Shown here piece after piece: positions 1 through 64,000 of a DNA stretch of 64,000 nucleotides. Made by a program: the position numbers and the translations under genes. The notes under the pieces were generated by a model. It was not told the origin of the DNA and searched no databases. It was given only the letters and a program-made list of their open reading frames with translations. This DNA comes from Dillenia suffruticosa. Its lineage: Eukaryota; Streptophyta; Magnoliopsida; Dilleniales; Dilleniaceae. Location of the stretch: assembly GCA_033439265.1 (NCBI GenBank), contig JAVTVX010000010.1:27827056-27891055 (forward strand), given 5' to 3'. Position 1 is the stretch's first letter. The number at the start of each line of letters is the position of its first letter.

Positions 1-344
1 GCCCAAACCACACGTTTAATATAAATCCAAATACAAATGAACTCTCTATCAATGGGCTTATCTGATCTCAAACTAACTACAAATAAATAACATATAATAC
101 ATACAAATTTATAAATTATATAAAAATATTAAAGAGCAAAATATTAGCAGCTATAATATATTTCTTATAGAAGAGGCCAGAAGATGGCACCAAGGAGCAA
201 AGCACTGTGCTTGACTTGGATTCTGTCTGTACCTTAGCCACAACTTCTGCAACTTCGGATCAGCTTCAATACGCGTGTTCTTCCTCCTACTAGCTTAGGA
301 AGATCTCTCCTTTTTTTTTTTTTTTTTTATTGCCAATTTCAAAG
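1..344 (+). other. Upstream region and 5' leader of kinase 1, unit A
   Basis: AT-rich upstream DNA ending in a T-tract (about 311-328) just before the start codon. It aligns with 32808-33154 in unit B, where the T-tract is a TTTA repeat. No promoter element can be called with confidence. Confidence 0.5.
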
Positions 345-2818
345 ATGGTAAGACCCAAGTTTTTCTCAGTTAGGCTTGCGGTCTTAGCTCTTAATCTTTT
401 CCTTGAAGCATGTATTGCCAGGAAATGCGTTCCTTCTTCATGTGGAAATATTGCTAAAATCAGCAGTCCTTTCAGACTAAAACATGATCCTCCTGGGTGT
501 GGTAAGCGTGCATTTGAATTGGAATGCGAGAATAACCGCACCATACTTCATCTCGATTCAAGGAAATACTTTGTGGAAAATATTTATTACAAGGATGGTG
601 GGCAGCTACGTGTTGTCGATGCAACTCTAAGTAGTGACATTTGCTCCAACATTCCTGGCAATCCCATCAAGAATAGTGGTCAACGATACTTCTCATATCT
701 AACTTCTGTGGTTATAAGCATTTTGAGCTGTGAAAAGCAAGTGAAAAATTCTTCCCTGTATCTAGATTTCTCAAATTGCTTCATCAATAGCTCTTCCTCC
801 ACAGATGTGAACTTCCATTATGCTGCAATAGGAAACCTTCTGGTGTCAGACGTGCCCAGCTCATGCAGCGTTCTTTTTGTCCATCCTTTGGACAAATCAA
901 TTTTCAGTAACAGGTCTATTCCACGTGCCAATTATTCGAATTTGGTGTTCATTGATGTCACAAACCTTTCTATTACCGACATCAACAGTGGGATGCTAAA
1001 GGGGTTTTTACTTGATTCTCTTCGTGTGTGAGTTTGTTTTCTTCACTAATACTTTATATAATGCGTGTCGTGTGTGCGCATGCATGCTGTTTCTCTCTCT
1101 TGCTTTTTTTCTTTTCAGTTACTAAATAAGATGTTAAGAGTCTTTCTTGGCTCTGTTATTTAGCTCTTCATGTTCATGGGAGTACAAACTCAGCTGACCT
1201 AGTTCTTTTGGTTAAATTGCAGCCCTTACTTCTGGTTCGAATACTTATGGTTGGATTTCTTTTATTTCCGTGGTGAGGTCTTCATGACGCTTTTCCATTT
1301 AAATGGACTGCTAGGTTTTATTATTATTAATGTTCTATTCATTTAATCTCTTCCAATTTGTTATCCTTTTTGCAGTCACAATAATTCAACTTACAGGTGA
1401 GGGTCATGCAGTTCCGGCACTTGCTCCACAGAGAGATCATCTTGTCACAGACAGGGAAAATATGGGTGCAGAGTTTCTTTACCTAAATCAAATAAATATT
1501 ATTATTTTGAAAGGGGGATTGAGAGGTTTTGATGAAACACAAGAAATGCAAATAATTTTTATGTTAAATAAAAAAATTCCACCCAAGTGGATATTTCTTT
1601 CATTAAATAAATTAAACGAGATTAATTTAAACCACAAGGTATTTGAAGTAACAGTATCTTCTCATCAGTCCAGTATTTCTTCTGATTTCTGATCCATATC
1701 ACTTTCATGTTTTTTAAGTGTTATGCTTGGCTGGAAGAGCCCTCTTGGGAATGTGCTGCTTGACTGCACTTATAACCTACAAGTTCCGCCGGAGACACTT
1801 GTCAACTGATGACTACATTGAGGAATTCCTTCAAAGTCGCAACAACCTCATGCCAATCAGATACTCCTACGCCAAAATAAAACAGATAACCAAAGGATTC
1901 AGGGACAAATTGGGTCATGGAGGGTACGGCTCTGTTTACAAGGGGAAGCTGCAAAGCGGGCATTTTGTTGCTGTCAAAATGTTGAACAAATCCAAAACCG
2001 ATGGCCAGGATTTCATAAGTGAAGTCTCGACAATCGGAAGGATTCACCATGTCAATGTTGTGCAGCTCATTGGATTTTGTGCAGAGGGATCAAAACAAGC
2101 TCTAGTTTATGATTTCATGCCTAATGGATCCCTGGACAAGTTCATCTTCCAAGGAGAAGAGAAGAATAGCCCATTGAGTTGGAGAAGAATGTTTGAGATT
2201 TCACTTGGAGTGGCTGAGGGAATCGAATATTTACATCGGGGCTGTGAAATGCAGATTTTGCACTTCGATATTAAGCCACACAACATTCTTCTTGATGATA
2301 ACTTTGTTCCAAAAATCTCAGGTTTTGGCCTTGCCAAACTTTATCCAACAGATGATAGTATAGTCTCTCTCACTGCTGCAAGAGGGACACTAGGCTATAT
2401 TGCTCCGGAATTGTTCTATAAGAATATTGGAGGCATTTCATGCAAAGCTGATGTCTATAGTTTTGGGATGTTGCTGTTGGAAATGGTGGGAAGAAGAAAG
2501 AATTTGAATCCATATGCAGAGCACCCGAGTCAAATATATTTCCCTTCATGGATATATGACAGATTTGAGCAAGGATTGGACATGGATTTTGGAGATGATG
2601 TGACAGAGGATGAAAAAAGGATTGCAAGGAAGATGGTCTTGGTCGCACTGTGGTGCATACAGATGAAGCCCGCTGAGCGTCCTTCAATGAGAAGAGCATT
2701 GGAATTACTTGAAGGAGAAGTTGAGCTTCTGCATATGCCTCCCAAGCCTTTCCAACACCGTGAGGAGATGGCAACAGCCTTCTCACACAATGCTATTGAC
2801 ACCATCTCAGTTGATTGA
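345..2818 (+). CDS. LRK10L-type (rust resistance kinase Lr10-like) receptor kinase 1, unit A; DFG altered, possibly a pseudokinase
   Basis: Predicted plasma-membrane receptor-like kinase. Exon 1 (345 to about 1023) encodes a signal peptide (first ~24 residues) and a GUB_WAK-type cysteine-rich ectodomain. Its last exon (about 1719-2818) encodes a juxtamembrane segment and a full kinase domain: glycine loop [17 protein letters not shown] lysine, catalytic HFDIKPHN (non-RD, F replaces R) and GTLGYIAPE. The ATG at 345 is the first in frame after the T-tract. The metal-binding motif reads SGFG instead of SDFG (codon GGT at 2321-2323); the unit B relic keeps GAT. The C-terminal ectodomain cysteines (CxxC...GGxC type) seen in kinase 2 are absent, and exon 1 ends after a ~30-bp deletion relative to unit B. 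One or two small middle exons between 1220 and 1400 (a 'PYFWFEYL'-like segment near 1223) are plausible but their borders are unresolved. The family is clear; whether it is functional is not. Confidence 0.65.
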
Positions 2819-4276
2819 CGATGAGTGAATGGAAGTAATGAGTTTCTACTAATGGTGAATAAAAAAGACTGAATATAAGGTGGTTGAGTGCGAACAAGAG
2901 GCAGTGGTTACAAGTTAGCTGCCGCTTTAATCCTTTCATCCTTGGTCGTCCTAATTTTTTTTTTTTCCTTCTTTTTGTATTGTACCAGTGCTGTATCCTG
3001 CATTATAATAAAAAGGAAAAAGAAATATGTGCTATGCTTGAGTTATAAATCCTGCATTCGAGGATATGCGTAGGTAATTATAGACACAAGTAAAAGAGTA
3101 GTGCATACATAACACCAAACACGCTGCATTCAAATCCATAAAATTGTATGAATACAATCAGGTGTCCTTTAGGATAATGCCATTAAGTCTGAGAATAATG
3201 CTTATGACAAGTTTCTATGACCTGTGTGGCAGTTACATGACCTATCATGCTATGATATAAGAAAGTCTGCACTAATCTCATGAACGAGATCGAAAGCGAT
3301 AATCATGTGGGATTTGTTTAGTTGGACTACCCCATTTAAAGCATGCTGAACAATATCACCTATTTGGATTATATGATCTCACTGTTTTGTCTCAAAAGAC
3401 GTTGACCATTTTAGGGGTGTGATTACACTTATATAACCGAATGATCACTCTGGAACTAGCCGATCCGGGATAAAACACATCCACCCTTACCTTTTTATAG
3501 CCAAGACTGAAACATCTTTACTTACTGATATGGAATTCCACCCTCCGCCATCCACACCCCACACTACTAAACTAATGTGGGATGCTAGAGTATGGCACTA
3601 AACAAATATGCAAAGTGTAACATCCACCAGCTGAGTCTGTAAGCAATAAAATCCACAATCCATTTGTAATAAGGAACAACACTATAGGCTATCTAAAACT
3701 CATAATAGTCATCATGGAAATGTAATAACAGGAAAAATATACACCACAAAAATTTGAGAAGGCCAAACAAGACACCATAAAAAAAGCCAAATAGTGGCTC
3801 TAAGGGACGAAAGAGGTTATACTTAGTTGAAGACCATATGAACAAAAAACAAGTTCCAGTGGTTTTAAACAGAGCATGAATAGAAAAGAAGATAATAATA
3901 GAAGAAATTCCTCAAATTTATTGGTGCTGGCCCACGGAGTGCCCCGGTCTTCACCCTCCTTACAAGTCAAAAAGAAACACGTCAATTTTATGGACTTGAT
4001 GGTGAAAAGCTCTCACGAAATTTCGAGGTTGAGTTTCCAATACATTGAGTGCTATAGTCTTGAAGATAATGTCATTGAAGTGTATACTGAAATTCTGGCC
4101 TAGTGGCCTTGAAAAGTAGAAACAGAATCAGTTATTCATCTTGCCCATGGAACAATCTCTCTCACAAAATATTTAACTCCGGCTAAACTCGAGCTTCAAA
4201 ATTGGTTATTTATGTCTTTTTTGCCGCGTCCTAGAGGATAACCAAGGAAAAAGATTTCCAACAGGGTTTTGCAGAG
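2819..4276. other. Intergenic region between kinase 1 and kinase 2, unit A
   Basis: No gene seen. It aligns along its length with 51225-52677 of unit B with scattered substitutions and small indels. Its right part should hold the promoter and leader of kinase 2; the last bases before the ATG at 4277 are nearly identical in the two copies. Confidence 0.6.
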
Positions 4277-6465
4277 ATGAGTTCTTCAGTCCAAGTATTC
4301 ATCTATATCTCGAGTCTATTAATCATAGTGGCAGTAATCTTGGCAGATGAGCTTGAAAATCATTGTGTTGAATCAACATGCAGAGGAAGCAGCCCTGTCA
4401 TCCGATTTCCATTTCGTCTTAAGGGTCTCCAACCAATTGAATGTGGTTATCCCGGCTTTGATCTTTCTTGTACCAATGATAACAAAACTCTGTTAGAGTT
4501 ACCTAATTCAATCAAAGTTTTTGTCAAAAACATAAATTACAGATTGCAGACTATTGATGTAATTGACCCTGGTAGCTGCACCCCCAAACTAGAAAAAAGC
4601 ATGAACTTAACCAATTCCCCTTTCCGAGTTGGCCAGGACTTTTATTCTTTTTATTGTAGCTTGTTCAATTGTAGCTCAACAGTGGATTTCCTCTATGCTC
4701 GCCACGTCCCATGACTAAGCAATCCGGGCTTCAAGGTCTTTGCTGCAGCTAATTATGATGATATTTGGGATATTCCTTTGTCATCTTGTACCAAGATGTA
4801 TGATGTTCCTGAAGGTGCGATCCTTACAGACAACCAAACGGTTCTTTCTTTCAGTTGGTTTCGGCCGAGTTGTCAAGAATGTGAAGCAAGTGGAGGAGGT
4901 TGTAGGCTCAAGAACAGTCAAACTAGATCGAATCTGAAGATTGAATGTTGAAAGAAACATGATCTAAATTCCGGTACGTGCATTCAATTCCCAGAAAAGT
5001 AACAAATTTCCACCAAACTCTGATTCTGGCATCAAAATATAGAAAAACATGTGGATCCCAGCATTACTTATTAATCTTCCTACAGTATCGATTTCTTTAT
5101 CCGGTTCCTGTACATTTTACAGGCCCTAAGAATTTACAAGTGAAAGATAAGTTATTTTTCTCCTTCATATTTTGTTTTTTAATTTGTTCTTTAGCCTGAC
5201 AAACTGATCAAATTTGTCCATTCACTTCCTTCACAGGTTCAACAAAGAAAATAGTGGTTGCAGGTAAAGTGCAGCTAAACATTTTGCCACTCCTGCTGCT
5301 ATTATGGATATTTATCGCTCTGAAAATTTTTTATTTCAAAACCAGGTGCAAGTTTAGGTGCATTTATGTTTGCCTTTGCAACCATTCAATTCTGCCGCAT
5401 CTATAGATTGGACAAAGTGGAGAGAGAGCATCAACGAAAGATTGAAAAATTTCTGGATGATTATAGAGCAGATAAACCCTCAAGATATTCCTATGCTGAC
5501 GTCAAGAGAATCACCTCCAAGTTTCGGGATAAATTGGGCCAAGGGGCTTATGGAACTGTGTACAAGGGAAAGCTTTCTAATGAAGTGTTTGTAGCCGTTA
5601 AGATTCTTGACAGCTCTGAAAGTGATGGAGATGAGTTCATCAATGAAGTAGCAACTATGGGTAGAATTCATCATGTCAATGTGGTCCGGTTGGTGGGGTT
5701 CTGCGCTGATGGGTTTAGACGAGCTCTCATTTATGAGTTCTTGCCAAATGGGTCCCTAGAGAAGATCATATATTCGAGAAATGGTCTCTCTCTCTCTCTC
5801 TCTCCCTTGGTTGGCAGAAAGTTCATGACATTGGCCTAGGCATAGCCAGGGGAATTAAATATCTTCACCAAGGTTGTGATAAACCAATTCTCCATTTTGA
5901 CATCAAACCACACAATGTTTTGCTAGATCAAAATTTCAATCCTAAAATATCTGATTTTGGACAAGCCAAACTCTGTTTCAGGGACAAAAGTCACGTGTCC
6001 ATAACTGCTGCAAGGGGAACCATGGGCTATATGGCACCTGAAGTTTTCTCAAGGAACTTTGGCAACGTATCTTACAAGTCTGATGTTTATAGTTTTGGCA
6101 TGTTGCTTCTTGAAATGGTCGGTGGGAGAAAAGTACACACTGCAGCTAAGGAAATTAGTGAACTACAGTTCCCAGCATGGATTTATGATAGCTGGAAGGG
6201 AAAAGATGATACGCCCTCTCAAATGGACGATGATGAACAGGCCAAGATAGTGAAGAAACTAACCGTTGTGGGTCTGCGTTGCATGCAGTGGTACCCAGTT
6301 GATCGACCCTCAATGAATGTGGTGGTTCAAATGCTGGAAGGGGAAGAAGGCAATCTAACCATTCCACCTAATCCTTTTGCTTCGACAGGTCCATCCTCAT
6401 CCACCGGAAGCATGCCTAGGAGGCCTTTTAACCAAGAACGACCTGCTATCCCTGAATCTGAATAA
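4277..6465 (+). pseudogene. LRK10L-type receptor kinase 2, unit A copy, inactivated
   Basis: Same three-exon layout as the intact copy at 52678-54869: exon 1 4277-4973, exon 2 5237-5263, exon 3 5346-6465, with the same GT/AG borders. Exon 1 encodes a signal peptide and GUB_WAK ectodomain; exon 3 encodes the membrane segment and a non-RD kinase with HFDIKPHN and SDFG. Three lesions are visible against unit B. A TGC to TGA stop lies at 4712-4714. A second TGA lies at 4949-4951. A (TC)10 tract at 5785-5804 has one extra TC over the (TC)9 of unit B, shifting the frame to a stop at 5837-5839. The kinase part after the shift (5920-6465) is still open, so decay is recent. A transcript could exist, but no full receptor can be made. 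Confidence 0.9.
5785..5804 (+). repeat. (TC)10 microsatellite inside kinase exon (frameshifted allele)
   Basis: Ten TC units. The unit B gene has nine at 54188-54205, where they encode alternating Leu-Ser in frame. The extra two bases cause the frameshift of this copy. Confidence 0.95.
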
Positions 6466-6703
6466 AAGCACCAACCACATGTTCCTTAATGTTACAGGTA
6501 TTCAAGGAGGTACTTGATGTCAATAAGAATGCCCTTTTTACTTGTCTGTGAGATCTACGAGCTTTGTAACGTCACATATGAAGAGAATAAGCTTCAGGGT
6601 ATAGCAGTCTCCGTTGTTTCCTATTGTATTTAATATTCTCGATTGAAAAGGGTATTGATCATTAGCAAGAATAATTGTTGTGATTAAAAACTGAGTGGGC
6701 TTT
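6466..6703. other. 3' flank of kinase 2, unit A
   Basis: Non-coding; aligns with 54870-55107. It ends in the 5-bp target site GGGTG (6704-6708) of copia-1. Confidence 0.6.
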
Positions 6704-6708
6704 GGGTG

Positions 6709-6963
6709 TGTGGAATCGGTAGGTTTTAGAATACCTAGCCGAATAATCTCTATCTTATTCATAGGAGGTGATGTGCCTCATTTATATATACAATAAAATA
6801 GATAAAGAATTAGGAAACTAACTCCTAATTACTCCTAATTTACAGCCATAAAATATGCCATAAAATAGGATCTAAATCAACATTCAAAGACTACATTTAT
6901 TTTCCTAAAATAAAGATTTCTAAGTGATAGAAAACATTCCTAAATAAATGTATCATTCCAACA
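6709..6963 (-). repeat. copia-1 3' LTR
   Basis: TG...CA bordered repeat, 255 bp, paired with 11524-11779. It is the 3' LTR because the element reads leftward. Confidence 0.95.
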
Positions 6964-6985
6964 CTCCCCCTCAAGTTGGAGCATA
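6964..6985 (-). other. copia-1 polypurine tract
   Basis: On the minus strand an AACTTGAGGGGGAG tract abuts the 3' LTR, the usual plant copia plus-strand primer. Confidence 0.85.
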
Positions 6986-7140
6986 GATATCAATCATGTT
7001 CAACTTGGATAGGAGTTCTTCAAATCTGACTCATGATAAGCCTTTGGTTAAGAAATCTACAAGTTGTCCCTTGGATGTAATGTAGGGTATACACACAAGT
7101 CATTCTTCAATCTTCTCTTTAATGAAATGTCTATCCACTT

Positions 7141-8372
7141 CTATGTGTTTAGTACAGTCATGGTGAGTTGGATTGTGAGCAATACTGATTGCTGACTTGT
7201 TGTCACAATACAGCAGCATAGGATTCTACCTTGAAGTGAAAGCCCATCCATGATTCTTCTTAGCCATAGAAGTTCGCATATTCCTTGTACAAGAGCTCGA
7301 AATTCAGCCTCAACACTGCTTCTTGCTACCACTGATTGCTTTTTGCTCCTCCAAGTCACTAGGTTACCCCATATAAACGTACAATACCCAGTAGTAGACC
7401 TTCTATCACTAACTGACCCGGCCCAATCAGCATCAGTGAATGCCTCTATCTTCCTTGAATCATTTTTCTTGAAAAAAGTCCCTTTCCAGGAGTTCCTTTG
7501 AGGTATCTCAAAATACGTTGAACTGCTTCTAGATGTTCCTCATAAGGCTCATGCATAAATTGGCTGACCACACTGACGGCGTAGGTAATATCAGGTCATG
7601 TATGAGACAGATAAATTAAACGTCCCACTAACCTTTGATATCTACATTTATCAATAGGGACCTCTCCCTTCTTAGATCCTAACTTGTGATTCTCTTCAAT
7701 TGGTGTATCAGCCGGTTTACTTCCTAGAAAACATGTCTCTCTGAGCAGGTCAATGATATATTTCCTTTGTGACACATAAATCCCTTTCTTTGATCTTGCA
7801 ATTTCCATACCTAGAAAGTATTTCATAGGCCCGAGATCCTTGATTTCGAATTCTTTGGCTAGAACTTTCTTCATTCTTTCTCCTTCAGTTGTATCATCCC
7901 CTGTAAGTAGAATATCATCAACGTACACAATTAAGACTGAGATCTTCCCATCTTGAGACTTTTTGAAAAATAAAGTATGATCGGTTTGAGCTTGAGTGCA
8001 GCCATATTTCTTCACCGTCTTTGAGAAACGATCAAACCAGGCTCTAGGAGATTGCTTCAATCCGTAGAGAGATTTTTTCAGTTTGCAAACTGTATTAGTG
8101 CCATAAACATCTACAAAACCAGAAGAAATATCCATAAAAACTTCGTCTGTTAATTCTCCATTTAGAAAGGCATTCTTGATATCTAATTGTGAAATCTTCC
8201 AGTCTAAATTAACTGCAATAGAGAGAAGAACACGAATAGTGTTGAGCTTCGCTACCAGGGCAAATGTTTCTTGGTAGTCTATCCTATAGGACTGTATGAA
8301 TCCTTTTGCAACCAAGCGAGTCTTGAATCTTTCTATTGATCCATCCGAATTATATTTCACTGTGAATACCAC
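7141..8372 (-). pseudogene. copia-1 reverse transcriptase and RNase H region
   Basis: Plus-strand DNA synthesis module. The RT block (about 7596-8372) has the TAFLNG-type palm segment, SLYGLKQ and an intact YVDD catalytic motif near 7914-7925. The RNase H block follows leftward (about 7141-7359, SRSS/AEAE-type motif) in another frame with internal damage. The RT piece is separated from the integrase piece by a short frame break around 8373-8416. Confidence 0.88.
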
Positions 8373-8416
8373 TTACACCCCACTGTTTTCTTTCCCTTCG
8401 GTATTGACACATACTC

Positions 8417-10544
8417 CTATGTTTCATTTTTCTCCGGTGCTTTGATCTCCTCCATAACTGCTGCTCTCCATTCTGGAATACTCAATGTTTCTTGGATTGA
8501 CTTGGGAATTGCTATATTGGTCAGATTAGTAGCAAAAGCCTGATAGGGAGGAGACAAACTGCTATAGCACATGTAATCTGAAAAACGGTGAGACGTACAA
8601 GTTCTTTTTCCTTTTCTAAGAGCAATAGGAATATCTAGATCCTCAACAAGTGTTGAATTATTTTGATTTTCACAGGTGGCATGATGTGTAGGAGAATTCT
8701 GATTTGCCGCATCATCAAGAACTGATGGATCCAATGACTGGTTCTGCTCAAGTGTGTGAATTCCTTCATTTTCCTTTCTTTTCCATATCTCATAGACAAG
8801 TAATTTTGGATTTTGAATTTTCAATTCTGTTTCTTTAGTGATTATAGTGGGTATTTCTTGGTCTGGAAGAGGAATATGAGTAGAAACGAGAGGCGTAAAA
8901 AGAGTAGGGTAACAATTGATAGGGCTGACTGAATTTGATTGGTCTGAAGAAAGAGTAGTCAATGTATCCCCAAAATTACAAAAACTCTCTTCTATGGTCG
9001 CATTCTCCCTCTGAAGTGAGTTTTTGGTGAAGTAAGGCTGATTCTCAAAGAAGGAAACATCCATACTAACAAACATCTTCTTAGTTTTTGGATCAAAGCA
9101 CTTATACCCTTTTTTTGTCAGTGAATATCCGAGGAAAACACATTTGACAGCCCTTGGATCAAATTTGCTACGGTTATGAGAATGGATATGAACAAAGGAG
9201 GTACACCCAAATATTCGAAGTAGTAAATTGGTAATTAAACGGTTTGTTGGATAGACACTTTGAAACACTTCTAGAGGAGTCTTGTATCCTAGAACCCGAG
9301 TAGGCATCCTATTAATGAGAAATGAGGCAGTAAGAGTAGCTTCCCCCCAAAAAGGTTTTGGCACATTTGTGGTGAACATTAAGGATCTGGCAATCTCAAG
9401 TAAATGTTTGTTTTTCCTTTCCGCCAATCCATTTTGTTGTGGAGTATTTATACAACTACTTTGATGAATGATTCCCTCTTCTTGAAGAAATGCTTCAAGA
9501 ACATTTTTGAAATATTCGCTCCCATTGTCTGTTCTAAGAATCTGAATTTGGGTTTGAAATTGGGTTTTGACCATTGAGTGAAAGCTTTTAAAGACATGTT
9601 CTGTTTCAGATTTTGCCTTCAAGAGATATACCCAACATAGTCTAGTATGATCATCGATAAAGGTAATAAACCATCTAACCCCCGAAAAATTTTTTATTCG
9701 TGAAGGACCCCAAATATCACTGTGTATTATTGAGAAAGGGGTGTAATGCTTATATGACTGTACTGGAAAAGATGCACGATGATGTTTAGAAAATTGACAA
9801 ATCTCACACTGAAAGGAAGATGTATCTTTATTATTGAAAAGAGATGGAAATAAATTTTTCAAGTAGGGAAAGCTAGGGTGGCCGAGTCTATAGTGCCACA
9901 ACATGACATTATTTTCACATAAAGAAACAGAAAAGGATTTGCAAACCGAACTTTGTCTATTTGAGTCTTCCTTGTCAAGGTAGTAAAGTTCTCCACACTC
10001 TTTAGCATTGCCAATCATCTTCCCCGAAACCAGTTCCTGAAATTTGACATGAGGAGGAACCAAATTTAGTCACACAATTTTGATCATTAGTGAGTTTGCT
10101 AATGGACAACAGATTACATGTAAGTAAAGGAACATGAAGTACAGATTTTAAGATCAGATTTTTTGACAAAATAATTGTCCATTTCCCTGCTACAGTGGCT
10201 AATGAACCATCAGCAATCTTTACTTTCAAATTACCAGCACAAGGAGCATAAGTGGAGAAGAGTGAAGAACAACCTGTCATATGATCAGAGGCACCAGAAT
10301 CTAGGATCCAAGAAGTTCTGTCCTCAGTTAGCACACTGAAGGTCTGAGAAAAATTACCTTTCTGTGCAATGGAGGCAGATGGAATACAAGTTGAATTCAG
10401 AAGTTTCATGAGACATTCCAACTGTTCTTTATTGAGGGAAACTAGAGAATTTTCGGGTGTTGATTCTTCTAAACCCGTTTGAAGAGCTCTGCTAGTCACT
10501 TGATCAGATTGTCCATTTTTCAAATAAGGAGGCTTTCCATGCAA
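8417..10544 (-). pseudogene. copia-1 protease and integrase region
   Basis: Minus-strand reading starts at a CCHC zinc knuckle (near 10545-10605) and runs into a protease with the DSGA active-site motif. A GAG_pre-integrase HxxxxHxxxC-type finger (LGHPSFPYL) follows, then an integrase core with SDIWGPS, TDNGSEY and QNGLAERKN (DDE residues). The protease and integrase frames overlap near 10002-10063, which implies a frameshift. Confidence 0.88.
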
Positions 10545-11415
10545 CTTCCAGCAAGTCTCACGGATATGACCAGGTTTTTTACAATGATCGCACCAGGGTC
10601 TGTTTCCCCTTTTATTCCGAGTATCGTTACCTCCATTTGAGGTATTAGAGAATCGATTGCTTTTGGCTGCCAGTCTGATGATTCCGTTTCAAGAGTCTCT
10701 CGAGTTTCCTTTCCCAGCATAACGTTCCTTCTGCTTTCCTCCCTACGGACTTCGGAGAACACTTCCCGAGTGGATGGCAAGATCTCACGTCTAAGAATTC
10801 TTCCACGAACCTCATCGAGATCATTATTCAGACCAGCCAAGAAAGCAAAAACACGCTCTTTTTCAATCATTCTCTTAAATATGATACTGTCTTGTGGACA
10901 ATGCCATTCATAATCATAAATAAATCCAACTCCTGCCACAAGATTCTGAGAGTATTGTAATATTGTAAAACACTTAAATTACCTTGTTTTGTATTCCGAA
11001 TTTGAGTAGAAATTTCATAAATCTGAGCTGAATTTCCTAGATCTGAGAAAGTCTCCTTTGTAGCCTCCCAGATTTCTTGGGCGGTAATAAGAAGCATGTA
11101 CGTCTTGCTGATTGACGGTTCCATTGAATTTATCAACCAGGACATGATTAGGGCATTCTCCGATTCCCAGATCTCAATCACTTCAGGACCTTCCTCCGGT
11201 TTTTTCATTACTCCAGTTAAAAAACCGATATTTTCTCGTCCTTTGATGAAGAGCTTGACTGACTGGGACCATTGGAGATAATTTTCTCCATTGAGTTTGT
11301 GGATGATTGGTTGAGTAGAGAGATTATCATGGGTCAAAAGATTGGTTTTTGAAGAAGAGGATCTCGTTGGACTAGAATCAAGTATGTGGTCACCCACACT
11401 TGATGTGCCAGACAT
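10520..11415 (-). pseudogene. copia-1 gag region
   Basis: Capsid-like copia gag (UBN2/Retrotran_gag type). It starts at ATG 11413-11415, contains the family signature KLNGENYLQWS, and is split into two overlapping frames near 10870-10940. No intact gag can be read. Confidence 0.85.
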
Positions 11416-11511
11416 AGTGGCTTGTTCTAGAAATAATAGATGAGAATTGCTGCAGAAAAAACTGAGAGAGAAAAACTACGACAGGATTTTGATACCAGAA
11501 ACGAGCCCAAA

Positions 11512-11523
11512 GCTCTGATACCA
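11512..11523 (-). other. copia-1 primer binding site
   Basis: Minus strand TGGTATCAGAGC directly inside the 5' LTR, complementary to the 3' end of plant initiator tRNA-Met. Confidence 0.92.
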
Positions 11524-11779
11524 TGTGGAATTGGTAGGTTTTAGAATACCTAGCCGAATAATCTCTATCTTATTTATAAGAGGTGATGTGTCTCATCTAT
11601 ATATATAATAAAATAGATAAAGAATTAGGAAACTAAGTCCTAATTACTCCTAATTTACAGTCATAAAATAGGTCATAAAATAGGATCTAAATCAATCATT
11701 CAAATATTACATTTATTTTCCTAAAATAAAGATTTTTAAGTGATAGGAAACATTCCTAAATAAATGTATCATTCCAACA
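11524..11779 (-). repeat. copia-1 5' LTR
   Basis: Partner of 6709-6963, 256 bp, followed by the second GGGTG target duplication at 11780-11784. Confidence 0.95.
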
Positions 11780-11784
11780 GGGTG

Positions 11785-12796
11785 TTTAGCTGCTGTCACT
11801 TACTGCAATTCTCTTCTTGTTGGTTGTGCTCTGAAGTGTACTTCTGTTTATCTTTTCCTAGAGTTTGAAGTATTGATTCTGCCCATTTTTGAACTCCATT
11901 GCTCTGATCAAGTATGTATCCTGAAAAACAAGGAGGGCCAATGAAATTACCTTCCTAAAATTTGGTGATGTTGGGAAAATTTTGGATGGCTACAAGAATC
12001 AGTGGAACAGTGTAAAAGTGGAGCTGCACTGCAAGGTGTAAAAAAAAAGAAAAAAAAATGATTCAACTTTCAAGACTATAGGATGACTCTCTTATGATCT
12101 CTTAATTCAATCAACACATACCATTCGCATTAAAGAAGATAACAAATATGTTTCTCTGTATTCACTATATTTTCCTACGCGGGAGCACAGAGATGAAGTG
12201 CCCAGGGGACAAAAGCTAAGTTTGTCATTGTCTCCCTTCTTATATGCAGTCATGTCTTATGAAATTAAAAAATTAAAAGCCCCTCATAACATTTGATCAT
12301 TTACGATTGATTAGCATCTTGGAGATGTGTTCTTTTAAAAACCTAGAGCGGAAATAATTATTACACTGAGACAACAATATTAATAAAATTATAAAAATTT
12401 TACACTATAAATATCATAAAATACTACATTGTGTCGTTTCTAAATAACGTGCCGACAGTTTTAAAACAAATCAATAAATAAGCTTTTCATATTTTTTAAT
12501 TTAAATTGAGTTAAAATCATTTATTTCTTTCAATTTTAGGTATAAAAGATATTACGAAATTAGATCATATTTTATTTTTTACAATTCAAAAATATCTTCA
12601 TTAAAATGAATGATCAATCTTTCCAAACTCCTTGATTTCTCAAAATATGAGAAAATCTTTCTTAATTTCTCACTTCTCAAAAAATGCTTTCTCATATATT
12701 TCTCCTTTCTTATTCCATCACATTGGAATATTGCTAAGCTAAACACATACGTAAGTTCATTTCTCAAAAAAGTGTAAGAGAGAGAGGAGGGAGTTT
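11785..12796. other. Intergenic region, unit A
   Basis: Continues the 3' flank of kinase 2 and aligns with about 55109-56125 of unit B. AT-rich, no gene seen; short ORFs are not conserved with unit B. Confidence 0.6.
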
Positions 12797-12811
12797 AGAG
12801 AGTTGAAAGGG

Positions 12812-13024
12812 ACCAACGTGGATTGGCTCAACTGGATGTGGGGTTAAATTCCCTTAAGTATGACCGAGATTCGATTCACACCGGAAACATCGGGCCCTCA
12901 TGTGTATGGAGCGTTCCCCGTTGGGAGACCCGCCCTCCGAACAGGAGCCACTACAGCGGTTGGTCCGGATTAGTCGGGGCGAAACCCCGGATACCGGGTG
13001 GTGTCCAAGACATGGTACCAAAAA
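12812..13024 (+). mobile_element. tRNA-derived SINE copy 1
   Basis: 213-bp element with a 5' tRNA-like head: A-box-like TGGCTCAACTGG at 12824-12835 and a degenerate B box (GATTCGATTC) downstream. It ends ...CATGGTACC followed by a short A run. The 15-bp target duplication AGAGAGTTGAAAGGG flanks it at 12797-12811 and 13025-13039. Unit B has no insertion at the matching site near 56126. Copies 2 and 3 (50690, 56548) are clearly homologous over their whole length. Confidence 0.92.
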
Positions 13025-13103
13025 AGAGAGTTGAAAGGGGTGGTTATCAAAAACCACTTTCTCCCCATTTTATGAATACAGACTTGGGTTTATCCTCACA
13101 GGC

Positions 13104-13133
13104 GGACCCGGACCCGGACCCGGACCCGGACCC
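13104..13133 (+). repeat. (GGACCC)5 hexanucleotide repeat
   Basis: Five perfect units in unit A; the matching place in unit B (near 56204-56217) has only one or two. Overlapping open frames here are a by-product of the repeat. Confidence 0.95.
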
Positions 13134-13374
13134 GGCTTTTCCAACACGTGCCAATACACGAACAGCCCTGCGTGTTTTTTTTTTTTTTTTGGGTACAAGA
13201 AACAGAAGAAAGACGAAACAAAGAAACAAATGAAAACCACAGAGCTGGAGCGGCAGAGGCACGCAACCAGCTCAGGCACCCCCCAAGAGGGGTCTCAGAC
13301 TGACAGAAAGCTTTTTTCTTCTTCTGGCCCAAGAGCTTCCCTCCCTATCAAGCGATCTCAGGTGGAGGAGATGC

Positions 13375-13855
13375 CTACTCGACGAGACCAGGTTGGATTT
13401 CTCTCCCTAGCTCTACCAATTTGTCAGTGCAATTGTTTGCCTCCCTGTAAATATGATGGATCTGATGGATGCCCAATTCATGCATGATGATTTTGCAGTC
13501 CTTAATTGTATTTTTCCACAGGTGGTTTGTGCCTACTCCCCAGTTAATAGCATTCACCACACTAAGGGAATCACTTTCGATCAATAGCTCACTGAAACCC
13601 CTATCCCTAGCGATTCTCAATCCCTCCCTAACACTCCATAACTCCGCTAGGTCTCCTGAAGTAGAACCCAAATTCGCCCAAAAGCCAAAGATCCAATCTC
13701 CATTGCAGTCCCTAAAAACACATCCTCCATTGGCCGTGCCACCATCGATCTTGGCTCCTTCGACTACATTAAGCTTAATTCTGTCCCCTCAGGCTTTATC
13801 CACGCGACTAGGATCTCTTCCACTTTCTTCTCCATCCTACAGAGGCTATTACAGA
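13375..13855 (-). pseudogene. LINE RNase H (RVT_3-type) domain
   Basis: Minus-strand reading with the GDLAELWSVREGL and LIESDSL segments of the plant LINE RNase H family. The preceding 'GG...RD..G.W..GF' strand is readable upstream to about 13855. It ends before the poly(A) tail. Confidence 0.82.
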
Positions 13856-13892
13856 TAGGCTTAAGCATGTAGAGAATCCTTATGACCACCTG

Positions 13893-14246
13893 TTAAGGAG
13901 GTTCAATTTTCTTCTGAAAGATAGCCTCACATCTAGATTTCCAAATTGACCACATTGTCACTGCAAAAGCAATTCCTTCATCCTCCATTCCATGCTTGAG
14001 ATTTTTCAGAACCCCATTTTTGAGCCAAATGTAGCCTGACTCATTCCAAAAGGTGGAATTAGGGACCGTGTTCTTCACCATACACCTCCAGATACTCTGA
14101 GCATGAATACAATCCCTCAATGCATGGCTCAAGGATTCCTCCTCCTTACAGATCTCACAGACATTATCTATAGTCACCCCTCTCTTCTTTAGCTCAGATT
14201 TTGTCAAAACCTTATCTTTTGCTACCAACCATAAGAAGGCTTTCAC
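13893..14246 (-). pseudogene. LINE zf-RVT zinc-binding domain
   Basis: Reads FLWLVAKDKVLT followed by CEICKEEES...HALRDC, the Cys/His pattern of the zf-RVT domain between RT and RNase H in plant LINEs. Confidence 0.85.
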
Positions 14247-14372
14247 TCTCTCCAGGCACTTAAGCTTCTAGATCCACCTCCAATTCTTATTAGGCCCCTG
14301 CTGAGGAATGAGATTCTTCCTTTGCAGCCAGTAGGCGGAACTCACTGAGAATTCCCTGTCCATATTCTCCTC

Positions 14373-15479
14373 CTAGAAGATAGAATCATACGAAGTTCTA
14401 TTTCTAGGGATAGGAACAACCCTTATTTCCTCTACTTTACTCCTCGGAAGAATGCCTGCAAGATCCTCCAACTTCCATTTACCTTCATCGTCCCAAAAGT
14501 GGTTAACTTTGATCGATGGAGTGCAGTCCTCTTTAGGGATTAAGGCCACCTCCTGCAGCTCATCCTTTCCGAGCCATTGGTTGCTCCAAAAACTGATGGC
14601 ATTTCCATCTCTAATTCTCCATTTAATCCCCTTCTTTATGCACTTACGGTTAGAGCAAATGCCTCTCCAAATTGCCGAGGAGTTGTGACTTCTTTTATGG
14701 TTCAAAAGGTTGTCTCCTCGAAGATACTTGCTCCTAAAAATTTTCACCTACAGAGCTCTCTCTTCCTTTATTACTCTCCACCCTAACTTCGCCATCATCG
14801 CCATGTTGCATTCCCGCATGCTTCTCAGCCCCAGCCCGCCCTCCCACTTCGAAGGGCAGACCTCCTTCCAACTCGCTGGGTGGATTTTCCTCGCCTCTTC
14901 ACTACTGTCCCACAAGAAATCTCTATTTAGTTTGTCTAGTTTATTGCAAGTTTTTTCCGATAGCCAAGCCGACTGTATGGTGTAATTCGGAATTGAGGAC
15001 GTAACCTACTGAATTAGCGTTCTTCTACCTGCTGTACTCAACAACTTGGCTTTCCAGTTGCTGAGTTTATTCTGGACTTTGTTTATCAGCTGATGGTAGA
15101 AATCTTTGTTCATCTTGCCATGGATAGTCGGAACCCCCAGGTAATTTCCCAGATTCTCTGTAACCGTAAAGCGATTACACGCAGCAAGGGAGGCTTTCAA
15201 ATGTCTAGAGGTTTTCGGAGAGATCCAAATCTTGGATTTCATCGGATTAACTTGGAGGCCACTCTCTTCGGAGAATTCCTTCAAGCAACTATGAATGTTG
15301 CTGAGATTTAGATATTCCGTCTCTACAAAAAGAATTAAATCGTCCGCAAAAAAGAGATGTGACACTGCAGGTCTTTCTCTGGCTACTTTAACAGGATTCC
15401 ACACTCTCTTCCAGACTTTTTCCTGAATCATGAAAGCTAATCTTTCCATAACCATGAAAGCTAATCTTTCCATAACCAA
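14373..15479 (-). pseudogene. LINE reverse transcriptase (C-terminal part) and linker
   Basis: The segment 15006-15479 carries the FADDLILF catalytic motif, QVNPMKSKIW and LGNYLGVP, typical of L1-type RT motifs 5-7. The segment 14373-14747 carries WRIRDGNAISFWSNQW, the usual linker before zf-RVT. Frame breaks separate the pieces. Confidence 0.87.
15429..15476 (-). repeat. 24-bp tandem duplication at LINE 5' junction
   Basis: Two identical 24-bp units (15429-15452 and 15453-15476) lie at the truncated 5' end of the LINE, 4 bp from the target duplication. Confidence 0.9.
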
Positions 15480-15490
15480 TAGCCCCGCGT

Positions 15491-16299
15491 TTGTAGAAAC
15501 TTTCCATCCCCTCTAAAATAAAATAAATGCAGGTAAACAAACAATCCCATCCAAACAAACCCAGAAAAAAATAGAATAGCCATTAGGTGTTCCGGTAGGG
15601 CTTAGGGGTGCAGCTTGTGTTGTACCAAAAAAAAAAAAAAAAATGGGTGCAGCTTGGGTCGCGTAACCCATTACTAAACGAAATCCAACTTGGTTGGGTT
15701 GGGTCATGGTTCCAATTGATTTGTGGGTCAGAAAATTTTGGACTCAGCCAAAGTGGGTTTGGGTTAGGAGATAAACACAAACTCAAACCATCTAAATTTT
15801 TCCATGAATGTATACGTTGAGATAGCATTTTGAACAAAGTTTAGGGGAATTTAAAGGTTATTCAGATAATTTCTTATCAATTTTCCCTATGCTTGGAATG
15901 TAATATTAGTAATATTGTATTTTTCACCCAATTAAATGATGGTCCCTTCCCAAAATGAAATAGAGCCTGATGTAAAGAGAGAGAGAAATGTGCTTGTGAA
16001 TTGCGAAGAGAGAGAGAGGACCACAAGAGAAGTAAAGAGGAAGGACAACAGAGAAAGGTTTGCCGGTCGAAGACTGGGAGGAAAAGGAATAACAGAGAGA
16101 GAGAGAGAGAGAGATTCGGATTTTGTAAAATAAATATTTAAACAGTAAAAATTTTTATTCATCGTCAATACCATTACCAGCACAAAAAAGGGAAACATTT
16201 CCCAAACATCGTTTTCTTTTCTCTATTATTTTCCCGCTTTAACATTTTCTCATTTTTTTTACCCATTCACTAAACGCTACCCAAATAAATATATATATT
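15491..16299. other. Intergenic region upstream of SDHAF4, unit A
   Basis: The left part aligns with unit B (from about 56260). About 350 bp (15910-16290) has no match in unit B and contains GA/AG microsatellites (about 16094-16113). No gene seen. Confidence 0.55.
15618..15644 (+). mobile_element. Minimal poly(A) retroinsertion
   Basis: 27 bp consisting of TGTTGTACC plus an A run, flanked by the 12-bp duplication GGGTGCAGCTTG (15606-15617 and 15645-15656). Unit B has a single copy of the target and no insert. It looks like an extreme 5' truncation of the LINE or SINE, whose tails end TGTACCC(A)n and GGTACC(A)n. Confidence 0.8.
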
Positions 16300-17074
16300 T
16301 TTTTGCAACTCCCTCTCTCTCTAAAGACTCGTTCTCGGCTCTTCTTTCTATTAACAGTCTACCACTTCAGAATTCAGATTCTCTCCCCATCCCCAAGGCC
16401 TCCTTCTCTTTCGCTCATTCTAGGCTCCTCTCTTTCTACAGTCTGCAATACAACTCTCTCTCTCTCTCTTTCTCCACTATACATGAAAGTCTGTCAGTGC
16501 CTGGCGCCTATCTCTATTCAGGTACTCTTTCGATCTCCCTTTCCCTCTCTACAATCTAGGATTTCTGTTTACTAATGGGTTTCGGAATCGAGTGCCTATT
16601 TTCTCCTGAAAACTCCTAACAATCTTTTTTTTTTTTTCCAGAGATTTGGGTTTATGTTGATTTCACCATTTTTTTTTTTTGTTTTTTGGTGATGAAGAGA
16701 ACAGAAAAGGACTCAGAACCGAGGCCATTGATTTACCATTTTCATTTTTGTTTGTTTTCATGATTTTTCTATGCAAACAATAGTTAGACTAAGCTCAATA
16801 TTTCTGAGGAGTCTGGGCCACACCGGGCTTGTTAAGCAGGCCCAGGCTCATTTGAAATTTTCAATGAGCGCATCACGTGGAGAACAGCATGAAGACGTGG
16901 CAGTGCCCAAGTCTCCTGTGTATGACCTTATTACCACGTGTTACAATCAGCACCGTCAGCAAAAAACAAGTTGACGATGTATTGCGAAGTAGAGAATCAT
17001 ATCTCATGACCTAGAAAAGCCGACAATATGCAAAAGGCACGGTTCTGTGTACCTTCATCTCTACAGCCACAAGG
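16300..17074 (+). promoter_or_regulatory. SDHAF4 promoter / 5' leader with probable 5'UTR intron, unit A
   Basis: CT-rich leader including a (CT)n tract near 16453-16469, then CAG/GTACTC near 16519 as a likely splice donor. Probable acceptors are TTTTTTCCAG near 16640 or CTACAGCCACAAG just before the ATG. Unit B matches at about 56930-57796. An open frame at 16771-16974 is judged non-coding (see rejected items). Confidence 0.5.
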
Positions 17075-17464
17075 ATGGCAAGCAATCTGGGCCGTCTGTT
17101 CACAACTCTCACGGAGCAGTCGAAACCAAAATTAGGGTTTCTGAGTTCGAGATCTGAAACGGGAACTCTATTCAAATCGAGCGCAGCGAGAAGACTGATC
17201 TCTTCATCAACGGCTTTAAGTAATCAACAAGAGAATCCGAAGAAAGAACGCGAAGTAGCAGAGGAGGAGATATCATCGGAACCAAAAATGAGTCTCGAGA
17301 ACGACTTCAAAGACGACGAAGATGAAGGGGACGACGAGGACGGGGACGATGATGGAGAGTCGGTTTATGTGAATAAAGAGACGGGTGAAGTCGGTGGACC
17401 TAAAGGACCCGAACCGACCCGATATGGGGACTGGGAACGGGCCGGTCGGTGCTATGATTTTTGA
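17075..17464 (+). CDS. SDHAF4: SDHAF4: succinate dehydrogenase assembly factor 4, mitochondrial (unit A copy)
   Basis: 129-aa protein in one exon. In the family it is a matrix chaperone that binds the flavinylated SDH1 subunit and promotes assembly of complex II. The C-terminal signature [20 protein letters not shown] and the terminal RCYDF are the conserved SDHAF4 (DUF1674) domain, about residues 100-129. The N-terminus is basic and Ser/Arg-rich with few acids, as in a mitochondrial presequence. The middle (about residues 58-95) is an acidic Glu/Asp-rich linker. The ATG at 17075 gives the usual length and matches unit B. Against the copy at 57797 the changes fall in the presequence and linker, while the C-terminal domain is identical in protein with silent changes only, which supports constraint on both copies. 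Confidence 0.93.
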
Positions 17465-18710
17465 ATTTATTGAAAAATGCAAGAGTAGCTACTAGTGTGA
17501 GTGAAAATTTCAGTGGAGTGGTTTTTTTTTTTTTAATCTATTTATTTGTTTGTTTGGGGGTGGACTTGATGTGTTGTGGGCCGTTGTGATAAGTTTTTCC
17601 TTTATCTAATATTGGAATGAACCTTAAATGTTTCATTTTGTTTGTGTCTTTTAAATGTATACTTAGGATTACCAAATGTCCATGATGCCCCTCCTGCTCT
17701 GTCTTCACATGATTGCTATATAAATACAGCGTACTTTCAGTTTCTACGGGTGAAAACTGGTCAAACCAAGTTGTTAGCTTATTAGATTTATTTTGAATTA
17801 TTTATAAATTTAATAAGGCCTTTTCTAAATGTTCGCTTATTAGACTATTTATATAAACAAACTCCAACAATTTTTATAAATTTTATTTTAATATATGTAA
17901 ATAAATATAAAATCATAATATAATTTAAATTTTTTATGATTAACTAATTGATTTTCTGTGTTCCTGAATCAAATTAAATAAAAAGAGTTAAACCTGCTTA
18001 ATTAAAATTGTCAATTTGTTTTTATCTAATGTTGACTCCATATATGAGTTATATAATTCGAGTTAAGATAAATTGGAATACATAAACCCAGTTAAACAAG
18101 GTCAGAAGAGATCAAATCAAAAAATATATATATATATATACACCATTCCAACGAACCAAATCTACATCACAATTAACAATTCAATATAATATGCAAAAAA
18201 TCAAACACCCCAGACATTAAATTAAACGAAATTAAAAAAAAAAAAACTTTAGACCTCATTACCACTGTATTAAAAAAAAAAGTGTTGGTGGGCACAAAAA
18301 ATTATTACTACCATTCACTTAACTTTTTGCATATGAAACTAATAAAAAATTAATCCCATTTAATTAACTCAATTTATTCTCCGTAAATTTTATTTTCTAT
18401 TTCTTACTTATTATACTTTACCTTTTCATAACCCTAACAAATACCTCTACTTATCCATGTCTTCTCCTGCCTACTGCTTTCTTTTTCCTGGATTGCTTCT
18501 CAACCTCTCCTTTCTTTTGCATACTGCTCTCTTTCGTGGCTGTTGCTTCTCATACTTTTGATAAATTAGTAGAAGTTATGGAATAAAATAATAGCAATGA
18601 ATCGGATGAAATGTTTAAGCTTATGAAAATTGATGAATTTTAAAAATTTTATAATGAATTCAATCGACCACTCAATACCAATGAAAACAGTATTTAAGCA
18701 CTAACCATAT
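17465..18710. other. Intergenic region downstream of SDHAF4, unit A
   Basis: AT-rich, aligned with 58187-59400 of unit B with several small deletions in B. No gene; short A-runs and a (TA)n tract near 18127-18141. Confidence 0.6.
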
Positions 18711-19549
18711 TCTGAACTTGAGTTTTCTCTGATTAAAATTAAAAAAAAAAATGACAAAGAGAACAAGGAAACAATACCAAAACGGAGATGGTGAGAGAAA
18801 TTAGGGTTGAGAAGTAGAAGTGCTATTTTTTGAAATTATAAAGGTAAAGTAAAAAATGGACGACTAATTTATTGAGCATAAGTTGTGTTAATTAAATATA
18901 AGTGAATTTTTTGTCAATTTAATATAGAAAAACTAAAAACTGAGTGTCGGTGACAATTTTTTAAGTGCATATTTCCAAACAATCATAAGAAAGATATTTT
19001 GAGGTTTAAAACTTTACTTTGAAAATTAAAGAAATATTATCAAATAAGAAGATCGATGAATATTGAAGAACATCGTCGAATAAAAATCGACTTAGTAAAT
19101 AAGAGTATTAAGTCTCTTAATCAGTCTCCGATTCAAAACTCGAAAAAAAAAATTATATTAAAAAAGTTATCTCTAAAATGGATCTAACAATATTTGAACT
19201 TCATTAGTAAAACACCGATAAGATAATATACAAAAAAAAATATTGAAGAACACCAAAATATACAAAGAGGGAAAATAAAGCAAGATGGAGGAAAGATCAT
19301 CAAACAATATATAGGCATTTTTTTTTTCTTTTTCAAAACATCTTTCTTCTCGAAAATGAAAAAAAAATAACCTTAAAAGATTTTAAAATCTATCAGATTA
19401 AATTTTCTTCCCAATGAAAGGCTGCATAATTGGATATGTTTTTAGAGAAAGGGGCAAACGTAGGTAGTTTAGAAAAAGCAGAAACTCAAAAGTTTGTAAG
19501 GTTGTTTGGAAAAGTTTAAACTATTTTGATTAGTTTAAACATAGGAGCA

Positions 19550-20590
19550 AACATAGCCGTTTATCAAACGCTTCATCATCTTCTACGGTAATGTACTTTT
19601 CAACACGAGTGTAAAATTCCTATGTGGTAGATAGTGGATTGTTCATGATGGATGTTTTCATTCCAGATAGTCGCAACCCAATGAGTAATGTTGCTAAGAT
19701 AATGGAATGATCTAGACTCAAGACCTTCATCATCTTAATTTTGAATTTGTCAAGAAAATCTCTCAACGGTTTGTCATCTCTCCGTCATAATGAGAGGAGG
19801 GATATGGATTTCCTCTTAACCCCTCTACTAATCACGAAATATGTCTCAAACTACTGCTGGAGTTGAGAAAAACTCTTGATACTGAACAGGAGAAGTCAGT
19901 TGAACTATGTTAAGGCATTACCCTTCAGAGTGGTAGGGAAGTGTTTGCACATGACTGCGTCTGACATGTCTCTTGTGACTATTATTGTCACAAAGTGAGT
20001 TATGTGGTCTCGGGGATCGTTAGTGTCATCATATCTCTCTATGGGAGGGAGAAGCATGTCACAGGGTATTGGTCTATAGAAATCTTGGAGTCGAATGGTG
20101 AGAGACCAGTAACATAATGGGCGAGTTCGTCTCTTCTTGCATTGGCATGTCTAAGTTTGTTTATCATGAACTCCTCAACCTGTATTCTTAGATCGTTAGG
20201 GTTGTGTTAGGAAGTCACAGATGATTCTCGGCACTCTCTCGACTCGAGCCCTTATTGGCGCATGCAACCCGATCTGTATGAGGAGAATTGTGCTCCTAGT
20301 CTCAGAACAGGGTTGAGTTCTTCCAACTGTTTGCTCATAGCTTATAGTTTGGACTCAAGCCCCACCATCTCGGGTTGAGTGGTCCCTTTTGGGGAGGTTG
20401 GAGTGGGTGGTGGAATTTGTTGATTCCATTGGATAGCCGGTGGTTGGGTTTCAAGTTGGTCAACAGCGGTTGGGACTTCAATAGGGTGGCTCCGCACTGC
20501 GGTTTTGACTGCGTTCGTCAGGGTGACAATATGCTCTTCCATTGCGAATGTGGCTCTGGAAGCAGTTTTGCCTTTTCTTTTTGGAGGCAT
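19550..20590 (-). pseudogene. Ty3/gypsy-type gag relic
   Basis: Minus-strand reading starts at MPPKRKGK (20590) and continues through interrupted frames with the Retrotrans_gag pattern: ERYDDTNDPRDH near 20030, a hydrophobic core with KGNALT, the DFLDKFKIK segment, and TRVEKYITVEDDEAF near 19570. Several stops and frameshifts lie inside. No pol region or paired LTR was recognised around it, so it is an old fragment. Confidence 0.72.
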
Positions 20591-21510
20591 AAGGAGAAAC
20601 GAGTTAAGGACTAAACTTCTTTTTAGTCTATTCTCACAGACAACGATAATCTGTTGGAAGAAGATTTGGCTTCACAGATATTGACTTTGCTAACTCGAAC
20701 ATAATGACTTGTCGTGTGATAGTTTTGATCAATGAGGCATGTAAAAAACCACCTGAGGGTGTGAGTGATTTCAACGCTCAAATTAAAAGCGGTTTTTGAA
20801 AAGAGAAACAGACCGAAAGAAAATTCCATATGCCTTTGTGTGCTTCATGTAGGTTAAGAGAGTGTATCTGGTCCAATGGCTTTATAATGTATAGATAATT
20901 TCTGCATATGAGTTATGTATGCATTTGGGGCATTGAAACCCTAGTTTTCTTAAGGGGTGTCCCGAGATCACAGGAATTATAATGAAAGATTTCTAAAAAT
21001 TTGAAATACTATTACGCAAGAAAGTTTAAATTACCAAAAGTTTACTTTCCTTATCGACAACAGTCGAACGTTTCCTTATTAACTATGAGAGACTGTTTTC
21101 GTGTTTGAAGGAGAAAATAAATATTGCCTTTAGTCAAACAATGATACCAAGCACTGAGGAGATGTGGAGACCGATTGGTGACAACCAAGTAAGATCTGAG
21201 TGGTAGGTGCAAAGAGATAGAGTCGTGTCTACTCATCTGGAAGATAAGTCCCTTATTGATTACATGCTTTGATATATTTTGTAGCACCAAAAAAAAAAAA
21301 GAGAGAAAAGTCAAAATTTCTTACGCTCTCTCATCTTCCCTCACTTTCCCAATCTTCACTTTCTCGCAAACTCCAAACCCCCCTTTTCTCTCAACTCTGT
21401 CTTTCGTCTCTCATTCTCTCCCTCTTTTTCGGCTTCTCTCTCTCTCACCTTTACTCACTTCATTTTTCTTCCTCAGTTTTCAATCTCGTCTCCCTTTCTC
21501 TTCCTCTGTT

Positions 21511-21575
21511 TACACACACACACACACACTCACACACACACACACACTGTCTCTCTCTCTCTCTTTCCCCTAAGA
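21511..21575 (+). repeat. (AC)n followed by (CT)n microsatellite
   Basis: Near-continuous AC repeat interrupted by one T, then a CT tract. Open frames through it are low-complexity Thr-His or Ser-Leu artefacts. Confidence 0.9.
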
Positions 21576-23913
21576 AGCACGAAGGTTAGGGTATGGTGGT
21601 GGCTTGGCTTGGAGGAAAAATTGATGATGAAAATTTAGGTAATTTTTCCATTTTAACTTGGGTTTATTTTTTTGTTCCATAAATTTGAAAATTTTGTTGA
21701 AATTGATGAAATAAAATTTGGGAAACCTAAATCTAGGATTATAAAATATTGGGTTTAAGGTTTGAAATGAAAGAAAATTGTGTAATTATATAAATAATGT
21801 ATTGATAGATGATTTGAACTTAGAATAATGGAAAAAAGTGAAATCTAATTGAAAATATTGATTTTTCTACAAAGAAGACGATTTATGTATGATGTGATCT
21901 TACCCTCATAACTCCTTCTGCATATAGGCAATTCAAATATGGTTTTGTTCTCATGAAACCAGACTCACATACATTGAAAATTGACATATGATTTGAAACA
22001 TTTGGATAAAAATTGGATTTTTTATGATTTTTCAAAGAATTTCATGCTGTAGAGAATGCCCTATTCTGCCTCTGTTCTGGCTTCTTGTTTCCCTTCAATT
22101 TTGAGATGTATTTTAGGCTGAATTAGGCTAAATTCTGAATATGAAACTTCTATATCTATGTCTTATTTTTAATTTGGAATCATGTGATTTTTATATGTGT
22201 AGTGAAAGTTATAGCCATTTTTTTATGACTGCGCAGATTGAAAAAAGGAAAATCTAGGAGAATTGTAAATATGGATTTTATAATGATGCAAATGATGACA
22301 AATTGATAAAATGAGAACAAGAATAAGAAAATATTCGAAATTAGGGTTTAAATACAATTAGGAAAAATTTGTAAACCTTTAAATTTAAGGAGAAATGACC
22401 CGAAAATTGTTGTTGCTAATTTAAGACAATCCATTTGAGTTTGAAAGGAGATTTCTTTGGAACTGATAATGTAAAGGGAGTGAATACCCTCCTGAGGTGA
22501 ATGGATGGTTCGTTGTGTCTTTAAATGAGCAAATTGTATTTAAATTCTTTAATAAATGATTTTAAATGATTTTATATCTTTTATATAAATTTTTGTGATT
22601 GTAGAATGTCTGAAAGAAAGATTTGAATCACATATGCATTTATTGTATTTAAAAATGAATGTGTGTCATATATTGTTGGATATTTGATTTATGAATACTT
22701 TGATATGATTTTGAGAATTATTTGTCAAAACATGACACATGGAATGTGATTTGGATATTTGTAAAAGAATGGTATATGAGATAAATGACTATAGTCATTC
22801 TTTCCACGGAGCGACCCGACGGAGTAACGTGACTAGGGTTGGATGAGCGGGGAAGGTAGACATGGCTCCCTCTGCCAAAATCATGTTATATCTGGATGCA
22901 CCCCGGTAAGGTACGAGTCAATACCAAGGTAGGGGGATATAGTATTTTGAAATAAGTGGATTGAAAACTTCTTGGCAGGCCTCTACTCGGGTTAGGCCAA
23001 ATCTAGGGCGGAAATGTTTTTTTTAGAGAAATCCTGTGATTTTCGGAAAGTTTAAAGTCTGTGAATGCATGTTTATTTGAAATTATTTCGATTTGTTGAA
23101 CATATTTCTTATGAAATGAGTTGTTTATGACATATGTGTTTTTGACTTCCCCACACTCACTCCTCATTTATTACATCATTATATCATTGCACTTCACTTA
23201 CTGAGTATTTATAGTATTCACTCATCTCTTTCACATTTTTCAGAGGAAGTTTAGACGGGAGATTTTGTTTGGAACGATTGGAGAAGTGTTTTTGCTGATC
23301 TTTTATAAATATTGATGGTGTAACTTCTATTTTTGGGATTAAGGTAGTAAAATCCATTGAAGGAGAATTTTGTACTTTTATTTGATTTGTATTCGATTAA
23401 TATTTGCTTTATTTTTTTTGTGAGCAAAAATAGGTGGAATCTACTCTTAAACCATTTGGAACCTTGTAAATGATGTTAAATTTACTTTCGCGAACTTATT
23501 TTTGTTTATGTGGGGCATTTGTATTTTTATTGTGAATTTTGAAAATTTATTGTTAATTGTATTGGTTTAGAGCATGCATGGGAATTTGAATGGTTGGGTT
23601 GGCCTCGTGCATGCTATTGAGATTGGATGGACCGAGTTGGTCCTTTGTATGATTTTAAATAGTTTTGAAAAACAGGTTTGAATAAGTGGAATGCATTTCT
23701 TTGTTCCAATATATGGAGAGATTCTGCCCGAATATTGAGATAATGCGGAGGTTGCGTGCTCGACTTGAGGGTTCAGGCGTGACATATGTTGTCCATTAGG
23801 ACATAAACTCGGAGAGCCTTAGGTCTTGTGATAATGGGCTTTCGGGCCGTGCTGCATCAGATACCACCTTTCTTTCCCTTAAAGAAATTGAGTTCAAATC
23901 TTTCCTATATATC

Positions 23914-23948
<35 letters not shown>

Positions 23949-24335
23949 TTATGCTTAGAAAACTTTGTTTAATTTCGTCCGGAAGATAGAAACACGAAAG
24001 AGAGGCAGAGACTGAGACTGAGGGCCAATTTTTTTATTTTCATTTCCATTCCTATCTCCCCTAAAAGAAAGGAGGCATATACAATTTTGCTTATGTTTAT
24101 TTTGAAAACAGAGACAATTTTTAATTTTATTTTCATTTTTAATTTTGTGAGGTATGGATACATATACAAGTGGGGGTGGCAAGAAGTAAACAATGTCGAA
24201 CCACTTATCCCGCTTCCTGATAGCAGTTTCTAAATTAAACAATTTCCAAAGGTTGTCTTGTTTATGACACACGTAGTCTCTAGTTCTTTACAAATTATGT
24301 CTCCAACAAAATTAAAATTTTAAATTTATGGTTTT

Positions 24336-24740
24336 CTCTTAGGTTGCATGTAAACACCATAAAAAAGAATGACAGTTTATAAAATTATTAAAAATAATAA
24401 ATACATAGATATAAAAATATAAAAAATTTTATATAAATATTAATTATTTTATAGAAATAATAAATTAATATTTTATAATAAAAATCTTAAATAATCAAAT
24501 ATATAATTATTAATTATAAAAAATAATATAAAAATTATAATTATAATTAAATATATAAGTAAGTAATTTATTAAATATGAAAAATTTTGTAAATATAAAA
24601 TTTTAAAGATTTTATATAAATATTAATTAATTTAATATATTAAAATGTTTCAAAAACAGAAAATAAAACAAAAAAATTAATATTAAGAAGTTTTCAGGTG
24701 TCATGGATTTTCTCTATTTTTTAAACTTTAAAAAGTTTTT
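24336..24740. other. AT-rich DNA before the exon-1 remnant, unit A
   Basis: Aligns with 59408-59785 of unit B, the far upstream region of the ATL-like gene. No gene. Confidence 0.55.
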
Positions 24741-27627
24741 CTAGTCGGCAAGTTGAATGCTTCCATGTTCCTAAAGGAGGTACCTAAATTTTCCCTTTGT
24801 TTTCTTTTTTCTTTTTGCATTTTTCATATTCTTATCTAAACTCCATTTTCTCATTTTCTATTAATTTTATCAATCACCGTATTTTACAAAATATAACTTC
24901 TTAATATGCAATAACTAATAGAATCAAAATAAGAGCTAAAAAATAATCTTTTTTTTCTTTAATAACGGTGAGAATTTCAATTTATATGTTTTGAATATAC
25001 ATTAATAATATTTATCCAAGCAAATAGAATTTAAATATCATTTTTATTTTTACGAAATGCATCCAACAAAAAAAAAGAAAAAGAAAAAATGGTAATATGA
25101 TCCCTTGAGACGCATTTTATGATCATACTAGGAGGTTATTTTTTGTTGTGTTAAATCATTATTTTCTTGTTTTTTTTGCCTAGTTTAGTAAATTTATAAG
25201 GTAAGAAGTCACAGAAATCGCAAGGTCACATATGATAAGTTCAGATTTATAAGCACACCTAAAATAAAGAAGAGAGCATATAGTTATTATGAAATTCAAT
25301 TGGTCAATGATTATGAAGATGACATGCCATATTAGCTTTTAGAACACGGTGATAGTGATGTATGACTTATTTTATAATTTAATTGTAATTAGTGTATTAG
25401 TTGAGACAATGGGTTCATTTTATTAGATAGTAATTATAATTTAAATTATTAATATCCATTGGTTCATTTAATTAGAACTTTTGAGATAGTACCAAAGAAT
25501 GCTGTATTCAAATCTTGTTATTTTTGAGATCGGAAAAATCATGTAATTCTGTAGTTTAATAATTAATGTATAGAAAAAATGAATTATAACACAAATTAAG
25601 CATACTAATGTCTTGCAATTTAGTGACAACATATTAAATTTTCTTAACTAAAATCTTGAATTCGACTCTTAAAAATAAAAAAATAGATAGTAGGAGAGTA
25701 GGTTTCTAAATTGAAACTCATAACTGATTAAATCGAATTAGTTAGATTTTTAAATACCCGTGATTAAATTAAAAAAATAGTATAAACAGAACATGTTGTG
25801 TGAGAGTAGTGACATTAATGGTCTATTCTCACTTTTTGGCAAAGGAAAAAAAAATGCACCCAACCTAAGAAATGGTAATAGATAAGAAATATTGACCAAG
25901 AGAGAACTAAAGAATAAAATTTGATAGGTGAAAAAGCATAAAAATAACTTTTAAATTTAGGTAAAATATTAAAAATATTTTAAATTAAAAAAAATATATC
26001 AAAATCTCCCATCTATATAAAATGAATCCTTGCTCAATTTCCCATCTACTTCAATTTATTAAATAATAAAAAAATTAATTTTTTTCCTTTGAAAAATTGA
26101 TAGTAAAAAAAAAAAAAAAAAAATCTCAACTGTTCTCTCCTTTTCCCTCCTTCCTATACCATTCTCTCTCTTCGTTTCCTCTTCTTCCCCACTCTCTCCT
26201 TCTCCAATCTCTCATCACCTCTTCTCTCTCCTCTCCTGATTTCGAAGGCGAACAACGATGGAAGGTTGATGGGTGGAATTCAGTTTTTTCTGTCTCATCA
26301 CCTATTCTCAATTAAGGGGAGATTTTATTTTATTTTTTAATTTAAATGATTTTTTTATATATTATTTATAGTTAAGGAGTATTTTTATATTTGTCTTTTT
26401 AATAATTATATTAATTTTAGATAGAATTTGTATTTCAAAATTTAATATAATTAAATATTTTAAAATATGAAATATAATATGAGACACTTTTATTAGTCGA
26501 AATATTTGTTGGATTATGCCTTTCCAAGTGAACTTGTGAATTTTCTTCTTTAATTATTAATTCATCTGACGTAGTTAAAAATTTGGCCACTGAGATTTAT
26601 TTATTTATTTGTTTATTGATGAGAGAACACCATATGTATTTGAGTGGGGTCCACTGTTTTAGACACTGCTGTTGCGTTGCGTTGACTCAAGAAGTATATA
26701 AAATGAATCGAGCCATAAACGGCTTCATTTAGGATGTGAAAAATTGAATGGAGATGCGAAAATAAAAATAAATAAATAAATGATGCCAAAATTAACATAA
26801 TTATTTTGGGAAAAAAAGAAATCTTATTTGTTAAATATAAATGACTTTAAAAAAAAAATCTGTGCCCATCCAATGTGCACCCTGACCTTTTTCCCTTTGA
26901 GAGAATGTCAAAATGATTATATAGGAAAGAATTATCTAAATTATATAATTCTAATCAACAAACCTTCTATTAAAAAAAACATCACATCAACATCAAGCAT
27001 TACAATTTTAGTGTTAGGAAATTGATATATTATATGATTTAGGTGAAAGGGAAAACATTCATCCTAATTTTCTCAGAACCTCAGGGTGACACATATTTTG
27101 TATTCATGATGCATGCAATTTCAGTGTTAGGAAATTGATATATTATATGATTTTGATGATTAGTATTTTTGTGGCGGATAAGAATTGCAATTCTGTTAGG
27201 TCTTCCAAGCAGTGCACGCCAAGCTATCACGGTTGTGGCCGGTGTTCCAGCATCAATGTGCATGCTTGGGCTTTTATGCTTCCTTTGTGGCAGAGTCAAG
27301 TCCTTCCGCCGAGGAAATAGCAACCGAGTTGGGCTTGAGGGAGCCTCCAGCACGGTTGCGCCGAGGCCCACAGTTGCTGTGGGTTTGGATCCGTCCGCAA
27401 TTGATTCCTTTCCCAAAGTAGTTGTCGGGGAAAGCCTTCGGTTGCCCAGGCCCAATGACCATACATGTCCAATATGCTTGTCGGAGTACAAACCCAAGGA
27501 GATAGTGAGAAGCATACCAGAGTGTGAGCATTGCTTCCACGCTGATTGTGTAGATGAATGGCTTCGTTTGAATGCTACCTGTCCAGTTTGCAGGAATTCC
27601 CCTGAAAAACCACATCCTGTACCCTAG
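24741..27627 (+). pseudogene. ATL20/21/22-like RING-H2 gene, unit A copy, exon 1 deleted
   Basis: The last 39 bp of exon 1 (24741-24779, ending before GTACCT) are joined to unrelated AT-rich DNA by a deletion of about 2.2 kb relative to unit B, which removed the promoter, signal peptide and GUB_WAK domain. The terminal exon (27200-27627) is fully open. After CTGTTAG/GT it encodes a membrane segment (VVAGVPASMCMLGLLCFLCG) and a RING-H2 domain: CPIC, then ECEHCFHADC, then CPVC, with the E2-contacting DEWL present. With phase 1 the splice would read ...PK-G-LPSSARQ as in the family. No ectodomain can be made unless a new upstream exon is used. Confidence 0.87.
24780..27199 (+). other. Intron of the ATL-like gene, unit A
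   Basis: About 2.4 kb, AT-rich, aligned with the intron in unit B from 62015 onward, including the CT-rich block at 26120-26330 (63200-63450 in B). No internal gene seen. Confidence 0.65.
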
Positions 27628-30600
27628 TTATTAGTTATTACAACTTAGCATATCGAGTCCATTCTTCAATTGGATGAGCCCATCACATGTTTTCCATGTT
27701 TGCCTAATGGATTTCCCCAAACCGCCCACGTAGCATGAAAATGTCACCTTCTGTCAAAAGTTCAAGGTTGCCGTACAAATGCCAACCGAAAGTGGACTCG
27801 AGCAACTTGGTTCAAGGTTCCTATGGTGATAATTTCAATTTTTTAATTTTTTGTTTTTTGAAAAATTCCTTTCATTAAATAAATGGAGTAACTTTAAGTG
27901 ATATCAAAATATATTTAAAAAAAGTTATAAAAATTCCCTTTTTTGATTTAAGAAAATAATTACATATAAAAATGAAAAGGGCAAAGAATAAGGCTCACAC
28001 AACAGGTTGTGTCCCTCTATTAGAAATGTCATCCAAAATGCGGGAGGAAATAAATAAGAAGACTTGGTCACTTGGAGCACTTTGACCTAAATTGCATCAT
28101 GTCCTCATTGAGATTTTGGAAGCCCAACCACAAAATCGTCCCTATTGAACAAAGTTATTGAGTTACTCTATGAATAATATCGACCCGAAATCCCATTGAA
28201 GCCATTCTTTTGTCGCTCCCTGATACTCCAGCCAAGGACCATGGAAACAGCACACATCTAACACAATCGTCAATTCAATCAAGTGATTCTGTCAGCTTGG
28301 ATGTAATAAAAAATCAAGTCCTTTAATCTTCATTTGACACTTTGTCACAAGACAGTCGTGTCCTATGTTGGTGCTCTACTAATATCATATAGTGTTCTAC
28401 TTCCTCACCAAAAAAAGTATAGTCTTCTAGTCAATCGACATACAATCAAAAGTTCAGCATTACACTTAATATTTTTACATTGCAATAGATATAGATCTAC
28501 AAGTACAAGACAATTCTAGCGTCTAGTCTCAGATAAGCTTTCTACCAGCTTAAGCTTGCTAATTATATGTTGATTTATGGATATATTTCTTATCTAAAAT
28601 AGACAGAATATTTCTTAATATTGTAGTGGATTAACCGACCATCTAATTCTTGGAGCCCATTTTCGTATGTTCCTGTTGGGGGAAGTCAAATATTAAGAAC
28701 CTCATATGTTGACTCCTTGTGGAAAACAAAATCAAAATGATATATCCAAATAGGCTTGGAATGTTGACTCCTTGACTCGTAAAATATGTCCTATTCAGCA
28801 AGGTTTTTCCAAGGAAATCTGCTTTTGGAGTTCACATTAAAAGCTCATGATACCGAATCTAATTTACCCAACAAAACAAGTATATGTCTATTTTATACAA
28901 GTTCAGCATTCCTGCACAATTATGATATTTTTTTCTACATATATCTGTGTTAATTTGGTCAAATCTTTTTGGACTTTCCACCAAAAAATAAATTATCAAA
29001 TTAATACAATGGTAAAAGGAATTAATATATGATATGAAGGAATTAAAAAATGATTAATTCAAAGCAAAGAAGAATGACACTACAAAAATTCAATCATTTT
29101 AAGTCTTAATCGAAGCAAAATCCGAAGGGGGAGAGAGAGAAACCTTGGAAGACGGGAGAACTGGAACCCTAAAATGATCTCGTAATTGATGATACATGTT
29201 TCTTTATCTTCGCAGCCCGAGGTTGAAATTTTTTATTTGAGTGGTGATGAACAGGACTTCAAATTATGGTTATGGATTGGGCAAGCGTGGAAGGGAATTA
29301 TGGAACGTTATCTTTAATCAAAGATTTTGATTAGAGCACCTATGACAAAGAAGAAACCATGAATGTCATCCTCTGAGTGTGTTGGAACATTAAGAACCTC
29401 ATAATCTTTTCAATATTATTAGTGCATTCACTTTCCTTTTGATTTTTTCAAAGTAGTTGGTTAAATAACTTTCCTTCCTTCCTCCTCGAAAGTTCTTGAA
29501 TTAGTGACTTTTATTATCTTCCACCACCCTGACAATGATACCATGCACGCAATACAAGCGGGAGAGAAAATTTCAACACCCTTCTCCAATGACCCACAAT
29601 TGAGCGAAAATTGGTAACCTAAAACGCTATCTAAACAATTTTAACATCCATCACTCCACTAAGAAGCTGAAGGTAATAGCAAATAGGTTCTACACCCTTT
29701 CTCTAAATTCAACAAAAATCCTCAATAATTATTGATAAACCATACAATGCACGATTTTGCTTATGTCTTAAATTTCCGAACTTACACACTTAATCCACTC
29801 AGAACCAATGTGGACTTATTCTATAGGTAATGTGCCAAACCAAGAAGTTTCCTTCAATTCGTGGCGTCCACTCTATAAGCCAGAGGAAAGAGGAAAACGT
29901 AAGTGTCACCCTCACATCGGCTACCAAGAATGCAATGTCAAGAACCTCACCATCTTGGACAAGTCTTTCTATATTATTAATGCATTCACTTTCCTTTGAT
30001 TTTTCAGAGTAGTTGATTGATTCACGTAAGTTATTCAAAATTATTGACATTCAGTGCCTTCTTACACTCTAACTACGTATCACAACTAATTTTTCTGACA
30101 GTCACCAACATTAAAGGTGTGATTTATCATTTTATTATTTTATCATTAAAAATTTTTCTGCACCCGGTAATTTTATCATTCAAAACGGTGTGATTTAGGT
30201 TAGTGAAGTGGGGTTGGGTTGGCAAGTTGATTACCGACGTATAACTACTATAAGTATTTATCATTAAAAGTTTTCACCAACAGTTAATTTAACAAAAAAT
30301 TATCACCAAAACACTATATGATTAAAAAAAATAATAATAAAGTATGATATTTAAAATGAAGTCCACAAATCACACACCTCCAATACTAATATATAATTTA
30401 AATTCATATTACAACAAAAATTTGCAAATACTAATTTAAAATTATATTGAAGAGAAAAAAATAAACTACAAAAACTAGAATTCTTAATAAAACAAATGAT
30501 ATATACATAAAATTATAATTTACAAAATAAGAAAAGGAAAACAAATAAAATATATATAAGTGTATATGTATGGCGACGGATTGGGTTGAGGTTGTTAGTC

Positions 30601-32807
30601 GGCCGAAACATAAGTGATTCTGTTTGACGGAAATAAAACGTAAAGAAGTGACTCCATCCATGCATGAATGCACTGTGTTTGATGGAAGCTAAAAAAACAA
30701 TTATATTTCCCCAACGGATGCAGTGCCAGGCAAGATAGGCTCAACCAATATCCTTCTTTTTTGACTCTATCCAAATATAAATTTAGTTGCTCAACTCTAA
30801 ATATAGCCACAGCTTCAAAAACTGACTGTTTCAATAAAGGAACCGAGATTATAGATTCTTTTTTTTTTTTTTTTTTTTGTTACATAGAGATTCAAACATG
30901 GATTGAATTAAATTGGAAAAGGGGGTTGTGACTATTAAATTATCCATTGAGAACTCTAGATTCTTAATTTTGAGAAATTGGAACTGAATCTTAAAGGGCG
31001 AGCTCTGGTTACGGCCCTGGAAGTGCTGCTCTTGGTTCCAAACAACTCCAATTTTAAAAGATTTCAATTCTGATTTCAATGGATTTCGATTTTTTATTCT
31101 AAAATCATACTAAAAATAAAAATAAAGAAAAATATCAATCTTTTTTTTTTTGTAAAAATAGGAATATGAAAAATATAACTAATTAATGATGAAATGAATT
31201 TAATTGAAAATTTATTATATTTTCTTTGTTCATGAAATTTTTTAATCAATTCAAATGTAAACATTTGAAACACACTTTATTTCTGTCTATGATATCTAAC
31301 TTATTTGTATACAATAATTGTTCTTGATAAATACTTATTGCCCCCGTTAAATTTGTAAGATAATTTATTTAAATTATTTTTAATATAAAATGTATAGAAA
31401 TTTTTAAAATCGAATTTTAATAACTATATTAGATTTAGCATTAAATTAAATAAAAATTTTCAAATTCTACATTCAAACGAACAATAAGAGTTTTTTAATA
31501 TTTTTAATTTTTAATATCACTTATTTTGCGACCAACAAATTTATATATTATCATTGTTCACCATGTAAGGCAATTTGTCCCTTTTTTTTGCCTCAGTTTC
31601 AAATTTTAACATTGTTCACCATCGAAAATTTTACACAAATCAATTTTGAAGCTCTCTCTGTTTATAGTTTGCTTGGCAATGGGGAAATTTTAACATTGTT
31701 CACCACTGAAAATTTTACGAAAATCAATTTCTTGTTATTTTACTCTTTTTTGCACTTTGTTTCTGTCAAAAAAAAAAAAAAAAATGAAACCCAACCGGAC
31801 CTCTTGTTCTTAGGACTGACTGACAAATTCAAAATCATTATCCTTATCACGCGCCTCGTAAATTAAATACAGACAATTTAGTTAGAGTTCATAACTTCAC
31901 TGCTGACTCTGCAGAAAGAGACAAGATCTCACCAACTAACACACGCATAAGTTTTCTATCCGAGGAATCAAAAAGTGATTCACGATGTTTTCCTGGAAGT
32001 AACCATTGCAGTCCCACCATTGAAAGATGTTCACTACTTGACATTAAAAAAACCGTGTCCCTCAATGGGATCCTTTTTTGGTCCCTCAGTCGTGCGGAGT
32101 GGACTTCTACTCTCCTATAGGTACCGCGCCTAACCAAGAAGTTTCCTTCAATTTATAGTGTCCACCGTAACAACGTGTGAGAGAAAGTACAGCATCAAGA
32201 ACCCCACCATCTTTGAGTCTTTCTGTATTATTACTGCGATCGCTTTCCTTTGATTTTTCAAAGTAGTTGGTTCCAATCCTCTTCTACGATGCCCTACAAT
32301 TAAAACTTTGGTATCCAGTAAATTTTTTAACATCCAGCGCTTGACCAACAATCAAAAATATCATAGGACATAGTTATGTTCTTTCTCTAAATCTTTCCTG
32401 TTGGGGGGTGTTTGAAAAATAATACAGATAAAATTAATCAAAACGATCATAATACATATCATTTTTTTTTTGTAGTTATCTTAAAATTGACGAAAAAACA
32501 AGTGAATAAATAACATAAAATAAATAGACATGTGAAGAAGTAGGTACATAAAAAAAAAACTTAAAAATTTTCAACTGAATTAAAGATTGAAGAGGTACCT
32601 ACCCGCCGGAAAAGGAGACACTGGAATAGTCAAAATTGAAAATTTTGGAATTTGAAATGAGAAGATTCAACATTTAGGGTTAGGTTAGGGCATCCATTTT
32701 CAACATGACTGTGGATTCTGAGAGGCGTGATGGTTACTCAACTATTTTCAACATGACCGTGGATTCTGAGAGGTGTGATGGTTACTCAACCGACAACTCT
32801 TTCGTTT
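27628..32807. other. Distal part of unit A, no gene recognised
   Basis: Starts with the 3' flank of the ATL RING exon. AT-rich with a T-run at 30860-30878 and three related but rearranged segments (about 29.36-29.75, 29.80-30.05 and 32.10-32.40 kb). A partial duplication lies at 31585-31735 (ATTTTAACATTGTTCACCA twice). Close to the unit junction are a telomere-like stretch (32673-32690) and a 48-bp tandem repeat. Short ORFs on both strands match nothing I recognise. Confidence 0.55.
32697..32792 (+). repeat. 48-bp tandem repeat, two units, at the A/B junction
   Basis: Units 32697-32744 and 32745-32792 differ at two or three positions. They lie 15 bp before the first base homologous to window position 1. 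Confidence 0.9.
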
Positions 32808-33617
32808 GCCCAAACCGCACGTTTAATATAAATTCAAATACAAATGAACTCTCTATCAATGGGCTTATCTGATCTCAAACTAAATACAAATAAATAACAT
32901 CTAATACATACAAAATTATAAATTAAATAAAAATATTAAAGAGCAAAACATTTGCAGCTATAATATATTTCTAATAGAAGAGGCCAGAAGATGGCACCAA
33001 GGAGCAAAGCACCGTGCTTGACTTGGATTCTATCTGTACCTTAGTCACAACTTGTGCAACTTCGGATCAGCTTCAATACGCGTGTTCTTCCTCCTACTAG
33101 CTTAGGAAGATTTTATTTATTTATTTATTTATTGATTTATTGCCAATTTCAAAGTTGGTAAGACCCAAGTTTTTCTCAGCTAGGCTTGCGGTCTTAGCTC
33201 TTAATCTTTTCCTTGAAGCATGTATTGCCAGGAAATGCGTTCCTTCTTCATGTGGAAATATTGCTAAAATCAGCAGTCCTTTCAGACTAAAACATGATCC
33301 TCCCGGGTGTGGTAAGCCTGCATTTGAATTGGAATGCGAGGATAACCGCACCATACTTCATCTCGATTCGAGGAAATACTTGGTGGAAAATATTGATTAC
33401 AAGGATGGTGGGCAGCTTCGTGTTGTCGATGCAACTCTAAATAGTGACATTTGCTCCAACATTCCCGGCAATCCCATCCAGAATAGTGGTCCACTATACT
33501 TCTCATATCGAAATTCTGTGGTTATAAGCATTTTGAGCTGTTAAAAGCAAGTGAAAAATTCTTCCCTGTATTTAGATTTCTCAAATTGCTTCATCAATAG
33601 CTCTTCCTCCACAGATG

Positions 33618-34236
33618 TGTTAGGAAAACTTACTTGATGCAAAAATATATCAAATATGGTGTTAAATTATCAGAATCAAAACTTAATAACTAAAAAAAAC
33701 TGAAATTCAAGTTGGATGGAAGTGTACCTGACTCCATAGCCGAAAACTGAATAGAATACAAACTTGATTCGACTTTCGTCTGGGCAGAATCTCGGCCACG
33801 GCCTTCCAGATCAAATGTATTCTCACAAAAATCTCTCTATATGATGGGAGTATTAGGGAGAAGAGTAATTCACTGACCCAAGGACCATAACATTTATTTA
33901 TAGTTGTAGGGATGACTTTACTTCCAAATTCATAATTAGAATTTGCTATTTAGTTTATTCAAATTAGCTTACTCGATTCACATGAATTTAGGTAACTTTC
34001 ATGTTATTCTTAAGTCACGCTTAGACATTCCCTATTTAATCCATCATAAATAGTAAATATCTATTGGTATCTACACATTTATTTATTTTCATATCCTTTG
34101 AGATAGTTAAACCCAAATTACTGAATTTTTCAAATTTACCATATCACTTTCATATGGGCTTATCTTATGGATTTGACAATATACAATACATAATTATTTT
34201 AACATATAAGGCCAATGTTGGATTAATGATCCAACA
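33618..34236 (-). repeat. copia-2 3' LTR
   Basis: 619 bp, paired with 40614-41233. The polypurine tract follows at 34237-34250. Confidence 0.93.
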
Positions 34237-34925
34237 ATCTCCCACTTGGGTTATATGTGAGACTTTATAATTGTGTAATTGCTAAATAACCGAATGAGCT
34301 CAACTTTTCTGTCAATATTTAAATGTATCTACAATCAATTCCGTCCATCAATTATATCAACTTAGGATCAAGGCGGCTTTTGTTGCATTTCGCAACTAAA
34401 CCTTCAATCGTCACGTAAATTGATATAACCAAATGACATGGATCATGATATGGATGCGTAGTATGGAAATGTCATGCAATATGATCTTTGACATGCCTAT
34501 TTCCAACTGGTCCTCTTTAATAAGATCATACCAAATTAGAGTGAATAAAAACCGAATATTTATTTCTGCAGAATTAACTCAAACTTTACATCAATAGAAC
34601 ATTCATAATTTATAAACTCCCACTAAAACTATATATCCTTAAGCGGCATTACACCCACATGAGCAACATGCTCAAGGAATACTTTGGGTGGCAAACCCTT
34701 TATAAGCGGATCCGCAATCATGGAATTTGTTCTTATATGTTCTATGGATATCTGACCACTCTATACTCTTTTTTTAACAACCAGAAACTTGATGTCTATG
34801 TATTTGGACTTTGTCGAACTCCTGTTGTTATTGAAATATTGGATTGCCGATTTGTTGTCACAAAATAATTTGAGTGGCTTATCAATGCTATCCACTATCC
34901 GCAGTCCCGTGATAAAATTTCGCAG

Positions 34926-36304
34926 CTATATTCCATGGTTGGATGTCTCATGACACGATATGAATTTTGCTGCCATTGTGCAAGATGCTATAAGAGACTG
35001 TTTAGCACTCTTCCAAGAAATGGGTCCTCCCGCTAGCATGTAGATATAGCCTGTTGTAGATTTCATGCTATCTTGGCATCCCGCAAAGTCGGAGTTAGTA
35101 TACCCAGTGATCTCAAGCCGTTCTGACCTCCGATACGTGAGCATATATTTCTTCATTCTCTGTAGATACCGCAAGATCCGTTTGACAGCTTTCCAATGGT
35201 CCATTCCATGATTGCTTAAGTATCTGCCCAATAATCATGTAATGTACGCAATATCCTGACGCGTACATACCTGAGCATACATCAGACTTCCTACCGCTGA
35301 TGCATAAGGAATCTTTTGTATTTCTCGTTTCTCAATATTATTTTGGGGGCACTGTTTGAGACTAAATTTGTCTCCCTTAGATATAGGGGTATCACCTGGT
35401 TTACAATTTTGCATGACATATCTTGTTAAAACCTTTTCAATATATCCCTTTTGAGACAATTGTAGAATACCCTAAGAACGATCTCGGTGTATCTGAATGT
35501 CCAACACGAAAGAGCTTTCCCCAAGGTCTTTCATCTCAAATTTCTTAGTGAGAAAGATCTTGGTTTCATATAATAGGTCTTTATCGTTACTGGCAAGCAA
35601 TATGTCATCGACATATTAAACTAGAAAAATATACTTACTCCCACAGAACTTATGGTATATACATTCATCAACTAAATTCATCTCAAAACCAAAAGAGATG
35701 ATTATTTGATAAAATTTAAAATACCATTGTCAAGATACTTGCTTGAATCCGTAGATGGGTTTTTTAAGTTTGCAAACCATATTTTTTGGATTTCCCAACA
35801 CAAAGTTTTCTGGTTGCAACATATAGATCGTTTCATCAATGTCACCATTGAGAAACGCTGTCTTTACATCCATTTGGTATAACTTAAGATCAAAATGTGC
35901 CACTAATGCCATTATAATTCTAAAAGAGTCTTTCGAAAAAACTGGAGAGAAAGTCTCTTTATAATCTATATCTTCTTTCTATGTGAAACCTTTTGCGACA
36001 AGATGAGTTTTATATCTCTCCACATTGCCTTTCGAATCTCTTTTGGTTATATCCATTTACAACCAATGGCTTTTGCTCCTTCAGGCAATGGAACGAGATC
36101 CCAAACGTCATTGTCCTTCATGGACTTCATCTCCTCATTCATGGTATCGATCCACTTTTGAGAGTTACAACATTCAATGGCTTGATGGAAGTTGATCGGA
36201 TCATCTTCCATCACTCCAATGTCAACATCATGTTCCTGAAGAAATACAACATAATCATCCGAAATTGTATTTTTTCTTTCTCTCGTGGATCTTCTTAATG
36301 GCAT
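34926..36304 (-). pseudogene. copia-2 reverse transcriptase / RNase H relic
   Basis: Fragments in several frames: QMDVKTAFLNGDI (about 35860) and a YVDD core near 35595-35610 with a stop just upstream. YASAVGSLMYA (about 35290) and an RNase H block (about 34926-35231, DFAGCQDSMKSTTGY) follow. Clearly dead. Confidence 0.85.
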
Positions 36305-36366
36305 AGGTTCTTGAGGTGATAGACTTTGTTTTTCCGAAGTGGAGGGTTCTCCAACATTGTCTAACT

Positions 36367-38274
36367 CTATTGTGTTTTGAACAGGATTATGGATAGAAAC
36401 CTGGTCAAGTCCAATAACACCTGTGGAAATATCAATATATTCCTTTTAATGTCTCTAACCATATCGCCCCCCGCAAACTTAACATTCTCAAAGAACCAGG
36501 CATTTCCTGACTCAAAAATGACCTTATTTGTGGGATCATAACATTTGTACCCCTTAGATTTTTTAGAGTATCCTACAAAATAGCAGCTAACAGTCTTAGC
36601 ATCTAGTTTCCTTTCATTGGGCCTAAAAGGCCTAGCCTCAGCTGGACAACCCCAAACGAGCAAATGCTTCAGGCTAGGACGTCTGCCAGTCCAAAGTTCA
36701 TAGGGGGCTTTGGTAGTTGCCTTAGTAGGAATCCTGTTTAGAAGGTATGCTGCAATCTTGAGTACCTCTCCCCAGAGTGACTCAGGTAAGACAGAATAAG
36801 CAATCATACTTCTTACCATATCTTGAAGAGTCCTGTTTCATCGTTCAGCAATATCATTCATGGCGGGTGAGCTAGGCATGCGCAAATGCTTCAGGCTAGG
36901 ACGTCTGCCAGTCCAAAGTTCATAGGGGGCTTTGGTAGTTGCCTTAGTAGGAATCCTGTTTAGAAGGTATGCTGCAATCTTGAGTACCTCTCCCCAGAGT
37001 GACTCAGGTAAGGTAGAATGAGCAATCATACTTCTTACCATATCTTGAAGAGTCCTGTTTCATCGTTCAGCAATATCATTCATGGCGGGTGAGCTAGGCA
37101 TGGTATACTGTGGAACGATACCGCATTCCTCTGGGAAGTGAGCAAACAGTCCTGAACGTTGTTCACATGATCCATCATTTCTGCCATAGTATTCTCTACC
37201 ACGGTCAGATCTGACTTTCTTAATTCGTTTGCCAAGTTGGTTTTCAACTTCTGCTTTATAAATTTTGAACATATCCAGAGATTAGAACTTTTCTGTAAGG
37301 AGATAAATGTAGTCATATCTTAAATAATCGTCTATGAACGTGATAAAATATCGTTGACCATTCTAAGAAGCCGAAGGGAATGGTTCAGAAATATTCGTAT
37401 GAATCAGTTCTAAGACGTCTGAAGTCCTGTTGGCCTTGTAATTCCTTTTATTAGTTTTTTTACCCTTTATACAATTTACACAAATGTCAAAATCTGTGAA
37501 ATCAAGGGAATTAGAAATTCCTTCTGATACAATTCTCTCTATTCTCTGTTTGGAAATATGACCTAATCTTTTATGCCATAACGAGGAGGAATTCTCATTG
37601 ATTAATTTGCGCCTTACATTTCGAGTATCAGTATGCAGAGATTCATTAAAACAAGCCACAATATCAAGTAAATAAAGATTATCAAATCGTAATAAAGAAC
37701 CGGAATCAACTAATTTTGAATCAAGAAACAAACTAACTTTCTCATTTCCGAAAGAACAAATAAAACCAAATTTGTCCAATACAGAAATAGAAATCAAATT
37801 CCGTCCGAAAGACGGTACAATAAATGTTTCATGCAAATCCAAAAAGAATCCGGTCCTTAATGATCTAAACCGTCCTATGGCTTCAACTGGAACCTTATTG
37901 TCATCGCCTACGTAGATGTATCTTTCACCATCATTTGACGTTCGATAATTTAGGCAACCCTGCATGGACATACTGATGTGAGTGGTTGCAGCGGAATCTA
38001 GCCACCAAGTATGTCCTGGTACTGAAATTAAATTAACCTCAGAACAAATCAAAGATAGAGGCATACCTTTCTTTGTATGCCAGGCGTGATAATTGGTACA
38101 CTCATTCTTTCTATATCCCTCAGCACCACAAAAGAAACATCCTTTCTTTTCCAGTTCATCTGGTACCTTTTGTTGCTTCTTCTGAGGTGTCGTACTTGCA
38201 GCATCCTTAGCGAGCTTCCTTTTCTTGCCTTTGATCGAGACTAAGTGAGCACTTTCTGTCCGATCTCGCTTCAA
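36367..38274 (-). pseudogene. copia-2 gag zinc finger, protease and integrase region
   Basis: Minus-strand frame 38274-37363 holds a CCHC-like knuckle (CFFCGAEGYRKNEC), a protease site read as DSAATTH (DSG changed to DSA), and the pre-integrase finger (LWHKRLGHISKQRI...CVNC). The integrase core continues leftward in broken frames to 36367 and contains an in-frame 222-bp tandem duplication. Confidence 0.87.
36661..37104 (-). repeat. 222-bp in-frame tandem duplication in copia-2 integrase
   Basis: Units 36661-36882 and 36883-37104 are nearly identical (two or three substitutions) and 222 bp is a multiple of three. Both encode the segment with LNRIPTKATTKAPYELW. Confidence 0.93.
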
Positions 38275-38933
38275 TCGTTCCTCTTCTTGGACACAGTGAG
38301 AGATAAACTCATTCAGAGACTAAGTCTTTTTTTGATAATTATAGCTCACTTTAAACTGATTAAACTGTCCCGGAAGAGATATTAAAACCAAATGCACAAA
38401 CAAGTCCTTAGAGAGATCAAGCTTGAGTGCTCATAACTTTGAAGCGATATGAGACATCTCCATAATATACTCCATAATATTGTCTTGACCTTTATACTTC
38501 ATTGATACAAGATTTGCCAAAAGTGTACCAATTTCTGACTTTTCATTCTTGGCAAACCTTTTTTCAATATCAGCAAGGAAGTTCTTAGCTATAGTAATAG
38601 CATTAGATATAGTGTCCCCTAAAACTTTCTGGGATGGCATTCTTCATAATCATGAGATTAATGCGATTCGATCTCTCCCACCTTTCAAACTCCCTATTTT
38701 CATCAGAGATACTCTTATCTGTCATTGGTGGAGGACAGTCAGTCCATAACGCAAAGTCCATATCCATAACCCAGAGAACAATCAGAAGATTTTATCACCA
38801 TGATTTGAAGTTTGAGCCATTCAACATGGGAATAGAGTTGAGTTGGGTATTGATATTGGTAGAAATAGTGTTAACTGTCAAAATAGAGAACGATGATCAA
38901 TATATACTCAAACGGAACTTTAAAACCAAATAA
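38275..38933 (-). pseudogene. copia-2 gag relic
   Basis: Minus-strand reading near 38870-38640 shows the copia gag start (LNSIPMLNGSNFKSW) followed by a stop. The frame 38640-38431 continues with gag helices. Interrupted. Confidence 0.75.
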
Positions 38934-38939
38934 ATTCAA

Positions 38940-40133
38940 ATATGAGAAATTCTCATCATAAGATACCGATAACTCAATTAATATTTATCTTTGGACAAAA
39001 TAATTAACTTATAAATGGTATCTTAATATAGTAATCAAACACTGACAATAAGAGCATGTGAAACAACTATTTTCCTTTGGGCCGAATCACATGATAAAAC
39101 CGAAAAATTGTCACGCATTTATTACCACAATGTACACATGCAATTCTGTCAAATATGAACTTTCCTTTGGACCGATCGGTATCCACATGAATTGCATACA
39201 CACAATCTCTTATATCCCAAAAATAAATTAATTTCTACAAGAGAGATCACTTTGGTGATATGTTGATTCAATTAATGTATCTCGAAATATATACAAAACC
39301 ATACTCATATTTGAATAACATCCGTAATTGGAAAAAAATCCAATTTTATCGTGATGGACTCAATATCTGGAGGATTGGGCCATTTAAAGTCCAATCTTAT
39401 AAATTTTAAATTGGACCCGAAAAAGGAAACTCAATGTTATTAAATCTATCTCCATCGTTTTTCTTTTCCATCCCTATATCTTCGTTGTCGGCATAAAACC
39501 AAAGTTTTAACATTTTGCCAACAACTGATCCAAAACTTGGCCAATCCCTATTCTGTAGCAGAGGACACCAGAAAAGTTCCCAGGTAGATGGTGAATTCAT
39601 TTAGAACTGCTTAAAAACCAACCAATTTTAGACTTATCTCCGTCTTCTTGACAGAACTTTTCTAGATATGTCATGCCATCGCATACTAAAAGAATGACCA
39701 ATTTTGAATATAAAAGAGACAGTAAAGAATGATAAGGATGAAAATGGGTTCAATTAAGTCCAATGAGTTCCAAAACTTTTTATATCCAAGATTGAGTCTG
39801 TTTGGGCCCAAAATGGCCCATATCCCCTTTTTTTTTTGGTGACGTAGATTTGCAATAAAAGAAAAGTTTCATTTTATTAGAATCTAAAAGTTTTATACTA
39901 AAATTGGGATATCATTCTTTAAAAAAAAAGTAAACTAAAATATGAAAATTTCCTTTATTTTTTTTTTTGTTTCCCAAAACAAAAGTTTCCTTAAATTTTT
40001 TTTTAAGTCGATGGGACCAAAAAAAAAAAATCAATTTCCTTTTAAAAAATATTTGTCCAGGAAAGTGATAGATAACAAAGATTCTTGTATAAAAAAATAA
40101 ACAACTTTTCTTAAAAGAAAAATTAACTTCCTT

Positions 40134-40189
<56 letters not shown>

Positions 40190-40459
40190 CCAAAAGTACT
40201 TGCCATGTTCCAGTGTTCTCGGAGCTACAATTTATTCATTTTTTTCTATTCTGTTTCACACAAAAAAGAAAGTCCTCCTTTTTTGTGATAAAAAAAAATA
40301 CCCTTTTTGAAGTACCGAATGTTGATTTTGATAAAAAAATTTTCCAATTTTTTAGAAACACTGGATGTCGACTTTTAATAAGAACCGAAGGTCGACTTTA
40401 AATAAAAATTTTCCATAACATTTTCCTTTATTGAAATCCACAAAAAAAAACTTGAATAT

Positions 40460-40493
<34 letters not shown>

Positions 40494-40613
40494 TTTTTTT
40501 TCCCTAAAACCAAAATATCAAAAAAAAAAGTTCATAAAATACTAAAATCATAGTAAATCTTAAATATACAGAAAAATCCCGATGATTCAAACATGAGAGG
40601 CTCTTATACCACT
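38940..40613 (-). other. copia-2 untranslated leader with TA microsatellites
   Basis: AT-rich stretch between gag and the 5' LTR, with a long (TA)n tract at about 40136-40186 and another near 40456-40490. No ORF of interest. Confidence 0.7.
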
Positions 40614-41233
40614 TGTTGGGAAAACTTACTTGATGCAAAAATATGTCAAATATCGTGTTAAATTATCAGAATCAAAACTTAATAATTAAAAAAATCTAAA
40701 ATTCAAGTTGGATGGAAATGTACCTGACTTTATAGCCAGAAACTGAATAGAATATAAACTTGATTTGACTTTCGTCTGGACAGAATCCCGACCACGGCCT
40801 TCCAGGTCAAATGTATTCTCACAAAAATCTCTCTATATGATGGGAGTATTAGGGAGAAGAGTAATTCACTGATCCAGTGACCATAACCCTTATTTATAGT
40901 TGTAGGGATGACTTTACTTCCAAATTCATAATTGGAATTTGCCTATTTAGCTTATTTAAGTTATCTTATCCGATTCACATGAATTTAGGTAACTTTCATA
41001 CTATTTTTAAGTCACCCTTAAACATTTCCTATTTAACCCATTATAAATAGTAAATGTTCATTGGTATCTACACATTTATTTATTTCTATATCTTTTGAGA
41101 TATTTAAACTCAAATTACTGAATTTTTCAAATTTACCAAATCATTTTTATATGGGTTTATTTTATGGGCTTGACAGTATGCAATACATAATTATTTTAAC
41201 ATATAAGCCTAATATTGAATTAATGATCCAACA
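40614..41233 (-). repeat. copia-2 5' LTR
   Basis: 620-bp partner of 33618-34236, followed directly by ATGTG and the rest of the interrupted exon. Confidence 0.93.
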
Positions 41234-41640
41234 ATGTGAACTTCCATAATGCTGCAATAGGAAACCTTCTGGTGTCAGACGTGCCCAGCTCATGCAGAGT
41301 TCTTTTCGTCCATCCTTTGGACAAATCAATTTTCAGTAACCAGTCTATTCCACATGCTATGAATGGATATTATTCGAATTTCGTGTTCATTGATGTCACA
41401 AACCATTCGGTTACCGACATCAACAGTGCAATGCTAAAGGGGTTTTTACTTGATTCTGGCAATTAGGGAGTGCTTCGAGGTGGAAACTTATTATTACCGT
41501 GTGAGTTTGTTTTCTTCACTAATGCTTTATATAATGCGTGTCGTGTGTGCTCATGCATGCTGTTTCTTTCTCTCTTTCTTTTTTTCTTTCAGTTACTAAA
41601 TAAGATGTTGAGTCTAGGTTTCTTGGCTCTGTTATGTAGC

Positions 41641-41924
41641 TGTTGAGAAATAGTTATTGAGCTAAATTCAGCAAGTAGTTAGTTTGTTAGTTTGTTAGTT
41701 TGTTAGTTTGTTGTTTGTTAGTTTGTTAGTTTGTTAAGAAGTTAGTTTGTTAGTTCAACAGTTAGCCATTTTGGTTTTGAAGCTGAGCAGTTGAGGTAGG
41801 CAGTTAGTGTTAGTTCCTTCCTTGTATAAATAGATCCCTCCTATTACAGAATGGAGGTATGACTCTATAGCAGCATTGTTGATGTTGTAGCCCAAAACCA
41901 ATATACTTAGCTCATATTTTAACA
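41641..41924 (+). repeat. copia-3 5' LTR
   Basis: TG...CA, 284 bp, with a minisatellite of TAGTTTGT units at about 41682-41745 and a TATAAATAG box near 41825. Confidence 0.95.
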
Positions 41925-41936
41925 TGGTATCAGAGC
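41925..41936 (+). other. copia-3 primer binding site
   Basis: TGGTATCAGAGC immediately after the 5' LTR, complementary to initiator tRNA-Met. Confidence 0.93.
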
Positions 41937-41957
41937 AATTTGTATAAGATCTATGTG

Positions 41958-42985
41958 AAAATGCAACGAACAGATAAAAATCCTATAGGAAGAGGAGAAA
42001 GGCCAGAAACTATGGAAGATTCAAACTCACAGATTGATGTCAATCATCCACTATTTCTTCATCCTTCTGATACGCCTGGTATTCATCTTGTATCTTACCA
42101 ATTAGCAGGGACAGAGAGCTATATTGTGTGGAGTAGAGCAATGCGAATTGCTTTACTAGCAAAGAACAAACTAGGCTTTGTGGATGGTACTTGTATCAGA
42201 GAAGATTTTGCAGGAAAGTTTCATGATCAATGGGAAAGATGCAATGCGACGGTTCTATCCTGGATTCTCAATACTGTAACAAAGGAACTGTCAAATGGAA
42301 TTGTTTTTGCTACTAATGCATGCTCAGTTTGGAAGGATCTGAAGGAAAGATTTGATAAGGTCAATGGGTCTAGAATCTTCTTTCTTCACAAACAAATCTC
42401 AACTATAGAACAAGGAAGTACCTCAATTTTAGTTTTTTTCAATAAGTTTCGACTGTTATGGGACGAATATGAGGCACTAATTCCATTGCCAACTTGTTCC
42501 TGCGAAAATTCAAAAGAATACATACAACACATGCAACAACAGAGATTGCTGCAGTTCCTGATGGGATTAAATGAAACCTACAGTGCAGTTCGCAGTCAAA
42601 TTCTATTAATGGTTCCGTTGCCTTCAATAAATCAAGCTTACTCAATGTTGTTGATGCAGGAAGAATCTAAACACTCTTATACAGGAACAATGACCAACAA
42701 TCCACTTGAAACAGCTGCCCTTTATTCAGCAAACAACTAAAAGAAAAAATTTGATGGAATCTGTAATAATTGTCACAAGAAGGGACACAAAAGGGAAAAT
42801 TGCTATCGATTGATTGGATTTCCATCAGATTTCAAATTCACCAAGAAAAAGGACTTTAAAGGTTCAGTTTCAACTGCTGCGAATATGATTGCTAATGATG
42901 AAGAAGCCTTGCAACAAGTTCCAATGTTCACTCAATCTCAATATCAACAGATTCTTGAGCTACTGAGCAAAGATTCAATAGTGTA
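41958..42985 (+). pseudogene. copia-3 gag
   Basis: Capsid-like gag with the usual YIVWSRAMRIALLAKNKLGF segment, open to a TAA at 42738-42740. It resumes in the same frame with a CCHC zinc knuckle (CNNCHKKGHKRENC, from 42762). A frame break near 42985 separates it from protease. One nonsense mutation plus one frameshift. Confidence 0.9.
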
Positions 42986-42999
42986 ACCACTAGCCAATC

Positions 43000-45073
43000 T
43001 TTATTTACTTCTAATATCACATGGATCCTGGACACAGGTGCAACTTGCCACATGATATCTGATCTGAAGTACCTTGATTCTTATTCCTCATATGCTTCTA
43101 ACTCCAATCTTATTAAATTGCCTAATGGAACCTTTAGCAAAGCAACTCACATTGGAACTTATATCATATCACCAAATCACAGTTTAAATGATGTGTTTTA
43201 TGTTCCTGAGTTTCGGTTTAATCTCATTTCAGTTTCAAAATTGACCAAAGATTGGAATTGCTCTGTCAATTTCTTCCCTAATTTCTGTATCATCCAGGAT
43301 CTCTCAAATGGGAAGGTGAAAAGGATTGGTAAAGCACACAATGGTCTATATCTGTATACTGAGGTGAAGGAGACAGCAAGAAATTACATATCTTCCTCCT
43401 GTATGAGCACACAAAAGCATGATCTGACTGATCTTTGGCATAGACGCTTGGGACATGCATCTTATGTCAAAATGAATCAGATTCCTTTAATAAAAGATCA
43501 TGCATTTAACAGATATCATATTTCTCAATGTCCAGTTTGTCCACTTGCAAAGCAAACCAGATTACCATTCCCTATTAGTACATCTCGAGCAACTTGCCCT
43601 TTTTCCCTTGTTCGTATTGATCTATGGGGTCCTTACCACACAGCAACTCATAATGGTAACAAATTTTTCTTGACCATAGTAGATGATTATACTCGTGTCA
43701 CTTGGACATTCCTACTTAAATTTAAGAGTGATGCAATCATTTCACTTAAACAATTCATTAGTCTAGTGAAGACACAATTTGGAAAACAAATTCAGACCAT
43801 ACGATCAGACAATGGTTCTGAATTTTTCAACACTGAATGTCGTTCTCTGTTCAATGAACTTGGGATCATTCATCAAAGCACGTGCACATACACTCCACAG
43901 CAAAATGGGATAGCTGAAAGGAAACATAAATATCTACTTGAGATTGCAAGATCTTTGAAGTTTCAGTCAAATATACCAGTTAAATTTTGGCGGGATTGTA
44001 TCCTGACAGCAACATACTTAGTAAATAGGCTTCCATCTATGGTTACTTTTGGAAAAACACCTCATGAGATGCTATATCATAAAGCCTCTAATCTTTCTCA
44101 TCTGAGAGTTTTTGGCTGCCTATGCTATTCAACCATACCAAATGTGCAGGACAAGTTTGCACCAAGAGCTGCTCCTTGTGTCCTTCTAGGCTATTCTGAA
44201 ACTCAGAAAGGATATAAACTTCTGAATCTAGTCTCTAAGTCATTATTTGTCAATAGGGATGTCATTTTCCATGAAGACATATTTCCTTTCACATTTCAGA
44301 ATAAGGATTCGCCTATATTCCCAGCCACAGAAAATTCAATGTCAGACTATGATTTTCTACACATCCCATCTCCAAATCAATCATCAACTGACATTGATTC
44401 AGTTAGTAATTCAGATATTGCTCCTACATCTGTTCCGAATATCCCTATGTCTGATATTCAAGCTCTTACAAATGTTGATCCTCCCAGGAAGTCTGCACGA
44501 CCCATTAAACCTCCTATATGGACAAAAGACTATGTGTGCAATAGCAGTTCTTTGACATCCATACCAGCATTCAAAACAAATTCTATTGCTAATCATGTTT
44601 CATATTGCCATTTACCTCCTCACACCCAAGCATATCTTGCATCAATTTCAAACACTATTGAACCACAGACCTATCATGAAGCAATTAAAGACAGTAGATG
44701 GATAGAAGCTATGAAATCAGAAATACAGGCTTTAGAAGAAAATCATACATGGCAAATTGTAGCCTTACCTCCAGGAAAAGTGGCAATTGGATGTAAATGG
44801 GTATACAAAATCAAGTATAAATCAAATGGTGAGATTGAAAGGTTTAAAGCAAGGTTAGTAGCTAAGGGCTACAATCAGAAACCTGGAATCGACTTTACTG
44901 ACACCTTTTCTCTTGTGGTTAAGATGGTCACAATCAGAACAATTATTTCTTTGGCAGCAATCTATCAGTGGCCTCTATTTCAAATGGATGTCTATAATGC
45001 TTTTTTACAAGGGGACTTACTTGAAGAAGTTTATATGGAATTACCACAAGGATTTGGCAGACGGGGAGAATAA
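43000..45073 (+). pseudogene. copia-3 protease, integrase and start of reverse transcriptase
   Basis: Long open frame (43052-45073, readable from about 43015). It has protease DTGATCH, pre-integrase finger (LWHRRLGHASYVKM...CPVC), integrase core (DLWGPYH, SDNGSEF, QNGIAERKH) and the first RT blocks (WVYKIKYKSNGEIERFKARL, MDVYNAFLQGDL). A one-base insertion near 45050-45060 ends it. Confidence 0.93.
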
Positions 45074-46239
45074 CAATGTGGTCTGCAAATTGCATAAATC
45101 TTTGTATGGTCTGAAGCAAGCATCTCGCCAGTGGAACCTGAAGTTAACTCAGGCTTTAATCCAAGCTGATTATTGCCAAAGCAGGCATGATTATTCACTT
45201 TTTACAAAGAAGAATGGTGAAAGAATTGTGATATTATTGGTATATGTGGATGACTTGCTGATAACAGGAAATGACAAATCGATGATTGATGAATTGAAAG
45301 AAGTATTACAAAGAAATTCAGAATTAAAGACCTAGGAGACTTGAAATACTTTCTTGGTATTGAGGTTGTCAGATCTGATAAGGGAATAATTCTCAATCAG
45401 AGAAAGTATGCTCTGGAGCTCATTTCAGAAACAGGACTTGCAGGGTCAAAACCAATTCAGTCTCCATCGGAGCAAAACCTTAAATTGACCACAGTGGAAT
45501 ATGATGAAAGTAGGAAATACAAACATGCTAGTGAAGAAGACCTCTTGATTAAAGATCCCTCAAGATATCAGAGATTGATTGGAAGATTGCTGTACTTAAC
45601 TACAACAAGACCAGATATTACATTTGCTATCCAACATTTGAGTCAGTTTATGCATAAACCAAAGCAGTCTCACTTAAATGCAGCACTAAGAATAGTTCGA
45701 TATGTGAAGAATAGTCCAGGACAAGGAATTTTCTTTCCATCCACAAGCAAAATGCAGCTTACTGCATATTGTGACTCAGATTGGGCATCATGTCCAATGT
45801 CAAGGAGATCAGTCACAGGTTTTTGTATCAAAATTGGTGAATCCCTTATTTCATGGAAGTCAAAAAACAAGGCACAGTATCAAGATCTTCAGCTGAAGCA
45901 GAGTACAGAAGTATGGCTGCTACGGTCTCAGAAGTACTATGGTTAACTGGGTTGTTACATGAGCTTGGATATGAAAATTTAGGACCTGCAAACTTATATT
46001 GTGACAGCAAAGCTGCTATACATATTGCCTCAAATCCAATATTTCATGAAAGGACAAAACATATCGAAATTGTTTGTCATCTCGTTCGAGAAAAGATTCA
46101 GAAAGGTCTCATTATCACAAAGCATATTTCTTCAAAAGAACAAGTGGCAGACATAATGACAAAAGGTCTGGCAGTGCATCAACACAAATATCTTCTTTCC
46201 AAGTTGGGAGTTCTAGATATATATCACTCACCAACTTGA
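45074..46239 (+). pseudogene. copia-3 reverse transcriptase C-terminal part and RNase H
   Basis: Three successive frames hold SLYGLKQASRQW and YVDDLLITG (45240-45265), then DLGDLKYFLGIEV after a frameshift near 45320. The RNase H follows with YCDSDWASCP, and after another shift near 45870 SSAEAEYRSMA to a normal-looking stop at 46237-46239, shortly before the polypurine tract. Confidence 0.9.
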
Positions 46240-46679
46240 GGGGGAATGTTGAGAAATAGTTATTGAGCAAAATTCAGCAAGTAGTTAGTTTGTTAGTTTG
46301 TTAGTTTGTTAGTTTGTTTGTTAGTTTGTTAGTTTGTTAGTTTGTTAAGAAGTTAGTTTGTTAGTTCAACAGTTAGCCATTTTGGTTTTGAAGCTGAGCA
46401 GTTGAGGTAGGCAGTTAGTGTTAGTTCTTTCCTTGTATAAATAGATCCCTCCTGTTACAGAATGGAGGTATGACTCTCACTACAAAAAAAACACATTTTT
46501 TGCGACGAAATTTAGCGATAAATTTTTTTCGTTGCAAATTTGCGACGAATTTAGCGACGAAATATTTTTTCATCGTTATTTCTAACGAAATTTCCAACGA
46601 AAAAAAAGTCGTAGCTAATTTAGAGACGACCGGAAATTTGTCGCTAATTTTGCGACGAATTTCAACATTCGTCGCTAAT

Positions 46680-49015
46680 TTTGCGACGAATTCTGAGATT
46701 CGTCGCTAATTTTGCCACGAATTTTGAAATTCGTCGCTAATTTTGAAAATAATAAAATAAAATAAAATATTAATATATATTAATTAATTAATTAATTAAT
46801 TTTGCGACGAATTTCAAAATTCGTAGAAAAATTAGCGACGAATCTCAGAATTCGTCGCAAAAGTTGAAAAATAATAAAATAAAATAAAATTTTAATATAT
46901 ATTAATTAATTAATTAATTAATTTTGCGACGAATTTCAAAATTCGTGGTAAATTTTGCGACGAATTTCAAAATTCGTCGCAAAATTTTGAAAATAATAAA
47001 ATAAAATAAAATTTAAATATATATTAATTAATTAATTAATTAATTTTGCGACGAATTTCAAAATTCGTGGCAAATTTTGTTACGAATTTCAAAATTCGTC
47101 GCAAAATTTTGAAAATAATAAAATAAAATAAAATTTTAACATATATTAATTAATTAATTAATTAATTTTGCGACGAATTTCAAAATTCGTCCCAAAATTT
47201 TGAAAATAATAAAATAAAATAAAATTTTAAGATATATTAATTAATTAATTAATTAATTTTGCGATTAATTTCAAAATTCGTGGCAAAATTTGCGACGAGT
47301 TTCAAAATTCGTCGCAAAATTTTGAAAATAATAAAATAAAATAAAATTTTAATATATATTAATTAATTAATTAATTAATTTTGCGACGAATTTCAAAATT
47401 CGTCGCAAAATTTTGAAAATAATAAAATAAAATAAAATAATATATATTAATTAATTAATTTTGCGACGAATTTCAAAATTCGTCGCAAAATTTTGAAAAT
47501 AATAAAATAAAATAAAATTTTAAGGTATATTAATTAATTAATTAATTAATTTTGCGACGAATTTCAAAATTCGTGGCAAATTTTGCGACGAATTTCAAAA
47601 TTCGTCGCAAAATTTTGAAAATAATAAAATAAAATAAAATTTTAACATATATTAATTAATTAATTAATTAATTTTGCGACGAATTTCAAAATTCGTCCCA
47701 AAATTTTGAAAATAATAAAATAAAATAAAATTGTAATATATATTAATTAATTAATTAATTAATTTTGCGACGAATTTCAAAATTCGTCGCAAAATTTTGA
47801 AAATAATAAAATAAAATAAAATTTTAATATTAATTAATTAATTAATTAATTAATTTTGCGACGAATTTCAAAATTCGTCGCAAAAGTTGAAAAATAGTAA
47901 AATAAAATAAAAATTTAATATTAATTAATTAATTAATTAATTAATTTTGCGATAAATTTTAAAATTCGTAGCAAATGTAGCGACGAATTTCAAAATTCGT
48001 CGCAAAATTTGAAAAAAATTAAATAAATTAAAATATTAATATATATTTATTATTTTTTAATTAAAAAAATTATCACATTTATTATTTTTAATTAATATGT
48101 TATATTTTATTTTTATATTATCTTTTCTAAAAATAGTATTATTATTTTTATATATATATTTTTATTTTATTTTAAACTAATATTTTATTATTTTATAATA
48201 AATTGTTATTTTATATTGTTTTATTATTATGTGAAATATGTAAGGGAAAGATAATAAGTAAAAAAAACAATTTATAACAGATACTAACGTTTAACTTGAT
48301 GGTTACATGATCTTAAAGGTTTACGGAAGCGCAAGGGTTCGAACCATGGTGGGAGCAAAGCAGTGGAATTTCTCAAGAATTAAGTGAGGGAGGGCGTGTG
48401 GGTGCCGGCTCGGGCGGGCGTTCGGGCGGATGCTGGCTCGGGCGGGCGGGCGGGCCGGATTCAGGCGGTGGAATTAATTAATTAAATTTGCGACGAATTT
48501 CAAAATTCGTCGCAAACTTAGCGACGGATCTTAGAATTTGTCGCAAAATTTGAAAAATAATAAAATAAAGTAAAATTTTAATATATATTAATTAATTAAT
48601 TAATTAATTTTGCGACGAATTAGGAAATTCGTTGCAAAATTTTGAAAATAATTCAATAAAATAAAATAAAATATTAATATATATTTATTAAATAATTAAT
48701 TAATTTTGCGACGAATTGAGAAATTCGTCGCAAAATTAGCGACGAATTCCAGAATTTGTCGCAAAATTTGAAAAATAAATAAATAAAATAAAATATTAAT
48801 ATATATTCATTAATTAATTAATTAATTTTGCGACGAATTTCAAAATTCGTCGCTAAATTTGAAAAATAATAAAATAAAATAAAATATTAATATATATTTA
48901 TTAAATAATTCATTAATTTTGCAACGAAATTCAGAATTCGTCGCAAATTTTGAAAAATAATTAAATAAATTAAAATATTAATATATATTTATTAATTAAT
49001 TAATTAATTTAGCGA
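46680..49015. repeat. Array of about 18 hairpin-forming units in the CACTA element
   Basis: About 12 units lie left of the GC-rich core (46680-48045) and about 6 to its right (48480-49015). The perfect form of the palindrome has 11-bp arms (GCGACGAATTT). Unit length varies mostly by A/T linker length and by loss of one palindrome arm. The GCGACGAA core also fills both subterminal regions. Confidence 0.9.
48285..48475 (+). other. GC-rich core with tRNA-like A and B boxes inside the CACTA element
   Basis: A-box-like TAACTTGATGG at 48292-48302 and a perfect B-box palindrome GGTTCGAACC at 48336-48345 have tRNA-like spacing. A stretch of GGGCGGGC repeats follows at about 48391-48465. It resembles a captured tRNA-derived head. 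No complete tRNA cloverleaf can be drawn. Confidence 0.6.
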
Positions 49016-50689
49016 CGAATTTTTGATTTTCGTCTCTAAATGTAGCGACAAATAATTTTCGTCGCTAAATTTGCGACGGATTTAGCGACAAAAAATTATT
49101 TGTCGCGAAATTTAGCGACGAATTTCTAATTTTTCGTTGCTAAATTTTTGCGATGCGTTATTAGCGACGAAAAATTTTTCGTCGCTAATTTCGTTGCTAA
49201 AGTTTTTAGCAACGAATTTTTATTAAATTTTCGTCGCTAAATTTGTTGCTAAAAGCTGGTTTTTTTGTAGTGTCTATAGCAGCATTGTTGATGTTGTAGC
49301 CCAAAACCAATATACTTAGCTCATATTTTAACAGTAGCTCTTCTTGTTCATGGGAGTACACACTCAGCTGACCTAGTTCTTTTGGTTAAATTACAGCATT
49401 CTAGAAATGCTCATCCCCATCGGTGTCTATGGTGAGGTCTTCATGACGCTTTTCCATTTAAATGGACTGCTAGGTTTTATTATTGTTATTTTTCTATTCA
49501 TTTAATCTCTTCGAATTTGTTATCCTTTCGCAGGAGGAATACTTACCGGTGAGGATCATGCAGTTCCGGCACTTGCTCTACAGAGAGATCATCTTGTCAC
49601 TTAGAGGGAAAATATGGGTGCAGAGTTTCTTTAGCTAAATCAAATAAATATTATTATTTTAAAAGGGGGATTGAGAGGTTATGATGAAACACAAGAAATG
49701 CTAATAATTTCTTATGTTAAATAAAAAAAAAATCCACCGAAGTAGATTTTTCTTTCATTAAATAAATTAAACAAGATTAATTTAAACCTTTTAAACCATA
49801 GGGCAATTGAAGTAACAATATCTTCTCATCAGTGTAGTATTTCTTCTGATTTCTGATCCATATTACTTTCATGTTTTTAAGTGTTATACTTGGTCGGAAG
49901 AGTACTCTTGGGAATGTGCTGCTTGACTGCACTTATAACTTACAAGTTCCGCCGGAGACAATTGTCAACTGATGACTACATTGAGGAATTCCTTCAAAAA
50001 TACAACAACCTCATGCCAATCAGATACTCCTACGCAAAAATAAAACAGATAACCAAAGGATTCAGGGACAAATTGGGTCATGGAGGGTATGGTTCTGTTT
50101 ACAAGGGGAAGCTGCAAAGCGGGCATTTTGTTGCTGTCAAAATGTTGAACAAATCCAAAACCAATGGACAAGATTTCATAAGTGAAGTCTCGACAATCGG
50201 AAGGATTCAACATGTCAATGTTGTGCAGCTCATTGGATTTTGTACAGAGGATCAAAACAAGCTCTAGTTTATGATTTCATGCCTAATGGATCGCTGGACA
50301 AGTTCATCTTCCAAGGAGAAGAGAAGAATAGCCCATTGAGTTGGAGAAGAATGTATGAGATTGCACTTGGAGTGGCTCAGGGAATTGAATATTTACATCG
50401 AGGCTGTGAAATGCAGATTTTGCACTTCGATATTAAGCCACACAACATTCTTCTTGATGATATCTTTCTTCCAAAAATCTCAGATTTTGGCCATGCCAAA
50501 CTTTACCCAACAGACGATAGTGTAGTCTCTCTCACTGTTGCAAGAGGGACACTAGGCTATATTGCTCCGGAATTGTTCTATAAGAATATTGGAGGCATTT
50601 CATACAAAGCTGATGTCTGTAGTTTTGGGATGTTGCAGTTGGAAATGGTGGGAAGAAGAAAGAATTTGAATGCATATGCAGAGCACTCT

Positions 50690-50912
50690 TTTTTTTTTTT
50701 TTTTTGATACCATGTCTTGGACACCGCCCGATATCCAAAGTTTTACCCCGACTAATCTGGACCGACCGCTGCAGTGGCTCATTTCGGAAGGTGGGTCTCC
50801 CAACGGGGAACCCTCCATACACATGAGGGCCCGATACTTCCAGCGGGATTCGAACCTCGATCATGCTTAAGGGAAGTCAACCCCACATCCAATTGAGCCA
50901 ACCCACGTTGGT
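50690..50912 (-). mobile_element. tRNA-derived SINE copy 2, inside kinase exon
   Basis: 223-bp element on the minus strand: A box TGGCTCAATTGG and perfect B box GGTTCGAATCC in its head, tail ...CATGGTATC plus poly(A) (T run 50690-50705). Target duplication TATGCAGAGCACTCT at 50675-50689 and 50913-50927. The unit A gene has the empty site near 2514-2528. Confidence 0.95.
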
Positions 50913-51224
50913 TATGCAGAGCACTCTAGTCAAATATATTTCCCTTCATGGATATATGACAGATTTGAGCAAGGATTGGACATTGATTTCGGAGATGATG
51001 TGACAGAGGATGAAAAAAGGATTGCAAGGAAGATGGTCTTGGTCGCGCTGTGGTGCATACAGATGAAGCCTGCTGACCGTCTTTCAATGAGAAGAGCATT
51101 GGAATTATTTGAAGGGGAAGTTGAGCTTCTGCATATGCCTCCCAAGCCTTTCCAACACCGTGAGGAGACGGCAACAGCCTTCTCGCACAATGCTATTGAC
51201 ACCATCTCAATTGATGGACGATGA

Positions 51225-52677
51225 GTGAGTGGAAGTAATGAGTTTCTACTGATGGTGAATAAAAAAGACCGAATATAATGTGGATGAGTGCGAACAAGAG
51301 GCAGTGGTTACGAGTTACCTGCTGCTTTAATCCTTTCATCCTCGGTTGTCCTAATTTTTTTCCCCTACTTTTTGTATTGTACCAGTGTTGTATCCTGCAT
51401 TATAATAAAAAAGTAAAAGAAATATGAGCTATGCATGAGTTATAAATCCTGCATTCGAGGATATGCATAGGTAATTATAGACACAAGTAAGAGAGTGCAT
51501 ACATAACACCAAACAAGCTGCATTCAAATCCATAAAATCGTATGAATACAATCAGGTGTCTTTTAGGATAATGCTATTAAGTCTGAGAATAATGCTTATG
51601 ACAAGTTTCTATGACCTGTGTGGTATAATTACATGATCTTTCTTGCTATGATATAAGAAAGTTTGCACTAATCTCATGAACGAGATCGAAAGCGATAATC
51701 ATGTGGGATTTGTTTAGTTGGACTACCCCATTTAAAGCATGCTGAACAATAACCAATTACTTATTTGGATTATATGATTTCACAGTTTTGTCTCAAAAGG
51801 CGTACCGTTTTAGGGGGTGTGATCACACTTATATAACCGAATGATCACTCTGGAACTAGCGGATCTGGGATAAAACACATCCACCCTTACCTTTTTATAG
51901 CCAAGACTGAAACATCTATACTTACTGATATGGGATTCCACCCTCCGACGTCCACGCCCACACTACTAAACTAATGTGGGATGCTAGAGTATGGCAATAA
52001 ACAAATATGCAAAGTGATAATATCCACAGGCTGAGGTTGTAAGCAATAAAATCCAAAATCCAATTGTAATAAGGAACAACACTACAGGCTATCTAAAACT
52101 CATAATAATCATCATGGAAATGTAATAACAGGAAAAATATACACCACACAAATTTGAGAAGGCCAAACAAGACACCATCCAAGAAGCCAAATAGTGGCCC
52201 TAAAGGACGAAAGAGGTTATTCTTAGTTGAAGACCATATCAACAAAAACAAGTTCCAGTGGTCTTAAACAGAGCATGAATAGAAAAGAAGATAATAATAG
52301 AAGAAATTCCTCTAATTTATTGGTGCAGGCCCACGGAGTGCCCCGGTCTTCACCCTCCTTACAAGTCAAAAAGAAACACGTCAATTTTATGGACTTGATG
52401 GTGTGAAGCTCTCCCGAAATTTCGAGGTTGAGTTTCCAATACGTTGAATGATATTGTCTTGAAGATAATGTACTTGAAGTGAATATATACTGAAATTCTG
52501 GCCTAGTGTTCTTGAAAAGTAGTAACAAAATCAGTTACTCATCTTGGCCATGGAACAATCTCTCTCACAAATCTTTTACTCTGGCTAAACTCGAGCTTCA
52601 ATATTGGTTACTTTTGTCTTTTTGGCGCGTCCTAGAGGATAACCAAGGAAAAAGATTTCCAACAGGGTTTAGCAGAG
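51225..52677. other. Intergenic region between kinase-1 relic and kinase 2, unit B
   Basis: Counterpart of 2819-4276. No gene. It contains the putative promoter of the intact kinase 2; the leader immediately before the ATG at 52678 is nearly identical to that of unit A. Confidence 0.6.
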
Positions 52678-54869
52678 ATGAGTTCTTCAGTCCAAGTATT
52701 CATCTATATCTCGAGTCTATTAATCATAGTGGCAGTAATCTTGGCAGATGAGCTCGAAAATCATTGTGTTGAATCAACATGCAGAGGAAGCAGCCCTGTC
52801 ATCCGATTTCCATTTCGTCTTAAGGGTCGCCAACCAATTGAATGTGGTTATCCCGGCTTTGATCTTTCTTGTACCAATGATAACAAAACTCTGTTAGAGT
52901 TTCCTAATTCAATCAAAGTTTTTGTCAAAAACATCAATTACAGATTGCAGACAATTGATGTAATTGACCCTGGTAGCTGCACCCCCAAACTAGTAAAAAG
53001 CATGAACTTAACCTATTCCCCTTTCCAAGTTGGCCAGGACTTTTATTCTTTTTATTATAGCTTGTTCAATTGTAGCTCAACAGAGGATTTCCTCTATGCT
53101 CGCCAAGTCCCATGCCTAAGCATTCCGGGCTTCAAGGTGTTTGCTGCAAATAAATATGATGATATTTGGGATATTCCTTTGTCATCTTGTACGAAGATGT
53201 ATGATGTTCCTGAAGGTGCGATACTTACAGACAACCAAACAGTTATTTCTTTCAGTTGGTTTCGACCAAGTTGTCAAGAATGTGAAGCAAGTGGAGGAGC
53301 TTGTAAGCTGAAGAACAGCCAAACTAGATCGAATCTGAAGATTGAATGTTTAAAGAAACACGATCTAAATTCTGGTACGTGTCATTCAATTCCCAGAAAA
53401 GTAACAAATTTCTACCAAACTCTGATTCTGGCATAAAAAATATAGAAAAACATGTGGATCCCAGCATTTCATATTAATCTTCCTACAATATCCATTTCTT
53501 TATCCGGTTCCTGTACATTTTACAGGCCCTAAGAATTTACAAGTGAAAGATAAGATATTTTTCTCCTTCATATTTTGTTTTTTAATTTGTTCTTTAGCCC
53601 GACAAACTGATTAAATTTGTCCATTCACTTACTTCACAGGTTCAACAAAGAAACTAGTGGTTGCAGGTAAAGTGGATCTAAACATTTTGCCACTCCTGCT
53701 GCTATTATGGATATTTATCGCTCTGAAAATTTTTTATTTCCAAACCAGGTGCAAGTTTAGGTGCATTTATGTTTGCCTTAGCAACCATTCAATTCTGCCG
53801 CATCTATAGATTGGACAAAATGGAGAGAGAGCATCAACGAAAGATTGAAAAATTTCTGGATGATTATAGAGCAGATAAACCCTCAAGATATTCCTATGCT
53901 GACGTCAAGAGAATCACCTGCAAGTTTCAGGATAAATTGGGCCAAGGGGCTTATGGAACTGTGTACAAGGGAAAGCTTTCTAATGAAGTGTTTGTAGCCG
54001 TTAAGATTCTCGACAGCTCTGAAAGTGATGGAGATGAGTTCATCAATGAAGTAGCAACTATGGGTAGAATTCATCATGTCAATGTGGTCCGGTTGGTGGG
54101 GTTCTGCGCTGATGGGTTTAGACGAGCTCTCATTTATGAGTTCTTGCCAAATGGGTCCCTAGAGAAGATCATATATTCGAGAAATGGTCTCTCTCTCTCT
54201 CTCTCCCTTGGTTGGCAGAAAGTTCATGACATTGCCCTAGGCATAGCCAGGGGAATTAAGTATCTTCACCAAGGTTGTGATAAACCAATTCTCCATTTTG
54301 ACATCAAACCACACAATGTTTTGCTAGATCAAAATTTCAATCCTAAAATATCTGATTTTGGACAAGCCAAACTCTGTTTCAGGGACAAAAGCCACGTGTC
54401 CATAACTGCTGCAAGGGGAACCATGGGCTATATGGCACCTGAAGTTTTCTCAAGGAACTTTGGCAACGTGTCTTACAAGTCTGATGTTTATAGTTTTGGC
54501 ATGTTGCTTCTTGAAATGGTCGGTGGGAGAAAAGTAGACACTGCAGCTAAGGAAATTAGTGAACTACAGTTCCCAGCATGGATTTATGATAGCTTGGAGG
54601 GAAAAGATGGTACACCCTCTCAAATTGACGATGATGAACAGGCCAAGATAGTGAAGAAACTAACCATTGTGGGTCTGCGTTGCATTCAGTGGTACCCAGT
54701 TGATCGACCCTCAATGAATGTGGTGGTTCAAATGCTGGAAGGAGAAGAAGACAATCCAACCATTCCACCTAATCCTTTTGCTTCAACAGGTCCATCCTCA
54801 TCATCTACTGGAAGCATGCCTAGGAAGCCTTTTAACCAAGAACTACCTGCTATCCCTGAATCTGAATAA
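52678..54869 (+). CDS. LRK10L-type (rust resistance kinase Lr10-like) receptor kinase 2, intact
   Basis: Predicted plasma-membrane serine/threonine receptor kinase, 614 aa, in three phase-1 exons: 52678-53374, 53640-53666 (27 nt), 53749-54869. Signal peptide 1-23. GUB_WAK_bind ectodomain about 30-105 (CGYPGFDLSC). Second cysteine-rich WAK_assoc-like part to about 230 (CQECEASGGAC). Transmembrane segment about 242-260 (GAFMFALATIQFC). Kinase about 300-595: GQGAYGTVYKG (306-316), VAVK Lys327, catalytic HFDIKPHN with Asp426 (non-RD), DFG with Asp444, GTMGYMAPE. A (TC)9 microsatellite at 54188-54205 encodes Leu-Ser repeats (about 390-395) within the kinase. All catalytic residues are present and splice sites are conserved with the dead copy in unit A. 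The Lr10/LRK10L family includes disease-resistance-linked receptors; the ligand here is unknown. Confidence 0.93.
54188..54205 (+). repeat. (TC)9 coding microsatellite in kinase 2
   Basis: In-frame dinucleotide repeat encoding Ser-Leu alternation. One extra TC disables the unit A copy. Confidence 0.95.
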
Positions 54870-56547
54870 GAGCACCAACCACATGTTCCTTAATGTTACA
54901 GGTATTCAAGGAGATACTTGATGTCAATAAGAATGCCCTTTTTACTTGTCTGTGATATCTCCGAGCTTTGTAACGTCACATATGAAGAGAATAAGCTTCA
55001 GGGTATACCAGTCTCCGTTGCTTCCTATTGTATTTAATATTCTCGAATGAAAAGGGTTTTGATCATTTGCAAGAATTATTTTTGTGGTTAAAAACTGAGT
55101 GGGCTTTGGGTGTTTAGCTGCTGTCACTTACCGCAATTCTCTTCTTGTTTGGTTTTTCTCTGAAGTGTATTTCTGTTTATCTTTCCCTAGAGTTTGAAGT
55201 ACGTATCCTGAAAAACGAGGAGGGCCAATGAAACTAAAATTTGGTGATGTTGGGAAAATTTTGGATGGCTACAAGAATCAGTGGAACAGTGTAAAAGTGG
55301 AGTTGCAATGCAAGGTGTAAAAAAAAAAAAAAAAGAAAAGAAAAAATGATTCAAATTTCGAGACTATAGGATGACACGCTTTTATGATCCCTTAATTCAA
55401 TCAACACACATACCATTGGCATTAAAGAAGATAACAAATATGTTTCTCTGTATTCACTATATTTTCCTATGCGGGAGCATAGAGATGAATTGTCCAATGG
55501 ACAAAAACTAAGTTTGTCATTGTCTCACTTCTTATATTCAGTCATGTCTTATGAAATCAAAAAGTTAAAAGCCCCCTCATAACATTTGATGATTTACGAT
55601 TGATTTGCATCTTGGAGATATGTTCTTTTGAAAACCTAGAGGGGAAATAAATAAATATTTGGGTAAAAATTATTTAAGTTACTGAAATTTAATCATTATA
55701 CCAAGACAACAATATTAATAAAATTATGAAAATTTTACACTATAAGTATCATAAAATACTATGTTGTCTCGTTTCTAAATAACATGTCGAAAGTTTTAAA
55801 ACAAACTAACAAATAAATTTTTTCGACACTAATTTTTGAATCTAAATTGAATTAAAATCACTAATCTTTTTCCGACAACTAAATATCCTAGACCTAAAAG
55901 ATGTCACAAAATTGGATCAATTTCAATTTTTCACAATTCAAATGTCTTTGTTGAAATAAATGATCAATCTTTCCAAACCTAGAATATGAGGAAATATATC
56001 TTAATTTCTCACTTCTCAAAAAATGCTCTCTCATATGTTTTTTCTTTCTTGTTCCATCACACTGGAATATTGCTAAACTCGTACGTTAAGTTCATTTCTT
56101 GAAAAAGAAAGAGAGAGAGGAGTTGAGAGTGCTGAGAGGGGTGGTTATCAAAGGCCACCCTCTCCCCATTTTATGAATAGGGTCTTGGGTCTACACTCGT
56201 GGGCGGACCTGGACCCAACTTTTTCAACACGTGGCAATACAAGAACAACCCTGCGTTTGTAGAAACTTCCTTTCCCCTCTAAAATAAAATAAATGCAGGT
56301 AAACAAACAATCCCATCCAAACAAACCAAGAAAAAAAATAGACTAGCCATTGGGTGTACCTAGTAGGGCTTAGGGGTGCAGCTTGGGTCGCGCAACCCAT
56401 TACTAAACCAAATCTAACTCGGTTGGGTTGGGTCATGGTTCCAATTGATTTGTGGGTTGAGCATAGATCAGAAAATTTTGGACTCATCCAAAGTGGGTTT
56501 GGGTTAGGGTCAGGAGATAAACACAAACTCAAACCATCTAATTTTTT
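54870..56547. other. Intergenic region downstream of kinase 2, unit B
   Basis: Aligns with 6466-6708, 11785-12796, 13040-13163 and 15491-15790 of unit A, and supplies the empty sites for copia-1, SINE 1, the LINE and the minimal retroinsertion. No gene. Confidence 0.65.
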
Positions 56548-56777
56548 CTTCTTTTTTTTTTCTTTTTTTTGGTACCATATTTTGGATACCGTCTGATATC
56601 CGGGACTTTACCCCAACTAATCCGGACCGACAACAACAGTGGCTCCTTTCGGAGGGTGAGTCTTCCAACGGAAAACGCTCCATACACAAGAGGGTCCGAT
56701 ACTCCCAGTGGGAGTCGAACCTCGATCATGCTTAAAAGTACTCAACCCAACATCCAATTGAGTCAACCCACGTCGGT
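56548..56777 (-). mobile_element. tRNA-derived SINE copy 3
   Basis: Minus-strand copy with B-box-like GGTTCGACTCC, tail ...ATGGTACC plus interrupted poly(A) (T-rich 56549-56570). The target duplication is close to AACCATCTAATTTTT (about 56532-56546) and a slightly diverged copy at 56778-56793. The empty site is in unit A near 15785-15800. It is somewhat more diverged than copies 1 and 2. Confidence 0.9.
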
Positions 56778-56793
56778 AACCATCCAAATTTTT

Positions 56794-57068
56794 CCATAAA
56801 TGTATTCATTGAGATAGCATTTTATACGAAGTTTAAGGGAATTTAAAGGTTATTTAGATAATTTCTTATCAATTTAATGTAATATTAGTAATATTATAAA
56901 TCGGACTATACCAAATAAATAATTTTTTTACAACTCTCTCTCTCTCTCTAAAGATTCGTTCTGGGCTCTTCTCTCTATTTACAGTCTACCACTTCAGATT
57001 CTCTCCCCATCCCCAAGGCCTCCTCTCTCGCTCATTCTCGGCTTCTCTCTTTCTACCGTCCGCATTAC

Positions 57069-57107
<39 letters not shown>

Positions 57108-57796
57108 CACTATATATCAAAGTCTGTTGGTGCCTGGCGCCTATTTCTCTATTCAGGTACTCTTTCGATCTCCCTTTCCCTCTCTACAATCTAGGATTTC
57201 TGTTTACTAATGGGTCTCGGAATCGAGTGCCTATTTTCTCCTCAAAACTCCCGATAATCCTTTTTTTTTTTTTCCAGAGATTTGGGTTTGTGTTGATTTT
57301 ACTTTTTTTTTTGGTGATAAAGAGAACAAGAAAAGGACTAAGAACCGTATCCAAGGGGATAGCGGGTGATCACATTTCCCCTCTCTTAATTTAATCTGAG
57401 ATCCGAATTCTTTTGTAACCAAAAAAAAAAAAAAAGTGAAGCGAGGCCCATTGATTTTACCATTTTCATTTTTGTTTGTTTACATGATTTTTCTATGCAA
57501 ACAATAGTTAAACTAAGCTCAATATTTCTGAGGAGTCTGGACCACACCGGGCCTGTTAAGCAGGCCCAGGCTCATTTGAAATTTTCAATGAGCGCATCAC
57601 GTGAAGAACAACATGAAGACGTGGCACTGCCCAAGTGTCCTGTGTTTGACATTATTACCACGTGTTACAATCAGGACCGTCAACAAAAACAAGTTTGCGA
57701 TGCTATTGCGAAGTGGAGAATCATCTCATAACCTAGAAAAGCCGTCGATAAGCAAAAGGCATGGTTCTGTGTACCTTCATCTCTACAGCCACAAGG
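56794..57796 (+). promoter_or_regulatory. SDHAF4 promoter / 5' leader with probable 5'UTR intron, unit B
   Basis: Counterpart of about 15800-17074. Contains a (CT)17 tract at 57071-57104, longer than in unit A, and a CAG/GTACTC donor near 57155. A ~100-bp stretch after the T-rich block (near 57333-57440), with an A-run, is not in unit A. Confidence 0.5.
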
Positions 57797-58186
57797 ATGG
57801 CAAGCAATCTGGGCCGTTTGTTCACAACTCTCGCGGAGCAGTCGAAACCAAAATTAGGGTTTCTGAGTTTGAGATCTGAAACGGGAACTCTATTCAAATC
57901 GAACGCAGCGAGAAGACTGATCTCTTCATCAACGCCTTTAAGTAATCAACAAGAGAATCCGAAGAAGGAACGCGAAGTAGCAGAGGAAGAGATATCATCG
58001 GAACCAAAAATGAGTCTCGAGAACGACTTCAAAGACGACGAAGATGAAGGAGACAACGAGGACGGCGACGATGATAGAGAGTCGGTTCAAGTGAATAAAG
58101 AGACGGGTGAAGTCGGTGGACCTAAAGGACCCGAACCGACCCGATATGGGGACTGGGAACGAGCCGGTCGGTGCTATGATTTTTGA
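57797..58186 (+). CDS. SDHAF4: SDHAF4: succinate dehydrogenase assembly factor 4, mitochondrial (unit B copy)
   Basis: 129 aa, single coding exon, same start context as the unit A copy. It has a presequence-like N-terminus, acidic linker (with a short [12 protein letters not shown] run) and the conserved C-terminal SDHAF4 domain with [19 protein letters not shown]. The role inferred from the family is stabilising the flavinylated SDH1 subunit in the mitochondrial matrix before it joins SDH2. An in-frame upstream ATG at 57761 would add 12 residues; it is not in frame in unit A, so 57797 is preferred. Replacement changes against unit A sit in the presequence and linker (for example Y to Q and G to R in the linker). 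Both copies therefore look usable. Confidence 0.93.
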
Positions 58187-61100
58187 ATTTATAGGAAAAT
58201 GCAAAAGTAAAATTTCAGTGGAGTGGGGTTTTTTTTTTTTTTTTTAATCTATTTACTTGTTCGTTTGGGGTGGACTTGATGATATGTTGGGGCTGTTGAG
58301 ATAAGGTTTTCCTTTATCTAATATTGGAATGATTATCAATGTTTTTTTTTAAGACCTTAAATGTTTTATTTTGTTTGTGTCTTTTAAATGTATACTTAGT
58401 ATTAGCAAATGTCCATGATGCTCCTCCTACTGTGTCTTCACGTACTCGCTATATAAACACAGCAACTTTCAGTTTCTACGGGTGCAAATGGGTCAAACCA
58501 ACTAGTTCGCTTATTAGATTTATTTTGAATTATTAATAAATTTAATAAGGCCTTTTCTAACTGTTCGCTTATTAGACTATATATATAAATAAACTTAACA
58601 ATTTTTACAAATTTTATTTTAATATATGTAAATAAGTATAAAATGCTTAATATAATTTAATTTTTTTATGATTAACTAATTGATTTACCGTGTTCCTGAA
58701 TCAAATTAAATAAAAAGAGTTAAACCTGCTTAATTAAGAATGTCAATTTTTTTTAATCTAATTTTGACTCTATATATGAGTTATATATATCGAGTTAAGA
58801 TAAATTAGAATATATAAATCGAGTTAAACAAGGTCAGAAGAGATCAAATAAAAAAAAAAAAACCATTCTAACGAACCAAGTCTACATCACAATTAACAAT
58901 TCAATACAACATGCAAAAAATCAAACACCCCGGTCATTAAATTTAACGAAATGTTTTTTTTTTTTTTTAAAAAAAAAAAAACTTTAGACCTCATTACCAT
59001 TGTATTAAAAAAATAAAAAAAAATTGGTGGGCACAAAAAAACTATTACTACCATAAATTTTATTTTGTATTTCTTACTTATTATACTTTACCTTTTCATA
59101 ACCCTAAAAAATACCTCTACCTATTCATGTCTTCTCCTGCCTACTGCTTTCTTTTTCCTGGATTGCTTCTCAACCTCTCCTTTCTTTTGCATACTGCTTT
59201 CTTTCTCGGTTGTTGCTTCTCGTACTTCTGATAAATTAGTAGAAGTTATGGAATAAAATAGTAGCAATGAATTGGATAAAATGTTTAAACTTATGAAATT
59301 GATGAATTTTAAAAATTTTATCATGAATTCAATCGACCACCCAATACCAATAAAAACATCCACCAGCCAATACCAATAAAAACAGTATTTAGGCACTAAC
59401 CTTATTCTCTTAGGTTGCGTGTAAACACCATGTAAAAGAACGACGGTTTATAAAAATATTAAAAATAAAAATATGGATAAATACATAAATATAAAAATAT
59501 AAAAATATAAAGATTTTTATATAAATATTAATTATTTTAAATCTAAAAGGATCATATATATAATTATTAATTACAAAAATAATATAAAAATAAAAATTAT
59601 AATAAATAAATAAGTAATTTATTAAATATGAAAATTTTGTAAATATAAAATTTTTAAAATTTTATATAAATATTGATTAATTAATATGTTAAAATGTTTT
59701 AAAAATTGAAAATAAAACAAAAAATTAATATTAAAAAATTCATAGGTTTTTTCTATTTTTTAAATTTTAAAAATTTTTTCCTTTTTTTTTTCTCCTATAA
59801 TTTTCTTTTAACGTAATATTTGGTAAATCGACTGATTTGCCTTTTGACTGTGATTCTTTTCTTTTTTTTTTTTATCTAGATCTTTTAGTATTTAAGATTT
59901 CATCTTTACTAATTCAGAATCGATTTAACTGTCGGATTTTATTTTTAGGGAGAGGTCTTCTAGCATTGTTTTCTCTGTGTCCATTGGAAGTCGAATTCCT
60001 GATCTAATTAAGGGATAAAAATGTCATTCCTATTTACGTCAATAAGTATTGATTTTTGATTGCGATTTTAACTATTATTCTAAGAGCCTCACTCCAACCC
60101 TCAAACACGACTGGACCGGACAACATCAGTCTATTTTCTCATGACAAGAATTTAACAGCAACTATTAATTATTTTATTTTTAAACAGTTAATTTCTTCTA
60201 TTTTTTTTATGTCGGTGGTCAACATTGTTTTTTCCTAGTTCGTAGAATAAAAGTGGGGTAATTTTTCTCCCCGCCATCCACCACGAGACCCTTTGATTTT
60301 TATAATTTTAACCTCTCTTTTGGGTTTGTAACTTTCGTCTAAAACTTGGTGCTGAATGATTAAATTGAATTATTTTGATTGATCTTTTAAAGTCTATAAT
60401 TTTGGCAAAGTTGTCAACTACTTTGTAGTTTATCTACACGAAGATAGAGAAACTGGGTGTGGAAATTATCGTAAAGTTAACCAAGACATACGCCATGCAA
60501 TTTTCTTGTTCATTTGGACCCAACGCATTTTGATTGAACGGGTCAAAGAAAATCCCCTCTTGCAATGCAAGTGAGAGAAGCAGCAGTTGATATTTTATAG
60601 TTTTAAATTTATAAAAGAAAATGGATAACTTTTTTGATAATTTTTTCAATTTATTTCTAATTAGTATCGATCATCGAACGACATTTTGATATTAAAAGAC
60701 AGAGACAGTAAAAAATATTAAATACTAATTGAAATAGATTACATTCACATTGGATTTAGATTCATGGGTTTGGGAGGGCAACAATAAATAAATTTATTTA
60801 GTTATTTATTTATTTATTTTTCAATGAAATTATGGATGGACTCTACATCGTTTTGGGATAAAACAAAAGATTTTATTCCCCAGCTATGGTTTGGGGGACA
60901 TAACAATAAGCAAACACTAGTAGTTATTTCCTTTTATTTTCGTTTTGCTAAATCATACAGAATTTTTTTAGAGTATTCCTAATATCTATAGTTGATGATG
61001 GAAAACATTTTTCGGCCAATATAACTAATCATAGAATTCAGATACCGATTCATGCATCGGAATTAGTAGATCATATCCATTATTAGTTAAGTCCATTCGA

Positions 61101-61272
61101 CAATATTATTAAATTTTTGTATTAAAAATTTAATCAAACGAGCCAAAACTCAATTTTCCAAATGCTCGTGGTACTCCTCGACGCGTTGACTCACCTGTCG
61201 CTCACTAAGTACTCCCTTGCTACCCAATTTTCCTATCATGACATCAACTCCAATTGTCATTGTTCTAAATAA
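58187..61272. other. Intergenic region between SDHAF4 and the ATL-like gene, unit B
   Basis: 58187-59407 aligns with 17465-18710 of A. 59408-59785 aligns with 24336-24738 of A. 59786-61272 has no counterpart in A because of the deletion there. AT-rich with many homopolymer runs, and a ~29-bp local duplication near 59335-59390. No gene recognised. Confidence 0.6.
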
Positions 61273-61341
61273 TATTATATAATATTCTCTCTCTCTCTTT
61301 CTGTATTTACATTTGCAATCCAACCTTCAAAACTCCACCAA
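61273..61341 (+). promoter_or_regulatory. Probable core promoter of the ATL-like gene
   Basis: A TATTATATAATATT stretch at 61273-61286 followed by a CT tract (61287-61301), with the ATG at 61342: a plausible TATA box plus pyrimidine-rich start region. Inferred from position only. Confidence 0.35.
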
Positions 61342-62014
61342 ATGGGTACCGCTTTTCTGATACTTTTCCTCCTCTCCATCGGTTACACACCATTAGCATC
61401 TGCACAACCTTGCTACAAGTCCGCATGTAGCCGGGTCGAACCCATGATCCAATTCCCTTTCTGGCTAAAACGCAACCAACCCGACTCATGTGGGTACCCG
61501 GGTTTCGGCCTCTCATGCCATGACCCGACCCACCAAACAATCCTCACACTCCCGTCCGGAAATTTCAGTGTCCAAGGCATAGATTATGCCGCACAAGAAA
61601 TATGGATCAATGATCCAAACAATTGCCTACCAAAGCAAATTCTCTCTCTCAATCTCTCCACCTCTGCTTTTCTTGGTGTCTTTACTCAAAACTTCACTTT
61701 CTTCAATTGCTCTTTTGACTATACCAAGTATGGGTTGAACCCGATTGGTTGTATGAGTGATGGAAATTACAAAGTCTATGCCACCCCTTCTTTTAAGGGT
61801 ATTAGTTTTCTGTCTGGTGGTTGTGATTTTATTGCTACGGTTCCTGTTCCGGTAGAGTGGCCTTTTTATGAGGCTGTATCAAGTGACCTCGACAGGTATT
61901 TGAGGTTGAAATGGGAGGAGCCAGGCTGCGGGGTGTGCGTGTCACGAGGTGGGCAGTGCGGGTTCAAGAGTAATTCTAGTCGGCAAGTTGAATGCTTCCA
62001 TGTTCCTAAAAGAG
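61342..62014 (+). CDS. ATL20/21/22-like RING-H2 E3 ubiquitin ligase, exon 1 (GUB_WAK ectodomain); gene continues beyond window
   Basis: 224 codons plus one base, ending at a GT donor (62015). Signal peptide 1-21 (MGTAFLILFLLSIGYTPLAS). GUB_WAK_bind domain about 23-95, with IQFPFWLK and CGYPGFGLSC and a regular cysteine pattern. Second cysteine cluster near the end (CGVCVSRGGQCGF). Plant ATL20/21/22-like proteins join this ectodomain to a membrane segment and a C-terminal RING-H2 in a later exon. That exon is visible in unit A (27200-27627), and in unit B it should start just past 64000. Phase 1 at the donor matches the unit A acceptor, giving a protein of about 366 aa. Expected role: membrane-anchored E3 ligase; targets unknown. 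No lesion seen in this exon. Confidence 0.88.
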
Positions 62015-64000
62015 GTACCTAAATTTTCCCTTTGTTTTCTTTTTTCTTTTTTCATATTATAATCTAAACTCCATTTTGTCATTTTCTATTAATTTTATCA
62101 ATCACCATATTTTACAAAATATAACTTCTTAATATGCAATAACTAATAGAATCAAAATAAGAGCTAAAAATAATCATTTTTTCTCTTTAGTAACGGTGAG
62201 AATTTCAATTTATACGTTTTGAATATACATTAATAATATTTATCAAAGCAAATAGGATTTAATTTTAAATATTATCTAAAAAGAGGTATACTTTTTACAT
62301 TTCAAAATAATAAGGTAATTTTAGTAAATTTATAAGGTAAGAAGTCACTGAAATCGCAAGATCACATATAATAAGTTCAGATTTATAAGCCCACCTAAAA
62401 GAAAACAAGAGAGTATATACTTATTATGAAGATGACCTGCCATATTAGAATTTAGAACGCGGGATAGTGATGTATGAGTTATTTTATAATTTAATTGTAA
62501 TTAGTGTATTAGTTCAGGTAATGAGTTCATTTTATTAGATAGTAATTATAATTTAAAATTTTAATATCAATTGGTTCATTTAATTAGAACTTTTGAGATA
62601 GTACCAAAGAATGCTGCATTCAAATCTTGTTGCTTCTGAGATCGGAAAAACTATGTACTTCTGTGGCTTAGTAATTAATTTACAGAAAAAGTAAATTATA
62701 GTATGAACCGAACATACTAATGTTCTGTGTATCTAACAATAGGATATTAGATTTTTTTAGTTAAAATTTTGAATTCGAGTTTTAAAAATAAAAAATATGC
62801 ATGAAAATAGTTATCCCATAAATTGAGTCATGCAACTACTTGAATTGGATCAATGAGATAAAAATAAAAAAGGTATAGACTGAACATGCTCTCGTGAGGG
62901 TAGTTATATTGATGGTCTATTCTCACTTTTTGGCAAGGGAAAAAAAATCTACCCAAAATAAGAAATGGTAATAGATGAGAAATATTGACCGAGAGAGAAC
63001 TAAAGATAAAAATTTGAAAACTGAGAAAAGTATAAAAATACCTATCAAATTTAGGTAAAATGTTAAAAATCTTTTAAAATTTAAAAAGATATCAAAATCT
63101 CCCATCTATATAAAATGAATCCTTTCTCAACTCAATTTCCCATCTACTTCGATTTGTTAAATTAATAAAAGATTAATTTTTTTGTTTAAAAAATTGAAAG
63201 TGAAAAAAAAAAAAGGAAAAGAAGCTCTCAGTTGCTCTTTCTTTCTCCCTCTCCCTCATTCCTTCGACCATCATTCTCCCACTACATCTCTCTTTCTCTC
63301 TCTGCGTCTCCTTTGCTTCCCCACTCTCTCTCCTCCTCCAATCTCTCATCACTTCTTCTCTCCTCCCCTGTTTTCGAAGGCGAACAGCAATGGAAGGATG
63401 ATGGTTGGAATTCAGTTTGTTCTGTCTCATCACCTCTTCTCTATTAAGGGGAGGGTTTTTTTTTTAATTAAAATGATTTTTTATATATTTTTTATAGTTA
63501 AGGAGTATTTTTATAATTTTCTTTTTAATAATTATATTAATTTTAGATTATTTCAAAATTTAATATAATTAAATATTTTAAAATATGAAATATAATATGA
63601 GACACTTCTATTAGTTGAAATGTTTGTTAGATTATGTCTTTCCAAGTGCACGCATTAACTGCTGAATTTTCTATATTCGATTTCATATTTATGGTTTTTT
63701 TATTATTATTAATTCATCTGAGGTAGTTAAAAGTTTGACTACTGAGATTTATCCTAATTTTTTTATTAAAAAAAAGCATCACATCAACATCAAGCATTAC
63801 AATTTTAGTGTTAGGAAATTGAGATATTATATGATTTTGGTGAAAGGGAAAACATTCATCCTAATTTTCTCAGAACCTCAGGGTGACACATATTTTGTAT
63901 TCATGATGCATGCAATTTTAGTGTTAGGAAATTGATATATCATATGATTTTGATGATTAGTATTTTTGTGGCGGACAATCTAAGAATTGCAATTCTGTTA
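62015..64000 (+). other. Intron of the ATL-like gene, unit B (acceptor just beyond window)
   Basis: AT-rich DNA aligned with 24780-27198. It contains a CT-rich block at 63200-63450 with short ORFs of low complexity. The last bases (...ATTCTGTTA) match the sequence directly before the AG/GTCTTCC acceptor of unit A. Confidence 0.7.

Follow-up and report, generated by a model that had tools for sequence, protein, structure and literature searches.

Structure of the element and its insertion site

The window analysed here, a stretch of 64,000 nucleotides of Dillenia suffruticosa DNA (contig JAVTVX010000010.1, positions 27,827,056 to 27,891,055), contains a CACTA element of 2795 bp (46478..49272 of the window; 21.8% GC) that is nested in a Ty1/copia element, within the latter's 3' LTR. 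The CACTA element starts with CACTACAAAAAAAAC at 46478 and finishes with ...TTTTTTTGTAGTG at 49272, 13 nt being common to both ends, and it is flanked by TCT on either side. The 5' LTR of the same copia element provides the exact empty site, with a single TCT, which bears out the first-pass annotation in its description of a 2.8-kb element with CACTA ends and a TCT target duplication. Three hallmarks of the CACTA superfamily, namely TIRs, a 3-bp TSD, and a short subterminal motif repeated in both orientations, are present, and no stop-to-stop frame of 130 codons lies inside this copy. The locus is organized as follows.

41636-41640 and 49334-49338: copia TSD, GTAGC
41641..41924, + strand: copia 5' LTR, the uninterrupted empty site
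46247..49333, + strand: copia 3' LTR, split by the CACTA element (LTR comparison)
46475..46477, unstranded: left TSD copy, TCT (only one TCT in the uninterrupted 5' LTR of copia)
46478..46490, + strand: 5' TIR, CACTACAAAAAAA, 13 bp matching the 3' end
46491..46647, + strand: 5' subterminal region, GCGACGAA and similar motifs, direct and inverted (alignment of 23 copies)
46648..48007, + strand: left palindrome array, 21 dyads at 31 or ~91 bp, the first three units being 31-bp and linker-free
48008..48485, + strand: central spacer, no dyads; non-linker part ~48050-48475 by eye (~430 bp), apparently splitting one linker
48486..~49007, + strand: right palindrome array, 7 dyads plus the last linker, linker orientation as in the left array
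49008..49259, + strand: 3' subterminal region, serial dyads of the TTTAGCGACGAA...TTCGTCGCTAAA type
49260..49272, - strand: 3' TIR, the 13 bp common to both ends
49273..49275, unstranded: right TSD copy, TCT (flank of the element and empty site)

The copia LTRs differ by 3 substitutions in 284 sites and one 5-bp indel, whereas the left-array units of this copy show a mean divergence of 5.5% or 6.2%, according to two estimates. Given the contrast between these values, the units must have diverged before this insertion took place, and construction of the array after insertion is ruled out.

Composition of the palindrome array

The motif GCGACGAA occurs 47 times (27 forward and 20 reverse), always within the element and never in the rest of the window, against a chance expectation of 0.36 in the whole window. 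The palindrome GCGACGAATTT-NN-AAATTCGTCGC is found in 27 copies at up to three mismatches (0.01 expected in shuffles), and a count by array positions gives 28 dyads, 21 in the left array and seven in the right one. The distance from dyad to dyad is 31 bp, rising to ~91 bp where an AT-rich TTAATTAA linker intervenes. About 18 linker-bearing units had been reported from the letters alone, and our recount from the dyad positions agrees, with 16 units having a dyad on either side, one interrupted by the spacer, and one at the right edge. The core is likewise common to the interior and both subterminal regions, as had been claimed, with GCGACGAA and the dyad present in all of them. The description of the element as composed almost entirely of repeat units was too strong: the dyad arrays make up only about two thirds of it, and the spacer and the two subterminal regions account for the rest.

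Conservation is 0.87 at the CpG sites of the dyad arms and 0.98 at the other arm sites; the linker has a mean of 0.944 and a median of 0.983, and the arms are thus not clearly above it. By eye, the spacer is AT-rich and then GC-rich, with a GGTTCGAACC word. An origin of the spacer from a tRNA or SINE, considered in view of this word, was rejected, as no tRNA family appears among 64 Rfam matches with E up to 10 and ARAGORN detects no tRNA in the window. The exact palindrome pattern has no match in viral_contigs or genome_contigs, as expected of a plant repeat. In the accessible part of a kiwifruit paper, the motif word falls in NAC coding sequences.

A family of related copies in the genome

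We read 40 genomic loci, which are the best matches to this element and hence biased to similar copies. Both ends are present in 34 of them, and copies sharing both ends, whose absence would have spoken against the first-pass annotation, are therefore found elsewhere in the genome. The remaining six (L009, L013, L017, L024, L027, and L033), missing one or both ends, do not enter the TSD and architecture counts. The TSD is identical in 25 of the 34 two-ended copies, where ~0.5 would be expected were all triplets equally likely; among the other nine, four are one base off and five have two or three mismatches. The 34 copies span 1469-3753 bp (median 2397), beyond the few hundred bp with TIRs of a MITE.

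The common layout consists of the 5' end, a variable left array, the spacer, a short right array, and the 3' end. Left arrays hold 9-35 dyads and vary between copies by 31-bp and 91-bp steps; right arrays hold 2-9, most often seven (15/33). Altogether, each of the 33 two-ended copies having two arrays carries 14 to 41 dyads. A spacer of 459-689 bp lies between dyads in 32 of the 34 two-ended copies, and in a search of the genome with the spacer all 40 scored places (the best 40 of 773 candidates) show 91-100% identity. The subterminal alignment and the analysis of dyad positions cover the first 28 loci, 23 of them two-ended, and so does one of the two estimates of left-unit divergence.

Units were compared in 32 elements (365 units from both arrays), with the exclusion of L039, which has a 1360-bp gap from a further insertion and no TSD, and L040, in which no spacer was found. 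Right-array units that occupy corresponding positions in two copies diverge by 6.1%, versus 10.5% for units from different positions and 11.3% within one copy. This positional agreement makes it probable, to judge from the sequences compared, that the array originated in a founder element and was then carried onward by transposition. The shared layout and the positional likeness of the units rule out a chance satellite capture at this single locus, and the copies taken together have the appearance of a genuine family that has been transmitted, not of a stray satellite. A sister subfamily of 2.5-3.1-kb elements was also observed, in which blocks of the 3' subterminal region recur locally, judged by coordinates only.

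Search for an autonomous partner

An autonomous CACTA element with matching subterminal repeats, proposed as a search target in the first-pass annotation, was not found in searches with PF02992, DUF4218, and PF13963 or in comparisons of 3' ends. Searched as CACTACAAAAAA..TTTTTGCGACGAA, the 5' end occurs 241 times in the genome, and 100 of these places were listed. PF02992 (Transposase_21) gave 150 scored places (the best 150 of 2258 candidates); of the 59 typed on those contigs, none lies downstream of a listed 5' end at a distance of 20 kb or less, and GCGACGAA is absent from 30 fetched PF02992 loci, including 1.5 kb on either side. For DUF4218, one of 58 places falls within this distance, at 18 kb, which is roughly chance level by our estimate. 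The PF13963 list, compared by eye, has nothing within 20 kb downstream of any listed 5' end, and the 45 exact 3' ends, set against the listed 5' ends by eye, yield short elements only.

Discussion

A number of reports describe transposons with internal or terminal repeats. The soybean element Tgmt* has CACTA ends, a 3-bp TSD, and a subterminal motif in direct and inverted orientation, from which 12 stem-loops could form in the right border, where 732 bp contain 24 repeats, and two more on the left side; as described in the accessible text, it differs from the Dillenia element in being 20.5 kb long and putatively autonomous, with a different motif whose repeats are subterminal only (PMC2613891). 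In Chenopodium, the available part of a report describes 12-bp subTIR motifs in 19-23 copies in the CACTA element Jozin, as well as an internal tandem array in CACTA elements of C. quinoa, where the repeat is a 171-bp satellite judged to be captured and a transposase is encoded (PMC8978399). In the Dillenia element, in contrast, the repeat unit includes the subterminal dyad and there is no transposase. The rice CACTA element with miR820 reportedly carries one miRNA and not an array. It is comparable in that its small RNAs are of transposon origin, according to the portion of the source at hand (PMC3459959). In the excerpt consulted, ENSAT1 of Arabidopsis, from Atenspm, is also a tandem repeat of En/Spm-like origin, but it is listed as derived from a 5' UTR (PMC9659126).

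Unlike the Dillenia element, Galileo belongs to the P-element superfamily, with long TIRs and a different transposase and TSD. Galileo and Tetris, foldback-like DNA transposons of Drosophila, do resemble the present family in having tandem repeats inside their ends; in the accessible sections of the two reports, extra transposase-binding sites in the Galileo repeats were identified from a footprinted site (PMC3688188), and the end repeats of Tetris are said to seed longer arrays (PMC4079207). That our element might itself be of the foldback type, with long internally repetitive inverted ends, is hardly conceivable in spite of the dyads repeated at both ends: it has CACTA termini, a 3-bp TSD, and a TIR of 13 bp instead of long inverted terminal repeats, and since the linker has the same orientation in both arrays, neither array is an inverted copy of the other. 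An independent tandem repeat taken up by chance is a very improbable source of the array. Such capture is documented for C. quinoa (PMC8978399, in the part available), nothing clearly like the linker is seen by eye in the subterminal regions, and seven of 37 unit clusters are unlinked to a CACTA end; the dyad, however, is the element's own subterminal motif. The exact dyad+linker word occurs at 67 places, forming 37 genome clusters with a largest span of 1223 bp, and 30 of them are tied to a correctly oriented CACTA end or lie inside a fetched copy, while the family spacer adjoins two of the other seven. The array is thus not borne out as a sequence shared by unrelated loci devoid of CACTA termini, and no long free array was seen in this exact-word search, which diverged arrays would escape.

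The function of the array has also to be considered. The dyads may have been kept as a decoy, soaking up the DNA-binding protein of the helper and so either favoring the element's own transposition or damping the helper. The 14 to 41 dyads per element and the further binding sites reported for the Galileo repeats (PMC3688188, in the text accessible) are consistent with this, but we find it unlikely, as the dyads are without clear extra conservation over the linker and array size is unrelated to divergence (Spearman 0.15, p 0.42, n 32). This lack of correlation also speaks against a very mobile derivative, as envisaged in the first-pass annotation, and array length as a mobility advantage is discarded. 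Still less probable is the proposal that array transcripts fold and feed 21/24-nt small RNAs, the hairpins having been selected for it. Folding of 961 nt of array gives -339 kcal/mol where 20 shuffles average -161, although a strong fold is expected from palindromy alone; the plant miRNA families MIR7533 and MIR6297 are resembled, below the Rfam gathering scores. Among 798 dyads from 33 elements (only L039 excluded), double changes exceed independence at a few pairs (14 versus 8.0 at pair 6, 22 versus 17.2 at pair 2, and 23 versus 19.9 predicted, 22 of them Watson-Crick, at pair 11), an excess that can come from common ancestry, while most pairs are near or below it (46 versus 47.4, with 20 Watson-Crick, at pair 3; 3 versus 7.4 at pair 10). 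With compensatory pairing so little above independence, selected RNA hairpins are rejected.

All together, our results make it likely, as far as sequence comparison can tell, that we are dealing with a non-autonomous element from a CACTA (En/Spm-type) family whose subterminal dyads were amplified inward, the dyads being probably binding sites of a helper protein. In the model that we propose, a subterminal dyad would have duplicated as a 31-bp unit, which then acquired the AT-rich linker, and unequal exchange or slippage during replication would have lengthened the array. A founder already holding the array may then have given rise to the copies by transposition, each moved in trans by the transposase of an autonomous CACTA element, with a TnpA-like protein of this helper binding the GCGACGAA dyads as putative sites. 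In functional terms, the most economical view is that surplus putative sites would be tolerated and may aid competition for the helper protein, and that the CpG-rich dyads may attract methylation.

A further proposal, which we put forward tentatively and still regard as doubtful, is that a CACTA lineage has converted its helper-binding subterminal dyads into an internal array able to expand, so that passengers rich in binding sites would compete for, and may titrate, the helper protein; unequal exchange would then set array length as a heritable dial, and in the sister group the process would have run a second time, independently. The present family suggests that a satellite-like array may be built from the control sequence of the transposon that carries it and owe its spread to transposition, rather than being captured. 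The copies, otherwise similar, differ almost fourfold in the dyad number of their left arrays and constitute a natural series in which to ask whether additional sites promote the element, impede it, or lead to its silencing.

Structure of the element

The element under study is a CACTA transposon, probably non-autonomous, and far poorer in GC than the stretch in which it lies:

46478-49272: CACTA element, 2795 bp, 21.8% GC (34.7% for the window)

Its outermost 13 nt, CACTACAAAAAAA, are common to both ends, TCT stands on both flanks, and the motif GCGACGAA occurs in it 47 times, in both orientations, against 0.36 expected from the shuffled window, with no copy in the rest of the window. The palindrome GCGACGAATTT..AAATTCGTCGC is found 27 times at no more than 3 mismatches (0.01 expected), and the arms of a perfect unit, or dyad, reach 15 bp when the flanking T and A runs are counted. 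The step from one dyad to the next is 31 bp, lengthened to about 91 bp where a linker intervenes, the linker being a 60-bp AT-rich stretch with TTAATTAA repeats at its end. The first-pass annotation described the element as consisting almost entirely of repeat units; a central spacer of about 430 bp, partly GC-rich, had been overlooked. It appears to split one linker and divides the repeat units into a long array on its left and a short one on its right.

A family across the genome

The whole element was searched against the source genome of the window (596 Mb in 37 contigs), with the best 40 of 4573 candidates scored and 330 matching pieces reported. The 40 loci read are the best matches, and are hence biased toward copies resembling the window element; in 34 of them both ends are present in the correct order. 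The window element is one member of a family, not a single oddity. Identical 3-bp target duplications flank 25 of the 34 two-ended copies, with a one-base mismatch in 4 more, and element length in the 34 varies between 1469 and 3753 bp (median 2397). In the common plan, a 5' end some 170 bp long is followed by three dyads without linker (19 of 23 copies, counted by eye), a left array of 9-35 dyads per copy, the spacer (32 of 34 two-ended copies), a right array of 2-9 dyads, seven being commonest (15 of 33), and the 3' end. The pattern CACTACAAAAAA..TTTTTGCGACGAA for exact 5' ends matches 241 times in the genome, and its reversed control has no match; the 100 listed fall by eye into several subfamilies according to the intervening bases, and ACACATTTTTTG at this place marks the array family.

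At one fetched locus (L039, 2653-5866), a family copy breaks off at about 850 bp; beyond it lies a second element-like stretch, which holds more than 1 kb of decayed GCGACGAA-type dyads and has ends without a matching target duplication. On contig C12, CACTA 5' ends lie on the same strand at about 6.82, 7.09 and 7.35 Mb and at about 6.88 and 7.15 Mb, a spacing that recurs at about 262.7-262.9 kb and suggests either a large tandem duplication or one introduced by the assembly.

Were the array a satellite captured by chance, it should also occur free of CACTA termini. In a search for perfect matches, an exact 35-base dyad-plus-linker word has 67 genomic occurrences, which form 37 clusters of at most 1223 bp; 30 of these clusters either have a correctly oriented CACTA end among those listed within 4 kb or lie inside a fetched copy, which argues against a free satellite. 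Seven clusters are unlinked to a CACTA end, two of them adjoining the family spacer; the listed 5' ends reach contig 15 only, most of the remaining unlinked clusters lie beyond that range, and one within it, on C12, has no exact 5' end. The best 40 of 773 candidate places for the spacer are all 91-100% identical to it.

The genome also holds many CACTA transposases: the best 150 of 2258 candidates for PF02992 (Transposase_21) were scored, and those listed are all above the cut-off. Seven places on several contigs (e.g., C4:14255134, C15:4806646, and C24:19047308) share a score of 281.0 bits, with open frames of 793-800 aa, and may represent a CACTA lineage with recent movement. Of 59 PF02992 places on the contigs covered, none lies up to 20 kb downstream of any of the 100 listed 5' ends (of 241); of 58 DUF4218 places one does, at 18 kb, which by a rough estimate is near chance; GCGACGAA is absent within 1.5 kb of the 30 fetched PF02992 loci. 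The autonomous partner with GCGACGAA subterminal repeats sought by the first-pass annotation was thus not found in this range, which is weak evidence because most PF02992 candidates were unscored and most 5' ends fell outside the listing.

Insertion site and age

Comparison of the window with itself shows that a Ty1/copia element is the host of the CACTA element, which interrupts the copia 3' LTR; in the copia 5' LTR the corresponding sequence is unbroken and has TCT only once. Because this 5' LTR represents the empty site, the CACTA ends and the 3-bp duplication are demonstrated rather than inferred. The host copia has GTAGC as its own target duplication, and its LTRs, aligned over 284 sites, show 3 differences, apart from a repeat that is 5 bp longer in one of them. 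At the commonly used plant substitution rates of 7e-9 to 1.3e-8 per site per year, it inserted roughly 0.4-0.8 million years ago, and the CACTA element arrived after it.

Two further repeats lie nearby:

33618-34238 and 40614-41235: direct 622-bp repeats, 90.5% identical, same receptor-kinase gene copy
36660-37102: 222-bp tandem duplication, 98% matches, within or next to the coding remnant of a minus-strand copia

The stretch 33618-41235 is probably an older LTR element, and the young copia holding the CACTA element adjoins it. Positions 1-27198 and 32808-64000 form a large tandem segmental duplication, in pieces 73-95% identical, containing a receptor-like kinase cluster (GUB_WAK_bind ectodomain and kinase domain) and a DUF1674 gene; its second copy is interrupted by nested insertions.

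Turnover, decay and folding of the array

The units of both arrays were compared (365 units, 32 elements). With position counted from the spacer, and thus blurred by lost units, right-array units diverge by 6.1% at the same position between copies, 10.5% at different positions and 11.3% within one copy, a same-position likeness that makes it most likely that the array was present in the founder and travels with the element. Left-array units diverge by 9.3% within a copy and 9.9% between copies, a difference reached in 0 of 500 label shuffles; being slightly closer within copies, they point to weak local turnover. A few recent block duplications are suggested by 4 of 32 copies, whose longest exact repeat within the left array is longer than any stretch they share with another copy (in L005, 261 bp against 139 bp). 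In the window copy, left units differ on average by 5.5% in one comparison and 6.2% in another, far above the LTR divergence, so these units had diverged before the host copia landed. How many left dyads a copy has is not correlated with how far it has diverged from the family (Spearman 0.15, p 0.42, n = 32 copies), which lends no support to the earlier proposal of a very mobile derivative.

Conservation across family dyads is 0.87 at arm CpG sites, 0.98 at other arm sites and 0.80 at the dyad centre; for the linker the mean is 0.944 and the median 0.983, and the dyads are not clearly better conserved than the linker. TG and CA are the expected products of deamination of methylated C; they replace 106 of 136 changed inner left CpGs and just 103 of 238 changed outer ones, and one right-arm C is most often replaced by G. 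It may fairly be inferred that methylation lies behind part, not all, of the dyad CpG decay.

Among 798 dyads, double changes at paired positions are near independence for most pairs, with an excess (seen/expected) at pairs 2 (22/17.2), 6 (14/8.0), 9 (2/0.3) and 11 (23/19.9) in counts that ignore the relatedness of copies; pairing in the dyads is not evidently selected. The predicted fold of the array RNA is very strong (z -23.8, 20 shuffles), with units pairing with each other across tens of base pairs. As this follows from the palindromy, it shows capacity only. Positions 46681-46860 and 49028-49123 resemble the Rfam families MIR7533 and MIR6297 (E 4.9e-12 and 5.3e-06, bits far below the gathering scores), plant miRNA families that may themselves be CACTA-type palindromes.

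Discussion

Several transposons carry comparable repeats. The subterminal repeats of soybean Tgmt* have the capacity for 12 stem-loops in the right border and two in the left (PMC2613891); Chenopodium Jozin elements have a 12-bp subterminal motif in 19-23 copies, and in CACTA elements of C. quinoa a 171-bp satellite lies close to the 3' end (PMC8978399). Galileo holds further transposase-binding sites in tandem repeats within its long ends (PMC3688188), and the activity of soybean TgmR* is tied to methylation, its subterminal repeats being hypomethylated in the mutable line (PMC4219821). The authors of the Tetris study suggested that such repeats first aid transposition and later seed satellites (PMC4079207). 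Our literature search, in which subscription journals were mostly uncovered, turned up no description of a CACTA family whose interior is an array of the family's own subterminal dyads, and we make no claim of priority.

Both subterminal regions carry the inverted GCGACGAA dyads of the array (e.g., TTAGCGACGAAAAATTTTTCGTCGCTAA near the 3' end), in line with the core first noticed as common to these regions and the interior, and linker-free 31-bp units open the left array directly after the 5' subterminal region. Subterminal dyads would have been amplified inward, giving rise to the internal array. A sister group of 11 places matches the 3' end of the window element at 337-342 bits and 89-91% identity; two further places in the same score range, of another pattern, were left out, one being the array copy L011. 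By match coordinates, the roughly 550 bp next to the end of the sister-group elements contain recurring blocks, some 160-220 bp long, that resemble the 3' subterminal region and lie in both orientations, the opposite-strand matching being expected in part from the palindromes themselves. Seven members, paired by hand with their 5' ends, measure 2504-3085 bp. This arrangement would fit a process in which subterminal repeats have been amplified inward more than once.
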